Under the pieces are notes generated by a model that saw only the letters and a list, made by a program, of their open reading frames with translations, made no database searches and had not been told where the DNA came from. A stretch of 50,813 nt of DNA from a virus. Both the position numbers and the translations under genes were made by a program. The stretch is taken from positions 1 to 50,813 of the IMG/VR virus record IMGVR_UViG_3300033149_004350; one strand, given 5' to 3'. Position 1 is the first letter of the stretch; every line of letters starts with the position of its first letter. Positions 1 through 50,813 of the stretch are shown here, piece after piece.

Positions 1-2
1 TA

Positions 3-818
3 GATAAAAAAGCATATTTAGAAAATCTTGAAACAGCATTAGAAGTTTTTGATAGAAAATGGAATAAAGAAAATCTTGATTCAGAATCTTATAATAAACT
101 AGAAAGTAAAATTAAAGAAGCAAGAAAGGCTTTAAAACAAATTTATAAAAATGCGATTTGGACAAAAATTTTACAACAAGCGCCAAGTCTTTGGCATACA
201 GGAAAAAAAGGATGGGAATTAGCTAAAAAAGGAAATTTTTCATTATTAAAAAATTATTTAAACGAACTTTTAACTTTTGCTTCTGAAATTACAAATAAAA
301 AAGCTTCATTAGATAAAAAAGCAGTATCAACTCAAGATGGAGAAGCTTGGGTTAGAAGATATTTAGAACTAAGTGATTATGAATACGATGATGAAATTCA
401 GAGTATTCTTAAGAATGAAACATTAAGTAATGGTCAAAAGTATGATGCAATAGAAAAAAGAGTAAAAGAATTATTTTACGATATAAGTGAAGATATTGAC
501 ATAAGAACTACAGATTGGGATTCTCCTAAGATAGACAGTAGTGATATACAAAGTCTTATAGATGAATATGAGGAAATGATAGAGTTAGAAAAAGAAGAAA
601 CTGAGAAAAAATCAGCATTAAACAAAAGATTTGAGATTTGGGAAAGGGGAGAGACTAAAATTGATGAAATAGGAACAAGAATTTTACCAGATACTTTTAT
701 AAATAGTTATGATACAGAAGAAGAAGCAAGAAAAGCAATAAAAGAATTAAAAGAAGAAAATCCAGAATTAGCATTTTATATTAAAGATACAGAAATCGAA
801 GAAGAAATTGTTTCTTGA
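3..818 (+). CDS. Hypothetical protein, 5' end outside window
   Basis: The frame is open from the left edge to a TGA at 816-818, giving 271 visible residues with no N-terminus; a methionine at 576 is internal. The visible part is helical and very rich in Lys and Glu. It carries two linker-like motifs, KKASLDKKA (about residue 100) and KKSALNKRF (about residue 203). These resemble the SLNKK linkers of the protease polyprotein encoded at 5793-9053. The last 65 residues form a compact alternating helix/strand domain beginning FEIWERG. Function is not recognised. Its position before the terminase and the shared linker motif suggest a virion or head-assembly protein, but that is inference. Confidence 0.75.
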   Translation, partial: DKKAYLENLETALEVFDRKWNKENLDSESYNKLESKIKEARKALKQIYKNAIWTKILQQAPSLWHTGKKGWELAKKGNFSLLKNYLNELLTFASEITNKKASLDKKAVSTQDGEAWVRRYLELSDYEYDDEIQSILKNETLSNGQKYDAIEKRVKELFYDISEDIDIRTTDWDSPKIDSSDIQSLIDEYEEMIELEKEETEKKSALNKRFEIWERGETKIDEIGTRILPDTFINSYDTEEEARKAIKELKEENPELAFYIKDTEIEEEIVS

Positions 819-935
819 AAAAGAATAAATAATAAAAATTTTATTTAAAAAAAGAATAATAATTGTATAAAAAATATGATTAGAAAATATAAAAAAAGAA
901 TAAGGATTTAAAAACATAAAAGGAGGAAAAGGATA

Positions 936-1559
936 ATGAATAATAATAATTGGATTTATGATATTATAAAATATGATATGAAAGATCAATCAATTGAGAA
1001 AAAAGCTCAAAGAGAGGAGATAATTGTAGAGAAAGTTTCAGATAAAATAAAAGACGCAATTGAATTATTTGCAGAGAATAAGGCTGAAATAAAAAGAATA
1101 AAAGAAAAGTTAATAGAGCCTTTAGAAGAAGAAATTGAACCTCTAAAAGAAGAGTTTAAAGATATACATGATAAATTAACAAAAAATGGCGAAATGCATA
1201 CTACAATTATAGCAGGACTTGAAAATATTGTAAAGGTTATAGATATAAAAAGAGAAAAATTTACAAAGAATGCTGAAAAGATGTTAGAAGAAATGATGGA
1301 ACACGTTCATAGATATGGAAATATAACAAAAGATTGGTTAGAAGAATATATAAAAACTCATAAAAAAATTGAAGTAACTCAACGAGTTGAAGTAAAAAAG
1401 AAAAGTAATCTTGAAAAGAATGCGCTTATAAAAGAGTTTATTGAAAAGACTAAAGAAACTTTAATTTCTTTGAAAGATAAACTTCTTTCTCTTTTAGGAC
1501 TTGGAGAAAAGACAGAAAAAGAAGTTTCAGAAGCGCAAATAGCTCTTGCGACTTTATGA
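936..1559 (+). CDS. Coiled-coil protein upstream of terminase
   Basis: A 207-residue, almost entirely helical protein. The start is set by AGGAGG at 921-926, nine bases before ATG. Residues about 20-75 are a strong Glu/Lys coiled coil (EPLEEEIEPLKEEF), followed by a second helical region and a basic segment (VTQRVEVKKKS). The stop overlaps the next small gene (ATGA at 1556-1559), which in turn overlaps the terminase gene. A small terminase subunit would be expected here and is often helical and oligomeric, but I see no clear DNA-binding helix-turn-helix, so that role is only a possibility. The 820-935 stretch before it is AT-rich and holds no gene. Confidence 0.8.
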   Translation: MNNNNWIYDIIKYDMKDQSIEKKAQREEIIVEKVSDKIKDAIELFAENKAEIKRIKEKLIEPLEEEIEPLKEEFKDIHDKLTKNGEMHTTIIAGLENIVKVIDIKREKFTKNAEKMLEEMMEHVHRYGNITKDWLEEYIKTHKKIEVTQRVEVKKKSNLEKNALIKEFIEKTKETLISLKDKLLSLLGLGEKTEKEVSEAQIALATL

Positions 1560-1723
1560 AAAAAGAAAAAAAGAAATTTGATTTGATTTTGGCATATTTA
1601 GAAAGATTAGAAGCTACTTTGATTAGAAAAATAGTGAAGACAGATCAACAAAAATATAAAGATGCCCATAAAGTTCTTATAGATTTATATAGAGTTTTAG
1701 GATATTTGGAGATAATTAAATGA
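1556..1723 (+). CDS. Small helical protein, 55 aa
   Basis: An ATG at 1556 overlaps the stop of the upstream gene (ATGA), and its own TGA at 1721-1723 overlaps the terminase ATG at 1720. This double overlap implies translational coupling and supports a real gene. The product begins MKKEKKKFDLILAYLERLEA and is predicted to be two charged helices. There is no recognised family. Because it abuts the terminase it could be a very small terminase partner, but nothing in the sequence proves that. Confidence 0.65.
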   Translation: MKKEKKKFDLILAYLERLEATLIRKIVKTDQQKYKDAHKVLIDLYRVLGYLEIIK

Positions 1724-3306
1724 AAGATTTAAATGTTTTAGTAAAATCAACTATTCAAGAAAGATTAGTTGATTCTGTTGAAAATGTTTTTGATGTTTCT
1801 AAAAGATGCATGGAAGAACTTAATGTAGATCTATATGATAATCAAATTGAAATAGTTGAAAATGTTTGTGATTTAGATGAGCAATATTTAGTAATACTCG
1901 AAAGCAGAGGAGGCGGCAAAACTTTTAGTGTTGCTGTCGGACTTATTTTATTAGCATTAGATATACCTAATTTTAATATCGGGGTATTTGCTCCGAAAGA
2001 AGGACAATCTACAAGACTTTTGAAAGAAGTATCAAAAATTTTAAAAGATTCAAAAGTAAAAAATAAAATAAATTGGAATAAATCTTCTTCTTTAAAAATA
2101 GTTTTTAAAAATGAAAGTGCAATTATGGCTTTTTCAGGTTCAGTTACTGCAAATATAGAAGGTCCACATTTTCATGTTATTGTTATTGATGAAGCACATA
2201 AAGTAGCAGATCTTTCTATTTCACAAAAAATATTACCAATGCTTGGATCGTTTTCTTCAATTAAAATTATTAAATTAGGTGTTTCGTTATATAAAAATCA
2301 TTTTCATAAAAGTTTTAAAGATCCAAAATATAAAAAACTTTTTAAAACTTGGACACAATGTCCCCTTCTTTTAAATGCAGGTTCTATAAATGTTAATGGA
2401 GAAGAATATTCTAAGTATATTGTGGATATAATGCCTTTAAAGAAGAAAATAGAATATTTTCCAAATAATCCAGAATTACATTATGAAGGCGATATAGATG
2501 AAAGCGATTTTGAGACTCAATATGAATTAAAATGGATAGATGCGATTGATTTATTTTTAAATGAAGACGATCAAAAATTTTTAATAGGAGAACATACAAT
2601 TTTAGAAAAAGGAAATGATAGCGATGAATATTATTTTGGATTAGATACTGCACCGGGTTCATTGGTAGGAAGTGTTAAAACAGATTATACATCTCTTTCA
2701 ATTTGGAGAAAAGTTAATGGCATTAAAGAAAAAGTAAAAGCTTATGAGTGGCAAGGAGATCCTTTAAATCAAATTGAAGAAATTTTTTCAATTGTTCATC
2801 CTATTGATGGATTATTTAAATGTAAGTTTGGAATTGTAGAATATACTAATTTAGGAATTGCAATTTTAGAATTAATGAAAAAAGAAAAAGTTCCTTGTGC
2901 TGGGATTTTAGCAAATCAAAGAGAAAAAAATTCAGGAAAGAATTATAAAAATGCAATGTTTTATCATTTTAGATTTGAATTAAGAGCGAATAGAATTAAA
3001 TTTCCTGATTTAGATACTATAGAAAATAATTTTATAATGAATAAACATCTTAGACAATGGTGTGCTATAGAAGAAAAAATAAATCCTTATAGTATAAATA
3101 ATAGAATAGAAGCACCAAAAAGTGTAAAAGATTCAGAACAAATTCATGATGATGGTTGTATTTCAGATGTATGTGCAGTATTTTGTTCTGATAAGTCAGA
3201 TAGTTTTCCAAAAAGCAAAAGGGCTGCATATAAAATTCCAAGTTTAAAGACAGGACCGTCACTAATTTCAAGATTAAATCCTTCAAATAAAGGAAAATAT
3301 TTATGA
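1720..3306 (+). CDS. terL: Terminase large subunit (DNA packaging ATPase/nuclease)
   Basis: The 528-residue packaging motor subunit pumps DNA into the procapsid through the portal and cuts the concatemer. The N-terminal ATPase shows a Walker A motif SRGGGKT (residues 62-68) and a Walker B strand ending VIVIDEAHK, with Asp157 and Glu158. The C-terminal RNase H-like nuclease has Asp309 in YYFGLDTAPGS, Glu374 in GIVEYTNLG, and acidic residues Asp477/Asp478 and Asp483 in HDDGCISD. Length is normal for the family. The start overlaps the upstream 55-aa gene. Its place just before the portal gene is the standard order. The family call is confident; the packaging strategy (headful or cos) cannot be told from this. 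Confidence 0.95.
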   Translation: MKDLNVLVKSTIQERLVDSVENVFDVSKRCMEELNVDLYDNQIEIVENVCDLDEQYLVILESRGGGKTFSVAVGLILLALDIPNFNIGVFAPKEGQSTRLLKEVSKILKDSKVKNKINWNKSSSLKIVFKNESAIMAFSGSVTANIEGPHFHVIVIDEAHKVADLSISQKILPMLGSFSSIKIIKLGVSLYKNHFHKSFKDPKYKKLFKTWTQCPLLLNAGSINVNGEEYSKYIVDIMPLKKKIEYFPNNPELHYEGDIDESDFETQYELKWIDAIDLFLNEDDQKFLIGEHTILEKGNDSDEYYFGLDTAPGSLVGSVKTDYTSLSIWRKVNGIKEKVKAYEWQGDPLNQIEEIFSIVHPIDGLFKCKFGIVEYTNLGIAILELMKKEKVPCAGILANQREKNSGKNYKNAMFYHFRFELRANRIKFPDLDTIENNFIMNKHLRQWCAIEEKINPYSINNRIEAPKSVKDSEQIHDDGCISDVCAVFCSDKSDSFPKSKRAAYKIPSLKTGPSLISRLNPSNKGKYL

Positions 3307-3539
3307 AAAATACAATTGATAAAATAATTATTATTTATAGATATATAGAGCAATTTAAAAAGGAATTGAATGCTTCGATATTAAAAGTTAGAGAATTTGA
3401 TGATAATAGAAAAATTGCTCGAAATTTGTCAGAGAGTATAAGATTATTTGCCAACATAAATGATCTTTTAAAAGGAGCAATAGATGAAATTAAAAAAAGC
3501 AAAAGTTTTGAAAAATATCGAGAAGAAAATTTCTTCTAA
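3303..3539 (+). CDS. Small helical protein, 78 aa
   Basis: The ATG overlaps the terminase stop (ATGA). The product is helical, with an amphipathic N-terminus (IDKIIIIYRYIEQFKKEL) and a basic C-terminus. No family is recognised. Its last 56 bases overlap the next gene in another frame, an unusually long overlap for this genome. It sits between terminase and portal, where phages often carry small connector or accessory proteins; no function is assigned. Confidence 0.65.
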   Translation: MKNTIDKIIIIYRYIEQFKKELNASILKVREFDDNRKIARNLSESIRLFANINDLLKGAIDEIKKSKSFEKYREENFF

Positions 3540-3699
3540 TATAGAAGTTGGCGATTTTGTAAAGCATAAACTTAGTAAAGAAAGATTTATTATTATCAAA
3601 ATAAAAAATAATAAAGAAGGAAAGAAATATTTAGGAAGAGATTTGTTATATAAAGAAATATTTTTTTATCCTGAAGAAATTGAGAAAGAGGTGATTTGA
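3484..3699 (+). CDS. Small beta-rich (SH3/KOW-like) protein, 71 aa
   Basis: The start ATG at 3484 is the only methionine and follows AAAGGAG at 3471-3477, so I accept the 56-base overlap with the previous gene. After a basic N-terminus, residues about 22-45 read VGDFVKHKLSKERFIIIKI, the strand pattern of a small SH3/KOW-like barrel. The stop lies one base before the portal ATG. A similar strand pattern (IGDRVRF, IGDEVSF) recurs in the polyprotein at 5793-9053. Exact function is unknown. Confidence 0.65.
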   Translation: MKLKKAKVLKNIEKKISSNIEVGDFVKHKLSKERFIIIKIKNNKEGKKYLGRDLLYKEIFFYPEEIEKEVI

Positions 3700-3700
3700 T

Positions 3701-5275
3701 ATGGGAATTGCTAAGAAAGGAATTAGAACAGTATCTACTGTTTTTAAAGGAATGAATATTTTTGGAAATGATAGAAAAAAGGCAATCAAAAAACATGCTG
3801 CGGGCGTAGGAGGGAGTGCGAACGTTTCACAAGTGCCTGCTTTTTGGTATTCTCCAGAATTGACGCCAGAAAGCTGGTTATTACCAAAATCTAGACAAGA
3901 AATTTTAAAATGGATTAGAATTTTCTATAACTTAGAACCATATGTTAGAAATGCTATAGACACACATTCTCTTTTTCCATTTTCTAAGTTCGATATAGTT
4001 ACGGAGGATGATAGTGTTACTGAGTTTTATAAAGAGATGGCATTTAACGAAAATTTTGATCTTTATAGTTTTATATTAAAAGCATCATTGAGTTATTGGA
4101 AATATGGAGAAGCAATTTTATTTGGCACAAAGGAAGAAGTAAAAGAAGGACGATTTAAAGGAAAAAAGAAATGGAAAAAATTTATATTATTAGAACCAGA
4201 ACTTGTAGAAATAAAACAAGAAGTTTTTGAGGATAATCCTTATTTTGAATTAGTTCCTACAAAAGAAATTAGTTCTATTGTAAAATCAAGAGATCCTATG
4301 GCTGAAAAAAGAAAAGAAAAACTTCCTTCTGAAATAGTAGAAGCAGTTAAAGCTGGAAAAAATATTCCATTACATCCAAAACATGTAAGTGCTATAGTAA
4401 ATGCAACAGATCCTTCTGCTACAAGAGGAACATCAATAATTCAATCAGTTTTTAAATCACTTATTTTACTTGATAAAGCTCGTCTTGCTCAAATTGCTAT
4501 TTTAGATAGGTATCATTTTCCAGTCGAATTATGGTCTGTCGGCGATCTTTCTGCTGATCCTCCAATAATGCCAACAGACGATGATTTAGAATCAATAAAG
4601 CAAATGATAAATATGGCTATACAACAACCTCCGTTTAGTTTAATTTTTCCTCCAATTTTAAAATATGAAGCTGTAGGAGTTTTGGGAAAACTTTTACCTT
4701 TAAAAGACGATTATGATTTTATACTAGATCAACTTATGGTTGGACTTCATATGAATAAAGGATTGCTTTTAGGTGAAGGTCCTTCTTTTTCTGATGTTAG
4801 AACATTATCTTTACAAAAACTTATTATGATGTATAAGACAGTAAGGGATGAATTTGAGAATTGGATGATTTATAAATATTTTTTACCAATAGCTATAGAA
4901 AATCAATTTTTTTATCCTGGAACTAGTAAACCGATTCTTCCGAAAATTAGTTGGTATAAATCTTTAGATGTAGAAAGAGAAAAAGAAGAAAAAGATGAAT
5001 ATCTTTCTATGTGGGAAAAAGGACTTATTTCTACTAGAACGTTATTTGCTAAATATCCTTCTTTAGATTTTAAAACAGAAGGAAAACTTTTGGAACAAGA
5101 AAAAGGAACGATTTTTGATCAAAAAAGACTTCCTTCGGAATTTGAACCTTTACCGGAACAAGAAGAAACTATAATGAGACCTGGGATAAAACCTGAAGAA
5201 ACTAAACCTGAAGAAGCTAAAGAAGAATTTGTTGTAGCTCCTAAAACTTTAGGAGTTCCAGAAGAGGAGGAATAG
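3701..5275 (+). CDS. Portal protein
   Basis: A 524-residue portal (head-tail connector dodecamer) through which DNA is packaged and ejected. The region GTSIIQSVFKSLILLDKARL and following IAILDRYHFPVELW is typical of the portal stem and clip. The C-terminus ends in an acidic, Pro/Glu-rich tail (PEETKPEEAKEEF), common in portals. It sits between terminase and the maturation protease, the canonical order. The start is set by GAGGTGAT before ATG at 3701. An N-terminal run AAGVGGSANVSQVPAFWYSPELTPESWLLP contains the aromatic/proline segment usual before the portal wing. Confidence 0.9.
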   Translation: MGIAKKGIRTVSTVFKGMNIFGNDRKKAIKKHAAGVGGSANVSQVPAFWYSPELTPESWLLPKSRQEILKWIRIFYNLEPYVRNAIDTHSLFPFSKFDIVTEDDSVTEFYKEMAFNENFDLYSFILKASLSYWKYGEAILFGTKEEVKEGRFKGKKKWKKFILLEPELVEIKQEVFEDNPYFELVPTKEISSIVKSRDPMAEKRKEKLPSEIVEAVKAGKNIPLHPKHVSAIVNATDPSATRGTSIIQSVFKSLILLDKARLAQIAILDRYHFPVELWSVGDLSADPPIMPTDDDLESIKQMINMAIQQPPFSLIFPPILKYEAVGVLGKLLPLKDDYDFILDQLMVGLHMNKGLLLGEGPSFSDVRTLSLQKLIMMYKTVRDEFENWMIYKYFLPIAIENQFFYPGTSKPILPKISWYKSLDVEREKEEKDEYLSMWEKGLISTRTLFAKYPSLDFKTEGKLLEQEKGTIFDQKRLPSEFEPLPEQEETIMRPGIKPEETKPEEAKEEFVVAPKTLGVPEEEE

Positions 5276-5278
5276 AAA

Positions 5279-5521
5279 ATGATAAAGAAAAAAGGAGATT
5301 TTGTAAAAATAGAGGCAGTTGCATCTTCTAAAAAAGATTTTGAAAAAATTTGGAAAACTATAGAAGAGAAAAACAATATAATAAAATGCAAAAAATGTTC
5401 TAGAGGAATTTCTATGAAATTTAAAAATACTTTTATTTTAAAAAAAGAAAAATTATCAGCAATAGTAAAAGAAGCCGCTATAATTTGTCCTTATTGTGGA
5501 CAAATTAATCAATTGAAATAA
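5279..5521 (+). CDS. Zinc-ribbon small protein, 80 aa
   Basis: An 80-residue basic protein with two CxxC pairs, KCKKCSRG near residue 38 and ICPYCGQ near residue 71, the pattern of a zinc ribbon. It starts three bases after the portal stop and ends exactly where the first 24-base promoter-like element begins. It may bind nucleic acid or stabilise the connector; the sequence does not decide. It is the first of several zinc-ribbon small proteins in this window. Confidence 0.75.
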   Translation: MIKKKGDFVKIEAVASSKKDFEKIWKTIEEKNNIIKCKKCSRGISMKFKNTFILKKEKLSAIVKEAAIICPYCGQINQLK

Positions 5522-5545
5522 TATTATATTTTTGTATTAATAAAG
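5522..5545 (+). promoter_or_regulatory. 24-base repeated element, copy 1 (candidate late promoter)
   Basis: An exact copy of the element also found at 23682 and 38325. Its ends read TATTATA and TATTAATAAAG with a T-rich centre that includes TTTTTG. TGTATTAAT inside it looks like an extended -10 box. It lies between the stop of the zinc-ribbon gene and the ATG at 5555. The promoter role is inferred from exact repetition at cassette boundaries, not shown. Confidence 0.6.
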
Positions 5546-5554
5546 GTATTAAAA

Positions 5555-5806
5555 ATGGAAAAATTAGAAAATAAGATAAAAGATTTGGAAGATAATAAAG
5601 ATTTTGCTAAATCGTTAATTGAAAAAGTTTTTGATAAAGTTATGGGACAATGTTTAGATATAATGAGAATAGGAATACAAACTGAATATTCGTTAAAACA
5701 AGCAGAAAGAAATACAAGACAAAATTTTAATATGGCTAAATCCTATCTTATTTCGACTTTAAAAGAAAAAGGCTATATAAAAGGGGGTAATAATGGGACT
5801 TCGTAA
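5555..5806 (+). CDS. Small helical protein before protease, 83 aa
   Basis: The ATG lies ten bases after the repeated element, preceded only by AAAGG. The 83-residue product is helical: MEKLENKIKDLEDNKDF, then a Met-rich helix and NTRQNFNMAKSYLISTLKEKGY. It overlaps the protease start by 14 bases; the protease ribosome binding site (AGGGGGT) lies inside its last codons. No family is recognised. It could be an internal head or scaffold accessory protein, judged only from position. Confidence 0.65.
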   Translation: MEKLENKIKDLEDNKDFAKSLIEKVFDKVMGQCLDIMRIGIQTEYSLKQAERNTRQNFNMAKSYLISTLKEKGYIKGGNNGTS

Positions 5807-8800
5807 ATTAGGAACTTCGTTTAAGATTGTAAAATGGGGTTCTGTTAATGCAGTTTTAGAAAAACCTAAAAGCTTAGATGATAAACAAATTTTAGATGCA
5901 GATGCTTCTAATGATTTTTTATATTTTGTAGCAAGATCAATTCTTGCTGATGTCCCAAATGGGAATGGTGATATATTTCCAAAAGATGAAGTTTTGAAAT
6001 CATATCATACATTTGTTGGAAAACATATCGATCTTAATCATAGCACCGATCCAAAAGATATTATAGGAAAAATAGTAGAAGCTTATCCGATAGAAAAAGA
6101 AGGGAAGCTTTATATTGAAATTGTAGGAAAAATCGATAAAAAACAATATCCTGATATTGCTAGAAAAATAGAAACAAAACTTATGTCAGATGTTTCGATG
6201 GAAGCAATTGTAGAAAGTTCTGAATGTTCTATTTGCGGACATATTGTTAGGAACGAAACTGATAAAAAATGTGAACATTTAGAAAATTATTTAAATAAAG
6301 AATGCGAATATAATGGAGAAAAGAAAAAATGTTATGCAATAAATAGAGGAATAACTTTTTCAGGTTTAGGCATAGTTATGATTCCAGCAGAACCAACTGC
6401 GAACGTAACAGCAGTTATTGCAGAAAAAAAGATTGATGAATCAAGGTTAAAAATAAATTCTGAAGAGAAAAAATGGGTATATGGGACAAAAGATAATAAA
6501 TGGTATTTAGTAGGTCCAGAAGATAGGGATTATGAGCATGGAATATCACAAGAAGAATTTAAAAGATTAGGTCCAGAAAAGGCAAAAGAGGAATATTTAA
6601 AGCCTCGAAGAATTAGTAATATGAATGATGATGATATATTAACTAAAGCTATGAAAAAGTTAAATGCATTAGAATTTATTGAATTATTAAAAATGGTTGA
6701 AAAAGATTTTAATAATAAAAAGGAGGTAAATGATATGGGTTCAGATATTAAAACCCGAAAGATTGCAAAGTTAACAAGAACAGATGTTTGGAATGATTCG
6801 TTTATTATGAAAAGAATTGATCATCTACCAAAAGAAATGCAAGAAAGATGGATTGCTACATATGTAGGCGCGTATAATCATTATATTGAAGGAAAAAAAG
6901 CAGGAAGAGCAAAAGAAATTGCTGCAAGAACTGCTTGGGATAATATTCCTGAAAAATATAAAGAATCTTCATTAGATGAAGAACAAAGGCGCAAAGGATT
7001 TCCAAGAACTGATTTAGAAAGAGTTATGAATCATTATAATGTATCAGAAGAAGAAGCTAAAAAGATGTTAGAAGAAAAATCAGTTGATGAATTGCTTCCT
7101 CCAAGAGGAACAGGATTAAAGGACAAATATAGTTCTTTATTTGTTAAAAAATCTAATTTTTCAGAATCTAGATGGATATTTTTTAAAAATGGTAATATTC
7201 TTATTTCTGCTACATTAGACGATATATGGAAAGATAAATTGGAAGAAATGAAAGATTATGCTATTTCTAAAGATTTTGCTAATGCAGTTGTTGAAAGAAT
7301 TGAATCTGAAGGAGTAGATAAAGTAGCCTCTCTTTGGAAAGTTGAAAAAACAAAACGTCAAAAAGAATTAAAGAAAGAAAGAAAACAATTAAAGAAACTA
7401 GAAAAAGAAAAAGTAAGAGAATTTTCTAAAGCAGCTGAAGGAAATGTAAAAAAATATCACGAAGGAATCGATCTTAAAGAAAGACCAATAGGTTCTTATG
7501 CTAAGGGTTATTCTGATGCCCTTAAAAAACTTAAATATAGAAAATCTGATGTGGGAACTACATATTCAGCAGGAACTACTGTTGGCATAAAAGTTAAAGA
7601 TCAAAAAAAGAAAATATATCCTGAAGGAAAAGAAATTGTAGAAAAAGATGTTTTACACGAAGATGCTTTAAGAAAAGAAAGAGCAAAATATGAAGCAAAT
7701 AAAAGAGAGATTGAAAAAACTAAAAGAAAAGTAACTACTACATATGAGGCCGGGACGCATATAAAATCTTCATTAAATAAGAAATCTACAGAAGAAGTAT
7801 TAAAAATAGGAGATAGAGTTAGATTTAATTTAGAACCTAAGGATCGTAATGAATGGGGAGTAGAGGAACATGAATGGGAAAATCTTTTAGAACATGATGG
7901 AAAAATAGCAAAAGTTACAAGAATAGATGTTCAATATGAAACTGGAGAAGAGCCGCAATATGTTACCATACGATTTCCAGATATGTATATAATAGAGGCG
8001 GTTGATGCTAAGATTTTGGATAAGGTAGAGAAAGAAGCTTCATTAAATAAGAAAGCAGATAAAAAAATAGGAGATGAAGTATCATTTTCAGGAGGTAGAG
8101 ATCAATTTCCATTTATAAAAGAAAAAGGTGATTATGATTTTGAAGGAACTATAATTGGAAGAAAAGGTGATGATTATAGAGTTAAGATAGATTATCCTGA
8201 AGAATTTAAAGGTAAGGTTGTAGTTTTACCTGATTTTGTAGTGGAATCTACTATATACAGTTCATTAAATAAGAAATCGAAAACAAAGGAAGAATGGAAA
8301 GCAATATGGGATGGTCTTGGCGGCAGTTTTGATAAATGTGTAGAAAAAGTTAAAAGAGAGCCAGGAGAAAAAAGAAAATTTCCTAAATCTCCAGAAAGTT
8401 ATTGTGCTTGGTTAGAGCATAAAGTAACAGGAGAATGGCCCGCTGAAAGAGATGAAAAAGAACCTTTCGATTTATCTAAAATGACTGATAAACAAATTAT
8501 AGAATTATTAAAAGAAATTGCTAATTTTTGTAAAGAAAAATATCCAGATTGTGAAGCAGGAGAAGATATTGAAGAAATTGCTTCTGATATGGAAGAAATG
8601 GAAGAAGAAAATTTAAAACCAGAAAAATCTGAAAAGGAAAAAGAATTAGAGGCCAAGTTAGCAGAAATGAAAAAAGTTGCGGAAAGAGCACAATTTGAAA
8701 AAGCATTAAGAGAAAAGAAAGATAAATGCGGAAATATTATTAATGCAATGTTAGAAAGAAATATGATTGTTATTAATAATAATCATATAGAAAATTATAA

Positions 8801-9053
8801 AAAACAAGGATTACCTTTAATTGATGCACAACATAAAGCTTTGAAAGATGAGATAGACCATCAAATGAAAGATTTATTAGCAATGGATGATAATTCATTA
8901 AAGGCTTTTGAAAATTCAATTAAAAGAATTAAAAAAGTTGCAGAAATTAAAAAACAAGGAAATAAAAAAGGAGTAGAAGAAATACTCTATGTTGGATATG
9001 AGCCGAAAGGCGAAGATGAATGGTTGGAGAAACTTTTTGAAAGGATGGATTGA
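5793..9053 (+). CDS. Head maturation protease fused to a multi-domain scaffold-like region
   Basis: This 1086-residue frame starts with a prohead serine protease of the S77/S78-like group. His83 in the LNH motif and Ser135 in SDVSMEA are the likely catalytic pair, followed by zinc-type cysteines Cys145, Cys148, Cys160 with His162. From about 315 on come: a ChaB-like helical domain (about 331-392), charged coiled coil (about 500-640), two SH3/KOW-like domains (about 665-750 and 755-824), a small domain with SFDKC and YCAWLEHK (about 840-880), then an acidic helical scaffold-like tail. Three SLNKK linkers (660, 750, 824) separate the later domains. Family proteases are usually far shorter, so this is a protease-scaffold fusion, probably processed during maturation. 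See the internal start at 6735. Confidence 0.85.
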   Translation: MGLRKLGTSFKIVKWGSVNAVLEKPKSLDDKQILDADASNDFLYFVARSILADVPNGNGDIFPKDEVLKSYHTFVGKHIDLNHSTDPKDIIGKIVEAYPIEKEGKLYIEIVGKIDKKQYPDIARKIETKLMSDVSMEAIVESSECSICGHIVRNETDKKCEHLENYLNKECEYNGEKKKCYAINRGITFSGLGIVMIPAEPTANVTAVIAEKKIDESRLKINSEEKKWVYGTKDNKWYLVGPEDRDYEHGISQEEFKRLGPEKAKEEYLKPRRISNMNDDDILTKAMKKLNALEFIELLKMVEKDFNNKKEVNDMGSDIKTRKIAKLTRTDVWNDSFIMKRIDHLPKEMQERWIATYVGAYNHYIEGKKAGRAKEIAARTAWDNIPEKYKESSLDEEQRRKGFPRTDLERVMNHYNVSEEEAKKMLEEKSVDELLPPRGTGLKDKYSSLFVKKSNFSESRWIFFKNGNILISATLDDIWKDKLEEMKDYAISKDFANAVVERIESEGVDKVASLWKVEKTKRQKELKKERKQLKKLEKEKVREFSKAAEGNVKKYHEGIDLKERPIGSYAKGYSDALKKLKYRKSDVGTTYSAGTTVGIKVKDQKKKIYPEGKEIVEKDVLHEDALRKERAKYEANKREIEKTKRKVTTTYEAGTHIKSSLNKKSTEEVLKIGDRVRFNLEPKDRNEWGVEEHEWENLLEHDGKIAKVTRIDVQYETGEEPQYVTIRFPDMYIIEAVDAKILDKVEKEASLNKKADKKIGDEVSFSGGRDQFPFIKEKGDYDFEGTIIGRKGDDYRVKIDYPEEFKGKVVVLPDFVVESTIYSSLNKKSKTKEEWKAIWDGLGGSFDKCVEKVKREPGEKRKFPKSPESYCAWLEHKVTGEWPAERDEKEPFDLSKMTDKQIIELLKEIANFCKEKYPDCEAGEDIEEIASDMEEMEEENLKPEKSEKEKELEAKLAEMKKVAERAQFEKALREKKDKCGNIINAMLERNMIVINNNHIENYKKQGLPLIDAQHKALKDEIDHQMKDLLAMDDNSLKAFENSIKRIKKVAEIKKQGNKKGVEEILYVGYEPKGEDEWLEKLFERMD
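6717..6737 (+). promoter_or_regulatory. Strong internal ribosome binding site
   Basis: AAAAAGGAGGT with seven bases before an in-frame ATG, deep inside the protease coding frame. A second ATG at 6730 is out of frame and too close to be favoured. The site matches the best initiation regions elsewhere in the window. Confidence 0.65.
6735..9053 (+). CDS. Probable internally started scaffold/decoration product (in frame)
   Basis: Inside the protease frame, AAAAAGGAGGT at 6717-6727 is followed seven bases later by an in-frame ATG at 6735 (Met315). It is the same ribosome binding site that precedes the capsid, sheath and tube genes. Starting here gives a 772-residue protein lacking the protease but keeping the ChaB-like, SH3-like and scaffold-like parts. 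Nested scaffold genes inside protease genes are known (lambda C/Nu3), so dual expression is plausible. Alternatively two old genes have fused and the site is a relic. Confidence 0.6.
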   Translation: MGSDIKTRKIAKLTRTDVWNDSFIMKRIDHLPKEMQERWIATYVGAYNHYIEGKKAGRAKEIAARTAWDNIPEKYKESSLDEEQRRKGFPRTDLERVMNHYNVSEEEAKKMLEEKSVDELLPPRGTGLKDKYSSLFVKKSNFSESRWIFFKNGNILISATLDDIWKDKLEEMKDYAISKDFANAVVERIESEGVDKVASLWKVEKTKRQKELKKERKQLKKLEKEKVREFSKAAEGNVKKYHEGIDLKERPIGSYAKGYSDALKKLKYRKSDVGTTYSAGTTVGIKVKDQKKKIYPEGKEIVEKDVLHEDALRKERAKYEANKREIEKTKRKVTTTYEAGTHIKSSLNKKSTEEVLKIGDRVRFNLEPKDRNEWGVEEHEWENLLEHDGKIAKVTRIDVQYETGEEPQYVTIRFPDMYIIEAVDAKILDKVEKEASLNKKADKKIGDEVSFSGGRDQFPFIKEKGDYDFEGTIIGRKGDDYRVKIDYPEEFKGKVVVLPDFVVESTIYSSLNKKSKTKEEWKAIWDGLGGSFDKCVEKVKREPGEKRKFPKSPESYCAWLEHKVTGEWPAERDEKEPFDLSKMTDKQIIELLKEIANFCKEKYPDCEAGEDIEEIASDMEEMEEENLKPEKSEKEKELEAKLAEMKKVAERAQFEKALREKKDKCGNIINAMLERNMIVINNNHIENYKKQGLPLIDAQHKALKDEIDHQMKDLLAMDDNSLKAFENSIKRIKKVAEIKKQGNKKGVEEILYVGYEPKGEDEWLEKLFERMD
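7769..7784 (+). repeat. SLNKK linker repeat, copy 1
   Basis: The 16-mer TTCATTAAATAAGAAA encodes SLNKK within SSLNKKS (Ser660). It recurs exactly at 8039 and 8261 and marks the start of an SH3-like domain. Confidence 0.7.
8039..8054 (+). repeat. SLNKK linker repeat, copy 2
   Basis: Second exact copy of TTCATTAAATAAGAAA, encoding SLNKK within ASLNKKA (Ser750). It separates the two SH3/KOW-like domains. Confidence 0.7.
8261..8276 (+). repeat. SLNKK linker repeat, copy 3
   Basis: Third exact copy of TTCATTAAATAAGAAA, encoding SLNKK within SSLNKKS (Ser824). It precedes the small domain with SFDKC and YCAWLEHK. Confidence 0.7.
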
Positions 9054-9111
9054 TTTGATTAGTTCTGCAATTTTTTATAAGTTTAAAAAATTTAAAAAGG
9101 AGGTTTAAATA

Positions 9112-9585
9112 ATGGCAATAAAAATTCTTAAAGAAGTAAATAGAATGCCGGGATATTTACCAAAATCTGGCGAATCTATTTTACCAGGCAATGTTCTTAT
9201 GTTAGATGGTGATACAGTAAAAAAATTTGATGGAACTGCTGATAGATATCCTCTTGGTTTTGCTTTGGATTCTAATGTAAGATTTTCTTCTGCGGATTCT
9301 GAAGGAAGAACTGCAGGATATGGATATGATTACACCAATTATGCAAGAGGAGGATTAATCGGCGTTATTTTAGGTGCTGGTTCTGTTATAGAACTTTTTG
9401 ATGATACAAGAGGACATCCCGTAGTAACTGCTGATATATTTAATCAAAATGCAAAAGTTTATTCTGATAATGCTGGTAAGATTACTGCTAGTGATGGTGG
9501 AGGTGCAAATCCAGAGATTGGATCAGTTATAAGTGTATCAGGTTCGGGTTCTAATATGATCTTAACAATTAAAACGTCTATATAA
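9112..9585 (+). CDS. Capsid decoration/stabilisation-like protein
   Basis: A 157-residue, glycine- and beta-rich protein immediately before the major capsid gene, with a strong AAAAAGGAGG site. It shows features of small head decoration proteins: an N-terminal ILPGNVLMLDGDTVKKFDG strand pair, a central Gly-rich barrel, and a C-terminal GSVISVSGSGSNMILTIKTS. Those proteins cement the capsid lattice from outside. The call rests on position and fold pattern, not a specific motif. The 58-base gap before it is AT-rich and holds no gene. Confidence 0.65.
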   Translation: MAIKILKEVNRMPGYLPKSGESILPGNVLMLDGDTVKKFDGTADRYPLGFALDSNVRFSSADSEGRTAGYGYDYTNYARGGLIGVILGAGSVIELFDDTRGHPVVTADIFNQNAKVYSDNAGKITASDGGGANPEIGSVISVSGSGSNMILTIKTSI

Positions 9586-9609
9586 AAATTTAAAAGGAGG
9601 TAAATAAGA

Positions 9610-10584
9610 ATGAAAGATAAAAAGGTGGAAAATAATATCACCAAAGAAGCAGATCTTTATGATCCTCAACTTACTTCAGATGAAGTAGAATTGAGATTAA
9701 CAAGATTGTTGAATAGCCCAGGCGGTATACAAAGAGTTGCACAGCAAATGCTTTCTCCTTTAAAAAGAGATTTATTGTATGAAGGAAAAATAAGACAAAT
9801 TTTTCAAACGTATAAATTAGCTCTTGGAGAAGAAGCAGTAGCAGATGCTGATGTTAATATACCAGCAGCAGCTTTGGCCGTTAATGGACTTCCATATCAA
9901 TCTATTGTTACTGCAGATCGTGTTCGTGTTGATACATCTCCAATTGCTGTAAAGCCTATAGTGAGATGGAATGAGTCGAATTTTAGAAAGTATGATATAC
10001 TTAATAGAACACAAGAGCGTGCTAAAGCATCTGTTCAATTTGTTGAGGATTCAAAGGGATTTTCTTTAGCAGAATTTGCTTCAAATTTAACTGGGCAAGG
10101 AAGTTCATTCCCTGCAGGAACAAATGATCCTACAATTATATCAGATACATCTGGCAGATCTAGTCAAGATAAATTAACTGAGGCTATTGTAACTTTAAGA
10201 GGAAAGCTTTTAATAGCCTCTAAAATAGTTGTAAATCCTCTTCGTGTTAAAGACTATATGTTATTTAATACAATCGGTGGAGGAGCAGCTGCGGCTACAG
10301 GAGGCTTTGGTATTTTTGCACCAAATTTTCAAGAGGAAATTTTGAAGTCAGGAAGGCCTGGATATCTTTGGGGTCTTGAAATACTTGAAACAATTGTAAT
10401 TCCACAAACAAAAGTTTACATTTTTGCTCCAGCAGATTATTTAGGTGTTCTTTTTGTAAGAACAGATGTTTCTGTTGAAACTTTAAAAGATCCCAATCAA
10501 TTTGGAGATGTATTTTGTGTTTGGGAAGATATTGGTTTTGTAATTAGATGGGCAAAAAGTATAGTAAGAATTGACATAAGTTAA
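9610..10584 (+). CDS. Major capsid protein (HK97 fold)
   Basis: A 324-residue protein in the canonical place after protease and decoration genes, with a strong AAAAGGAGGTAAATAAGA leader and followed by a large stem-loop. The pattern fits HK97-fold capsid proteins: a helical N-terminal arm (SDEVELRLTRLLNSPGGIQRV), a strand/helix region (IAVKPIVRWNESNFRKYDIL, then an Arg/Lys spine helix), and a C-terminal strand with VYIFAPADYLGVLFVRTDV. No large N-terminal delta domain is present, so scaffolding is probably supplied by the protease polyprotein. The family is inferred from pattern and context; no short motif is diagnostic. Confidence 0.85.
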   Translation: MKDKKVENNITKEADLYDPQLTSDEVELRLTRLLNSPGGIQRVAQQMLSPLKRDLLYEGKIRQIFQTYKLALGEEAVADADVNIPAAALAVNGLPYQSIVTADRVRVDTSPIAVKPIVRWNESNFRKYDILNRTQERAKASVQFVEDSKGFSLAEFASNLTGQGSSFPAGTNDPTIISDTSGRSSQDKLTEAIVTLRGKLLIASKIVVNPLRVKDYMLFNTIGGGAAAATGGFGIFAPNFQEEILKSGRPGYLWGLEILETIVIPQTKVYIFAPADYLGVLFVRTDVSVETLKDPNQFGDVFCVWEDIGFVIRWAKSIVRIDIS

Positions 10585-10598
10585 TTTTTGAAATTTTT

Positions 10599-10627
10599 GG
10601 GAGAGGAGAATTAATATCTCCTCTCTC
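10599..10627 (+). terminator. Stem-loop after the capsid gene
   Basis: GGGAGAGGAGA at 10599-10609 pairs with TCTCCTCTCTC at 10617-10627 over 11 base pairs (one G-U) with a 7-base loop. It is GC-rich against the AT-rich background. There is no long U tract, so it may be a partial terminator or a 3' end stabiliser of capsid mRNA. Confidence 0.65.
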
Positions 10628-10653
10628 AGATTTGATTCGAGGAGGAATAAAAA

Positions 10654-11280
10654 ATGAATAAATATAGAATAGCAGTAAGTTCCGGATTAGAAGGATATTT
10701 AGATTTTTTTGATTTGACTTATAAAACTAAAGATGGAGTTACTAGAATTTATAGAGGTCAATTAGACGAAATTATTCCAGTTGAAAAATTTGATAAAAAA
10801 ATATTTGAAAATTCTTTGAAATCAGGATGTTTATTTAGAGCAATAAATGCAGGTTGGGTTCAAGTATTAAAAGGGGATAAAAATCCAAAAGATGTTAAGA
10901 ATGAAAAAACTTTAGCACAAAAAGTAGGAACAACATCTCTTAATCCAAAAGATGCTAAAGAAATATTTGAAAATGTAAATTCAGATGTTAGGCCAGTAAA
11001 AGTAAATGAATATGCTACTGCATATGTGACTAAAAATTCAATAGAAAAAGAGGCCGAAAATGAATCAGGAACTAAATTAAAAGAAGATAAATCAAAAATA
11101 GAAAAAAATCAAATAAATTCTTATGAAGATTTTAATAAGTTAGGTTATTTTTTAAAATTAAAATTTGTAAAGCAGACTTCAAATATTGATATTTTGAATA
11201 AAATTATAGATAAAACCGAAGTTAAACAACTTAAAAATAATGCAGAAAAAAAATTAAAAGAATTAAAATTAAAAAAATAA
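10654..11280 (+). CDS. Head-associated protein, shares N-domain with next gene
   Basis: A 208-residue protein with an AGGAGG site. Residues about 30-72 (FENSLKSGCLFRAINAGWVQ) match the region RKSLSKGSLRKALDNGWVTK of the following gene, so the two share an N-terminal domain. The remaining two thirds are charged and helical with low complexity, unlike the Ig-like partner. Placement after the capsid gene suggests a minor capsid or decoration protein in which the shared domain docks on the head. This is inference; no named family is recognised. Confidence 0.7.
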   Translation: MNKYRIAVSSGLEGYLDFFDLTYKTKDGVTRIYRGQLDEIIPVEKFDKKIFENSLKSGCLFRAINAGWVQVLKGDKNPKDVKNEKTLAQKVGTTSLNPKDAKEIFENVNSDVRPVKVNEYATAYVTKNSIEKEAENESGTKLKEDKSKIEKNQINSYEDFNKLGYFLKLKFVKQTSNIDILNKIIDKTEVKQLKNNAEKKLKELKLKK

Positions 11281-11300
11281 AAGAAGGGAGGTAAGAAAGA

Positions 11301-11939
11301 ATGAAAATAAAAGCTACTAGAGATTTAGAATTAGGTGATCTTATAGCTGATTTTGATGCAGATGGAACATATGCTATTGTAAAGTTGGCAACAAATCAAG
11401 AACTTGATTTACGAACTCTTGATTTAGCTCAGGTAAGAAAGTCATTATCTAAAGGATCTTTAAGAAAAGCATTAGATAATGGCTGGGTAACAAAAGTAAC
11501 TCCAGCCGCTACAGAGTTAACAACTGAAGAACTTGAAACAAAATTGAGTGAAGTTTTAGAATGGATTATATCAAATGATGTTTATATACAATTTTTGCCG
11601 GTAACTGCAGGGGATAATCCTTATGCAGGTTCTATAAATACTGATGTAGATGTCGAGATTGGAATTACTGACGGAGATGGAACAATTGATCCTTTTAATT
11701 CTGCTACAACAGTTGTTGTTACGATAACAGGAGGAACTGCTGCAGGAGCTCAAATAAGATTTAAAGACGCTAATGGAAATTGGGGTGCTTATGGTGCAGG
11801 TCCAATTACGGCTCCTTTCGTAAATGGAAAAGCTTATATACAAGCTAAAGGAACAGGGGCTGGAACAATTTTATTAGGTCTTAGTGGAGGTAATAGCTCA
11901 CTTGATAGAAGCGATACTGCGACAGTCACATTGACATAA
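11301..11939 (+). CDS. Head decoration protein with Ig-like C-terminal domain
   Basis: 212 residues. The first about 70 residues form the domain shared with the previous gene; a short helix (TTEELETKLSEVLEWI) then leads into a beta-sandwich of about 110 residues with Ig/cadherin-like strands (DVDVEIGITDGDGTI, TTVVVTITGG, DTATVTLT). Ig-like domains on capsid or decoration proteins are known to bind surfaces or carbohydrates. The shared domain probably docks on the capsid and the Ig domain is displayed. A stem-loop follows the stop. Confidence 0.75.
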   Translation: MKIKATRDLELGDLIADFDADGTYAIVKLATNQELDLRTLDLAQVRKSLSKGSLRKALDNGWVTKVTPAATELTTEELETKLSEVLEWIISNDVYIQFLPVTAGDNPYAGSINTDVDVEIGITDGDGTIDPFNSATTVVVTITGGTAAGAQIRFKDANGNWGAYGAGPITAPFVNGKAYIQAKGTGAGTILLGLSGGNSSLDRSDTATVTLT

Positions 11940-11951
11940 GGTTTGTATACA

Positions 11952-11981
11952 GGGACGTTCAGGTTAAACCCTGGACGTTCT
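11952..11981 (+). terminator. Stem-loop after decoration gene
   Basis: GGGACGTTCAGG (11952-11963) pairs with CCTGGACGTTCT (11970-11981) over 12 pairs including three G-U wobbles, with loop TTAAAC. No U tract follows. It is either a weak terminator or an mRNA structure. The rest of the gap to 12055 is AT-rich leader ending in a strong AGGAGG site. Confidence 0.55.
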
Positions 11982-12054
11982 GAAATAAATTAATATAAAA
12001 ACTATCATGGAGATAAAAAATGATAAAAATAATAAAAATAGGAGGTAATTTAAA

Positions 12055-14814
12055 ATGCCAAGAGTTAGAATTAATTGCACGGATTTAAGTTCACAAAGAC
12101 GTGATTTGCCTGAATTTTTTCATGTTACTAATATTAATAAATTGACCAATACTTTACATGGTGATGGATTTTTTCCATTTAAAGGAACCGAAATAATTGA
12201 TGGAGTGGAACATACTAGAAAATCTTTAAATGGAGAAGTTATTCCGGGAGACGGTTTAACAATTAAAGTAAGAGATTATGTTGCTTTAATAGATGGCGTT
12301 ATGGTAGTAAGACCACCTGCAAGAATTGTTTTTGCTGAAAAGTTTTTTACTACTATAGATGTTAGTTCTGTAGTAGGAACTGCAAAATATCTATTATTAG
12401 AACCTTATCATGAAATTGATAATGATGGAAATATACACAAAACTCATGATCGAGGAACTTTCACACTTTCAGATACTCCAGCAGAAGTTGATAGTGGTAA
12501 AATAACAGTTGCAAAAATAACTTTAGCTTCTGGGGCGACATCAGTTACTGAAAATGATATTGATAACTCTATAAAAGATTATTTAAAAGATGTTGATTTA
12601 TTATATAAAGAATTTAATGATGCAATAAATCAATTAAAAGTTGATCTTTATGATGAATTAATTGCTGAATTTGAAGAATTTAAAACAGAAATAACGGGAG
12701 ATATAACAGCAATTAATAATCAATTAGCAGTTATTAATGCAACAATAACCATTTTACAGTTACGGGTTACAGTAAATGAGAGCGATATACAAAATTTATA
12801 TGCGCAGATACAATCATTAAATGATTTGATTTATACTGTTGTTGCGGATCAAATAGCTACACTTTCTCAGGAATTACAAGATGCTATAACGAATCTTTCA
12901 GGCGCAATTTCTGATAATGCACTTGAAATAGATTTATTAAAAACAAAGGTTAGTGCAGCCGAAGGAATAATTACGGTTCTTCAACAAGAAGTAGAAGCAA
13001 CAACAACTGGTTTGTTAGATAGGATGAATGTAGTTGAAAATACTATTTCTGATAAAGCAAATCAAACTGATTTAGATGTTCTTGAAAATAGGGTTTCTAA
13101 TAACGAAGGAGTTTTGAACTTTTTACATCCAGGCCCAATATCGGTCGGATATAATATGAATTTCTGGAACGATATTGATGGTGCCAATAGTTCAAACTAT
13201 AAAGTTAGTGAAGAAGGCATAGAATTGTCAATAACGGCACCAAGTCCAAGCTTTGAAGATGATTTTAATATACCAGATGGTGCAGTTGATTTAACAAAAT
13301 GGGATGTTACTGGACTGCCGATTATAGAATCAAATAAAGTAAAACTTCCTAAAAATTCTAGTTTATATACTAAGATAGGAACTTACGATGTCTACACTTT
13401 TGAGTTTGATAGAAAATTAGATCCAACTGCTTATGATCAATATAAGAGAGATTATCTTCAAATGTTTATTAGAGATGATAAAGCAGGAACAAGATATGAA
13501 GTTAAATCATTTTTTATAATTGATCCAAATGATAATAAAACAATAACAGGCCAATCAAACATAGTATATAAATTTGTTGGTGGTGTATTAAAACATTGGG
13601 GTTATTTTGGAGGAACATCTTCGTTTAATGGAATGGATGCTACTCAACAGACTTTCCATTATAAAGTTCAAAGTGGAAATGGTTTAGTTAAAATATGGAT
13701 AAATGGAATTCTCACTTTAGAATATATTGATTATAATATAGGAGGAGTTGGTCCGATTACAACACCAGGATTTTTAAGATTATATTGTGGACCATATTCT
13801 ATTAATTGGATAGACAATTTTAAATTGTTTACATCGGCTGGAACATATGCAACTTCAGGAATTGTCCAATCAAATCAATTACAATCGGTTGATCCGATTG
13901 CTCAAGCATATGTTGAGGCAAATGTTCAATATCCAGGAACAGAAGTAGGTGCTACAAGAATAATGGAAGATTTGTTTGATGGTTCTGATATAAGTGCTGG
14001 ATGGAATCAATATATTGGATCTCGAGATATAACAGTAGCAAATGGGATATTAACTATTAATCCAAATGGGTATCAGTATTATGAATGGACACCAAATCTT
14101 TTAACTTTTCCTACGACTATTGAAGCTAAATTTAGAATGGAAGGACAAGTTAATTTAGGAGGTATTGCCATGTTTGGTGTTAAATCTTCTAATCATGCTG
14201 CTTATATTTGGATAGATACATGGCATAATGGAAAAGTTAATTTTTATGATGGCGTTCAAATGTATAATTCGCTTAATTATTATGTTTCTCCAGGAGAATG
14301 GGTTGTTGGAAGAATAAGATTTTCTGATGCTACTCATGGAATAGCTGAAGTATGGAATGCAGACGAAACGATTCGTTTTGGTAGTTATAACTTTACTCTA
14401 TCATTTACTCCTGTTTCTATTATGATAGGAATTGCTATTGGAGTTTCAGGCCAGAGAATTTCTTTTGATAGAGTTACAATGTTTGATGGAGATATAACAA
14501 ATACGATATATGGTAATGTGACGTTTGATATATCTCTTGATGGTGGTGCAAATTGGATAACAGGATATACATTAGGATCAGCAATTGATGGATTTGTTGC
14601 TCCTTGGAATGGTGCAGGTAATAATATTTTAGTAAGAGCAAATTTAAGCACTACTGATACTAATCATACACCAAGAATTACTGAAATAAGAGTCAATAGC
14701 ACATCAGGAGTTCCTGCAGATAAATATCTTGATCTTAAAACTAAGATTAATGAGATAATCGGAAGAATAAATGATGAAACTACACCTCTTGAACCTGATA
14801 TAACAACATTATAA
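12055..14814 (+). CDS. Large fibre/adhesin with coiled coil and two LamG-like domains
   Basis: 919 residues. Residues 1-180 form a beta-rich anchoring region. A heptad-like coiled coil (about 180-345) has repeated Ile/Leu spacing (ITILQLRVTVNESDIQNLYA) and is probably trimeric. Two concanavalin/LamG-like beta-sandwiches follow, one from about 398 (FEDDFNIPDGAVDLTKWDV) and one about 635-805 (MEDLFDGSDISAGWNQYIGS), then a strand-rich end. LamG-like domains bind sugars, so this is likely a receptor or mucin/polysaccharide-binding fibre. Its place between capsid and neck genes suggests a head or neck fibre rather than a tail fibre, though tail use cannot be excluded. Confidence 0.75.
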   Translation: MPRVRINCTDLSSQRRDLPEFFHVTNINKLTNTLHGDGFFPFKGTEIIDGVEHTRKSLNGEVIPGDGLTIKVRDYVALIDGVMVVRPPARIVFAEKFFTTIDVSSVVGTAKYLLLEPYHEIDNDGNIHKTHDRGTFTLSDTPAEVDSGKITVAKITLASGATSVTENDIDNSIKDYLKDVDLLYKEFNDAINQLKVDLYDELIAEFEEFKTEITGDITAINNQLAVINATITILQLRVTVNESDIQNLYAQIQSLNDLIYTVVADQIATLSQELQDAITNLSGAISDNALEIDLLKTKVSAAEGIITVLQQEVEATTTGLLDRMNVVENTISDKANQTDLDVLENRVSNNEGVLNFLHPGPISVGYNMNFWNDIDGANSSNYKVSEEGIELSITAPSPSFEDDFNIPDGAVDLTKWDVTGLPIIESNKVKLPKNSSLYTKIGTYDVYTFEFDRKLDPTAYDQYKRDYLQMFIRDDKAGTRYEVKSFFIIDPNDNKTITGQSNIVYKFVGGVLKHWGYFGGTSSFNGMDATQQTFHYKVQSGNGLVKIWINGILTLEYIDYNIGGVGPITTPGFLRLYCGPYSINWIDNFKLFTSAGTYATSGIVQSNQLQSVDPIAQAYVEANVQYPGTEVGATRIMEDLFDGSDISAGWNQYIGSRDITVANGILTINPNGYQYYEWTPNLLTFPTTIEAKFRMEGQVNLGGIAMFGVKSSNHAAYIWIDTWHNGKVNFYDGVQMYNSLNYYVSPGEWVVGRIRFSDATHGIAEVWNADETIRFGSYNFTLSFTPVSIMIGIAIGVSGQRISFDRVTMFDGDITNTIYGNVTFDISLDGGANWITGYTLGSAIDGFVAPWNGAGNNILVRANLSTTDTNHTPRITEIRVNSTSGVPADKYLDLKTKINEIIGRINDETTPLEPDITTL

Positions 14815-14844
14815 TTGATTAGATTTTAAAAAGGAGGTAGAATT

Positions 14845-15129
14845 ATGGATTTGAATTTGATATGGGATTTGGTAAAGGAATTTGGTCCTGCTGCAGTAGG
14901 AGCGTATATAGTTCTTTCATTTATATTGAAAAACTTGCCAGCTTCTATTAAGTCTTTTGCAGCACCAATTATAGGTATTCTTGTAGATATAGGGTATCAA
15001 TTAATAATGGGACATCCAGTAAATTTTTTAACAGCATTAGGAACAGGTATTACTGGAGGTTGGGCCAGCACTCAATTTTATCAAACATATAAACACATAA
15101 AAGAAGCAATTGCAAAAAAAGAAAAATAA
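14845..15129 (+). CDS. Small membrane protein, holin-like
   Basis: 94 residues with a strong AAAAAGGAGGTAG site. Two or three hydrophobic segments are visible: about 15-32 (AAVGAYIVLSFIL), 38-52 (FAAPIIGILVDIGYQL) and a short Gly-rich third (TALGTGITGGWAST), followed by a basic C-terminus (KHIKEAIAKKEK). The Gly-rich segment with a charged tail resembles some phage holins. It lies in the surface-protein island, far from the amidase gene at the right end, so a holin role is tentative; a virion membrane-interacting protein is the alternative. Confidence 0.6.
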   Translation: MDLNLIWDLVKEFGPAAVGAYIVLSFILKNLPASIKSFAAPIIGILVDIGYQLIMGHPVNFLTALGTGITGGWASTQFYQTYKHIKEAIAKKEK

Positions 15130-15135
15130 CGATAT

Positions 15136-15168
15136 CATGGTTGCAGGCTAACCATGTAAAACACCTGC
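15136..15168 (+). ncRNA. Possible H-type RNA pseudoknot
   Basis: CATGGTT (15136-15142) pairs perfectly with AACCATG (15150-15156). The loop bases GCAGG (15143-15147) pair perfectly with CCTGC (15164-15168) downstream. The two helices together form an H-type pseudoknot 10 bases before the AAAGGAG of the next gene. It may regulate that gene or end the upstream transcript. Confidence 0.5.
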
Positions 15169-15192
15169 AAATTATTTTAAAGGAGAATTACA

Positions 15193-15777
15193 ATGGCAAA
15201 TAAGGTTACAAATGTAGAAGTAAAACAAGTTTCTGATTTTTTATTTAAACTATATTTTGATCAAATAGCTGGAAGCAGAAATTATAATTTATATATAGGA
15301 GGCACTCTTTTTAAAAAAATTGATGAGAATAATAGTATTTTATTATCTGGACCAAGAATTGAATATATAGTTACAGGAATAAATCCAGATCAAATTATAA
15401 ATTTAACTTTAAAAGCTGTTGTAGGAGGAGTAGAAGGAGATTCATCAGATCCTATTGTTTTTATGACAGAAGATAATAGAAGGTTTTTTACAGAAACAAC
15501 TATTCCTTTAGGGGCTGGAAATACATTTACAGGACAATTACATGATGCAGCTATATATAAAACTATTTTTGTTACAGCATATTCAGATCAAAATGGAACA
15601 ATAAAAATTCAACAATCGGGAGACAAAACTAATTGGGATTTAGAAAATACTCAGGCGGTTGCAGGAGGAACAGGAATATCATTAAATGTTGATCTTTCTT
15701 TAAGATATGTTAGAATTGTATATGATAATGGCGGGGTAGCACAAACTATTTTTAGATTATTTTCTACTTTAATCTAA
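15193..15777 (+). CDS. Surface protein: Fn3-like plus beta-sandwich domain
   Basis: 194 residues. The N-terminal about 95 residues have Fn3-like strands (NVEVKQVSDFLFKLYFD, SRNYNLYIGG, INLTLKAVVGG). They align with the N-terminus of the next gene, so the two arose by duplication. The C-terminal about 95 residues form a second sandwich with IFVTAYSDQNGTIKIQQSGD and a strand pattern ending RYVRIVYDNGGVAQTIFRLF. This C-terminal type recurs in phage surface proteins. A display or adhesion role is likely; no catalytic residues are seen. Confidence 0.7.
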   Translation: MANKVTNVEVKQVSDFLFKLYFDQIAGSRNYNLYIGGTLFKKIDENNSILLSGPRIEYIVTGINPDQIINLTLKAVVGGVEGDSSDPIVFMTEDNRRFFTETTIPLGAGNTFTGQLHDAAIYKTIFVTAYSDQNGTIKIQQSGDKTNWDLENTQAVAGGTGISLNVDLSLRYVRIVYDNGGVAQTIFRLFSTLI

Positions 15778-15795
15778 TAAAATTAAAATAATGAA

Positions 15796-16842
15796 ATGGC
15801 TAAAGTTCAAAATCTTTCAGCTTCAAAAATTAGACCTAATTCGTTTATACTTACCTTTGATCAATTAAATGATTATAGAAATTATAAAGTTTATATAAAC
15901 GATAATTTTTATAGAGAAATTACTAAACTTAATAGTATAAGATTTTTTGATGGATTAAATTATAAAATTTCTTGTTCTATAACAGGAACAAACGATAATA
16001 TAGATTTTGAAGTAAAAGTTTCTACAATTCATGATGGAATAGAAGATGAAAAATCAGATCCTATAACAGTAAAAACTGGTTATTTTTTTACTAATCCAGA
16101 TGGAAGCGATGTATTAACTTCTAAATTAGATTATGCTTATAATCCAGAATTTGGAGGAATAAATCAAGAAACTATAGATAGATTAGATACAAAATTAAGA
16201 GCAAATCCTTTGCCTGTAGATATACAAACTGTGACAATTCCTCAAATGAATATTGGTGATGTAAAAATTGAGGATAAAGATGTTGATGGAAGAAAATTAA
16301 ATGTCGTTTTAGAAAATCAAAATTTTTTAACAATTACTTCAAGTCTTCCTATTTCAGTAAAAAATTTAACAATATCGAAATACGATATGTTGTATACTAG
16401 AAGACTTGATGATCCATTAGTTATAAATTCTGATTATGGATTAATAACAGCGTCATATGATAAAAGAACTCATGAATTATTACAAGATATTATTGATGAA
16501 CTGAAGGGAATAGCAAAAAATCCTATAAATATATTTAATGGGCCAGTAACAGTAACAAATAATGTAGAAACCGTTATATTAACTGCTACTGTTCCTATAG
16601 GAAAAACATGGAAAATTCAAGGATTTGTAGTTTGGGGAGATATATGGGCAGAATATTTTTTAAAAATAGACGGCGCTGTTATTGGGGGATGCGTCACAAC
16701 TCCCGCTAAAATGACAACAAATATAAATTATCAAGATGGCACTAAAAATGCAACTGCTAATAAAATAGTAACAATAACTGTTTTATATAAAATTGGAACG
16801 AATCGTAAATTTAATGCTAATTTATATGGAATAGAAATATAG
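15796..16842 (+). CDS. Surface protein: Fn3-like domain paralogous to previous gene
   Basis: 348 residues. The first about 95 (SASKIRPNSFILTFD, DYRNYKVYINDNF, DEKSDPITVKTGY) are clearly related to the preceding protein. A middle linker follows, then a C-terminal sandwich with VETVILTATVPIGKTWKIQG and AEYFLKIDGAVIGG. There is no good ribosome binding site before ATG at 15796 (ATTAAAATAATGAA), so expression may depend on readthrough from the upstream gene. Role: structural or adhesive, by context. Confidence 0.7.
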   Translation: MAKVQNLSASKIRPNSFILTFDQLNDYRNYKVYINDNFYREITKLNSIRFFDGLNYKISCSITGTNDNIDFEVKVSTIHDGIEDEKSDPITVKTGYFFTNPDGSDVLTSKLDYAYNPEFGGINQETIDRLDTKLRANPLPVDIQTVTIPQMNIGDVKIEDKDVDGRKLNVVLENQNFLTITSSLPISVKNLTISKYDMLYTRRLDDPLVINSDYGLITASYDKRTHELLQDIIDELKGIAKNPINIFNGPVTVTNNVETVILTATVPIGKTWKIQGFVVWGDIWAEYFLKIDGAVIGGCVTTPAKMTTNINYQDGTKNATANKIVTITVLYKIGTNRKFNANLYGIEI

Positions 16843-16847
16843 AAGTA

Positions 16848-16871
16848 TATTATAAATCGATATTAATAAAG
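16848..16871 (+). promoter_or_regulatory. 24-base element, diverged copy
   Basis: It matches the exact three-copy element at both ends (TATTATA and TATTAATAAAG) with the same spacing but differs at five central bases. It sits two bases before the ATG at 16874, so a transcript from here would be nearly leaderless. The conserved ends and free centre are what two protein-contact blocks would leave. Confidence 0.5.
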
Positions 16872-16873
16872 AA

Positions 16874-17059
16874 ATGAAGAATAAAATAATTAGAAAAAAA
16901 TTAGAGATAAATTTATTACAGAAAAAGATAGAATTAGAGCAATATGAATTAAGAAAAATGCAAATTGAAGATGATATGAAAAATATATTAGAAAATATTA
17001 AAAAAGTAAATTTAGAAATTGAAAAAATAAACGACAAATTAAATAATTTAGGAGGATAA
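16874..17059 (+). CDS. Small coiled-coil protein, 61 aa
   Basis: An almost pure coiled coil (KKIELEQYELRKMQIEDDM, then IEKINDKLNNLGG). It resembles the next gene in layout and length; both carry an ELR-M-I/E core, so they look like a tandem duplication. ATG follows the diverged 24-base element by two bases and lacks a clear ribosome binding site. Possibly a trimerisation or chaperone peptide for the fibres; function unknown. Confidence 0.6.
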   Translation: MKNKIIRKKLEINLLQKKIELEQYELRKMQIEDDMKNILENIKKVNLEIEKINDKLNNLGG

Positions 17060-17062
17060 AAT

Positions 17063-17263
17063 ATGGCAGATTTAGGTGATAAAAAAGTAAGTGATGTTAT
17101 AATGAAAAAAAGATTAGAAAGAGACATTTTGCAACATCAAATGAGAATTGCAAATTGTGAATTAAGAATAATGGAAATTGATAGTGAGAAAGAACAGTTA
17201 GCGGATGAAATTAAAAAAAGAAATAAAGAGATAGAAGATATAAAATTAAAATTAGGTAATTAA
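17063..17263 (+). CDS. Small coiled-coil protein, 66 aa, paralogue of previous
   Basis: It begins MADLGDKKVSDVIMKKRLER and continues as a coiled coil (CELRIMEIDSEKEQLADEI). The helix aligns with that of the preceding gene. A ribosome binding site (AGGAGG within TTTAGGAGGATAAA) overlaps the end of the previous gene, suggesting coupled translation. No family is recognised. Confidence 0.7.
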   Translation: MADLGDKKVSDVIMKKRLERDILQHQMRIANCELRIMEIDSEKEQLADEIKKRNKEIEDIKLKLGN

Positions 17264-17280
17264 AAAAAGGAGGTAAAATC

Positions 17281-18291
17281 GTGAGTGATTATAATGCAAG
17301 TTTACCTATACATTCAATTACTGAAGGCAATCCCGTTAAAATATCTAGAGATTTAACGGCAAATTCTGCTTCTCATGTTGTATACGTAAATTTGTCTGAT
17401 GAAACAAATCAATTGTCTATTAATGCTGATGGTTCAATAAATGTTGAAAAAACAAAAATATGGGATGGAACAAATTATTTAGATATATTAATTGCTAATA
17501 GTGCTTATGGATCTACATCAAAAGGAATAGCAATATTTGGAAAATATGAAGCAACACCAACAACTTATGATGATGGGGATGCTGTTCCATTATTAACAGA
17601 TGCTAATGGAAAATTAATTGTTTCAATAGATCCTCCATATGATTATGTAGATGATGATTCTTTTACAGTTGCAACAGATAGAATAGTTGGTATAGGTGCT
17701 TTAGCTGATGAAACAAGTCCAGATAGTGTTGACGAAGGAGATATTGGCATTCCGAGAATGACACTTGATAGAAAATTACTTACTAGAATAGTAGGCGCAA
17801 ATGATGCTAATAGATGGGATATAGATAGTAATGGATATGGACAGATTGATTTAGCTGAAGTATCAGTAACTGCTGTTCCTGTTTCAAAAGATGGAAATGC
17901 AAATAGTGAAACAAATCCTTTATATGTAACTATTGTTGGAAAGCCTATAACTACAGAAGTTCATGATTATAATACTGCTGTTAGTGTTGCTGGAGGTGGA
18001 ACAAGTAGCCATTCATATAGTGTAAGTGCAGGTAAGACATTTTTGTTGAAGAGAGTGATGTGTTCTGCAAGTGGTGCAGGAAGATGGGAAGTTCAAATTG
18101 GTCCAACAGCTTCATTGGTAACAAAGGCTGTTAAATTTACGTCATCGGCACAACAAAATGTTGACTTTGTATTTGATCCTCCGATAGAAATAGTAGAGGC
18201 TAGCGGAGGAGAACAAGTGAATGTAATTAGGGAAAATAGAGAAGGAGCATCTCAAGATATTTATTCAACAATTATGGGAAATGAAATATAA
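17281..18291 (+). CDS. Beta-rich virion surface protein
   Basis: 336 residues starting with GTG after a strong AAAAAGGAGG. It contains strand motifs typical of phage head-fibre or display proteins (VYVNLSDETNQLSINADGSI, LIANSAYGSTSKGIAIFG). The C-terminal sandwich, about 225-336 (SVSAGKTFLLKRVMCSASGAG), resembles the C-terminal domain of the 15796 protein in layout (GKTxxLxxVxxxxxA). No enzymatic motif is visible. A stem-loop follows the stop. Confidence 0.7.
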   Translation: MSDYNASLPIHSITEGNPVKISRDLTANSASHVVYVNLSDETNQLSINADGSINVEKTKIWDGTNYLDILIANSAYGSTSKGIAIFGKYEATPTTYDDGDAVPLLTDANGKLIVSIDPPYDYVDDDSFTVATDRIVGIGALADETSPDSVDEGDIGIPRMTLDRKLLTRIVGANDANRWDIDSNGYGQIDLAEVSVTAVPVSKDGNANSETNPLYVTIVGKPITTEVHDYNTAVSVAGGGTSSHSYSVSAGKTFLLKRVMCSASGAGRWEVQIGPTASLVTKAVKFTSSAQQNVDFVFDPPIEIVEASGGEQVNVIRENREGASQDIYSTIMGNEI

Positions 18292-18294
18292 TCT

Positions 18295-18321
18295 AGAGAG
18301 CTGATTTAAATTCAGCTCTCT
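18295..18321 (+). terminator. Stem-loop, candidate terminator
   Basis: AGAGAGCTGA (18295-18304) pairs perfectly with TCAGCTCTCT (18312-18321) over 10 bp with loop TTTAAAT. It sits right after the surface-protein stop at 18291. It is followed by TTAAAATTG rather than a long U tract, so it may act as an attenuator. Confidence 0.65.
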
Positions 18322-18342
18322 TAAAATTGAAAGGAGAATGAA

Positions 18343-18588
18343 ATGAGCGATTTGATAGAAAACGAAAAAGGAGAAATGATTTTAGATAATAGAAAAAATA
18401 AAAAAGTAAATCCTAAAAAAATTATTAAAAATACTGAAAAAAGAAAAATAAATAATCTAATGACAAACGATAAAACATTAAGATTATTCGAAAGTAAAAA
18501 AGGAAATGAAGCCTTTATAAGCGCTCTTATGTTAGTTGAAATTAGAAATTTATTGCAAGATATTAGGAATATTCTTAAGGAGAAATAA
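18343..18588 (+). CDS. Small basic helical protein, 81 aa
   Basis: It begins MSDLIENEKGEMILDNRKNK, is very basic in the middle, and ends in a helix with FISALMLVEIRNLLQDIRNI. A ribosome binding site AAAGGAG is present and the stop overlaps the next start (TAATGG). The C-terminal helix resembles those of small fibre-associated proteins such as that at 20540. Function is not recognised. Confidence 0.65.
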   Translation: MSDLIENEKGEMILDNRKNKKVNPKKIIKNTEKRKINNLMTNDKTLRLFESKKGNEAFISALMLVEIRNLLQDIRNILKEK

Positions 18589-19739
18589 TGGGAGATATTG
18601 ACAATAGAGGCGATCAAGATATAAGAATTAGAGGCTTAGTTAGTTCAGGGAATTATCCGGCTGATGTAGATAGCCAAAATAGGTTAAAGGTTAAAACGAC
18701 TATAGCCGTCGGAGAGGTTACAGGAGTTGGAGAAAATTATGGATGGGATAATTTTCCATCTGGATGGGTAGAATTAGGAGGAACAATAGTTGCTGGCGAT
18801 TGGGTTAAGATAACGATTAATGGATATGATAGTCAATATACAATACAATCAGGAGATACTTGGAAAGATATTGTAGATGGATTAGTAGCCGTAATAAATA
18901 ATAATTCAGATGTCAATAGTAGTGTAGATGCCTATCCTATTTATAATCGAATAGTTTATATAAGGGGAGAGTATGTAGGAGATGAGTTTTTAGATGTAAC
19001 ATTAACTGCTTCAGTTTCTGGATCTATAACAGCAACTGTAGATTCTCATACAATAGATAATAATAATAAATTAGATCATAGATGGAAAGAGATTTTAATT
19101 GAAGAAGATGTAAATGATAGAAGAAGAGGTTGGCTTTCTATAACAGGAGAAGTAGGATCAAGAACAAAAGCAGAAAATCCTATTCATTTATGCATAAGAA
19201 AATCTTTAGCTACTAAAAATGAAGTTATATTTACAGATACTACAGTGCCATCTGAAAGAAAATGGTATATAACAAATGTCGCCGTTGCTGATGATTTAGG
19301 TGCTGAATTTAGAATTTATCATGGTATTGAGAGAGATAGAATAGAATATTTTAGTGGAGACGGGAATGAGAATACATTTACATTGGATTATAATGCAATA
19401 GCGTTAAATGATTATATAGTAGTAAAAGTAAATGGTGAAACAAAAACTTTAGGAGATGACTATAATGTGGAACAAAATGCAGAAGATTCAACAAAGTCAG
19501 ATATAGTTTTTGATAATGCTCCACCAACAGGAAGTGATAATATTGAGATTACTTACGATGCTGTTCATTTAAATTTAGGATTGTTTGTTCAATCAAGCTC
19601 ATCTCAAACATTTGAGTTTGGAGCTCCTATTAAATTAGAACCAGGTGAATTTATTATTGCATCAGTTGTAAATAAATCAGCTAATGCTGGAATAGTTATA
19701 TTGAATCTAAATGGATTCTATGAGGAGGTTTATACATAG
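18588..19739 (+). CDS. Beta-rich structural protein with a DY-type display module
   Basis: 383 residues. The N-terminus (RGDQDIRIRGLVSSGNYPAD) resembles phage surface proteins. About 245-325 carries a module with ENTFTLDYNAIALNDYIVVK, then VNGETKTLGDDYNV and ending DNIEITYDA. The same pattern (strand, 'V-NG', 'DY', strand) recurs in the proteins at 38772, 42223 and 48891. The last 60 residues are strand-rich. Likely an adhesin or head-fibre component; no enzyme motif. Confidence 0.7.
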   Translation: MGDIDNRGDQDIRIRGLVSSGNYPADVDSQNRLKVKTTIAVGEVTGVGENYGWDNFPSGWVELGGTIVAGDWVKITINGYDSQYTIQSGDTWKDIVDGLVAVINNNSDVNSSVDAYPIYNRIVYIRGEYVGDEFLDVTLTASVSGSITATVDSHTIDNNNKLDHRWKEILIEEDVNDRRRGWLSITGEVGSRTKAENPIHLCIRKSLATKNEVIFTDTTVPSERKWYITNVAVADDLGAEFRIYHGIERDRIEYFSGDGNENTFTLDYNAIALNDYIVVKVNGETKTLGDDYNVEQNAEDSTKSDIVFDNAPPTGSDNIEITYDAVHLNLGLFVQSSSSQTFEFGAPIKLEPGEFIIASVVNKSANAGIVILNLNGFYEEVYT

Positions 19740-19870
19740 TGAATTGTCCAACATGTAATCAGCCAATGACATATAAAGGAATAGCATATAAAGCTAATGC
19801 ATCAAAGGTAAATGCAAAAATATATAAATGTGAAAATCCAGATTGTCCTGATAGTGAGGAGAATGTATAA
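19739..19870 (+). CDS. Zinc-ribbon microprotein, 43 aa
   Basis: A GTG at 19739 overlaps the previous TAG and follows GAGGAGGT at 19722-19729. The product reads MNCPTCNQPMTYKG, then a basic loop, and ends with CENPDCPDS: CxxC and CxxxxC pairs of a small zinc ribbon. TAA is immediately followed by the next ATG. The strong ribosome binding site and clear metal motif support a true gene. Role unknown. Confidence 0.75.
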   Translation: MNCPTCNQPMTYKGIAYKANASKVNAKIYKCENPDCPDSEENV

Positions 19871-20530
19871 ATGAAAGAAATATGGATAGATAATTGGAGT
19901 AATTTTAAAGATGTTGTAATGACTAATAAAAACTTATTATTGCAATATGTCGATGAAGATAAATGGTATGAGATATTCGCAATAGATGGTCAACTAGAAT
20001 ATAAGACAAGACTTGTTAAAAGTAATTATATATCTAAATTTACAGGAATTAATGTAAGCCAGGCTCAATCTGATATATCAGATTTTGAAACAAACTATAA
20101 AGATAATGCTAACGAGGCTTTAGAAAAGAGAACAACAGATGGTTTGCCAAGGGTAGCTAAATCTACTTATACTGATGATCCTTCTTTATATTTAAAAGGA
20201 GGAAAAATAAATATTTCTCCAGGTTCTACAGGAAAGATAGATTTTCAATTTGCATTTGATATAAAATTAGTTGGAGCTATAGGATTTTGGAAGGATGCAG
20301 ATGTAGGAGATTATATAGAATTTTCTGTTGGATATTACGCAGGAGAAGATTGGGTAGAAGTTTCAAAATATGGAAATACTTTATATATTATGGATACAGA
20401 TCATGTTGAAATAACAGGAGATGATAGCACTAATATTACATCTGGAGTTATTGTTCGCGCTGAGTATTATAATTCAAGCAGTTCTGTATCAAAAGATTTT
20501 ATATGTTGGATAAGAGCATATAAAATATAA
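19871..20530 (+). CDS. Virion surface protein with beta-sandwich C-terminus
   Basis: 219 residues. A short N-terminal domain (EIWIDNWSNFKDVVMTNKN) is followed by a helix and a sandwich from about 110 (LYLKGGKINISPGSTGKIDFQ, then VGAIGFWKDADVGDYIEFSV). No catalytic motif. It adjoins the zinc ribbon without a gap and belongs to the surface-protein island. Adhesin or decoration role by context only. Confidence 0.65.
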   Translation: MKEIWIDNWSNFKDVVMTNKNLLLQYVDEDKWYEIFAIDGQLEYKTRLVKSNYISKFTGINVSQAQSDISDFETNYKDNANEALEKRTTDGLPRVAKSTYTDDPSLYLKGGKINISPGSTGKIDFQFAFDIKLVGAIGFWKDADVGDYIEFSVGYYAGEDWVEVSKYGNTLYIMDTDHVEITGDDSTNITSGVIVRAEYYNSSSSVSKDFICWIRAYKI

Positions 20531-20539
20531 GGAGAAATT

Positions 20540-20833
20540 ATGAAAAAACCTTATCAGATATTTGAAGAATTAGGAAAGTTAGATAGTGCTTTTGGCTTTA
20601 TAGAATCTTTATTACATGCTATGAATAATAGCATACAAGGAATATCAAAAATATTATTAGAAAATAATTTAAATACTCAGTTTAACTTTGTAAATTTTAA
20701 TGTTTTAGAAAGAGAGTTTTTAGAAAGATTGAAAGATGAAATACATTATAAAAAAATGAAAATTCTTAAAGAATATAAGGCAAAAATTTTGTTAGACGAA
20801 TATATTAAAGATATGGAGGATAAAAGTGACTAA
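20540..20833 (+). CDS. Small helical protein, 97 aa
   Basis: Begins MKKPYQIFEELGKLDSAFGF with helices rich in Leu, Lys and Glu, ending DEYIKDMEDKSD. Site AAGGAG precedes ATG. Its stop overlaps the next small gene by eight bases. No family is recognised; the pattern resembles fibre-associated coiled-coil helpers. Confidence 0.65.
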   Translation: MKKPYQIFEELGKLDSAFGFIESLLHAMNNSIQGISKILLENNLNTQFNFVNFNVLEREFLERLKDEIHYKKMKILKEYKAKILLDEYIKDMEDKSD

Positions 20834-20990
20834 CTATTGTTTAGTAAATGCATTTGTAAATAAAAATGATTGTTATTCAACAGAAATGGAATTAGACTTG
20901 ACAGAAATTGATATTCCTAAATTTATAAATAAATGTAAAACTTGTAAAAAATTACATAGATCAAAAATATATAAATTTATGTATTTATAA
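20826..20990 (+). CDS. Cys-containing microprotein, 54 aa
   Basis: A GTG at 20826 follows GGAGG at 20816-20820. The product contains Cys5 and Cys16 in the N-terminal part and a CKTC pair at 37-40 followed by KKLHRSK, a possible four-cysteine zinc site. It ends just before the ribosome binding site of the peptidase gene. Function unknown; it belongs to the set of small zinc-type proteins scattered through this window. Confidence 0.6.
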   Translation: MTNYCLVNAFVNKNDCYSTEMELDLTEIDIPKFINKCKTCKKLHRSKIYKFMYL

Positions 20991-21005
20991 GGAGTGATTA
21001 AAAAA

Positions 21006-21497
21006 ATGGCAATAAGGAAAGAATGGATAATGCCAGGAGACATATTACTTTGGAAAGTTCATGGACGAAGTAATTTGTTAGCTAAATTGATTGGTTTCTT
21101 TTCTGTTATACTTGGACAAGGAGGATCTTATCATAGAGAATATGCTCATGCTGCTATTTGTGAAAACAATGAATATTGTTTAGAAATGACGTGGCCAAGA
21201 TCTAAAAGATCAAAAATAAAATATAATGATGATATTGAACTTTGGAGAATAAGAGGAATAACAAAAGAAAAAGCTATAAAGGCTATAGAATGGGCAAAAA
21301 GTAATTTGGGAATTCCTTATAATTTATTGCATTTATTAACTTTTGGAATTTTAGGAGGATTTGGTTGTTCAGATTTTGTTGCAAAGGCATATGCGAATCA
21401 AGGAATAATTTTGTCAATAGAAGGTAAAGAAGATAAGGTTGTAAGCCCTAATGAAATTGCTGATTCTAAATTAACAATCAAAATAGGAGGTTTTTGA
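21006..21497 (+). CDS. YiiX/NlpC-P60-like cysteine peptidase/amidase
   Basis: 163 residues. The layout fits the permuted papain-fold (YiiX/NlpC-P60-like) group: PGDILLWK at the start, His48 in YAHAAI, Glu60 in EYCLEMTW, and the probable nucleophile Cys121 in GFGCSDFVAKAYANQGI. Such enzymes cleave peptide or ester bonds in cell wall or lipid. I chose ATG 21006 (spaced 11 bases from GGAG) over GTG 20994. It precedes the neck genes, so it may be a virion-associated wall-degrading enzyme. The substrate is unknown. Confidence 0.75.
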   Translation: MAIRKEWIMPGDILLWKVHGRSNLLAKLIGFFSVILGQGGSYHREYAHAAICENNEYCLEMTWPRSKRSKIKYNDDIELWRIRGITKEKAIKAIEWAKSNLGIPYNLLHLLTFGILGGFGCSDFVAKAYANQGIILSIEGKEDKVVSPNEIADSKLTIKIGGF

Positions 21498-21850
21498 TGA
21501 AAATAGAACAAGTAATAAATTTTTTAGTTTATGATGATAATGATGTAAAACTTTACGAAAGAACGGATTCAACTTCTTTTACAGTAACTAATTATTCAAT
21601 AATAGTTTTAACAATACCAAAAAATACAACTGATCAAGAAGTAGTTTTTCCTATATCGGATGTTAAGATTGTTTTTATTGATACTCCGATAGATATTAAA
21701 TTTAAAATAGATAATACTGGAGCAGATCAATATAGTATTACAAATTCATATGTATTAAATTCAAAAACTTCATTAACAAAATTATATTTTACTAACGAAT
21801 CTACAACGGCTGATGTTACTTTAACTTTATTAGTAGGGAGTGCGACATAA
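21497..21850 (+). CDS. Beta-rich structural protein, 117 aa
   Basis: The ATG at 21497 overlaps the peptidase TGA and follows AGGAGG with six bases. It is a strand-rich protein (FVVYDDN-type start, TSFTVTNYSIIVLTIPKNTT, then VVFPISDVKIVFIDT). It resembles small head-tail or decoration beta-sandwich proteins. The stop overlaps the next ATG. No family is recognised. Confidence 0.65.
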   Translation: MKIEQVINFLVYDDNDVKLYERTDSTSFTVTNYSIIVLTIPKNTTDQEVVFPISDVKIVFIDTPIDIKFKIDNTGADQYSITNSYVLNSKTSLTKLYFTNESTTADVTLTLLVGSAT

Positions 21851-22347
21851 TGGGATTAAATGTTAATCAACAATACATTTTAGATCAATTAAAGATGATA
21901 CTTCCTGATAGTTTTATATCGATGGGGCAATATGAATCACCGGATATAGATAGTAGATTATTAGCTTATGCAGAATTAATTCTTAATGATATAAATGTTT
22001 GGCCTCCATTGACTAATTATACTACAGAAGATATGCCTATTTATTGGAGAGGCATAATAATTTTAGGAGCGAATACTTTTACTATGCTTTTTGAAGCTCA
22101 ACGTTGGTCCTTATTGGATTTTGATTATAGCGAAGGAGGACTTACTTTAAGATTAGATCGTGTAATGAAATTAACTAATGTTTATGATAAAATGTTAGAT
22201 CTTTATAAACAACAAGTTAAAAGTGTAAAAAGAATTCAAACATTAAAAGTAAGAGGCAAAGGATTAGGAACTCCTAGATATCAATCACAAATAGGACAAT
22301 TTTTAAAAATTGCATTAGGAAGTGCTTTTACTTGGAATAGTCCATAA
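21850..22347 (+). CDS. Probable neck/head-completion (adaptor) protein
   Basis: 165 residues, mainly helical, with VNQQYILDQLKMILPDSF and the core LLAYAELILNDINVWPPL. The C-terminal region is basic (VKSVKRIQTLKVRGKGLG). The order just before tail completion genes, and the helical adaptor pattern, suggest a head-to-tail connector that binds the portal. This is a fold-and-context call without a diagnostic motif. Confidence 0.55.
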   Translation: MGLNVNQQYILDQLKMILPDSFISMGQYESPDIDSRLLAYAELILNDINVWPPLTNYTTEDMPIYWRGIIILGANTFTMLFEAQRWSLLDFDYSEGGLTLRLDRVMKLTNVYDKMLDLYKQQVKSVKRIQTLKVRGKGLGTPRYQSQIGQFLKIALGSAFTWNSP

Positions 22348-22360
22348 AAGGATAAAAATT

Positions 22361-23362
22361 ATGATAGGACCAATTTTATATCCACCTACTTCTCCTCTTT
22401 TTAAAGAGTCAAAAATAAGAGTTGAAGCAGTAGATGAAATTTTTGATAAAAATAATGCGGCATATGAGGTTGAAAAAGGAGGAATTTATAAAGGAAAACT
22501 TCAAAAATATACGGTATATTGGGAGGAACAAAAAGATGCAACAGAATATAACGTATATGGTTCTTTTTCTCCTTTATTTTCTATAAAAAAGAAATTAAAT
22601 AAAGATGTAATTTCTAGTTCTCAACTTTCTTTTAATTTTTATCCGCCAATTATACCAGAAGATTTTCAAGTTCATTTTTGGGTTTCTAAAATTGTAAATA
22701 ATGAAGAAATTTTTCTTCAAATAGAACCAGCAACTGAGGAAACTTCAACTACTAATTTTCTAGATACTAATATACAAACTAGTCATGATATACCGATAAA
22801 TGATCCAATAAATAAATTTATGAAATATGCTTACGAAGAAATAAGAAGGCGACATAAATTTATTCTTGAAAACGATGGAGAAGATGCTTATTTATACATT
22901 AGAAGATGGTTTGGAACTCCTTGTCAATGCACAGATGCAGATTCTTCTGATCCTGATTATCAAGCAAGAGGTAGATGTGTCCTTTGTTATGGGACAGGAA
23001 TTTTTGGGGGTTATTTTCCTAAGATTCCAATAAAGATAAGATATGAGGCAATGCCAACAAGAATATTAAAATTTGAAAAATTTGGAGTAGTAAGAGAACA
23101 TAATTGGACTTCATGGACGTTATGGTCGCCAAAATTACACGAACACGATATTTTAATAAGATCTAAATCGGGAGATAAATTTGAAATTATAAAACCTTCT
23201 CAATCAGAAATTAGAGGTCTTCCTTTTAGACAAGCATTTTCATTAAATTGTATTGATCAGAACGATATTTTACAACAATTATCAGATGAGGCTATATTAG
23301 AGGCTTTTCAAAAAGAAAATCAATCTCCTTTTAAACGTTTAGGTTGGGAGATTTTTACTTAG
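22361..23362 (+). CDS. Neck/tail protein with Fn3-like and zinc-ribbon regions
   Basis: 333 residues from ATG 22361 (AAAAGGA upstream); an earlier in-frame GTG at 22322 lacks a good site. Residues about 35-130 are Fn3-like (YTVYWEEQKDATEYNVYGS, FQVHFWVSKI). A zinc knuckle follows: Cys188, Cys190, Cys206 and Cys209 in CQC...CVLC with YGTGIFGGY. Then come strands IKIRYEAMP and HEHDILIRSKSGDKFEII. The zinc-plus-GTG-FGGY pattern is seen in some large phages' neck proteins. It probably helps join head and tail. Confidence 0.7.
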   Translation: MIGPILYPPTSPLFKESKIRVEAVDEIFDKNNAAYEVEKGGIYKGKLQKYTVYWEEQKDATEYNVYGSFSPLFSIKKKLNKDVISSSQLSFNFYPPIIPEDFQVHFWVSKIVNNEEIFLQIEPATEETSTTNFLDTNIQTSHDIPINDPINKFMKYAYEEIRRRHKFILENDGEDAYLYIRRWFGTPCQCTDADSSDPDYQARGRCVLCYGTGIFGGYFPKIPIKIRYEAMPTRILKFEKFGVVREHNWTSWTLWSPKLHEHDILIRSKSGDKFEIIKPSQSEIRGLPFRQAFSLNCIDQNDILQQLSDEAILEAFQKENQSPFKRLGWEIFT

Positions 23363-23371
23363 GGGGTAATA

Positions 23372-23680
23372 ATGCCAGCACCTACTTATACTGATTTTTA
23401 TAATGCAATTGAAAGTTATTTAAAACAGGAAGGATTAACAAAAAAAGAATTTAAAACTAATGTGAATGGAGAAATTATTTATGATGATGATGGTAATCCA
23501 ATAATAGAAGATTCTGGAGAGTTGACAGATGATATGAAAAAAATTGTTAGAAGTATTTCTAATGGAATTGTTCAAGTATGGCAACAATGGCAAACAAATC
23601 AGGTAGTTCAAGTAGATCAAGTTACATTGGTTCAACCAGGGGCAGGAGTATCTGGTCCAGGAACAGGAAGTTTACCATAA
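23372..23680 (+). CDS. Small structural protein, 102 aa
   Basis: Starts MPAPTYTDFYNAIESYLKQE and includes an acidic loop (YDDDGNPIIEDSGELTDDM), a helix, and a Gln-rich strand ending (WQQWQTNQVVQVDQVTLVQP), then a Gly/Pro-rich tail. The end adjoins the second exact 24-base element. The pattern (acidic loop with helix and flexible tail) is common in neck or head-tail joining proteins. No family is recognised. Confidence 0.6.
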   Translation: MPAPTYTDFYNAIESYLKQEGLTKKEFKTNVNGEIIYDDDGNPIIEDSGELTDDMKKIVRSISNGIVQVWQQWQTNQVVQVDQVTLVQPGAGVSGPGTGSLP

Positions 23681-23681
23681 T

Positions 23682-23705
23682 TATTATATTTTTGTATTAA
23701 TAAAG
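23682..23705 (+). promoter_or_regulatory. 24-base repeated element, copy 2 (candidate late promoter)
   Basis: Exact copy of the element at 5522 and 38325, here at the border between head-tail joining and tail genes. Sequence around it matches copy 3 over 28 bases. It is followed by the structured leader at 23709-23794. Confidence 0.6.
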
Positions 23706-23708
23706 AAA

Positions 23709-23794
23709 TAGTAAAATTTGGAAAAATTTACTATTAAAAAATGCGGAGGCATTTTTCAAATATGTTGGAGAACATCTTCCGTTTATAAAATTTT
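23709..23794 (+). ncRNA. Structured leader upstream of the tail operon
   Basis: Between element copy 2 and the ATG at 23795 there are hairpins: TAGTAAA (23709) with TTTACTA (23727); AAAAATGC (23737) with GCATTTTT (23749) and loop GGAG; ATGTT (23762) with AACAT (23771) and loop GGAG. CGGAGG (23744-23749) can also pair with CTTCCG (23776-23781), which would break the second hairpin. A 15-codon frame runs 23741-23788. No normal ribosome binding site precedes 23795. It looks like a regulatory leader. Confidence 0.5.
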
Positions 23795-24412
23795 ATGAAT
23801 AATTTAGATAAATCGCTTTTTTCTTTAACAAATAGGGTTAAATTAGCGTGGGTTAATTCTTTAAGATATGCATTTAAATCATCGTTAACTCCAGATATAT
23901 ACAAATATTCTGATAAATTAGAAGAGGCACAAATTGCAATATATAGAGAGTTTCCTTTACGAGTTAAAAAGTATCCTTGTATTGTTGTAAAGGTTAGTCC
24001 AACAAGAGCGGGTATAGTAATGTTGGATGAAGAAACTATAAGTGAAGTTTATGAAAATAATGTTGTAAAAAGTATACGCTATTTTTTACCAATGGGAATT
24101 CCGGTAGAATTAACAGTATATGCTCAAACTACTACTGATAGAGAAAGAATAACAGATTTACTTTATTTTTTTGTTAGGGCATTATTTAGAAATAGATTTG
24201 CTCAAGAGGATATGAGTTATAAAAATATTAGACTTGGGGGAGAAAAAACTGAAATTGAAGGAACTGGAAAACAAATTTATGTTAATTCTGTCGAGGTTGA
24301 TTTATATCTGGAAATTGAAAGAGAAATTGATATGACAATATTTGAAGAGATTAAAAAAATTGATTTATTTGTTAATACTGAAGGACAAGTAACTGAACAT
24401 TTAGTGGAATAA
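23795..24412 (+). CDS. Tail completion/terminator-like protein
   Basis: 205 residues. Characteristic of tail terminators: KKYPCIVVKVSPTRAGIVM, then a strand/helix core with PVELTVYAQTTTDRERITDLL and a C-terminal VNSVEVDLYLEIEREI strand. Such proteins cap the tail tube and join it to the neck. It is the first gene after element copy 2 and the structured leader. No AGGAGG precedes ATG 23795, which is unusual here. Family call moderate. Confidence 0.65.
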   Translation: MNNLDKSLFSLTNRVKLAWVNSLRYAFKSSLTPDIYKYSDKLEEAQIAIYREFPLRVKKYPCIVVKVSPTRAGIVMLDEETISEVYENNVVKSIRYFLPMGIPVELTVYAQTTTDRERITDLLYFFVRALFRNRFAQEDMSYKNIRLGGEKTEIEGTGKQIYVNSVEVDLYLEIEREIDMTIFEEIKKIDLFVNTEGQVTEHLVE

Positions 24413-24424
24413 AGAGGTGAGATT

Positions 24425-24646
24425 ATGTATAAAGTAGTGAATAGAACAATTGGAAAAATTCATTTTCCAAAAACAAAAAAAGAATTAAGTTTTTTTAATG
24501 ATTTCTTTTTTATAAATGAACTAACTAAAGAGATTATTGATGCTAGAGGGAAAAGATGGATTTTTGTAGAAATGATAGAATCCAAAAAGATTGAATCGAA
24601 AGAAGAAATAAAGATAGAAGAAAAACCAAAAAAATATAAAAAATAA
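24425..24646 (+). CDS. Small basic protein before sheath, 73 aa
   Basis: GAGGTGAG precedes ATG 24425. The product contains hydrophobic strands (FFNDFFFINELTKEIIDARG) and ends in a Lys/Glu-rich tail (EIKIEEKPKKYKK). Its short length and place between the tail terminator and sheath genes suggest a small tail assembly accessory. No family recognised. Confidence 0.65.
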   Translation: MYKVVNRTIGKIHFPKTKKELSFFNDFFFINELTKEIIDARGKRWIFVEMIESKKIESKEEIKIEEKPKKYKK

Positions 24647-24661
24647 AAAGGAGGTAAAAAT

Positions 24662-26239
24662 ATGCCAGATTTTACATCTTCACCAATTGAATCAGATGTT
24701 TATTTTAGAATATCTGATGTTCAAATTCCAAGTGTTCCTGCTGGAGTTTTTATTCCAGTTTTGATTGGCTTAGGCTCAAAAACATTACAAACTGTTGAAC
24801 AATTAACAAAAGGAGGCACTGATAGCAAGGATGGTCCATTATCTAATACTCCAGTAATTAATGTTCTTTCTATTATTGATAGCCTAGGGAATTCTTATAC
24901 TGAAGGAACTGAATTTACTTTTGCAAAAACCGGAGCAGATGCTTGGAAAATAGTTTGGGTTAATGGACAACCACAGCCTACAAATGGTTCAAAATATTCT
25001 GTAACTTATGAATATGAAAAAACTACTACAGATTATGATCCAATAATCTTAAGTTCGACTCAAGACGTTGTTACGCGTTTTGGTCCCCCACAAATTTCTA
25101 TTCTTTTGGATTCAGGAACAGCCACGTCTGGAACTGTTACAACTTTGGTTGATAATACAAAAACTTGGACAGTTAATGGATATGTAGGCAATTATGTAAA
25201 AATTATATCAGGAACTGGAGCAGGACAATCTAGAGTAATTATTTCTAATGATGCTACTTCACTTTCTGTTTCTGATTGGGGAACAATTCCAGATGCAACT
25301 TCTGTATATCAAATAACTGATATATCAGAAAATTCTATTTCTTTAGCAGCTCAAATTTTATATGAAAACACAGGAGGAAATGGATTTGTTTATTGTGTTC
25401 AATCTATAGATGATACTTCTACAGATTTTCAGGCTGCATTAGATAAAATGCAAGATAAAGATGGTGCATATGTTATTGTAATCTTAAAAGGAATGACATT
25501 GGGTGATCCATTAATAACTTCTCTTAAAACGCATGTAGATACTCAATCAACAACTTTAGGGAAACATGAAAGAATTGCTCTTATAGGAGGTCCAGTTTCT
25601 TTAACAGATTATCAAACAATATCTAGTATTGCTTCTGGAATAGCTGATTCAAGATTAGCTTTTATTGCTCCTTGTGAAGGAAAGAGATCGATTTCTGGAA
25701 CAGAATATTCATTTGATGGAAGTTATATTGCTGCGGCAATTGCAGGAATTATAACTAATCCAGTGTATGATGCAGCTGAACCAATTTCGGGAAAAACGAT
25801 TGTAGGATTTAATGATATTCCTAATTCTTTTTTACTTTCACAAATACGATATATGATTGGTTCGGGAGTTTTTCTTATAACAAAAGAAAGAGGAATTCCG
25901 GCGATTAATCATGCGTTATCAACTGATGTTTCTACTGTTGTAAATTCTGAAATTAAAATAACTAGAATAAAAGATTATATTATTGATCTTTTAAGAAGAA
26001 ATTTGAGATCAACATATATAAATGCTAGAAATTTAGGAACTGCAACTAGAGTTTCTATGAAAGCATTTATTAAATTTTTACTTGATGGAGCAGTAACAAG
26101 AAATATATTAACTGATTATCAAAATTTAGAAGTAATTCAAAATACTTCAGATCCCAGACAAATCGATGTAACATTTCAGGTGCGCCCAATCTGGGATATA
26201 AATTATATTTATGTAACATTTGGAGTTACATTTCCATAA
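24662..26239 (+). CDS. Contractile tail sheath protein
   Basis: 525 residues with a strong AAAAGGAGG site. The sheath contracts to drive the tube into the cell. The C-terminal domain shows the sheath pattern: RSTYINARNLGTATRVSMKA helices and the final RQIDVTFQVRPIWDINYIYV strand with TFGVTF. Between about 148 and 220 an inserted module DSGTATSGTVTTLVDNTK, later GTGAGQSRVIISND, is shared with fibre 39104 and is not part of the core sheath. A strand near 101 (NGQPQPTNGSKYSVTYEYE) recurs in baseplate protein 37252. The inserts make this sheath surface-decorated. Confidence 0.9.
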   Translation: MPDFTSSPIESDVYFRISDVQIPSVPAGVFIPVLIGLGSKTLQTVEQLTKGGTDSKDGPLSNTPVINVLSIIDSLGNSYTEGTEFTFAKTGADAWKIVWVNGQPQPTNGSKYSVTYEYEKTTTDYDPIILSSTQDVVTRFGPPQISILLDSGTATSGTVTTLVDNTKTWTVNGYVGNYVKIISGTGAGQSRVIISNDATSLSVSDWGTIPDATSVYQITDISENSISLAAQILYENTGGNGFVYCVQSIDDTSTDFQAALDKMQDKDGAYVIVILKGMTLGDPLITSLKTHVDTQSTTLGKHERIALIGGPVSLTDYQTISSIASGIADSRLAFIAPCEGKRSISGTEYSFDGSYIAAAIAGIITNPVYDAAEPISGKTIVGFNDIPNSFLLSQIRYMIGSGVFLITKERGIPAINHALSTDVSTVVNSEIKITRIKDYIIDLLRRNLRSTYINARNLGTATRVSMKAFIKFLLDGAVTRNILTDYQNLEVIQNTSDPRQIDVTFQVRPIWDINYIYVTFGVTFP

Positions 26240-26271
26240 TTAAAAAAAATAAATAAAAAGGAGGTAAAAAT

Positions 26272-26784
26272 ATGCCATTAGAAATTCCAAAGACTATTGC
26301 TAGATTACAACCATATATTAAGATTTATGCTACTATTGGAGGTTATGAACCAAATCAATTAGATCCTCTTTCACCTGATTTTTCTAATGTAAAATTTGAT
26401 CTAATTGGAGCTGTTCAAAAAATTGATATTTCTATGGACCGATCTATTGGAACTTGGAGGGAATTAAATAAAGATACTTTTGGAAGATTTATGGAAACAT
26501 ATCCTAATCTTATAGGTTCATATGATTTAACTCTCGAAAGAGTTATTTTAAATGAATCAAATTTTTTAGAAGCTTTTGGATTTGTAGGATCTGATTTGTT
26601 ATTACAAACAAGGCCTTTAGTAATTTCATTAGAATTATTTGGTCCAGACGAAACAAAAGTAAAAACATATAAATTTGATGGATGTTGGTTTAAGGCAAAT
26701 CCATTTACTTTTGATATAAATTCAGATGATTTGAAAATAATTCAGTCAATTGGAGCTACTGCTAGAGGAGTAACTGAAGCATGA
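26272..26784 (+). CDS. Tail tube protein 1
   Basis: 170 residues with a strong AAAAGGAGG site right after the sheath gene, the usual order. It has the tube pattern: strands around ISMDRSIGTWRELNKDTFG, a helix, and the C-terminal GCWFKANPFTFDINSDDLK, then IIQSIGATARGV. The next gene encodes a diverged relative, so the virus has two tube-type proteins. Overlaps the next gene by four bases. Confidence 0.85.
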   Translation: MPLEIPKTIARLQPYIKIYATIGGYEPNQLDPLSPDFSNVKFDLIGAVQKIDISMDRSIGTWRELNKDTFGRFMETYPNLIGSYDLTLERVILNESNFLEAFGFVGSDLLLQTRPLVISLELFGPDETKVKTYKFDGCWFKANPFTFDINSDDLKIIQSIGATARGVTEA

Positions 26785-27422
26785 TGTATAGATTACCGAA
26801 TACTAGGGCTAGACTTTCAACATCTATAACATTAAGAGCTTTTTTAGATCCTGATGCTACTGATCAATATTTAGAAGAATTTTGGCGTAATGCTGCGATG
26901 GCAGCGCAAGGAATAGGCTCATCTACAACTAATTTAAATATTATTGGTGCTGCATATAAATTTTCAAGAAAACAATCTCGAGAAATATTTAAACGATATT
27001 CTTTGGGACAAAATGCTTTTGAGCCTCGTCAGATTTTTCCAATGAAAATAAAAACTAGCTTATCTATAGGAAAAGTAATTCTATACGATGTTCCTATTTT
27101 GGAAAGAATTTTTAATTTTGCTCCAAAACATTTGTTATATCAAAAATATCCTTTTGTTATTCATGAACAGTTATTTGATCCTAATGATAATATATTGAAT
27201 TCTGCAATAATTTTATATACACAATGTTGGTTTATAACGAATCCAATTGAATATGATTTGTCTAAAGACGATATTTTAATAACACAAGATTTAGATATAG
27301 AATGTGGAAAAGTTTATGTTTTAGACTTTTCTGAAGGAAGTTTGCAAACAGTTTCTGGGCTAAATATAACAGAACCAAAATCAATACTTAAAAATGTAAG
27401 TATTGACATATTGAGGAGGTGA
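26781..27422 (+). CDS. Tail tube-like protein 2 (paralogue)
   Basis: 213 residues; starts in the ATGATG overlapping the previous stop. It matches the tube protein in several places: IGAAYKFSRKQSREIFKR versus IGAVQKIDISMDRSIGTW, and QCWFITNPIEYDLSKDDIL versus GCWFKANPFTFDINSDDLK. It is longer by about 40 residues at the ends. The paralogue may form the tube's distal or initiating ring, as in other phages with two tube proteins, or a specialised tube segment. The relation is seen in sequence; the role is inference. Confidence 0.75.
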   Translation: MMYRLPNTRARLSTSITLRAFLDPDATDQYLEEFWRNAAMAAQGIGSSTTNLNIIGAAYKFSRKQSREIFKRYSLGQNAFEPRQIFPMKIKTSLSIGKVILYDVPILERIFNFAPKHLLYQKYPFVIHEQLFDPNDNILNSAIILYTQCWFITNPIEYDLSKDDILITQDLDIECGKVYVLDFSEGSLQTVSGLNITEPKSILKNVSIDILRR

Positions 27423-27428
27423 TATGAA

Positions 27429-27899
27429 ATGAATGAAATGAATACAAAAAATACAAAAATGGATGAAGATTTTTTGAAAAAAGCAAATCAAGATCTTAAT
27501 GCTCAAAAAGTTAAAGAGGCTTTAAGTTCAGAATTTGATATAGATTTACTTATAAAGAAAGGAAAAATAGAAAAAGAAATTGAACCAATAAAAGGATTGA
27601 AGTTGACTATTCATACATTATCAGAAGCAGAAAGACAATCAGCTTTAGAATTTTCTCCAAAAGTTAATACTGAAAATGTATATCAATATATAGAGAAGAC
27701 AAAAATTCCAACTTTGGCTTATGCTATTTCTTTTATTAATGGAAAGAAAGTAGAAAATAAAGAAGAAAAACAAAAACTTTTTGATTTGTTATCAAAACTT
27801 CAATCTGCGATTGTCGATCAGATATTTGTAGAATATAGTAAGATGATAGAAGAACAACAAAAAATGTTACAGGATGAAAATATGTTTAAAAAAAAATAG
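27429..27899 (+). CDS. Tail assembly chaperone, short form (G-like)
   Basis: 156 residues, charged and helical (KLTIHTLSEAERQSALEFS). It ends at TAG 27897-27899 after a 9-A run. It lies between tube and tape measure, the invariant position for the G/GT pair, and a -1 slip on the A run opens an 80-codon extension. The short form wraps the tape measure protein during tail assembly. Confidence 0.8.
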   Translation: MNEMNTKNTKMDEDFLKKANQDLNAQKVKEALSSEFDIDLLIKKGKIEKEIEPIKGLKLTIHTLSEAERQSALEFSPKVNTENVYQYIEKTKIPTLAYAISFINGKKVENKEEKQKLFDLLSKLQSAIVDQIFVEYSKMIEEQQKMLQDENMFKKK

Positions 27900-28138
27900 T
27901 AAATCATCCTTGGAGTAAAATTTTATGGATTGTTTGCAAAAATTTACATGTTTTACCTACAAATTCTGATTTTATAAAATTGACACCTTTGCAAATTTTT
28001 TGGTGTTACTATAATATTTTAGATGATTATGAAAAACAACAAAAAGCATTAAAAGGCGAAAGTATTGAATTTAAAACAGATATATCAGATGAAGAATTTA
28101 AAGAAGAAGTAAAAAGAATGTTTAGGAGTAAAAAATGA
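27429..28138 (+). CDS. Tail assembly chaperone, frameshifted long form (GT-like)
   Basis: At TTTAAAAAAAAATAG (27885-27899) a -1 shift after the A run lets translation continue in the -1 frame to TGA 28136-28138. This gives about 236 residues. The extension reads IVNHPWSKILWIVCKNLHVL, then a LTPLQIFWCYYNIL motif and an acidic C-terminus. Its stop overlaps the tape measure ATG (ATGA). This is the classic chaperone frameshift arrangement; without it, 27900-28134 would be an unexplained gap in a densely packed region. Confidence 0.85.
27885..27896 (+). promoter_or_regulatory. -1 ribosomal frameshift slippery site
   Basis: TTT followed by nine A residues, immediately before the zero-frame TAG. 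A AAA AAA slippage fits the known heptamer rule. The placement between the chaperone and its extension gives this a clear job. Confidence 0.8.
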
Positions 28139-30096
28139 CGCCAGAAGAAGATCTCGCAAGAATGAAAACTCTTTATACTAGTTTAGCGGCTACTACTCGT
28201 GATTATATGACTGCTTTAGAATCTACGGCGAATAGTATTAGAATATATACAAAAACAATAGACGATACAGGTAAAGAGTCTAAAGATGCGAGAAACGCCC
28301 TTTTAGGAGTTAGAAAATCGTTTGGTGCTCTTATAGAAAGTGCACCAAAAAGTTTATATGGAATAATAGAGTTTTCAAAAGGATTAAATAAAGTTACTGA
28401 ACAAGCAGAAAAAGCAGGAATACGTATTCCTGCAATGGAAGAAAGAATAATAGCGAAAAAATTAGGAATTTTAGCAATGGGAGAGAAAAGAGAACTTTCT
28501 CAAAAAGAACAAGCAATTGAACAGTGGATTATTCGTTTGAAAGGTGCTATAAAAAGCGAAATATCTGAAAAAGGAAAATTAGCTAAAGCAAGCGAAAAAT
28601 GGTATAAAGATCAAATGAACAAGGCAAAAGCATATCAAAAAGCTTTGAGTTTTGATCGAGAGATAAATCAGAAAAAAGAAAAAGCTGCTATATTGAGAGG
28701 ACAAGGTGGAATTCTTAATAATATAAAAGCTCAATATTTAGAGTCTTTTGCTAGAATTAGTTCGGGATCTCGTAAAATGGGTATAAATTTAGGATTGTTT
28801 TCAAAAGTTTTGGCAGGGGCGTCTATTATAGTAACTTTAGTAATTAAAGCAATAGAGATATTAAGCGGCGCTTTTTCTAATACAATTAAGGCTACCAAAC
28901 TTTATGCATTTGCTGGAGGAATGACATCGAATGTTTTAAGTAGAGCTTCGGATATTATGAGGGCTTCTGCTTGGTCAATTCAAGGATCAATTTTAGGAAT
29001 TTCTGAATCAATGAGAATAGCCACTATTGCTGCTGAATCTGGAGGATTATCATTAATTCGATATAAGGATATTACTCATATGTCACGAAAAGCAACAGAT
29101 GAAATGATAAAAACTGTAAATAAATCTGCTATTAGTATTGCGATAGCTGCTCCATTTTTTGGTATGGTCGGAGATGAAGCAGTAAAGACTATGGTTAAAA
29201 TTACAAAAGTTTATAGAATGGGATATAAAGGATTAGAACATAATTTTAATATTCTAGGAAAAATTGCAGTAAAGCTTAGAATTCCTCTTAATAGCTTTTT
29301 GGGATTATTAGCTAAAATTGGAGAACAATTTAGATTTACTGGAATGAAAGCTGGAGTAACAGTAACTCTTTTTGCTAATTTATGGAAAGCTGGAGCAAAA
29401 TTAAATAAAACTATGAAAGGATTTTGGGAAAATGTTTATCCAGAAGATATTTGGAAAATAACTGAGGCTGCTATTCAAGCTGCTTCTAGAATTACACCAG
29501 AAACATATTTAGCATATTTAGAAAAGCCGATTGGAGATATTGGTGAAGCTTGGCAAGAAGCGGTAACAGCTACTCCTATAGAAAAATTAAGTGCAGCATA
29601 TAAAAGACTTTTGCCTCTTGCAGAATCTACAGGAACAGCGGCAGGATTAATAGGAAGATTAACAATGATGTTTCCTGGATTAAAAGATATGGGAGCATTG
29701 GGATTAAGAGTTACACAAATGATTGATCAAATGTATAGATCTGGAGAATTACAAAGATTAGATTTTAAAAATACTGCAGCAATGACTAAACTTTTTAAAG
29801 AAAAAATTCCAGATATGACAGATGAACAGATAAAAACTTTAACTACAGGATTTACTGCAATGGAAGATCCTTTAAAAGTTATAATGAATGTTGTTCAAAC
29901 GCTCGCAATAGGTTTTTATTCTTTTGTGCCAAAACTTTTTGATATTATTGCTCATATTCCAATTGTAGGAAAAGTTGTTGAAAAAATTGCAGGAACAGGT
30001 ATAAGGCAATTTGAAAGTTTAAGATCAGAAAGACAATTAGAACATATGACAGGAACTGCTAAACCAATAACGTCAGGACCAAATATTGGAGGATAA
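28135..30096 (+). CDS. Tail tape measure protein
   Basis: 653 residues following the chaperone pair, overlapping its stop. The N-terminal third is coiled coil. A hydrophobic stretch at about 225-250 (AGASIIVTLVIKAIEI) could insert in the host membrane during injection. The middle has many Gly/Ala-rich helical stretches typical of tape measures (SISIAIAAPFFGMVGDEA). Its modest length suggests a tail roughly of T4-type length or shorter. It is also the ruler for the tube and binds the chaperones. Confidence 0.85.
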   Translation: MTPEEDLARMKTLYTSLAATTRDYMTALESTANSIRIYTKTIDDTGKESKDARNALLGVRKSFGALIESAPKSLYGIIEFSKGLNKVTEQAEKAGIRIPAMEERIIAKKLGILAMGEKRELSQKEQAIEQWIIRLKGAIKSEISEKGKLAKASEKWYKDQMNKAKAYQKALSFDREINQKKEKAAILRGQGGILNNIKAQYLESFARISSGSRKMGINLGLFSKVLAGASIIVTLVIKAIEILSGAFSNTIKATKLYAFAGGMTSNVLSRASDIMRASAWSIQGSILGISESMRIATIAAESGGLSLIRYKDITHMSRKATDEMIKTVNKSAISIAIAAPFFGMVGDEAVKTMVKITKVYRMGYKGLEHNFNILGKIAVKLRIPLNSFLGLLAKIGEQFRFTGMKAGVTVTLFANLWKAGAKLNKTMKGFWENVYPEDIWKITEAAIQAASRITPETYLAYLEKPIGDIGEAWQEAVTATPIEKLSAAYKRLLPLAESTGTAAGLIGRLTMMFPGLKDMGALGLRVTQMIDQMYRSGELQRLDFKNTAAMTKLFKEKIPDMTDEQIKTLTTGFTAMEDPLKVIMNVVQTLAIGFYSFVPKLFDIIAHIPIVGKVVEKIAGTGIRQFESLRSERQLEHMTGTAKPITSGPNIGG

Positions 30097-30099
30097 AAA

Positions 30100-30627
30100 A
30101 TGGCAATTGTATTACTTTCGAGACGTTTACTTATAAAAAGAGTTCCTTTGGGAAGTGAATCAGTTAATTCAAATGAATTTCCGGAAATTGAACTAATTGG
30201 TGTTAATGAAATAAAACTTGAATTTAATTCTCCGGTTGCTATTTCAACAGGACTTAAAATTGCATTTTTACAACCTTGGTATATAAAACCTGTAAGAATT
30301 ACAGCCTCTGGAAATTCTTATTTAGGTTCTTTTTCTGGTGATTATAAAAAAGATACAAACGTTCAAGATATTTATAAGATTTTGGATGATCTTTTATCCG
30401 AGAATAATTTATTGCAAACTCAAGATAGAATTAAATTAACTATTGAAAACAATCCAGAAAAAACGAATATATTTTATGGATTTATTTCTAGATTTGATTT
30501 TACAGAAAATATAGATAAACCTTTTCTTTTAAGTTATTCATTTTCTTTTGATGGAACTACTGATGCATCTATGTCTTTTTCTGATGGAAGATATAAAGCT
30601 AAAAAAGATGAGGAAAAAATAAAATGA
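30100..30627 (+). CDS. Baseplate/tube-hub connector protein
   Basis: 175 residues, strand-rich, with IKLEFNSPVAISTGLKIAFL, a helix (NVQDIYKILDDLLSENN) and a final sandwich. The overlap with the hub gene (ATGA) and position after tape measure match the tail-tube initiator/hub cap proteins of contractile-tail phages (gp53- or gp54-like region, or a LysM-type cap). No LysM motif is obvious, so I leave the subtype open. Confidence 0.6.
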   Translation: MAIVLLSRRLLIKRVPLGSESVNSNEFPEIELIGVNEIKLEFNSPVAISTGLKIAFLQPWYIKPVRITASGNSYLGSFSGDYKKDTNVQDIYKILDDLLSENNLLQTQDRIKLTIENNPEKTNIFYGFISRFDFTENIDKPFLLSYSFSFDGTTDASMSFSDGRYKAKKDEEKIK

Positions 30628-33600
30628 CGGCAATTGTAAATGTAAGATATAAATTTATATTACACAAACTTGATTTTAGCAATAATAGAGATATTAGACC
30701 TAAAATTTTGGAGGATTTTGTTAATATTGAAGAAAGAGAAAATCCATCTGAAATTCCTATTATTGATAGAATTAATCGAAACATTTATATGGCGGATCCT
30801 GTAGATTTTGATGATCCTTTTTCACCTCTTCATTGGAGTAAAATGTTGAATTTTACAGAATATTTAAAAGATTTAAGCAATAGTTTAGATGAATATAGAG
30901 AAAGACTTTCTGCTTCTACAGGATCAGATACATATATGACAAAGTTTTCAAATGAAGGAAGGCTTTCTTTAAAGTCTATTGATATAACTAAAAGAATAGA
31001 AACAATGACTAATTTTAATACAGAATTAAATCGATTTAATAATTCTTTAAATTTAGAATTGAAACAAATGACAAAAAACGCTAATGTTGAAGAATCTATA
31101 AATCCAGAAGAAAACGATATTATTGAGGTTCAAATAAGTAGAGAATCTGAAGATTATTATCCAATTTATTTTGGTTTTATAACTTCTATTTCATATGAAA
31201 GAAAGTATGGAGATATACCTTCATTAACTATTACTACATTTGGAATTTCTAAACAATTAGGATTAACTAGAATAATACAAGATCCTGCTATTTTTAATCA
31301 ATTTTTAACTTCTGAAATAACTAGACCAGATATGCCATTTTTGCAGGATGTGTTTAATGATAAAAATGCTGGAGAAATTTTTGCGTATGTATTAAGAAAT
31401 GTTTTAGCTTATAAGCCACAAAATCAAGAACTTTATAATTCTATAAAAATTATAGAAAATTTAGAATCAGATTTAATTTCTCTAAATCTTCAATTACAGG
31501 ATTTAAAAAAACAATTAGATAAGGCAGATAGAGATGGTAATGAATCTAGAAAAACTTCTTTAAAAAAAGAAATAGAAAATGTTGAGAAACAAATAAAAGA
31601 GAAACAAACAATAAAAAGAGAAAAAGAAGTAGCTTATAAAAAAGCTTTTGCGAGCAAAGAAAAAACTTTAACAACAATTAATTTTGAATTTGACGAAACT
31701 CGAATAACAAATTTTAAAGATTTTAAAGTTTCGTTTTTTGTTTTGTTTATTTTATATCTAATAAGAAAAGATAGAGCATTAGATATTACTGCTATTTTGG
31801 AACATGGTAATCATTTAGTATATAATTTGATGACTAAACGCGCATTTAAATCTTGGTATTCTCAATTGACTACACCTATTAAAGTTTTAGACGATGTTAG
31901 AAATATAACTTATTATGATATTTTTGAAAATAGAGAAGGACAACTTATCATGAGACCTCCAAAGTATAATCAATTAGAATATTTAATTAATACTAATCCT
32001 GAAAAGATGGAAAGAATAATTACAGAAGATAAAATTATTTCTTATACTTTTTCTAGACAAGATTCTAATTTAAACACTAGAGTTGATTATCAGTTTATGT
32101 TTCCATTTAGAGGCGTTCAAGATTTTTTTGGAGGAAGATATACAGATCCAACAATATTAACGAAATATGGATTAAGATTAGATGGTCCAAAATCAAATCC
32201 AAATGTTATTAATCCTCGATTGGGAAATTTTTATTCTGCTTTGGATTTAATGAAACAAAATTCTGGAACAAGAACTTTAACATTAGATGTAGTAAATTGT
32301 AAAGATTATGAAATTGGTAGACTTTATTTTATAGAACCTCTGGCTAGAGTAGGATATTTAACAGCAATTTCTACTTCTTTTTCTTATGGAGCAGTATCTT
32401 TTCATACATTAACATTTATTTATGTTAGAAATGTATTTAAAAAGAAAATTGAAGGGTATGACGATGGTTGGATGGCGTCTTTAATTTATGGAGAAGATCA
32501 ATCTGAAGAGATAAATAATTATTTAAAAAGAGAAATGGGAATTGAGGGAATTAATGTAGCAGATGATTTATATATAAAAGGTTTTATTCCTGATGTATAT
32601 AAAGGAGATACAAGGCAACAAATAAAAAATAAAATTGCTGATTATTTCAAGAACAAAGAATTGATTTTTTTTAGAGTTTTACCTAATATATTAGATATTA
32701 TTGATTTTATGTATGTAGACGAAACTTTAGCTAATGATGAATTTAGTTCTAAAACAAAAGAAGAAAATCCCGAAAGTTCTAAAAAAATGGAAGAATTACA
32801 AAAAATAACAGAAAAAGCAAAGGCTAAAATAAATGAAGCTGAATTTATTGATGGTTTTTATGTTATAAATACTTCTAATAATTATATAAGCAATCTTGAA
32901 GATAAAAATATAGAATATTATGAAAAACTTTCAGATACGAGAATTAAGACTCCTTTTAGAAAAAATAAATTTTTATTAGAAAAATCTGATATTTATATTG
33001 ATAATGCATTAATTCAAGCATTAGTTTGTGCCGATGTTCATTTTAGAGATAAAGAAAATTTAAAGTTTAATTTTTTTATTACAAAAGAAGGTAATTTGAT
33101 TATTAGAAGCACGAATATTGAATCTGGCTATGTTTCTAATGATTCAAGAATTTTAAAATTTAAATTTGAATGGAAAAGTGGAAATTTAGTTTTAAAAAGC
33201 ATAAGAAGTATGAATTCTTCTAAACAATATTATGAAATAAATTTTATTCGAACTTATTCTGATAATTCTTGGAGCTATTGTGATGTAGAATTACCTCCAT
33301 GTATAATTTTTACTCCAAAACAAATCGATACGACAATATCGGGAAGAATTACAACCACTTATACTTATAAAAAAAATTATTTAGGAATTCTAGCCAGAAA
33401 TGGAAATAAATATAAAATTGGAGTTTCAAAAGGGAGCAATCCAAAATTAAAAATTTGGACTGATAAAAATAAAAGACTTAATTTTTTACATAAAGAAAAT
33501 GTGATGGAAGATTTTTATAATTTTGAAACATTTTTTAGTGATTCTAATATTACAGGAACAGGTTTTGATGGTGAAATATCAGAATCTTTGTCTGATTATA

Positions 33601-34097
33601 GTATTGAAGAATATATTGATATAAATGAAATTGGAAAGGCTATGATATTTTTGGCTAGTCCTCTTTTTGATTATACTATGTATGGGTTAATTGAAAATGG
33701 TTTAATTGCTTCGTATAGAACAGCTTTAGAAACAGAACAATTAAAAACTACTGTAACAAATTCTGCCGAAAAAAAGAAATTAAATCCAGAAAAAGATCCT
33801 CATGTAAAAGGATTAGCAGTGGATATAAATTCGTATTTAATGCAAACGAATTATATGAATCTTATAGAAATAACAAATGCTAGCGGGAAAAAGCAAAGAA
33901 GAACTTCTAATATAAATATCAATAATGATTTATTTAGTTATATAGAGACTACTTTGAAAAATGTTTTTGTAGGTAGAGATTATAGAAAAATATCTAAAAC
34001 AGTTCAATGGGAATCAAGAAATATAAATGTTAGACAATACCATTTAGAGACAACAAAAGAAAGATCAGCATATAAAATGTTTAAATATTTAAAATAG
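30624..34097 (+). CDS. Baseplate hub protein with C-terminal M15 peptidase domain
   Basis: 1157 residues. The N-terminal part has the hub (gpD/XkdQ-like) pattern with EVQISRESEDYYPIYFGFIT and TITTFGISKQLGL. The middle is long and coiled (about 285-340), then more strands. The last about 100 residues look like a zinc D-Ala-D-Ala carboxypeptidase/endopeptidase (M15) fold: His1060 and Asp1067 in PHVKGLAVDIN and His1140 in RQYHLET. Tail-tip hubs often carry a wall-degrading enzyme; an M15 type is an uncommon choice. Its substrate should be peptidoglycan crosslinks. The hub part is confident, the M15 call fairly so. Confidence 0.8.
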   Translation: MTAIVNVRYKFILHKLDFSNNRDIRPKILEDFVNIEERENPSEIPIIDRINRNIYMADPVDFDDPFSPLHWSKMLNFTEYLKDLSNSLDEYRERLSASTGSDTYMTKFSNEGRLSLKSIDITKRIETMTNFNTELNRFNNSLNLELKQMTKNANVEESINPEENDIIEVQISRESEDYYPIYFGFITSISYERKYGDIPSLTITTFGISKQLGLTRIIQDPAIFNQFLTSEITRPDMPFLQDVFNDKNAGEIFAYVLRNVLAYKPQNQELYNSIKIIENLESDLISLNLQLQDLKKQLDKADRDGNESRKTSLKKEIENVEKQIKEKQTIKREKEVAYKKAFASKEKTLTTINFEFDETRITNFKDFKVSFFVLFILYLIRKDRALDITAILEHGNHLVYNLMTKRAFKSWYSQLTTPIKVLDDVRNITYYDIFENREGQLIMRPPKYNQLEYLINTNPEKMERIITEDKIISYTFSRQDSNLNTRVDYQFMFPFRGVQDFFGGRYTDPTILTKYGLRLDGPKSNPNVINPRLGNFYSALDLMKQNSGTRTLTLDVVNCKDYEIGRLYFIEPLARVGYLTAISTSFSYGAVSFHTLTFIYVRNVFKKKIEGYDDGWMASLIYGEDQSEEINNYLKREMGIEGINVADDLYIKGFIPDVYKGDTRQQIKNKIADYFKNKELIFFRVLPNILDIIDFMYVDETLANDEFSSKTKEENPESSKKMEELQKITEKAKAKINEAEFIDGFYVINTSNNYISNLEDKNIEYYEKLSDTRIKTPFRKNKFLLEKSDIYIDNALIQALVCADVHFRDKENLKFNFFITKEGNLIIRSTNIESGYVSNDSRILKFKFEWKSGNLVLKSIRSMNSSKQYYEINFIRTYSDNSWSYCDVELPPCIIFTPKQIDTTISGRITTTYTYKKNYLGILARNGNKYKIGVSKGSNPKLKIWTDKNKRLNFLHKENVMEDFYNFETFFSDSNITGTGFDGEISESLSDYSIEEYIDINEIGKAMIFLASPLFDYTMYGLIENGLIASYRTALETEQLKTTVTNSAEKKKLNPEKDPHVKGLAVDINSYLMQTNYMNLIEITNASGKKQRRTSNININNDLFSYIETTLKNVFVGRDYRKISKTVQWESRNINVRQYHLETTKERSAYKMFKYLK

Positions 34098-34109
34098 GAG
34101 ATTTTTTTT

Positions 34110-34841
34110 ATGGATATATATTTGCAATTAGGAAAGATTTTAAGTATAGATAGAGAAACAGATACAGTTATTGTTCAATCATATGTTGGCGGTTCTCTTT
34201 TACCAATTAAATTAGATAATTCGCCTTCATTTCAACATTTACCTAAAATTGGAAGTAGAGTTTTATTTTTAAGGTATGGCCAGCAGTTTTCTAAGATTAT
34301 AAAGATTTGGGGCGCAGACGAAAGAGTAGTCAGAATGGGTTCTCAAAATTTATTAGAAGGCGATATTCAGATACAAAGTGAAGGAAGATCTTATATTCTT
34401 TTAGATTTAGGAGGAAATGTTTCGCTTGTTGATGGGTCTATGTTAAATTCTATACGATTAGATAATAAAATGAGACAAGTAATTTTAAAAGGATATGAAT
34501 TGATTTTTCAGACATATTCGAATATTAAAATTCAAGCTAATAAAGAAGGAGAGTTAGATATAACTAAAAAAGATAAAAATGACGAAATTGTTTCGCAAAT
34601 TAAGATCGATAAAGATCAGAATATTAAAATTGAAAATAAAAAAGTTAAGATTCATATAAATAGCGAAGGCGAAGTTTTTATAGATGCTGACAAAGTTTAT
34701 TTAGGAAAGGATTCTGATGATGAAGAAAAAAGAGCTTTTTTTGGGGATATTGTTACTTCTGGTCCATTCGGGACTTATCAATTTGATAGAGTTACAGGAT
34801 CTCCGATATCTGGAAGCTCAACTATAAAGGCAAAGGATTAA
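34110..34841 (+). CDS. Baseplate spike/puncturing protein (gpV/gp5-like)
   Basis: 243 residues. The start is an OB-fold-like region (ILSIDRETDTVIVQSYVGG, then IGSRVLFLRYGQQFSKIIKI). The second half is a repeating strand pattern (DQNIKIENKKVKIHINSEGE) typical of a trimeric beta-helix spike, ending with a flexible Gly/Ser-rich tail. It follows the hub gene, the normal order. The spike pierces the outer membrane. There is no lysozyme domain here, consistent with the peptidase being fused to the hub. Confidence 0.8.
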   Translation: MDIYLQLGKILSIDRETDTVIVQSYVGGSLLPIKLDNSPSFQHLPKIGSRVLFLRYGQQFSKIIKIWGADERVVRMGSQNLLEGDIQIQSEGRSYILLDLGGNVSLVDGSMLNSIRLDNKMRQVILKGYELIFQTYSNIKIQANKEGELDITKKDKNDEIVSQIKIDKDQNIKIENKKVKIHINSEGEVFIDADKVYLGKDSDDEEKRAFFGDIVTSGPFGTYQFDRVTGSPISGSSTIKAKD

Positions 34842-34842
34842 A

Positions 34843-35373
34843 ATGAACATAGAAGAATTTAAAAGTTTAATAATGGACGAAGTTTATACTAAAGACGAAA
34901 TTGGTTTTACTGATGAGGAATTACAAGAAATTTATGCTAAAGATACATATTCTATTTTACAGACATTAACTGTTTCTGAATTAGAAAGTCTTGATTCTTT
35001 ATTAGAAAAAATCGATGAAGATCTTTTAGAAAAAAAAGAGGTTGTTTTGGAAAAACTTAATTTTCAAAAAACAATAAAAGAATTATTAGAGGCCGAAGTA
35101 GAACAAAGCTCGAATGTTATTCAAGATGTTTCTGATATGAATGAAATATTGACATATGATAGAATTAAAAATTCAACGGAGTTATTAGATTTTACAGAAG
35201 TAAGCACTTCAATGTTATTAAAGGATCAAATTAAAAGTATTGAGTTAGATTATAGACTTTCACAATTAGATAAAATTTTAGAAGATTTAAGTTTAGAGAA
35301 AGCGTTAATAGAGGAATTGCGAAATAAGATATCTGAAATACAGGCGTCTATTTTGCAAATTTTAGAATCATGA
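34843..35373 (+). CDS. Helical baseplate-associated protein
   Basis: 176 residues, almost wholly helical with Glu/Leu-rich repeats (ELESLDSLLEKIDEDLLEKK). It starts one base after the spike stop and its stop overlaps the gp25-like ATG. The family is unknown. Its position between spike and gp25-like gene suggests a wedge or baseplate assembly role. Confidence 0.65.
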   Translation: MNIEEFKSLIMDEVYTKDEIGFTDEELQEIYAKDTYSILQTLTVSELESLDSLLEKIDEDLLEKKEVVLEKLNFQKTIKELLEAEVEQSSNVIQDVSDMNEILTYDRIKNSTELLDFTEVSTSMLLKDQIKSIELDYRLSQLDKILEDLSLEKALIEELRNKISEIQASILQILES

Positions 35374-35804
35374 AAGATTTTAAATTTTTAAGAACAAAGG
35401 ATTATGAATTTTATGGAAATTTGAATGACTTAAATTATGATTCAAATAAAGATATTGAAATTATTGAAAATTCTTCAAGAATAAAACAAGACATTGTTAA
35501 AATACTTTCTACACGTATAGGAGAAAATTTAATATTTGACGGATATGGAAGCGAATTAAAAAGTTTAATTGGTCAAAATTTTATTCAAACAAATATTCAA
35601 ACAATAATTAAGAATACTATTTTATATGCTATTTCTTATATTGATACTTTAGAAAATAGTGCAGATTCTTCTGAGAGAATAAAAGAAATAAAAAATGTGC
35701 AAATTACAAGAGATAAATACGATCCACGAATAGTTTATATTAAACTTGAAATAATTTTACAAAATAATGAGACTTTATTAATAGTTTTGAAAGAAGGTGA
35801 TTAA
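35370..35804 (+). CDS. Baseplate wedge protein, gp25-like
   Basis: 144 residues with the gp25-type layout: a central IKQDIVKILSTRIGENLIFDGYGSELKSL stretch, ending in a strand KIEIILQNNETLLIVLKEGD-type (here KLEIILQNNETLLIVLKEGD). The R-G-E segment preceding a loop is the gp25 signature region. The protein is a conserved wedge component and links sheath to baseplate. It precedes the J-like gene as in P2-type baseplates. Confidence 0.8.
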   Translation: MKDFKFLRTKDYEFYGNLNDLNYDSNKDIEIIENSSRIKQDIVKILSTRIGENLIFDGYGSELKSLIGQNFIQTNIQTIIKNTILYAISYIDTLENSADSSERIKEIKNVQITRDKYDPRIVYIKLEIILQNNETLLIVLKEGD

Positions 35805-35806
35805 TA

Positions 35807-37243
35807 GTGCAAATACCAACATTTTCTGAAAAATATCGAGATATTAAAAATGCAATTTTAGAAAGAAGAACAGACATAAATGTTCAGATTAATTCTGTCG
35901 TATCTGATACTTTTATTGTTCCGATTATTCTTGAAATTATAAATCAAAATATTAGACAAGAATATATTTCTAGGGCTCAATCTATAGATTTAATAATAAC
36001 AATGAAAACTGACGATACTTTTTTAGAGCAAGCTGTAGATGCATTTAATATTTCTAAAGATCAGCTTTTAAATGAAATTTCGCTTTTATTAGATGATCTT
36101 GTTGCTAATTATGGAATTACAAGAAAATCTGCGACAAAAGCTACAGGAACTGTCCAATTAGGGAGAGCAGAGATTCCAACGTTCGATATTTATGTTCCAC
36201 AAGGTTCAGTGTTTTCTACTTCTGGAGGAATACAATTTAAAAGTCTTTCTAATTATACTATGTATGCTGCAATGGGATCTTCTTATTATGATTCTGATTT
36301 AAATCTTTATGTTTTAAATATATCGGTTGAAGCGGTCGAAGCAGGAACTTCTGGAAATGCAGTTTCGAGTTCGATCAATACAATTGTTACTCCTATAACA
36401 GGAATGGAAGTAGTAACAAATAAAGAATCTTTTGTAAATGGAACAGATGATGAAACAGATGATGAACTTGTTACTAGAACAAAAACTGTTTTTCTTGGAA
36501 ATAATATTGGAACAAAAGATGGCTATAAAAAACTAATTTTAAATAATACTGATGTTACTGATTTATATGTATCCTCGGCTGAAGATCCTTTTATGATTAG
36601 AGATGAAGGAACAGGAGGAGATATAGATATTTATATTTTAGATAGAAAAGATACTCAAGTCACTAACGAAGTTTATACTACTTCACAAGAATTTCAAATA
36701 TTAACAAAACAACCTGTTAAAGAAATAGCTTTTGTTAGTTCGGGAACTTATATTTTTGAAAAAGATGGAACAGATTTTGAAACTATTTATGCAGGTTCTA
36801 TTTATGGTTCAGATAGACTTCATTTTACTACTTTGTCAACAGCACCATATATTGTGTCTTATGTTTATGATGGAATGATTGAAGAAGTTCAAAATTTGTT
36901 AAATCAAGATGAAAATAAAATTTTGGGTCATAATGTTCTTATAAAGCAAGCAATACAAAAGGATGTCGATATATCTTTTACTATTTCAGTATTAACGGGT
37001 TATACAAAAGCTTCTGTAATTGATGATATTACTGATACTTTATCTGAATATGTTAATGGATTAAAATTAGGAAAAAATTTACAACAAAGTGATGTAATAG
37101 CGGTAGTTGAAGCTGTTGAAGGAGTTGATAGAATTGTATTGCCTTTGACTGTTTTTGATGAAAGCGGATCTACTGATTCTAATGATGTTATTGAAGCTAC
37201 TGCTAGAGAATTTATAAGATTAAAAACTTTAACTATTTTATGA
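35807..37243 (+). CDS. Baseplate J-like protein
   Basis: 478 residues starting at GTG 35807, two bases after the gp25-like stop. The family pattern is clear: RAEIPTFDIYVPQGSVFSTS, then VEAVEAGTSGNAVSSSI, then the DDELVTRTKTVFLGNNIGTK and a C-terminal DVIAVVEAVEGVDRIV segment. Length is usual. It forms the inner wedge of the baseplate. The middle carries an inserted strand-rich region with ASGTYIFEKDG-like features (SSGTYIFEKDGTDFETIYAG). Confidence 0.85.
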   Translation: MQIPTFSEKYRDIKNAILERRTDINVQINSVVSDTFIVPIILEIINQNIRQEYISRAQSIDLIITMKTDDTFLEQAVDAFNISKDQLLNEISLLLDDLVANYGITRKSATKATGTVQLGRAEIPTFDIYVPQGSVFSTSGGIQFKSLSNYTMYAAMGSSYYDSDLNLYVLNISVEAVEAGTSGNAVSSSINTIVTPITGMEVVTNKESFVNGTDDETDDELVTRTKTVFLGNNIGTKDGYKKLILNNTDVTDLYVSSAEDPFMIRDEGTGGDIDIYILDRKDTQVTNEVYTTSQEFQILTKQPVKEIAFVSSGTYIFEKDGTDFETIYAGSIYGSDRLHFTTLSTAPYIVSYVYDGMIEEVQNLLNQDENKILGHNVLIKQAIQKDVDISFTISVLTGYTKASVIDDITDTLSEYVNGLKLGKNLQQSDVIAVVEAVEGVDRIVLPLTVFDESGSTDSNDVIEATAREFIRLKTLTIL

Positions 37244-37251
37244 GGTAATTT

Positions 37252-38319
37252 ATGGGTGCAATAATTAGTTCAGGTTCAAATTCGATTTTCTATAAATTAG
37301 TAGAAAATACGTATGTTAAAGATATCTATGAACAGCAATGGAATGTTTTGCCTTATACTCCAGATAGAAAACAAACGTTTGTTGATTTTTATCCAGATCT
37401 TTGGTCAGATACTAGCGATGTATTTCTTAGAGTATTTTTGAATGAAACACAGATTGCTCGGGTTAAAATAGTAAATATTTTTGGTTTAATTTATTGTAAT
37501 ATTGACGTTCCATATAGAGAATTTGAAATAGTTGTAAAATCTGATGATTTGCTAACTATTTATAAAACATATAAATTTATTTCATTAAATTTGCATTTAT
37601 ATTATGAACTATTAGGTGAAAAGTTTAAAGATTTAAGAATAGAAAATGAAAAAATATTTGGAGATTTATATAATGAATCAGTTAGAGATGAAAAAATTTA
37701 TGATAATTTTGGTTCATATATTAGATTAATTAAAACGCCTGCGTTTGATTATGATGAATATAGAAGGTATGTTTTGGGTAATGATACTTTTATTGGAAAT
37801 TTTAAAGCTTCTTTATATGGATCTACTGAAAAAGGAATAAAAGAAGCAATTGGTTCAATAACAGAACAATATCCAACTATTGGAAGTCAAAGAGATAGAG
37901 TTGGTTGGAGATTAAAAGAAAATGAACTTTATAATCATGTATTAGATAGTAGTTTAGGAAATGGTTTTCCATTAATTCTTGATCCAAAATATAAAAGATT
38001 TGTTATTATTATTTATGTTAATAATTCAACAAGAAATATTACGAATGAAGAAATTTTAATGAAAGAACAAGATGGAACTAATTATTTGTTACATAATTAT
38101 TTAACTTCTACTATTGTTACAATTGCTGGTTATACAGAAAATATAAATTTTAGAGTGGATAGAACTAATGGTTCTATTTCTTGGGTCAGCGGACAGCCTC
38201 AACCAGTAGTTGGAAGTAAATATTATGTTAATTATTCTTATTACTTGAAAGAAATTTCAGAATTTGTAGCTAATAATATAAAACCAGCAAATATAGAATT
38301 TCAATTTGAATATTTATAA
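37252..38319 (+). CDS. Baseplate wedge/tail protein (gpI-like position)
   Basis: 355 residues after the J-like gene, where gpI-like wedge proteins sit. The N-terminal domain (WNVLPYTPDRKQTFVDFYPD) and a helical middle give way to a strand-rich C-terminus with GSISWVSGQPQPVVGSKYYV. The latter matches a strand in the sheath protein (WVNGQPQPTNGSKYSV). It is followed by the third exact copy of the 24-base element. Function is by context. Confidence 0.7.
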   Translation: MGAIISSGSNSIFYKLVENTYVKDIYEQQWNVLPYTPDRKQTFVDFYPDLWSDTSDVFLRVFLNETQIARVKIVNIFGLIYCNIDVPYREFEIVVKSDDLLTIYKTYKFISLNLHLYYELLGEKFKDLRIENEKIFGDLYNESVRDEKIYDNFGSYIRLIKTPAFDYDEYRRYVLGNDTFIGNFKASLYGSTEKGIKEAIGSITEQYPTIGSQRDRVGWRLKENELYNHVLDSSLGNGFPLILDPKYKRFVIIIYVNNSTRNITNEEILMKEQDGTNYLLHNYLTSTIVTIAGYTENINFRVDRTNGSISWVSGQPQPVVGSKYYVNYSYYLKEISEFVANNIKPANIEFQFEYL

Positions 38320-38324
38320 AAAAT

Positions 38325-38348
38325 TATTATATTTTTGTATTAATAAAG
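38325..38348 (+). promoter_or_regulatory. 24-base repeated element, copy 3 (candidate late promoter)
   Basis: Exact copy of the element at 5522 and 23682, at the border between baseplate and fibre genes. It ends three bases before the ATG at 38352, so the transcript would have almost no leader. Confidence 0.6.
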
Positions 38349-38351
38349 ATT

Positions 38352-38762
38352 ATGAGTAAACCAAAAATACCAGAAAATGCTTTTGTTTATAAACGTTATA
38401 CTTTTGCTGTGGTTAAATGGAATCCGGTAATAAAAGATATAAATAATAATTTAATTACAATCGATAAATATTTATTGTATAGGGCAGAACTTACGAATTT
38501 AGAAGATTTGACAAAAATTGCTGATATTGATACTCTTGATGCTAATGGAAAAGTAGATACATGTTATTTAGATATGGATGCTTTTGGAAATGCATTATAT
38601 TTTTATAAATTAAAAGCAGTATTGGGCTCTGATGAAAGCGATTTTTCTAATGAAGCAGTTAATTTACACTTTTTAGATTTACGGGATATAGTGGGAGAAA
38701 CAGAACTTGATAAATTTGCTAGATGGGATCTTTCTAAATATGACCTTTCTTATTTTGCATAG
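38352..38762 (+). CDS. Fn3-like small tail/fibre protein
   Basis: 136 residues. Fn3-like strands are visible: YTFAVVKWNPVIKDINNN, KYLLYRAELTNL and NALYFYKLKAVLGS. The C-terminus is an unusual acidic/aromatic tail (LSKYDLSYFA). It directly follows the 24-base element with no clear ribosome binding site. Probable adaptor linking fibre to baseplate; family assignment is by fold only. Confidence 0.65.
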   Translation: MSKPKIPENAFVYKRYTFAVVKWNPVIKDINNNLITIDKYLLYRAELTNLEDLTKIADIDTLDANGKVDTCYLDMDAFGNALYFYKLKAVLGSDESDFSNEAVNLHFLDLRDIVGETELDKFARWDLSKYDLSYFA

Positions 38763-38771
38763 GAGGAGTTT

Positions 38772-39095
38772 ATGAGTTATAAATATGATTTTAAGTTTGG
38801 CAAATTGATAAAATCAGCCGAACAAAATACTAATTTTATTGTCTTAAAGGATTGGGATGTTTTTAATGAACATCTTTCTTCCCAAATTGATGGAATAAAA
38901 GATACATTTATTTTAAATTATTCATTTGTTTCTGGTTCTACTCGACTTTATATTGACGGAATAAGACAAACTTTAGATTATGATTATAAAGAAATTTTAC
39001 CGAATCAAATTTCTATGGCAGGTGTTCCTAACGGATCAATTCCACAAGTTGGACAAGAAATGGATGTAGATTATCGAAGATCTGATTTATTGTGA
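38772..39095 (+). CDS. Small tail fibre-associated protein with DY module
   Basis: 107 residues; GGAGGAG precedes ATG. It holds the module DTFILNYSFVSGSTRLYIDG then DYDYKEI and a final VGQEMDVDYRR strand, the same type as in proteins at 18588, 42223 and 48891. It could cap or join fibre segments. No catalytic motif. Confidence 0.65.
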   Translation: MSYKYDFKFGKLIKSAEQNTNFIVLKDWDVFNEHLSSQIDGIKDTFILNYSFVSGSTRLYIDGIRQTLDYDYKEILPNQISMAGVPNGSIPQVGQEMDVDYRRSDLL

Positions 39096-39103
39096 GGTGA
39101 AAT

Positions 39104-41671
39104 ATGGAAAAATTAGATTTATATGCAGGCCAAGATATTGGAAGAGTTAAGGATGTAGATTATATTCAAGATTCAAAAGCAGACGCAATAAAAAAGAGAA
39201 TTTATGATTTGCATGAATATGGTTGTGTAGAAATAACAGATTCTCAAGAATTTCCAATTCAATTTACTTCAGGATCAGGAAAAACTCAAATTGATATAGG
39301 ATATAATGCAAACGGAGTTGATGTAGTCGGGGGAATTGTTTATGATAAAAATGGCGAAAGAATTATTATTTTAGATAATGAAGATTGGCAAACTATAGAT
39401 TTTGTCTATAACGGAAAAAATTTAAAAAGAAATTCAGGAAATCTTAAAATTCCTTTAGCTACTACATCTGGAGATAATTATGTTTGGATAGAATATCTCT
39501 TGATACATGATACATCTAACGATAGCGAGACGTTGTTAGAAAATTTTGTTATTTTAGATTCAGGAACAGCAACATCAGGAGCGGCAAGCACATTAACTGA
39601 TAATACAAAAAGTTGGGGAGTTAATTCTTATCAAAATAAATATGTAAAAATAGTTGGTGGCACAGGAATTGGACAAACAAGAAAAATAACAAGCAATACT
39701 TCTGACACATTAACGATAACACCAAACTGGACTACTCCTCCTGATGCAACTTCTGTATATCAAATTTTAGACAATAATTCTTTACAATATATAAAAAGAT
39801 TAGATGGATATCAGATTAAAATAACAACATCTAGCACGCCTCCTTCTGGAGCAGGAATATCAATATATTTAGGAAAAGTAAATCCTACACTTTCTTCTCC
39901 GGATGATATAGATTATTCTAATAAAGATCTTTTTGGGCAAAGAACTGATACAATAAAAATAAAACCTGATACAGGAAATAAAACGCAAATTTATGAAGAT
40001 GGAAAAATTGGAACTCTTTTGGATCATATAAATGCTCTAGGCGGAGGAACTCCTGCCCCAAATAATCCTCATGGGCTTACAATAACAGATATTGTTGGGG
40101 CAGCCGAAGAACCAAAAAATACTGAATTTCAAGGAGATACTCATTCGAATGGAATTATAGATACAGATCTTAATGCTTGTGAATCCTCGATTGATAATTC
40201 TACATTTACTATAAATAATCTTACTATTTCTTCTTCTAGTTTAGATTTGAGCATATTGGGATATTCAACAGGTGGACAAGATGCTAGAGTAGAAATAGCA
40301 CAATTAGTTTCTGAAGAAAGTATTTATTTAGGAGGAATCAAAATTAATGCTACTACAAATCTTATATTTCCAAAACTTATAGATTTTACAAATATTTCTT
40401 CATCGAATGCTTTTGTTACTTTTTTACAAACTACTGATAGCACCGGGACATATAAAATAATTTTGAAATTATATTATGATTCTGTAGCAGAAGTCTATAG
40501 GGCATTAGCGAAAAAAATTCCAGTCGCTCAGGCTTTAACTTCTGATGAATTTTTACTTGGAACTGTTTATTGGGATTCTGTAAGTGCTATTTTATATAAT
40601 TCTCCTCAATTAGATTCTGGAACAGCAACATCTTCTACAAATACGACGTTAATAGATACTTCAAAAGTTTGGCTAACAAATCAATATCAAGGAAATTATG
40701 TAACAATAACTGGAGGAACAGGATCAGGACAAGTAAAGAAAATTGTTTCAAACGATAGCGATACATTGACAATAGATAGTGCATGGGCAGTAAATCCTGA
40801 TGGAACATCTACATATAAAATAGGAGAAATAGATACAAATGGAACATTAATTACTGAACATCCAGTAACAAATGCAGAAACAGGGGGAAGAAGGTTTGGA
40901 ACAATATCTCAAAAGGATTTGTGGAAAAATAGTAATGGAAATGTTGTTATAGATTTATCTTCAAGTATTATTTTTAGAAAGGATTTAGAAGATAAATTTA
41001 TAATTAACGATAGTGGCGATTTTGATGTAAAAGGTAAAATAAAAGAAAAAGGCGTAGATATAGTTCCTACTGGGATGATGATGGCAAGTTTTGATATTCC
41101 ACAAGGTTGGTTAGAATGTAATGGTAGCACAATCGATAAAGATGTAAATAAAATATATACAGAGTTGGTTGATTATTTAAGAGCCAAAGGAAATTATTTT
41201 ACAAATTCAGGGGCATTACCAGCTAATCAAGCAAAATTACCTGATTTACAAAGACGTTATCCTATCGGACATGATAATGTTGATTATATTGTTGGAGATG
41301 CTGCCAAATCAATGGGCGGTGCTGATGAACATAACCATAGTATTACTGTAGATAATAGGAATATAGATCATAACCATACAATTACTGATAATGCAGGTAA
41401 TCATAGTCATATACTTAATAGCGGGGGTCCACATGGTTGGACTAATGAAAGACCTGTTATGAGTTCGGGAGAAAATCCAGGGAAATTGGCGGTATATGGT
41501 CAAACGGGATTTGTTTCACTTTCTGGATATAATCCAGACACCAATTTTTTAGGGGGTCATAATCATACAATAAATTCAACATCGGGATTTAGTCATAATC
41601 ATACTGCTAGTTCAGCGAATTCATCAAATATTTCGCCTTGGTTTGCGAGTAAATGGATTATAAAGTGGTGA
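39104..41671 (+). CDS. Long tail fibre with tail-collar receptor-binding tip
   Basis: 855 residues. Two copies of the module starting DSGTATS lie at about 150-222 and 502-570; the sheath has a third. A tail-collar type domain begins near 655 (MMMASFDIPQGWLECNGS, then LPDLQRRYPIGHDN). The tip is rich in His-x-His loops (EHNHSIT, DHNHTIT, NHSHIL, GHNHTIN, SHNHTAS) as in T4 gp12/gp37-type tips, which bind metal in trimeric needles. It ends in ISPWFASKWIIKW, the typical final strand. This is the main receptor-binding candidate. Confidence 0.85.
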   Translation: MEKLDLYAGQDIGRVKDVDYIQDSKADAIKKRIYDLHEYGCVEITDSQEFPIQFTSGSGKTQIDIGYNANGVDVVGGIVYDKNGERIIILDNEDWQTIDFVYNGKNLKRNSGNLKIPLATTSGDNYVWIEYLLIHDTSNDSETLLENFVILDSGTATSGAASTLTDNTKSWGVNSYQNKYVKIVGGTGIGQTRKITSNTSDTLTITPNWTTPPDATSVYQILDNNSLQYIKRLDGYQIKITTSSTPPSGAGISIYLGKVNPTLSSPDDIDYSNKDLFGQRTDTIKIKPDTGNKTQIYEDGKIGTLLDHINALGGGTPAPNNPHGLTITDIVGAAEEPKNTEFQGDTHSNGIIDTDLNACESSIDNSTFTINNLTISSSSLDLSILGYSTGGQDARVEIAQLVSEESIYLGGIKINATTNLIFPKLIDFTNISSSNAFVTFLQTTDSTGTYKIILKLYYDSVAEVYRALAKKIPVAQALTSDEFLLGTVYWDSVSAILYNSPQLDSGTATSSTNTTLIDTSKVWLTNQYQGNYVTITGGTGSGQVKKIVSNDSDTLTIDSAWAVNPDGTSTYKIGEIDTNGTLITEHPVTNAETGGRRFGTISQKDLWKNSNGNVVIDLSSSIIFRKDLEDKFIINDSGDFDVKGKIKEKGVDIVPTGMMMASFDIPQGWLECNGSTIDKDVNKIYTELVDYLRAKGNYFTNSGALPANQAKLPDLQRRYPIGHDNVDYIVGDAAKSMGGADEHNHSITVDNRNIDHNHTITDNAGNHSHILNSGGPHGWTNERPVMSSGENPGKLAVYGQTGFVSLSGYNPDTNFLGGHNHTINSTSGFSHNHTASSANSSNISPWFASKWIIKW

Positions 41672-41676
41672 TTTTT

Positions 41677-41760
41677 ATGAAATGTTTGTTATGCGATAAA
41701 AATTTTATACAATTACAGAGGCATTTAATAAATTATCATAAAATAATATTGAATAAATAA
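41677..41760 (+). CDS. Possible C2H2 zinc-finger microprotein, 27 aa
   Basis: ATG at 41677, six bases after the fibre stop; the product starts MKCLLCDKNFIQLQRHLIN and continues YHKIILNK. Cys3, Cys6, His15 and His20 fit a compact C2H2 finger (CX2C-X8-HX4H). The ribosome binding site is weak (GGTG). It is short enough to occur by chance, but the metal pattern and the snug fit in the gap support it. Confidence 0.5.
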   Translation: MKCLLCDKNFIQLQRHLINYHKIILNK

Positions 41761-41774
41761 GAAGGAGGAAAATT

Positions 41775-41960
41775 ATGGTTGATATTGAACCTACAATAAT
41801 TTCAGATTTTTTAGATTTGTCAAATATTTCTTCAGAATCTAGAATTGTTATTGTTATAGATCCGGATACATTAAGCGGGGGAACAATATTATATGATAAA
41901 AATATTCCTTCGGGAAAGACATTGAATGGGAATATTTCAATTTCAGGTAAATTAAGCTAA
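41775..41960 (+). CDS. Small strand-rich protein, 61 aa
   Basis: AAGGAGG precedes ATG. Strand-like sequence (IVIVIDPDTLSGGTILYDK) followed by SGKTLNGNISISGKLS. Stop lies before the AGGAGGG of the next gene. Possibly a fibre cap or decoration; family unknown. Confidence 0.65.
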   Translation: MVDIEPTIISDFLDLSNISSESRIVIVIDPDTLSGGTILYDKNIPSGKTLNGNISISGKLS

Positions 41961-41972
41961 GGAGGGTTGATC

Positions 41973-42212
41973 GTGAAAAAATATTGTTGTCAAACAAATA
42001 TGTTTGGATTTAGAAAAAAATGTATAAAAGAAAAATGTGTAAAATGGATAACTATGTATGGACCAAATGAAAAAGGAGAAAGAGTTAAAAAAGAAAATTG
42101 TGCCGATGCCTGGAAAGTAATATTAGTTACAGAATTAACTGCTAATGTGATAAATTTAAAAAGATCTATAGATAATTTAAATAATATTGTTGCTGGATTT
42201 ATAAGAAAATAG
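41973..42212 (+). CDS. Cys-rich small protein, 79 aa
   Basis: GTG at 41973 is chosen over TTG 41967, which overlaps the AGGAGGG site. The N-terminal half has five cysteines (KKYCCQTN, KKCIKEKCVKW) and a sixth in KKENCADAW. The C-terminal half is helical (NVINLKRSIDNLNNIVAGF). The cysteines could bind zinc. It sits between two fibre genes, so a fibre assembly role is possible. Unknown family. Confidence 0.65.
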   Translation: MKKYCCQTNMFGFRKKCIKEKCVKWITMYGPNEKGERVKKENCADAWKVILVTELTANVINLKRSIDNLNNIVAGFIRK

Positions 42213-42222
42213 GAGCAAATAA

Positions 42223-44580
42223 ATGGCAAGAATAGTAATAACTGAACGAGATATACAAGATTCTGCAATTATATCATCAAAAATAAAAATAGGTGCAGTT
42301 ATTAGAAATAAAATTGCAGAATTTAGACCTCATCAAAATGATCCAATAGATGATAAAGTTTATGTCGAGGCAGGAAAGATTTTAAGTTCAGATGCTAAAA
42401 AAACTATAACTTTTGGAGGAGGAAGTTCTCCCTCTTTTAATGTAATAACAGGAGGTGGAAATTCAAGAATCGATTTGCTTTGCATAAACGATTCGGGGAA
42501 TCTTGAAATTATTGAAGGAATTGAAGCCGGAGTGCCTACTATTCCAGAATATCCATCTAATAAAAGAGTTATAGCTGAAGTTACAATTGATGAATTAGTA
42601 ACTGTAACAATAACTGATTCTGATATAAATGATGTTAGAGATAGTTCTGGAATTTTAAGATCTAGTTTGCTTGATGTTCAAGAAGATGGAATAGATATAG
42701 TAACAGATCCTTCTGATATAAATTTTAAACATGGATTTGATATAACTAATGCTGGTTCTGGAGTAGCACAAGTTGATGTAGATGAAACAGAATTAAATCT
42801 TTATACAGAAGTTGTAAATGCTAGAGGAACTAAAGCCTCTTTAGATGAAAGATTAGATATTTCTTTAAATGAAGATGGAACTTTAAAAACCTCTTTAAGA
42901 ATAGATATTCAAGAAGATGGAATTGATGTAGTAGTAGATCCTTCTGATCTTAATTTTAGACATGGTTTAGATATAACAGATCTAGGCGGAGGAATAGCTG
43001 GAATCGATATAGACGAAGGAGAATTAAATTCGTCTTTAATTCCAAATACTCCTGCAGGAAATATTTCTTCTACAAATATTCAAGATGCAATAAATGAATT
43101 AGATAATGAAAAAGTAGCTAAAGCAGGAGATACGATATCGGGCAGTTTAACGATTAATACAGATCTTAATATAAAAGGAGATACTATATTAGGAGATGCT
43201 AATACAGATGTTACAAGCATTAGGGGTAAATTAACTTTAACCGATAATTCTGCTACTTATCCATTACAATTAGGTGTAGATACTAATCTTTATAGACAAG
43301 CAGCAGATATATTAAAAACAGATGATGATTTAATTGTTGGAGGTAATATTTCTGGAGATGGTTCAGGCATTACAAACATAGGTAGTTCTAGTTTAAATGA
43401 TGGTTCTGTTATCAGAAGTAAAATAAACATATTAAGGCCTCACGAACAAAATACTCCAGACGATACTGTATATGTAGAATCAGGAAGATTTATAAAATCT
43501 GATGGGACAAGCTCTATTGATTTTGCTGGAGGTAATAGTCCTTCGTTTAACGTAGTAACAGCTAATTCGAGAATAGACTTACTTTGTATAGATGATACAG
43601 GAACGCTTGTTATTATAGAAGGTATTCAAGCCGCAAGTCCTGTTTCTCCTGCGTATCCTATCGACAAACAGGTTATAGCTGAAGTTACAATTGATGAAAC
43701 TAGTGGAGTAGTTATTAATAATTCAGATATCAAGGATGTAAGAATGTTTTTAAATCTTGGAGGAGGATCAGGCAACGGGGGTATATTTAGAAGATATATT
43801 TATGTAGCTAGTGGTGGAGAAACTTTTGTAGATTTACCATTTGCATATACAACTGGTAATAATTCATTACAAGTATTTAGAGGTGATGGACTATTACAAA
43901 AAATAACAGATGATTATACAGAAACGTCATCTACACGTGTTACTTTTACGAGTGCATTAATTGCAAATGAAATAGTTCAATTTTTAGTTATAGTAACTCA
44001 ACCTACAACTAGATATGAACAATCTTTTACTAGTCAAACTAGTGTGACTGTAATTCATAATTTAGGAATAAAACCTTTAATTCAAATTGTAGATAATAGC
44101 AACCAAGTAATAATTCCTAATACAATAACACATGATAGTATAAATCAAGCGACAATTACTTTTTTATCTAGTCAAAGTGGAATTGTTATATGTAATGCGG
44201 GAACTTCGGGAAGAGCAGATTTAGTTAATGAATATAAAGCAGGTGTTGCTTTGAATACTTTTGAAATAGTTTATCAAACTACAACTGCAGATGAAGTAGC
44301 TAAAGCAAATGCTACTAATACTTCAAAAATTCCAGCTATTGGGATAACTATTACATCGGCTAGTATAGGCGAAAAAATAGATATTTTACAAGTTGGGCTT
44401 GTTTCTAATTCTGCTTGGAGTTGGACGCCTGGGGATAAAATTTATGTTAATACAGTTGACGGACAATTAACGAATACTGCTCCGGCTGGTAGTGGTAATG
44501 TTATTCAAAAAATTGGAATAGCAAAAAATGCGACAACTGTTTTATTTAATTTTGGATATGATTATATTGTATTAAGTTAG
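42223..44580 (+). CDS. Tail fibre/adhesin with internal duplication
   Basis: 785 residues; begins MARIVITERDIQDSAIISSK. A domain of about 120 residues is present twice (about 25-145 and 390-520): FRPHQNDPIDDKVYVEAGKI matches LRPHEQNTPDDTVYVESGRF. A 40-residue repeat also occurs (LDVQEDGIDIVTDPSD and IDIQEDGIDVVVDPSD). The end has a sandwich (ERYEQSFT-type, TSQTSVTVIHNLGIKPLIQI). Likely a multidomain fibre with tandem beta-structured repeats; no enzyme motif seen. Confidence 0.75.
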   Translation: MARIVITERDIQDSAIISSKIKIGAVIRNKIAEFRPHQNDPIDDKVYVEAGKILSSDAKKTITFGGGSSPSFNVITGGGNSRIDLLCINDSGNLEIIEGIEAGVPTIPEYPSNKRVIAEVTIDELVTVTITDSDINDVRDSSGILRSSLLDVQEDGIDIVTDPSDINFKHGFDITNAGSGVAQVDVDETELNLYTEVVNARGTKASLDERLDISLNEDGTLKTSLRIDIQEDGIDVVVDPSDLNFRHGLDITDLGGGIAGIDIDEGELNSSLIPNTPAGNISSTNIQDAINELDNEKVAKAGDTISGSLTINTDLNIKGDTILGDANTDVTSIRGKLTLTDNSATYPLQLGVDTNLYRQAADILKTDDDLIVGGNISGDGSGITNIGSSSLNDGSVIRSKINILRPHEQNTPDDTVYVESGRFIKSDGTSSIDFAGGNSPSFNVVTANSRIDLLCIDDTGTLVIIEGIQAASPVSPAYPIDKQVIAEVTIDETSGVVINNSDIKDVRMFLNLGGGSGNGGIFRRYIYVASGGETFVDLPFAYTTGNNSLQVFRGDGLLQKITDDYTETSSTRVTFTSALIANEIVQFLVIVTQPTTRYEQSFTSQTSVTVIHNLGIKPLIQIVDNSNQVIIPNTITHDSINQATITFLSSQSGIVICNAGTSGRADLVNEYKAGVALNTFEIVYQTTTADEVAKANATNTSKIPAIGITITSASIGEKIDILQVGLVSNSAWSWTPGDKIYVNTVDGQLTNTAPAGSGNVIQKIGIAKNATTVLFNFGYDYIVLS

Positions 44581-44590
44581 AGGAGGTAAT

Positions 44591-44638
44591 ATATTAGCAC
44601 ATGTTGTTAATTGGATTGTAATTGGAGTATGGCAATAG
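44591..44638 (+). other. Possible leader peptide without ATG start
   Basis: A strong AGGAGGT (44580-44587) precedes a short frame beginning ATA TTA at 44591 and ending TAG at 44636-44638, reading about LAHVVNWIVIGVWQ. It has no ATG/GTG/TTG at the right spacing. It may be a decayed gene or an unrelated strong site. Low confidence; the site itself is clear. Confidence 0.3.
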
Positions 44639-44647
44639 GAGTTAAAA

Positions 44648-45634
44648 ATGAAAGTAAATGGAAATTTAAATTTAAATCAATTTAATGGATCTCTTGATAT
44701 TTTAAGCTCAGGAATAAATTCTAAGTCTCTTGAATATGTATCGGCAACACAAGTTAAGATTTCAGCTACATCGGGGATGCCAACAAGATTTACTACTTCT
44801 GGTTTATATGGTGGAAAAAATATGGGATATATTTTAGCAGGTTCTAAGAATGAAATATTAGAAAATACTTCAGATGTTACAATGGATATTACTACAGATA
44901 TAGATGATGGCAACGAAATGTCATATAATTGGTATGGAATATATGCTTGTGATAATGGATCAGGTGGATTTAATTTGAAAGCCGTGACATTTATTAAAAT
45001 TAACGACGATATTTCAAACGTAATAAGGACAATGAGACATGATACAGGTTCAATAATAGATTATGGTATGACAACAGATGCTTATGCTGGAGGAAAGATT
45101 GTAATAATAACAGGTTCTAATAGAGGCGAAATAAGAAATATTACGGCAAATAGTAGCTCAGGTGGATATTCTACATTCACTTATGATGGTAGTGCTATGA
45201 ATAATGCAGGTCAAGTTTGGGCTATAATTACTCCAAAATCTTCAATAACGAATTATAGGTATATTGGAAGTATTTATAATGATGCAAGTTCTAATATAAG
45301 GCAATTTAAAAGTAATGGCGGTAAATATTATTTTAGCAAAATTCAAGTTATATCAAATGGAGCACAAACGGGCACTTTTGGATTAATTGATTTATCAACA
45401 GTTCGTTCTCCAATTGTTTGCGAAGTTACAGGCGTAGTAGAATACAATGCAAATGGTAGTTGGGTTGTTGAATTAAGTGTTGATGGAACAATGCAAACTT
45501 ATGCATTTCAGATTAATACAGCCGCGGCGGGGAATATGTCTTTCCCTTGGATGCTAACAAAAGATGGCAATATTTATTACAGAGTCGGTGGAGGAACTAA
45601 TACACAGATTTATATTAGTGGATATAAGGAGTGA
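44648..45634 (+). CDS. Tail fibre/adhesin
   Basis: 328 residues after the GGAG at 44638-44641. A long beta-rich protein: MKVNGNLNLNQFNGSLDILS, then MTTDAYAGGKIVIITGSNRG followed by EIRNITANSSSGGYSTFTYDG, which looks like a diverged copy of the module shared by the sheath and fibre 39104. Ends with a beta sandwich (YYFSKIQVISNGAQTGTFGL). Role: adhesion or receptor binding by context. Confidence 0.7.
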   Translation: MKVNGNLNLNQFNGSLDILSSGINSKSLEYVSATQVKISATSGMPTRFTTSGLYGGKNMGYILAGSKNEILENTSDVTMDITTDIDDGNEMSYNWYGIYACDNGSGGFNLKAVTFIKINDDISNVIRTMRHDTGSIIDYGMTTDAYAGGKIVIITGSNRGEIRNITANSSSGGYSTFTYDGSAMNNAGQVWAIITPKSSITNYRYIGSIYNDASSNIRQFKSNGGKYYFSKIQVISNGAQTGTFGLIDLSTVRSPIVCEVTGVVEYNANGSWVVELSVDGTMQTYAFQINTAAAGNMSFPWMLTKDGNIYYRVGGGTNTQIYISGYKE

Positions 45635-45639
45635 TAAGA

Positions 45640-45930
45640 ATGAATGTAGTAAGGGATAAAAATACAAAAGAAATTATAATGGGAGGATTTGCAGATTTCA
45701 AAGGCCAATTTGATGAAAATAAATACGAGCAAGTAAATATTGACAGCGATATAGCAAACTTTACTTATAAGAAGTTTAACGACAAAGACGAATTAATCGA
45801 TATGGATGAGAATGAAATATCTAATGTGGATATGGCTAAAAAAGAAATGTTGGATAATGCGAAATGGGAAGAATTGAAAGAGATTATTGAAAAAAATAAG
45901 ATTGCTATAAAAACAATATTAGGAATATAA
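45640..45930 (+). CDS. Small fibre-associated protein, 96 aa
   Basis: ATG 45640 with AAGGAG eight bases upstream is preferred; GTG 45631 overlaps the previous gene and is not needed. Begins MNVVRDKNTKEIIMGGFADF, followed by acidic helices (KEMLDNAKWEELKEIIEKNK). Resembles tail fibre assembly or small cap proteins, without a specific family match. Confidence 0.65.
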   Translation: MNVVRDKNTKEIIMGGFADFKGQFDENKYEQVNIDSDIANFTYKKFNDKDELIDMDENEISNVDMAKKEMLDNAKWEELKEIIEKNKIAIKTILGI

Positions 45931-45975
45931 AAATTGATTAAATATGTTAATAATGAAAAAGTAAGGAGATAATTT

Positions 45976-46257
45976 ATGGCAATAAAAAGATACGTATTAG
46001 TAGATAAAATAACTCATAATATTATTTACAATGGTCAAATTTTTGAAATAGACGATACATTACAAGATTCTCCCGAGGGTTTGTTAGGAGGAACTGGACA
46101 AAAAGATTGGTATTGGAGTGAAGTTACAAATTTTGATTCTTCTTATTTTGATGCTGATAATGTTAGATTTATTAAAGTTACTAGAACGCCTCCTGATGGT
46201 GAAAATATAAATGCTGAAGATTTAAATGTAGTCGTAACTAATGGAACTTGGTCTTAA
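45976..46257 (+). CDS. Small beta-rich fibre protein, 93 aa
   Basis: AAGGAG precedes ATG. Strand-rich (RYVLVDKITHNIIYNGQIFE) with an aromatic middle (QKDWYWSEVTNFDSSYFDAD). Followed closely by the carbohydrate-binding fibre gene. Function not recognised. Confidence 0.65.
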   Translation: MAIKRYVLVDKITHNIIYNGQIFEIDDTLQDSPEGLLGGTGQKDWYWSEVTNFDSSYFDADNVRFIKVTRTPPDGENINAEDLNVVVTNGTWS

Positions 46258-46269
46258 AAGGAGATAATT

Positions 46270-47142
46270 ATGGGAACGAAAGTTTATAACAAATTTATAG
46301 ATGAAGAAATTTCAAGGGGAGTTAATCTACTTGATAATGGAGGGTTTGAAATATGGCAAAGAGGAACTTCTTTTAATCAAGGTGATGGACATCCAAGACA
46401 GTCAGATAGATGGACAAAAGAGAAAAATGGAGCTCCTACTTATACAGTCACTCAGGATTCAGCTAACAGAGATACAAATTCATTATATTGCGTAAAATTA
46501 AATATATCTGCGTTGGGAGGATGCACAAGATGGTGGAGTGTTCAAAATATGGAAGATGTAGAATTATATAGAGGAATGACATTATCTTTTTCAGTAAGAG
46601 TTAAAACATCTATAGCAAATGTTGTTCAAATTGGTTTTTGGACAAATACAGGAGGAGATAGTTTTAGTTCACAAAAGCATTCAGGTTCTGGAAATTATGA
46701 AACTATAACATATACATATACTATACCGACGAATGCTACTGGAAGATGGGCCGTAATGATAAATTTAGATGCACCTTCTACTGGAGATTATTATTGGGAC
46801 AATGCAATGTTAGTTGTAGGAGCTGTTCCAGCGGATTATATACCTATAGATGCTTCGCAAGAATTAGCAAGATGTCAAAGATTTTATGAAAAGGGTCATA
46901 CATGTTTAGGTGGTTATCTGAGAGCGGCAGGCAGTGGTAGATATACACGAACAAGAACTCATTTTTCAGTTTCTAAAAGAGTTGTTCCTACAGTAGTTTT
47001 AACCTTGACAAGCGGTTCTAATGTAGATGAATTAGTCGATCATGTTACTATAGATGGTTTTAATGTTATTGGGCAAGTTTCTTCTGGGGGAGACGCTTTT
47101 GCAAATGAAGATTATGATTGGACTGCAGATTCAGAGATGTAA
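46270..47142 (+). CDS. Fibre protein with carbohydrate-binding-like domain
   Basis: 290 residues. Residues about 15-195 match a carbohydrate-binding-type sandwich seen in phage tail proteins: GVNLLDNGGFEIWQRGTSFN, then a W-rich core and the end YYWDNAMLVVGAVPADYIPI. The last 90 residues include RTHFSVSKRVVPTVVLTLTS and form a C-terminal strand domain. It probably binds a surface sugar on the host. It is the last fibre gene before the lysis region. The call is by motif pattern. Confidence 0.8.
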   Translation: MGTKVYNKFIDEEISRGVNLLDNGGFEIWQRGTSFNQGDGHPRQSDRWTKEKNGAPTYTVTQDSANRDTNSLYCVKLNISALGGCTRWWSVQNMEDVELYRGMTLSFSVRVKTSIANVVQIGFWTNTGGDSFSSQKHSGSGNYETITYTYTIPTNATGRWAVMINLDAPSTGDYYWDNAMLVVGAVPADYIPIDASQELARCQRFYEKGHTCLGGYLRAAGSGRYTRTRTHFSVSKRVVPTVVLTLTSGSNVDELVDHVTIDGFNVIGQVSSGGDAFANEDYDWTADSEM

Positions 47143-47157
47143 AGGAAGGTAACGTTT

Positions 47158-47328
47158 ATGACAGAAATAGTAAAAATAATACAATCGGTAGGATTTCCGG
47201 TGGCAGTAGCCATATATTTGTTATGGAAATACGAAAAACGATTAAAAGAATTATCAGATATTATGCAAGAAATGTCTAAAATATTGGCTATTATAAAAGA
47301 ATATGTAAAAAAAGCAAATGGTGATTAA
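47158..47328 (+). CDS. YvrJ-like small membrane protein (holin-like), 56 aa
   Basis: The product begins MTEIVKIIQSVGFPVAVAIY and continues LLWKYEKRLKELSDI. GFPVAVAIYLLWKYEKRL is close to the YvrJ family pattern, with one N-terminal TM and a charged tail. AAGGAAGGTAACGTTT precedes ATG. YvrJ-type peptides occur near phage lysis genes and are thought to act as holin-like proteins. It is the first gene after the fibres, consistent with a lysis-cluster role. Confidence 0.8.
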   Translation: MTEIVKIIQSVGFPVAVAIYLLWKYEKRLKELSDIMQEMSKILAIIKEYVKKANGD

Positions 47329-47332
47329 AATT

Positions 47333-47512
47333 ATGGAAATTGTTATTTCATTACTCATTTTACTTTTGATTCTTGTAATAGCAAATAGAAAAATAAGTCA
47401 TTCAAAAAAGAAAATGGATCATGTTTATAAAGAATTATATGTTCAGACTCAACAATTAAAAAATGTAGTAATAAAAAATAAAGGATTTTTGAATCATAAA
47501 AAAGTAAAATGA
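47333..47512 (+). CDS. Single-TM basic small protein, 59 aa
   Basis: ATG 47333 (GGTGA eight bases before) is preferred; ATG 47318 overlaps the previous gene and lacks a site. An N-terminal TM (MEIVISLLILLLILVIANRK) is followed by a charged helix (KKKMDHVYKELYVQTQQL). This is the layout of an inner-membrane spanin subunit or small holin partner. It overlaps the next gene (ATGA). No family is certain. Confidence 0.6.
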   Translation: MEIVISLLILLLILVIANRKISHSKKKMDHVYKELYVQTQQLKNVVIKNKGFLNHKKVK

Positions 47513-47655
47513 AAGTATATTGTTCTAATTGTAACAAAAAGGTTACAATTATAAAGAAGATAAGTAAATTGCAAAAACAAACTATTTATAGATATGTTTG
47601 TGCAATCTGTGATAAAGTTTTAGATCATAGATTTGAATATGAACAAAGGAGGTAA
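47509..47655 (+). CDS. Zinc-ribbon microprotein, 48 aa
   Basis: ATG 47509 overlaps the previous TGA; the end (EYEQRR, stop at 47653-47655) contains the ribosome binding site of the next gene (AAAGGAGG). Two CxxC pairs, YCSNCNKK and VCAICDKV, form a zinc ribbon. A perfect 9-bp inverted repeat lies in the gene at 47527-47550. Role unknown; placed within the lysis/envelope cluster. Confidence 0.7.
   Translation: MKVYCSNCNKKVTIIKKISKLQKQTIYRYVCAICDKVLDHRFEYEQRR
47527..47550. repeat. Perfect 9-bp inverted repeat
   Basis: AATTGTAAC (47527-47535) and GTTACAATT (47542-47550) are exact reverse complements with a 6-base spacer, in the zinc-ribbon microgene. It could be a protein-binding operator or an mRNA hairpin. 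Confidence 0.6.
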
Positions 47656-47658
47656 AAA

Positions 47659-48522
47659 ATGAAAATTTTAAAATTAGTTTTATTATTTTTATTTTTATTT
47701 GAATTTAATATTTGTGCAATTGAAAAATATCAACCAATAAATCCAGAATTTAAGCTTTTAACTGCAAATATTAGATTAGAAATATATACTAGCGGTGAAG
47801 AAAATTTATTTAAGTATGAATCACCACATGGACATTGGTATATTCCTCAAGGATGGGGACATAAAGAAGAAATAATTATAGATTTAAGACGATTTAAAAT
47901 AGATTTAGGAATTATAAATTATTTTCCATTTTATTTTGCAGCAAATTATCAGACTTGGCCTTATATTCCATATGCAGATAGTTTACAACTTATTGATCAG
48001 GAATTTGGAATGATATTTCCGTTATATTTTAAATCACTAAATTTTAAATTTTCTGTTAAACCTCAAAGCTGGTCAGGCCATCAAATTACTTCTATCGATT
48101 ATGGTTTAATTTATCAATCTAATTTTGCTTTTGAAGATAAACAACATGATTATTACGTTTGGAATTTTTCTTTGTTATATCACCAAAATAGCTATAAATC
48201 GATGGTAAAATATTTAGATGGAGATACTGAGTGGACTGCAAGCAAAGGAATTTTTTTTGATTTTACTATTAATAGTAAGCCAATTGGAGGAGCAATTTAT
48301 GCGGGATATAGATTAGAATATAGATGGAATGATGATCCTACTCAACCACCTCTCGATAGAACATTTATAAAACATTCTTTATTTTTAGGAAGCATTACAA
48401 ATGTTTTTAGGGATTTAAGTTTAACTTATGAAGGAGATTGGGAATGGACCACAAATTATATAAGAATAGTTAGAGCTAAATTATTTTTAACATTAAGAAC
48501 TAATTTAATGAAGGGAGAATAA
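47659..48522 (+). CDS. Exported outer-membrane beta-barrel-like protein
   Basis: 287 residues with a clear signal peptide (MKILKLVLLFLFLFEFNICA, cleavage after ICA likely). The mature part is rich in aromatic and alternating polar/apolar strands (YFPFYFAANYQTWPYIPYAD, then FDFTINSKPIGGAIYAGYRL), as in outer-membrane barrels. AAAGGAGG lies in the previous gene. It may be a Lom-like protein that alters the host surface (superinfection exclusion) or a lysis-cluster envelope protein. The fold is inferred from pattern. Confidence 0.65.
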   Translation: MKILKLVLLFLFLFEFNICAIEKYQPINPEFKLLTANIRLEIYTSGEENLFKYESPHGHWYIPQGWGHKEEIIIDLRRFKIDLGIINYFPFYFAANYQTWPYIPYADSLQLIDQEFGMIFPLYFKSLNFKFSVKPQSWSGHQITSIDYGLIYQSNFAFEDKQHDYYVWNFSLLYHQNSYKSMVKYLDGDTEWTASKGIFFDFTINSKPIGGAIYAGYRLEYRWNDDPTQPPLDRTFIKHSLFLGSITNVFRDLSLTYEGDWEWTTNYIRIVRAKLFLTLRTNLMKGE

Positions 48523-48523
48523 A

Positions 48524-48910
48524 ATGGATATAAAAAATTTAGAGGGCTTAAAAGAAAAACTTTCTACAGAAGATAAGGCCATTAAAAAAGTTTTTGAAAT
48601 AAATGATAAAGAATTAGCACAACAAATTTATAAATTATTTTCGGGAACAAAATTGGCTATTACTAAACTTTTATTTTTAAAGTTTGGAGCCGATTCTTTT
48701 GATTTTAAATATTTAAAAAAAGAAATAAATAGGCTTTTTCATAATCAGTTTATATTTTCTTTTAGAACTTTAGAAAAAATGGGATTTTTAAAAAGATGTG
48801 AATGTCTTGGAAAACTTAAGGATTTTCCATCAGAATGCAAATTATGTGGAGGAGTTGGATATATTAATGCAGTTAAAGGAGAAATAAAAAATGGGAAAGA
48901 AAATTCGTAG
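48524..48910 (+). CDS. Small protein with winged-helix-like and zinc regions
   Basis: 128 residues. Helical part about 20-90 (AQQIYKLFSGTKLAITKLLF, then KKEINRLFHNQFIFSFRTLE) resembles a DNA-binding winged-helix core. A zinc-knuckle type tail has Cys92, Cys94, Cys105 and Cys108 (CEC...CKLCGGVGY). The CxxCGGxG pattern resembles DnaJ-type fingers. It may be a late-gene regulator or an assembly chaperone; the sequence does not decide. It overlaps the next gene by 20 bases. Confidence 0.65.
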   Translation: MDIKNLEGLKEKLSTEDKAIKKVFEINDKELAQQIYKLFSGTKLAITKLLFLKFGADSFDFKYLKKEINRLFHNQFIFSFRTLEKMGFLKRCECLGKLKDFPSECKLCGGVGYINAVKGEIKNGKENS

Positions 48911-49277
48911 AGAGGATATAGAACCTGGAGCAATTAGAAGTTTGGAAATTGGCGACTTGTCAGTTCAAGTGGAAGATTTAAATCAAACTGATTCCGCAAG
49001 TTCTGCTACTGGCGATCATATTAATATAGCATGGAATGATGCTACTTCGATAAAAGATTATATTGATACCGAAATAGCTTCTTGGGCAGTAGAAGATAAA
49101 ACGGGAGAATTGCCGAATCAAATTTATACTTTAGCGCATGATCCTGTTCAAAATTCTTTGTTAGTAATTTTAAATGGTTTAGTTCAATATGATTATTCAA
49201 TTGTTGGGAATCAGGTTACTTTAGGGTTTGTTCCTGATTCTAGTGATATAAGTTTAATTTTTAAATATAGGTGGTAA
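48891..49277 (+). CDS. Small fibre/structural protein with DY module
   Basis: 128 residues; GGAGAAATAAAAA precedes ATG 48891. N-terminal REDIEPGAIRSLEIGDLSVQ resembles the start of fibre 42223 (ERDIQDSAIISSKIKIGA). The end, NQIYTLAHDPVQNSLLVILN then GLVQYDYSIVGNQVT and FKYRW, is the DY-type module also found at 18588, 38772 and 42223. It is a short virion protein placed inside the lysis cluster, which is unusual. Confidence 0.65.
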   Translation: MGKKIRREDIEPGAIRSLEIGDLSVQVEDLNQTDSASSATGDHINIAWNDATSIKDYIDTEIASWAVEDKTGELPNQIYTLAHDPVQNSLLVILNGLVQYDYSIVGNQVTLGFVPDSSDISLIFKYRW

Positions 49278-49278
49278 A

Positions 49279-50061
49279 ATGATTAATTTTATAAAGAAAT
49301 ATTATCAAAAATATAATTGGTTAATTATACTTATTTTATTTGTATACGGTGCTTATAAAACTTTGGAAAAACCAGAAGTTGAAGTTATAACAAAAACAGT
49401 TGTAAAAGAAAAAGTCATAAAGCAATCTACTAAAGAAATAGAAAAAGCAATTAAGAAAATTGTAAATAAAGAATTAGCAAAAAGTGTGAATGCAATAAAA
49501 AATGAAATGAAGAATGTCAAGACTAAAGAAAAAATAATTGAAATTGTAAAACCTTCAGGAGAGATAGAAAGAACTATAGAAAGAATAACTGAAGATCTTT
49601 CGAGAATTAAAGATGAGATTGCTACAAAAGAAGATACTACAATTACAACAAACGAAACAGAATCTACTACAACAAAAACAAAAGAAGAAACTACAGTAGA
49701 AACAAAAACTAGTTCAGAAACTATATCTAAAACAATTAAATCTAAGAATACAATTTTAGTTGGATATGATACTAAAAATCAAATTCCTGAAGCAGGAATT
49801 GAATTTGGAATATCAAAAGAAATTGGAATTTTAGGAATAATTAATTACGATAATAAAAATGAAAAAAATAAAATCGATATTAAAGCAGGAATATGTTATA
49901 ATTCTATTATTAGTATAATTGCAGATTATGGGATTTTGAATTCAACTCCAGAAGTTGGAATAGGATTTTCGTATTTTGATTTAAAAGTTTTAGGGTTTGT
50001 GAATTATGATATAAATAAAAAAAATATAGGTTATGGAATAAAAGTAGGATTTATATTTTAG
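49279..50061 (+). CDS. TM-coiled-coil-barrel protein, candidate one-piece spanin
   Basis: 260 residues in three parts. A TM near 13-25 (WLIILILFVYGAY) with a Lys-rich N-terminus suggests inner-membrane anchoring with the N-terminus inside. Residues about 30-155 form a helical and Thr-rich periplasmic stretch. About 157-260 is a strand domain with roughly eight amphipathic strands, ending GYGIKVGFIF with a terminal Phe like an outer-membrane barrel's assembly signal. One protein touching both membranes fits a spanin, but the barrel end is not the known u-spanin type. Inference from layout. Confidence 0.65.
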   Translation: MINFIKKYYQKYNWLIILILFVYGAYKTLEKPEVEVITKTVVKEKVIKQSTKEIEKAIKKIVNKELAKSVNAIKNEMKNVKTKEKIIEIVKPSGEIERTIERITEDLSRIKDEIATKEDTTITTNETESTTTKTKEETTVETKTSSETISKTIKSKNTILVGYDTKNQIPEAGIEFGISKEIGILGIINYDNKNEKNKIDIKAGICYNSIISIIADYGILNSTPEVGIGFSYFDLKVLGFVNYDINKKNIGYGIKVGFIF

Positions 50062-50071
50062 GGGGATTGTT

Positions 50072-50344
50072 ATGAAAAAAATATTTTATTTTTTCAAAAA
50101 ATATTTTAAACTTTTAGATAGATTTATTTATATGAAAATTGAAGATGTAATTTCTTTTAGAAATACATTAGTTTTAGTAACAGCATATTTTGTGTATGAA
50201 GCAATAAAAACAAAAAATGCAGCTATAGTGGGAATTGTTTTTGGTGGTTGGACTATAATATTAACATTTTATTTTTATCATAGACAAAAGTCTCAAAGCA
50301 ATGGATTTAAAACTTCGAACTATGATGAAATAAAAGGAGATTAA
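50072..50344 (+). CDS. Two-TM small protein, holin candidate
   Basis: 90 residues. Two TM segments are likely, about 31-45 (TLVLVTAYFVYEA) and 50-69 (AIVGIVFGGWTIILTFYFY), with a basic N-terminal helix and a charged, soluble C-terminus. A two-TM layout with charged ends just before the amidase fits a class II-type holin. AGGGGGA precedes ATG. It is the strongest holin candidate by position, more so than the gene at 14845. Confidence 0.7.
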   Translation: MKKIFYFFKKYFKLLDRFIYMKIEDVISFRNTLVLVTAYFVYEAIKTKNAAIVGIVFGGWTIILTFYFYHRQKSQSNGFKTSNYDEIKGD

Positions 50345-50350
50345 AAAAAA

Positions 50351-50813
50351 TTGAAATTTATTACTAATATAATTACTTGGTGGATTAATTTTTTTGAAAA
50401 TTTGATTATAGAATCTAAAACGAATAAAAGAATTGATAAAAAGAAGTTAGCAAAAGAAAAATTAGAAAAATATGGATTTTCTTTTGAGGATTCTGTATTT
50501 TGGAAAGGAATGGTTATTCATCATTCTGCTACAAAAGATTATGAACTTTCAGATTTTGAAAGTATAAAGAGATTTCATACTAGTTGGAGAGATTTAAAAA
50601 CAGGAACAATAATATCAGAAAACGAGGCTAAAAAAAGGATTGCTAAAGGTGAAAAAGGAATAGAAGAACCATGGTCAGATATTGCTTATCATATATTATT
50701 CGAAAGAGTTAAAGGTAAATATGTCTGCAAACCTGGAAGAAAATTATATAGATATGGAGCACATGCCGGTAATAAATTTTATAATCAAAATTATTTAGGA
50801 GTTTGCTTTGTAG
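50351..50813 (+). CDS. N-acetylmuramoyl-L-alanine amidase (PGRP/amidase_2), 3' end outside window
   Basis: TTG 50351 with AAAGGAG about 11 bases upstream is the likely start; the frame stays open to the right edge (154 residues visible). An aromatic amphipathic N-terminus (ITNIITWWINFFENLII) precedes the amidase: GMVIHHSATKD with a zinc His, then WSDIAYHILFERV, and GAHAGNKFYNQNYLGVCFV. These match the PGRP amidase fold, which cuts the link between glycan and peptide. It is the endolysin of the lysis cluster. The second part of the zinc site lies beyond the window. Confidence 0.9.
   Translation, partial: MKFITNIITWWINFFENLIIESKTNKRIDKKKLAKEKLEKYGFSFEDSVFWKGMVIHHSATKDYELSDFESIKRFHTSWRDLKTGTIISENEAKKRIAKGEKGIEEPWSDIAYHILFERVKGKYVCKPGRKLYRYGAHAGNKFYNQNYLGVCFV

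Follow-up and report, generated by a model that had tools for sequence, protein, structure and literature searches.

A candidate one-piece, spanin-like protein with a C-terminal beta domain in the lysis region of an environmental phage

It is proposed that a 260-residue protein encoded near the end of an environmental phage record is a one-piece, spanin-like lysis protein whose outer-membrane end would be a beta barrel; we regard this as the best single explanation of the gene and hold it tentatively, at slightly less than an even chance. The protein has a distinctive layout and a defined place in the gene order, and its plan recurs in related phages. From these we infer a membrane topology, insertion into the outer membrane and a bridging of the two membranes; a lysis function of this protein and its relatives is suggested on the basis of gene order.

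The window analysed here is the whole of IMG/VR virus record IMGVR_UViG_3300033149_004350 (50,813 bases, 28.6% GC). It carries genes for a contractile tail (sheath, baseplate J and fibres) and a terminase about 30% identical to gp1 of Bacillus phage G. Its TerL shares 38-48% identity with those of about 43 other environmental records, one short distant match aside, and because the longest record among these relatives exceeds 200 kb, the window is probably a piece of a larger phage. DUF4815 segments are repeated in three structural proteins of this phage, sheath included (24662-26239, 37252-38319 and 42223-44580). Scans of bacterial genomes with TerL, and with the family described below, returned no matches. 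The features of the region under study are as follows.

47158 to 47328, plus strand: YvrJ-family/PHROG holin, 56 aa, 2 kb upstream of the candidate (PF12841 above cut-off; phrog_4898 holin, E 2e-9)
47659 to 48522, plus strand: protein of 287 aa with a signal-peptide-like N-terminus and a long beta-rich body, candidate outer-membrane protein (sequence; alternation z 3.0)
49279 to 50061, plus strand: candidate one-piece spanin-like protein, 260 aa (open ATG frame and codon usage)
49315 to 49365, plus strand: its N-terminal hydrophobic segment, residues ~13-29 (sequence; helix 2-29 in a low-confidence model)
49561 to 49623, plus strand: its three-heptad coiled coil, residues 95-115, within the helical stretch 31-118 (heptad score)
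49633 to 49749, plus strand: its Thr-rich stretch, residues 119-157, 15 of 39 being Thr, predicted to be without structure (composition; low-confidence model)
49747 to 50058, plus strand: its C-terminal beta-rich domain, residues 157-260, ending in GYGIKVGFIF, a candidate outer-membrane beta domain (alternation test; low-confidence model)
50072 to 50344, plus strand: two-TM protein, 90 aa, candidate holin or antiholin (sequence)
50351 to 50813, plus strand: Amidase_2-like endolysin, cut by the contig end (PHROG 822 amidase, E 1.2e-5; Pfam PF01510 below cut-off)

Start and stop codons, a ribosome site and codon usage all mark the ORF at 49279-50061 as a real gene. It starts directly after the preceding gene, the 3' end of which its ribosome site overlaps, and its codon usage is gene-like (+0.29 per codon, compared with +0.26 to +0.43 in 15 neighbours), the other frames scoring no more than +0.01. 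The two-TM gene begins 10 bases after it and is followed by the amidase gene. The sequence-only reading had placed the candidate between upstream envelope genes and a downstream holin/amidase pair; the amidase is upheld by its PHROG match, the two-TM ORF has no family match and is only plausibly a holin, and of the envelope genes the beta-rich ORF at 47659-48522 is present, likewise with no family match and as a candidate only. For the 260-residue protein itself, Pfam, PHROGs, NCBIfam, PDB sequences and tblastn against known phages gave no convincing match, only coiled-coil cross-matches, and viral contigs scanned directly with this protein, the amidase and the baseplate protein contained zero relatives.

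The protein begins with a charged N-terminus ahead of its single hydrophobic segment, continues with a charged, Lys/Glu/Ile-rich and predicted helical stretch (residues 31-118) in which the heptad score of the coiled coil is reached by none of 500 shuffles, and passes through the Thr-rich stretch into the C-terminal domain. Both the N-terminal TM and the helical and Thr-rich middle region of the sequence-only reading are thereby recovered, the membrane topology as a prediction. The combined reach of an 86-residue helix and 39 residues in extended form could be about 20-25 nm, which would suffice to cross a periplasm. In u-spanins an N-terminal lipobox marks the outer-membrane end and a C-terminal TM the inner-membrane end (PMC6139136). 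The window protein resembles the unimolecular, T1 gp11-type spanin in being one protein proposed to link two membranes, in its lysis-region gene and, in its relatives, in a beta-rich periplasmic part, but its predicted inner-membrane end is N-terminal, and a C-terminal beta domain is the candidate for its outer-membrane end. There is no Cys near the end of its hydrophobic segment and no hydrophobic helix in its beta-rich C-terminus; because lipobox and C-terminal TM are both absent, it is not filed as a u-spanin.

The predicted hydrophobic segment followed by a coiled coil, at a lysis-cluster position, is instead the plan of an Rz/Rz1-type i-spanin. The protein could therefore be an ordinary i-spanin, with a beta domain that stays periplasmic and binds a separate o-spanin encoded elsewhere or past the contig end; since the contig stops at 50813 within the amidase gene, such a gene could lie just beyond, and one family member has, over its TM region, a very weak match (E 0.04) to a profile of Rz-like spanins. 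A lipobox scan of the coding strand over 34-50.8 kb of the window and over nine related loci, however, gave no candidate o-spanin, and no lipoprotein gene overlaps or follows the window gene or its counterparts in those loci, which argues for a one-piece system. The extra C-terminal domain of 100 residues, with its Phe beta-signal, is moreover foreign to i-spanins, and the linker of the relatives is beta-rich in place of coiled coil. We consider an i-spanin unlikely. An OMP has been suggested as a possible o-spanin (Kongari 2018; PMC6139136).

The proposed outer-membrane end, residues 157-260, closes on a terminal Phe, and hydrophobic residues alternate along its last odd positions; it has the terminal aromatic and alternating hydrophobics of a C-terminal beta-signal, the family counterpart being ..LFLKVRF. 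Hydrophobic alternation over the domain beats shuffles modestly (P ~0.025), a signal that is not specific to membrane barrels because 7 of 33 other window proteins taken as controls also reach z >= 2. The strand domain of the sequence-only reading is thus retained as a beta-rich region ending in Phe, its alternation as a mark of barrels is not. The AlphaFold model of the protein as a single sequence is of low confidence (pLDDT 38), with nine short strands between residues 158 and 258; at pLDDT 29-45 these neither confirm nor refute an eight-strand barrel, which is unproven in the window protein, and a Foldseek search with this model was uninformative.

A family of like architecture was found by scanning the records of the terminase clade (TerL 38-48% identical), with G002/G008 and G003 recognised by architecture, G035, G039 and G016 by profile and L101-L107 by scan (the L101 gene at 3001-3546), in ten distinct loci altogether. 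Each member has a single TM at the N-terminus, a Thr/beta linker and a C-terminal domain whose closing motif is VRF, VRI, LRF or VRL; hydrophobic alternation in the C-domain beats shuffles in most of them. In nine of the ten loci the family gene lies directly after a two-TM gene and overlaps it slightly, its start falling within the 3' end of that gene, the exception being G016, where an HNH-like ORF, not a two-TM gene, stands just upstream. The family is under purifying selection, pN being far below pS in all 15 pairs compared. A more diverged copy, whose match exceeds the range of shuffled controls, is found in G013 amid replication and metabolism genes in another part of the genome. Three of the loci (G002, G003 and G035) have a DUF5675 gene, a candidate cell-wall enzyme, directly 3' of the two-TM and TM-beta pair (L029 1265-1729, L033 17366-17830 and L098 908-1372).

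Compared by profile, the window protein and the family score 16, inside the shuffled range of 10-18, and homology is therefore not claimed; the two are linked by shared clade, place and plan. The two-TM proteins of the window and of the family loci likewise show no profile similarity, and the gene order differs, the TM-beta gene preceding the two-TM gene in the window and following it in the family loci; the two-TM gene of the window is a counterpart by gene order. The one-piece, membrane-bridging lysis protein of the sequence-only reading gains support from the recurrence of the plan beside a two-TM gene with no lipoprotein gene near, and from the weak resemblance of the family's C-terminal fold to transmembrane barrels; the relatives are modelled with six strands, against the eight that it expected.

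Several other proteins in the related phages were noted. A weak match in G041 was rejected as a family member, being a charged low-complexity protein; in the same genome a Hint-type intein-like stretch (CFKAGTLVLTSKGF...) seems to split a structural protein (L094 2-1440). Patatin-like phospholipase genes, possibly for a membrane-active factor, occur at L012 17380-18264 (G001) and L122 16212-17117 (G027), one of the two adjoining a two-TM ORF, and collagen-like repeat proteins with a signal peptide and a beta-rich C-terminal part are encoded at L012 12146-13411 (G001) and L036 8244-8759 (G003).

An AlphaFold model of the family, built with nine sequences, had pLDDT 73 overall and 83-91 across the last 80 residues. 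In this model the C-terminus is a six-strand meander, not the expected eight strands, and the linker is beta-rich and not a coiled coil. Designed transmembrane barrels held ranks 1, 2 and 4 in a Foldseek search of the model against the PDB, and Omp33, OmpU and a type 9 translocon chain were among the other high-ranking entries; all these matches are weak, the best E being 0.02 and the TM-scores under 0.4, and the predicted C-terminal fold is weakly nearer to transmembrane barrels than to other PDB shapes. Foldseek pointed to a protein of Vibrio phage pVco-5, which was set aside, since a 211-aa gene of that phage, presumed to correspond to the BFVD entry, has a different layout. To our knowledge, every single-chain outer-membrane barrel has more than six strands; since six make no known monomeric barrel of this kind, a barrel shared across subunits, as in trimeric autotransporters, or the recruitment of a linker hairpin is possible. 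YadA is an example in which each chain adds a few strands, following a coiled coil, to a common barrel. The amphipathic beta meander with a C-terminal Phe is like that of OmpA/OmpX-like barrels and YadA-like anchors, from which our proteins differ in the attached N-terminal inner-membrane segment, in the six strands predicted for the relatives and in showing no sequence match.

The same data bear on a reading in which the beta domain is soluble and sits on an inner-membrane-anchored protein with another late role, for example as a regulator of lysis timing, a peptidoglycan factor or a factor in virion assembly. The uninformative single-sequence model, the weak Foldseek scores, the passing of the alternation test by other beta-rich window proteins and the position of the family gene, which in most loci is not adjacent to the endolysin gene, would all fit such a protein, whereas the nearest structures to the family model are mostly transmembrane barrels and the C-terminal beta-signal is kept throughout the family. 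We judge a soluble domain to be improbable, to about the same degree as an i-spanin.

The N-terminal segment admits a further alternative, in which it is cleaved off as a signal peptide, leaving as mature product an outer-membrane protein of the phage whose coiled coil lies in the periplasm and which serves a non-lytic function such as superinfection exclusion or envelope change. Signal peptidase could cut at a VYG-A junction past the hydrophobic stretch, and the window holds a second candidate outer-membrane ORF at 47659-48522, itself a hint of a diderm host. Against this, the N-termini ahead of the hydrophobic segment are long and charged (about 13-20 residues) in the window protein and the family alike, and Lys/Arg follow soon after it, which fits a signal anchor better and makes an anchor more likely than a cleavable peptide; the location between structural genes and amidase also suits a late lysis role. 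This is the least probable of the alternatives weighed here.

Under the favoured one-piece spanin reading, anchoring would be reversed relative to a u-spanin, with the N-terminus in the inner membrane. The linker of about 128 residues, helical or coiled-coil and then Thr-rich, would span periplasm and peptidoglycan, and the small C-terminal beta domain with its Phe beta-signal would insert in the outer membrane, where it would form a barrel by itself or contribute to one shared among several subunits. After holin triggering and cleavage of the peptidoglycan by the amidase, copies of the protein may be laterally freed, and the freed copies may cluster or collapse via the coiled coil and so pull the inner and outer membranes together. 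Among the papers covered by our literature search, none describes a barrel-ended one-piece spanin.

If this reading is true, a barrel-anchored type of spanin would escape current screens, which require a lipobox, a TM or both (PMC6139136, PMC12596118); to be retained in a 2025 survey, for instance, a spanin had to show TM or lipobox features (PMC12596118). Such a type would explain part of the 'spanin-less' phages, which make up about one seventh of those in Kongari 2018, where a recognised spanin is absent in 91 of 677 (PMC6139136). The conserved pair of a two-TM gene and a TM-beta gene offers a concrete template for searches, and membranes would in these phages be bridged via an integral beta domain in place of a lipid anchor.
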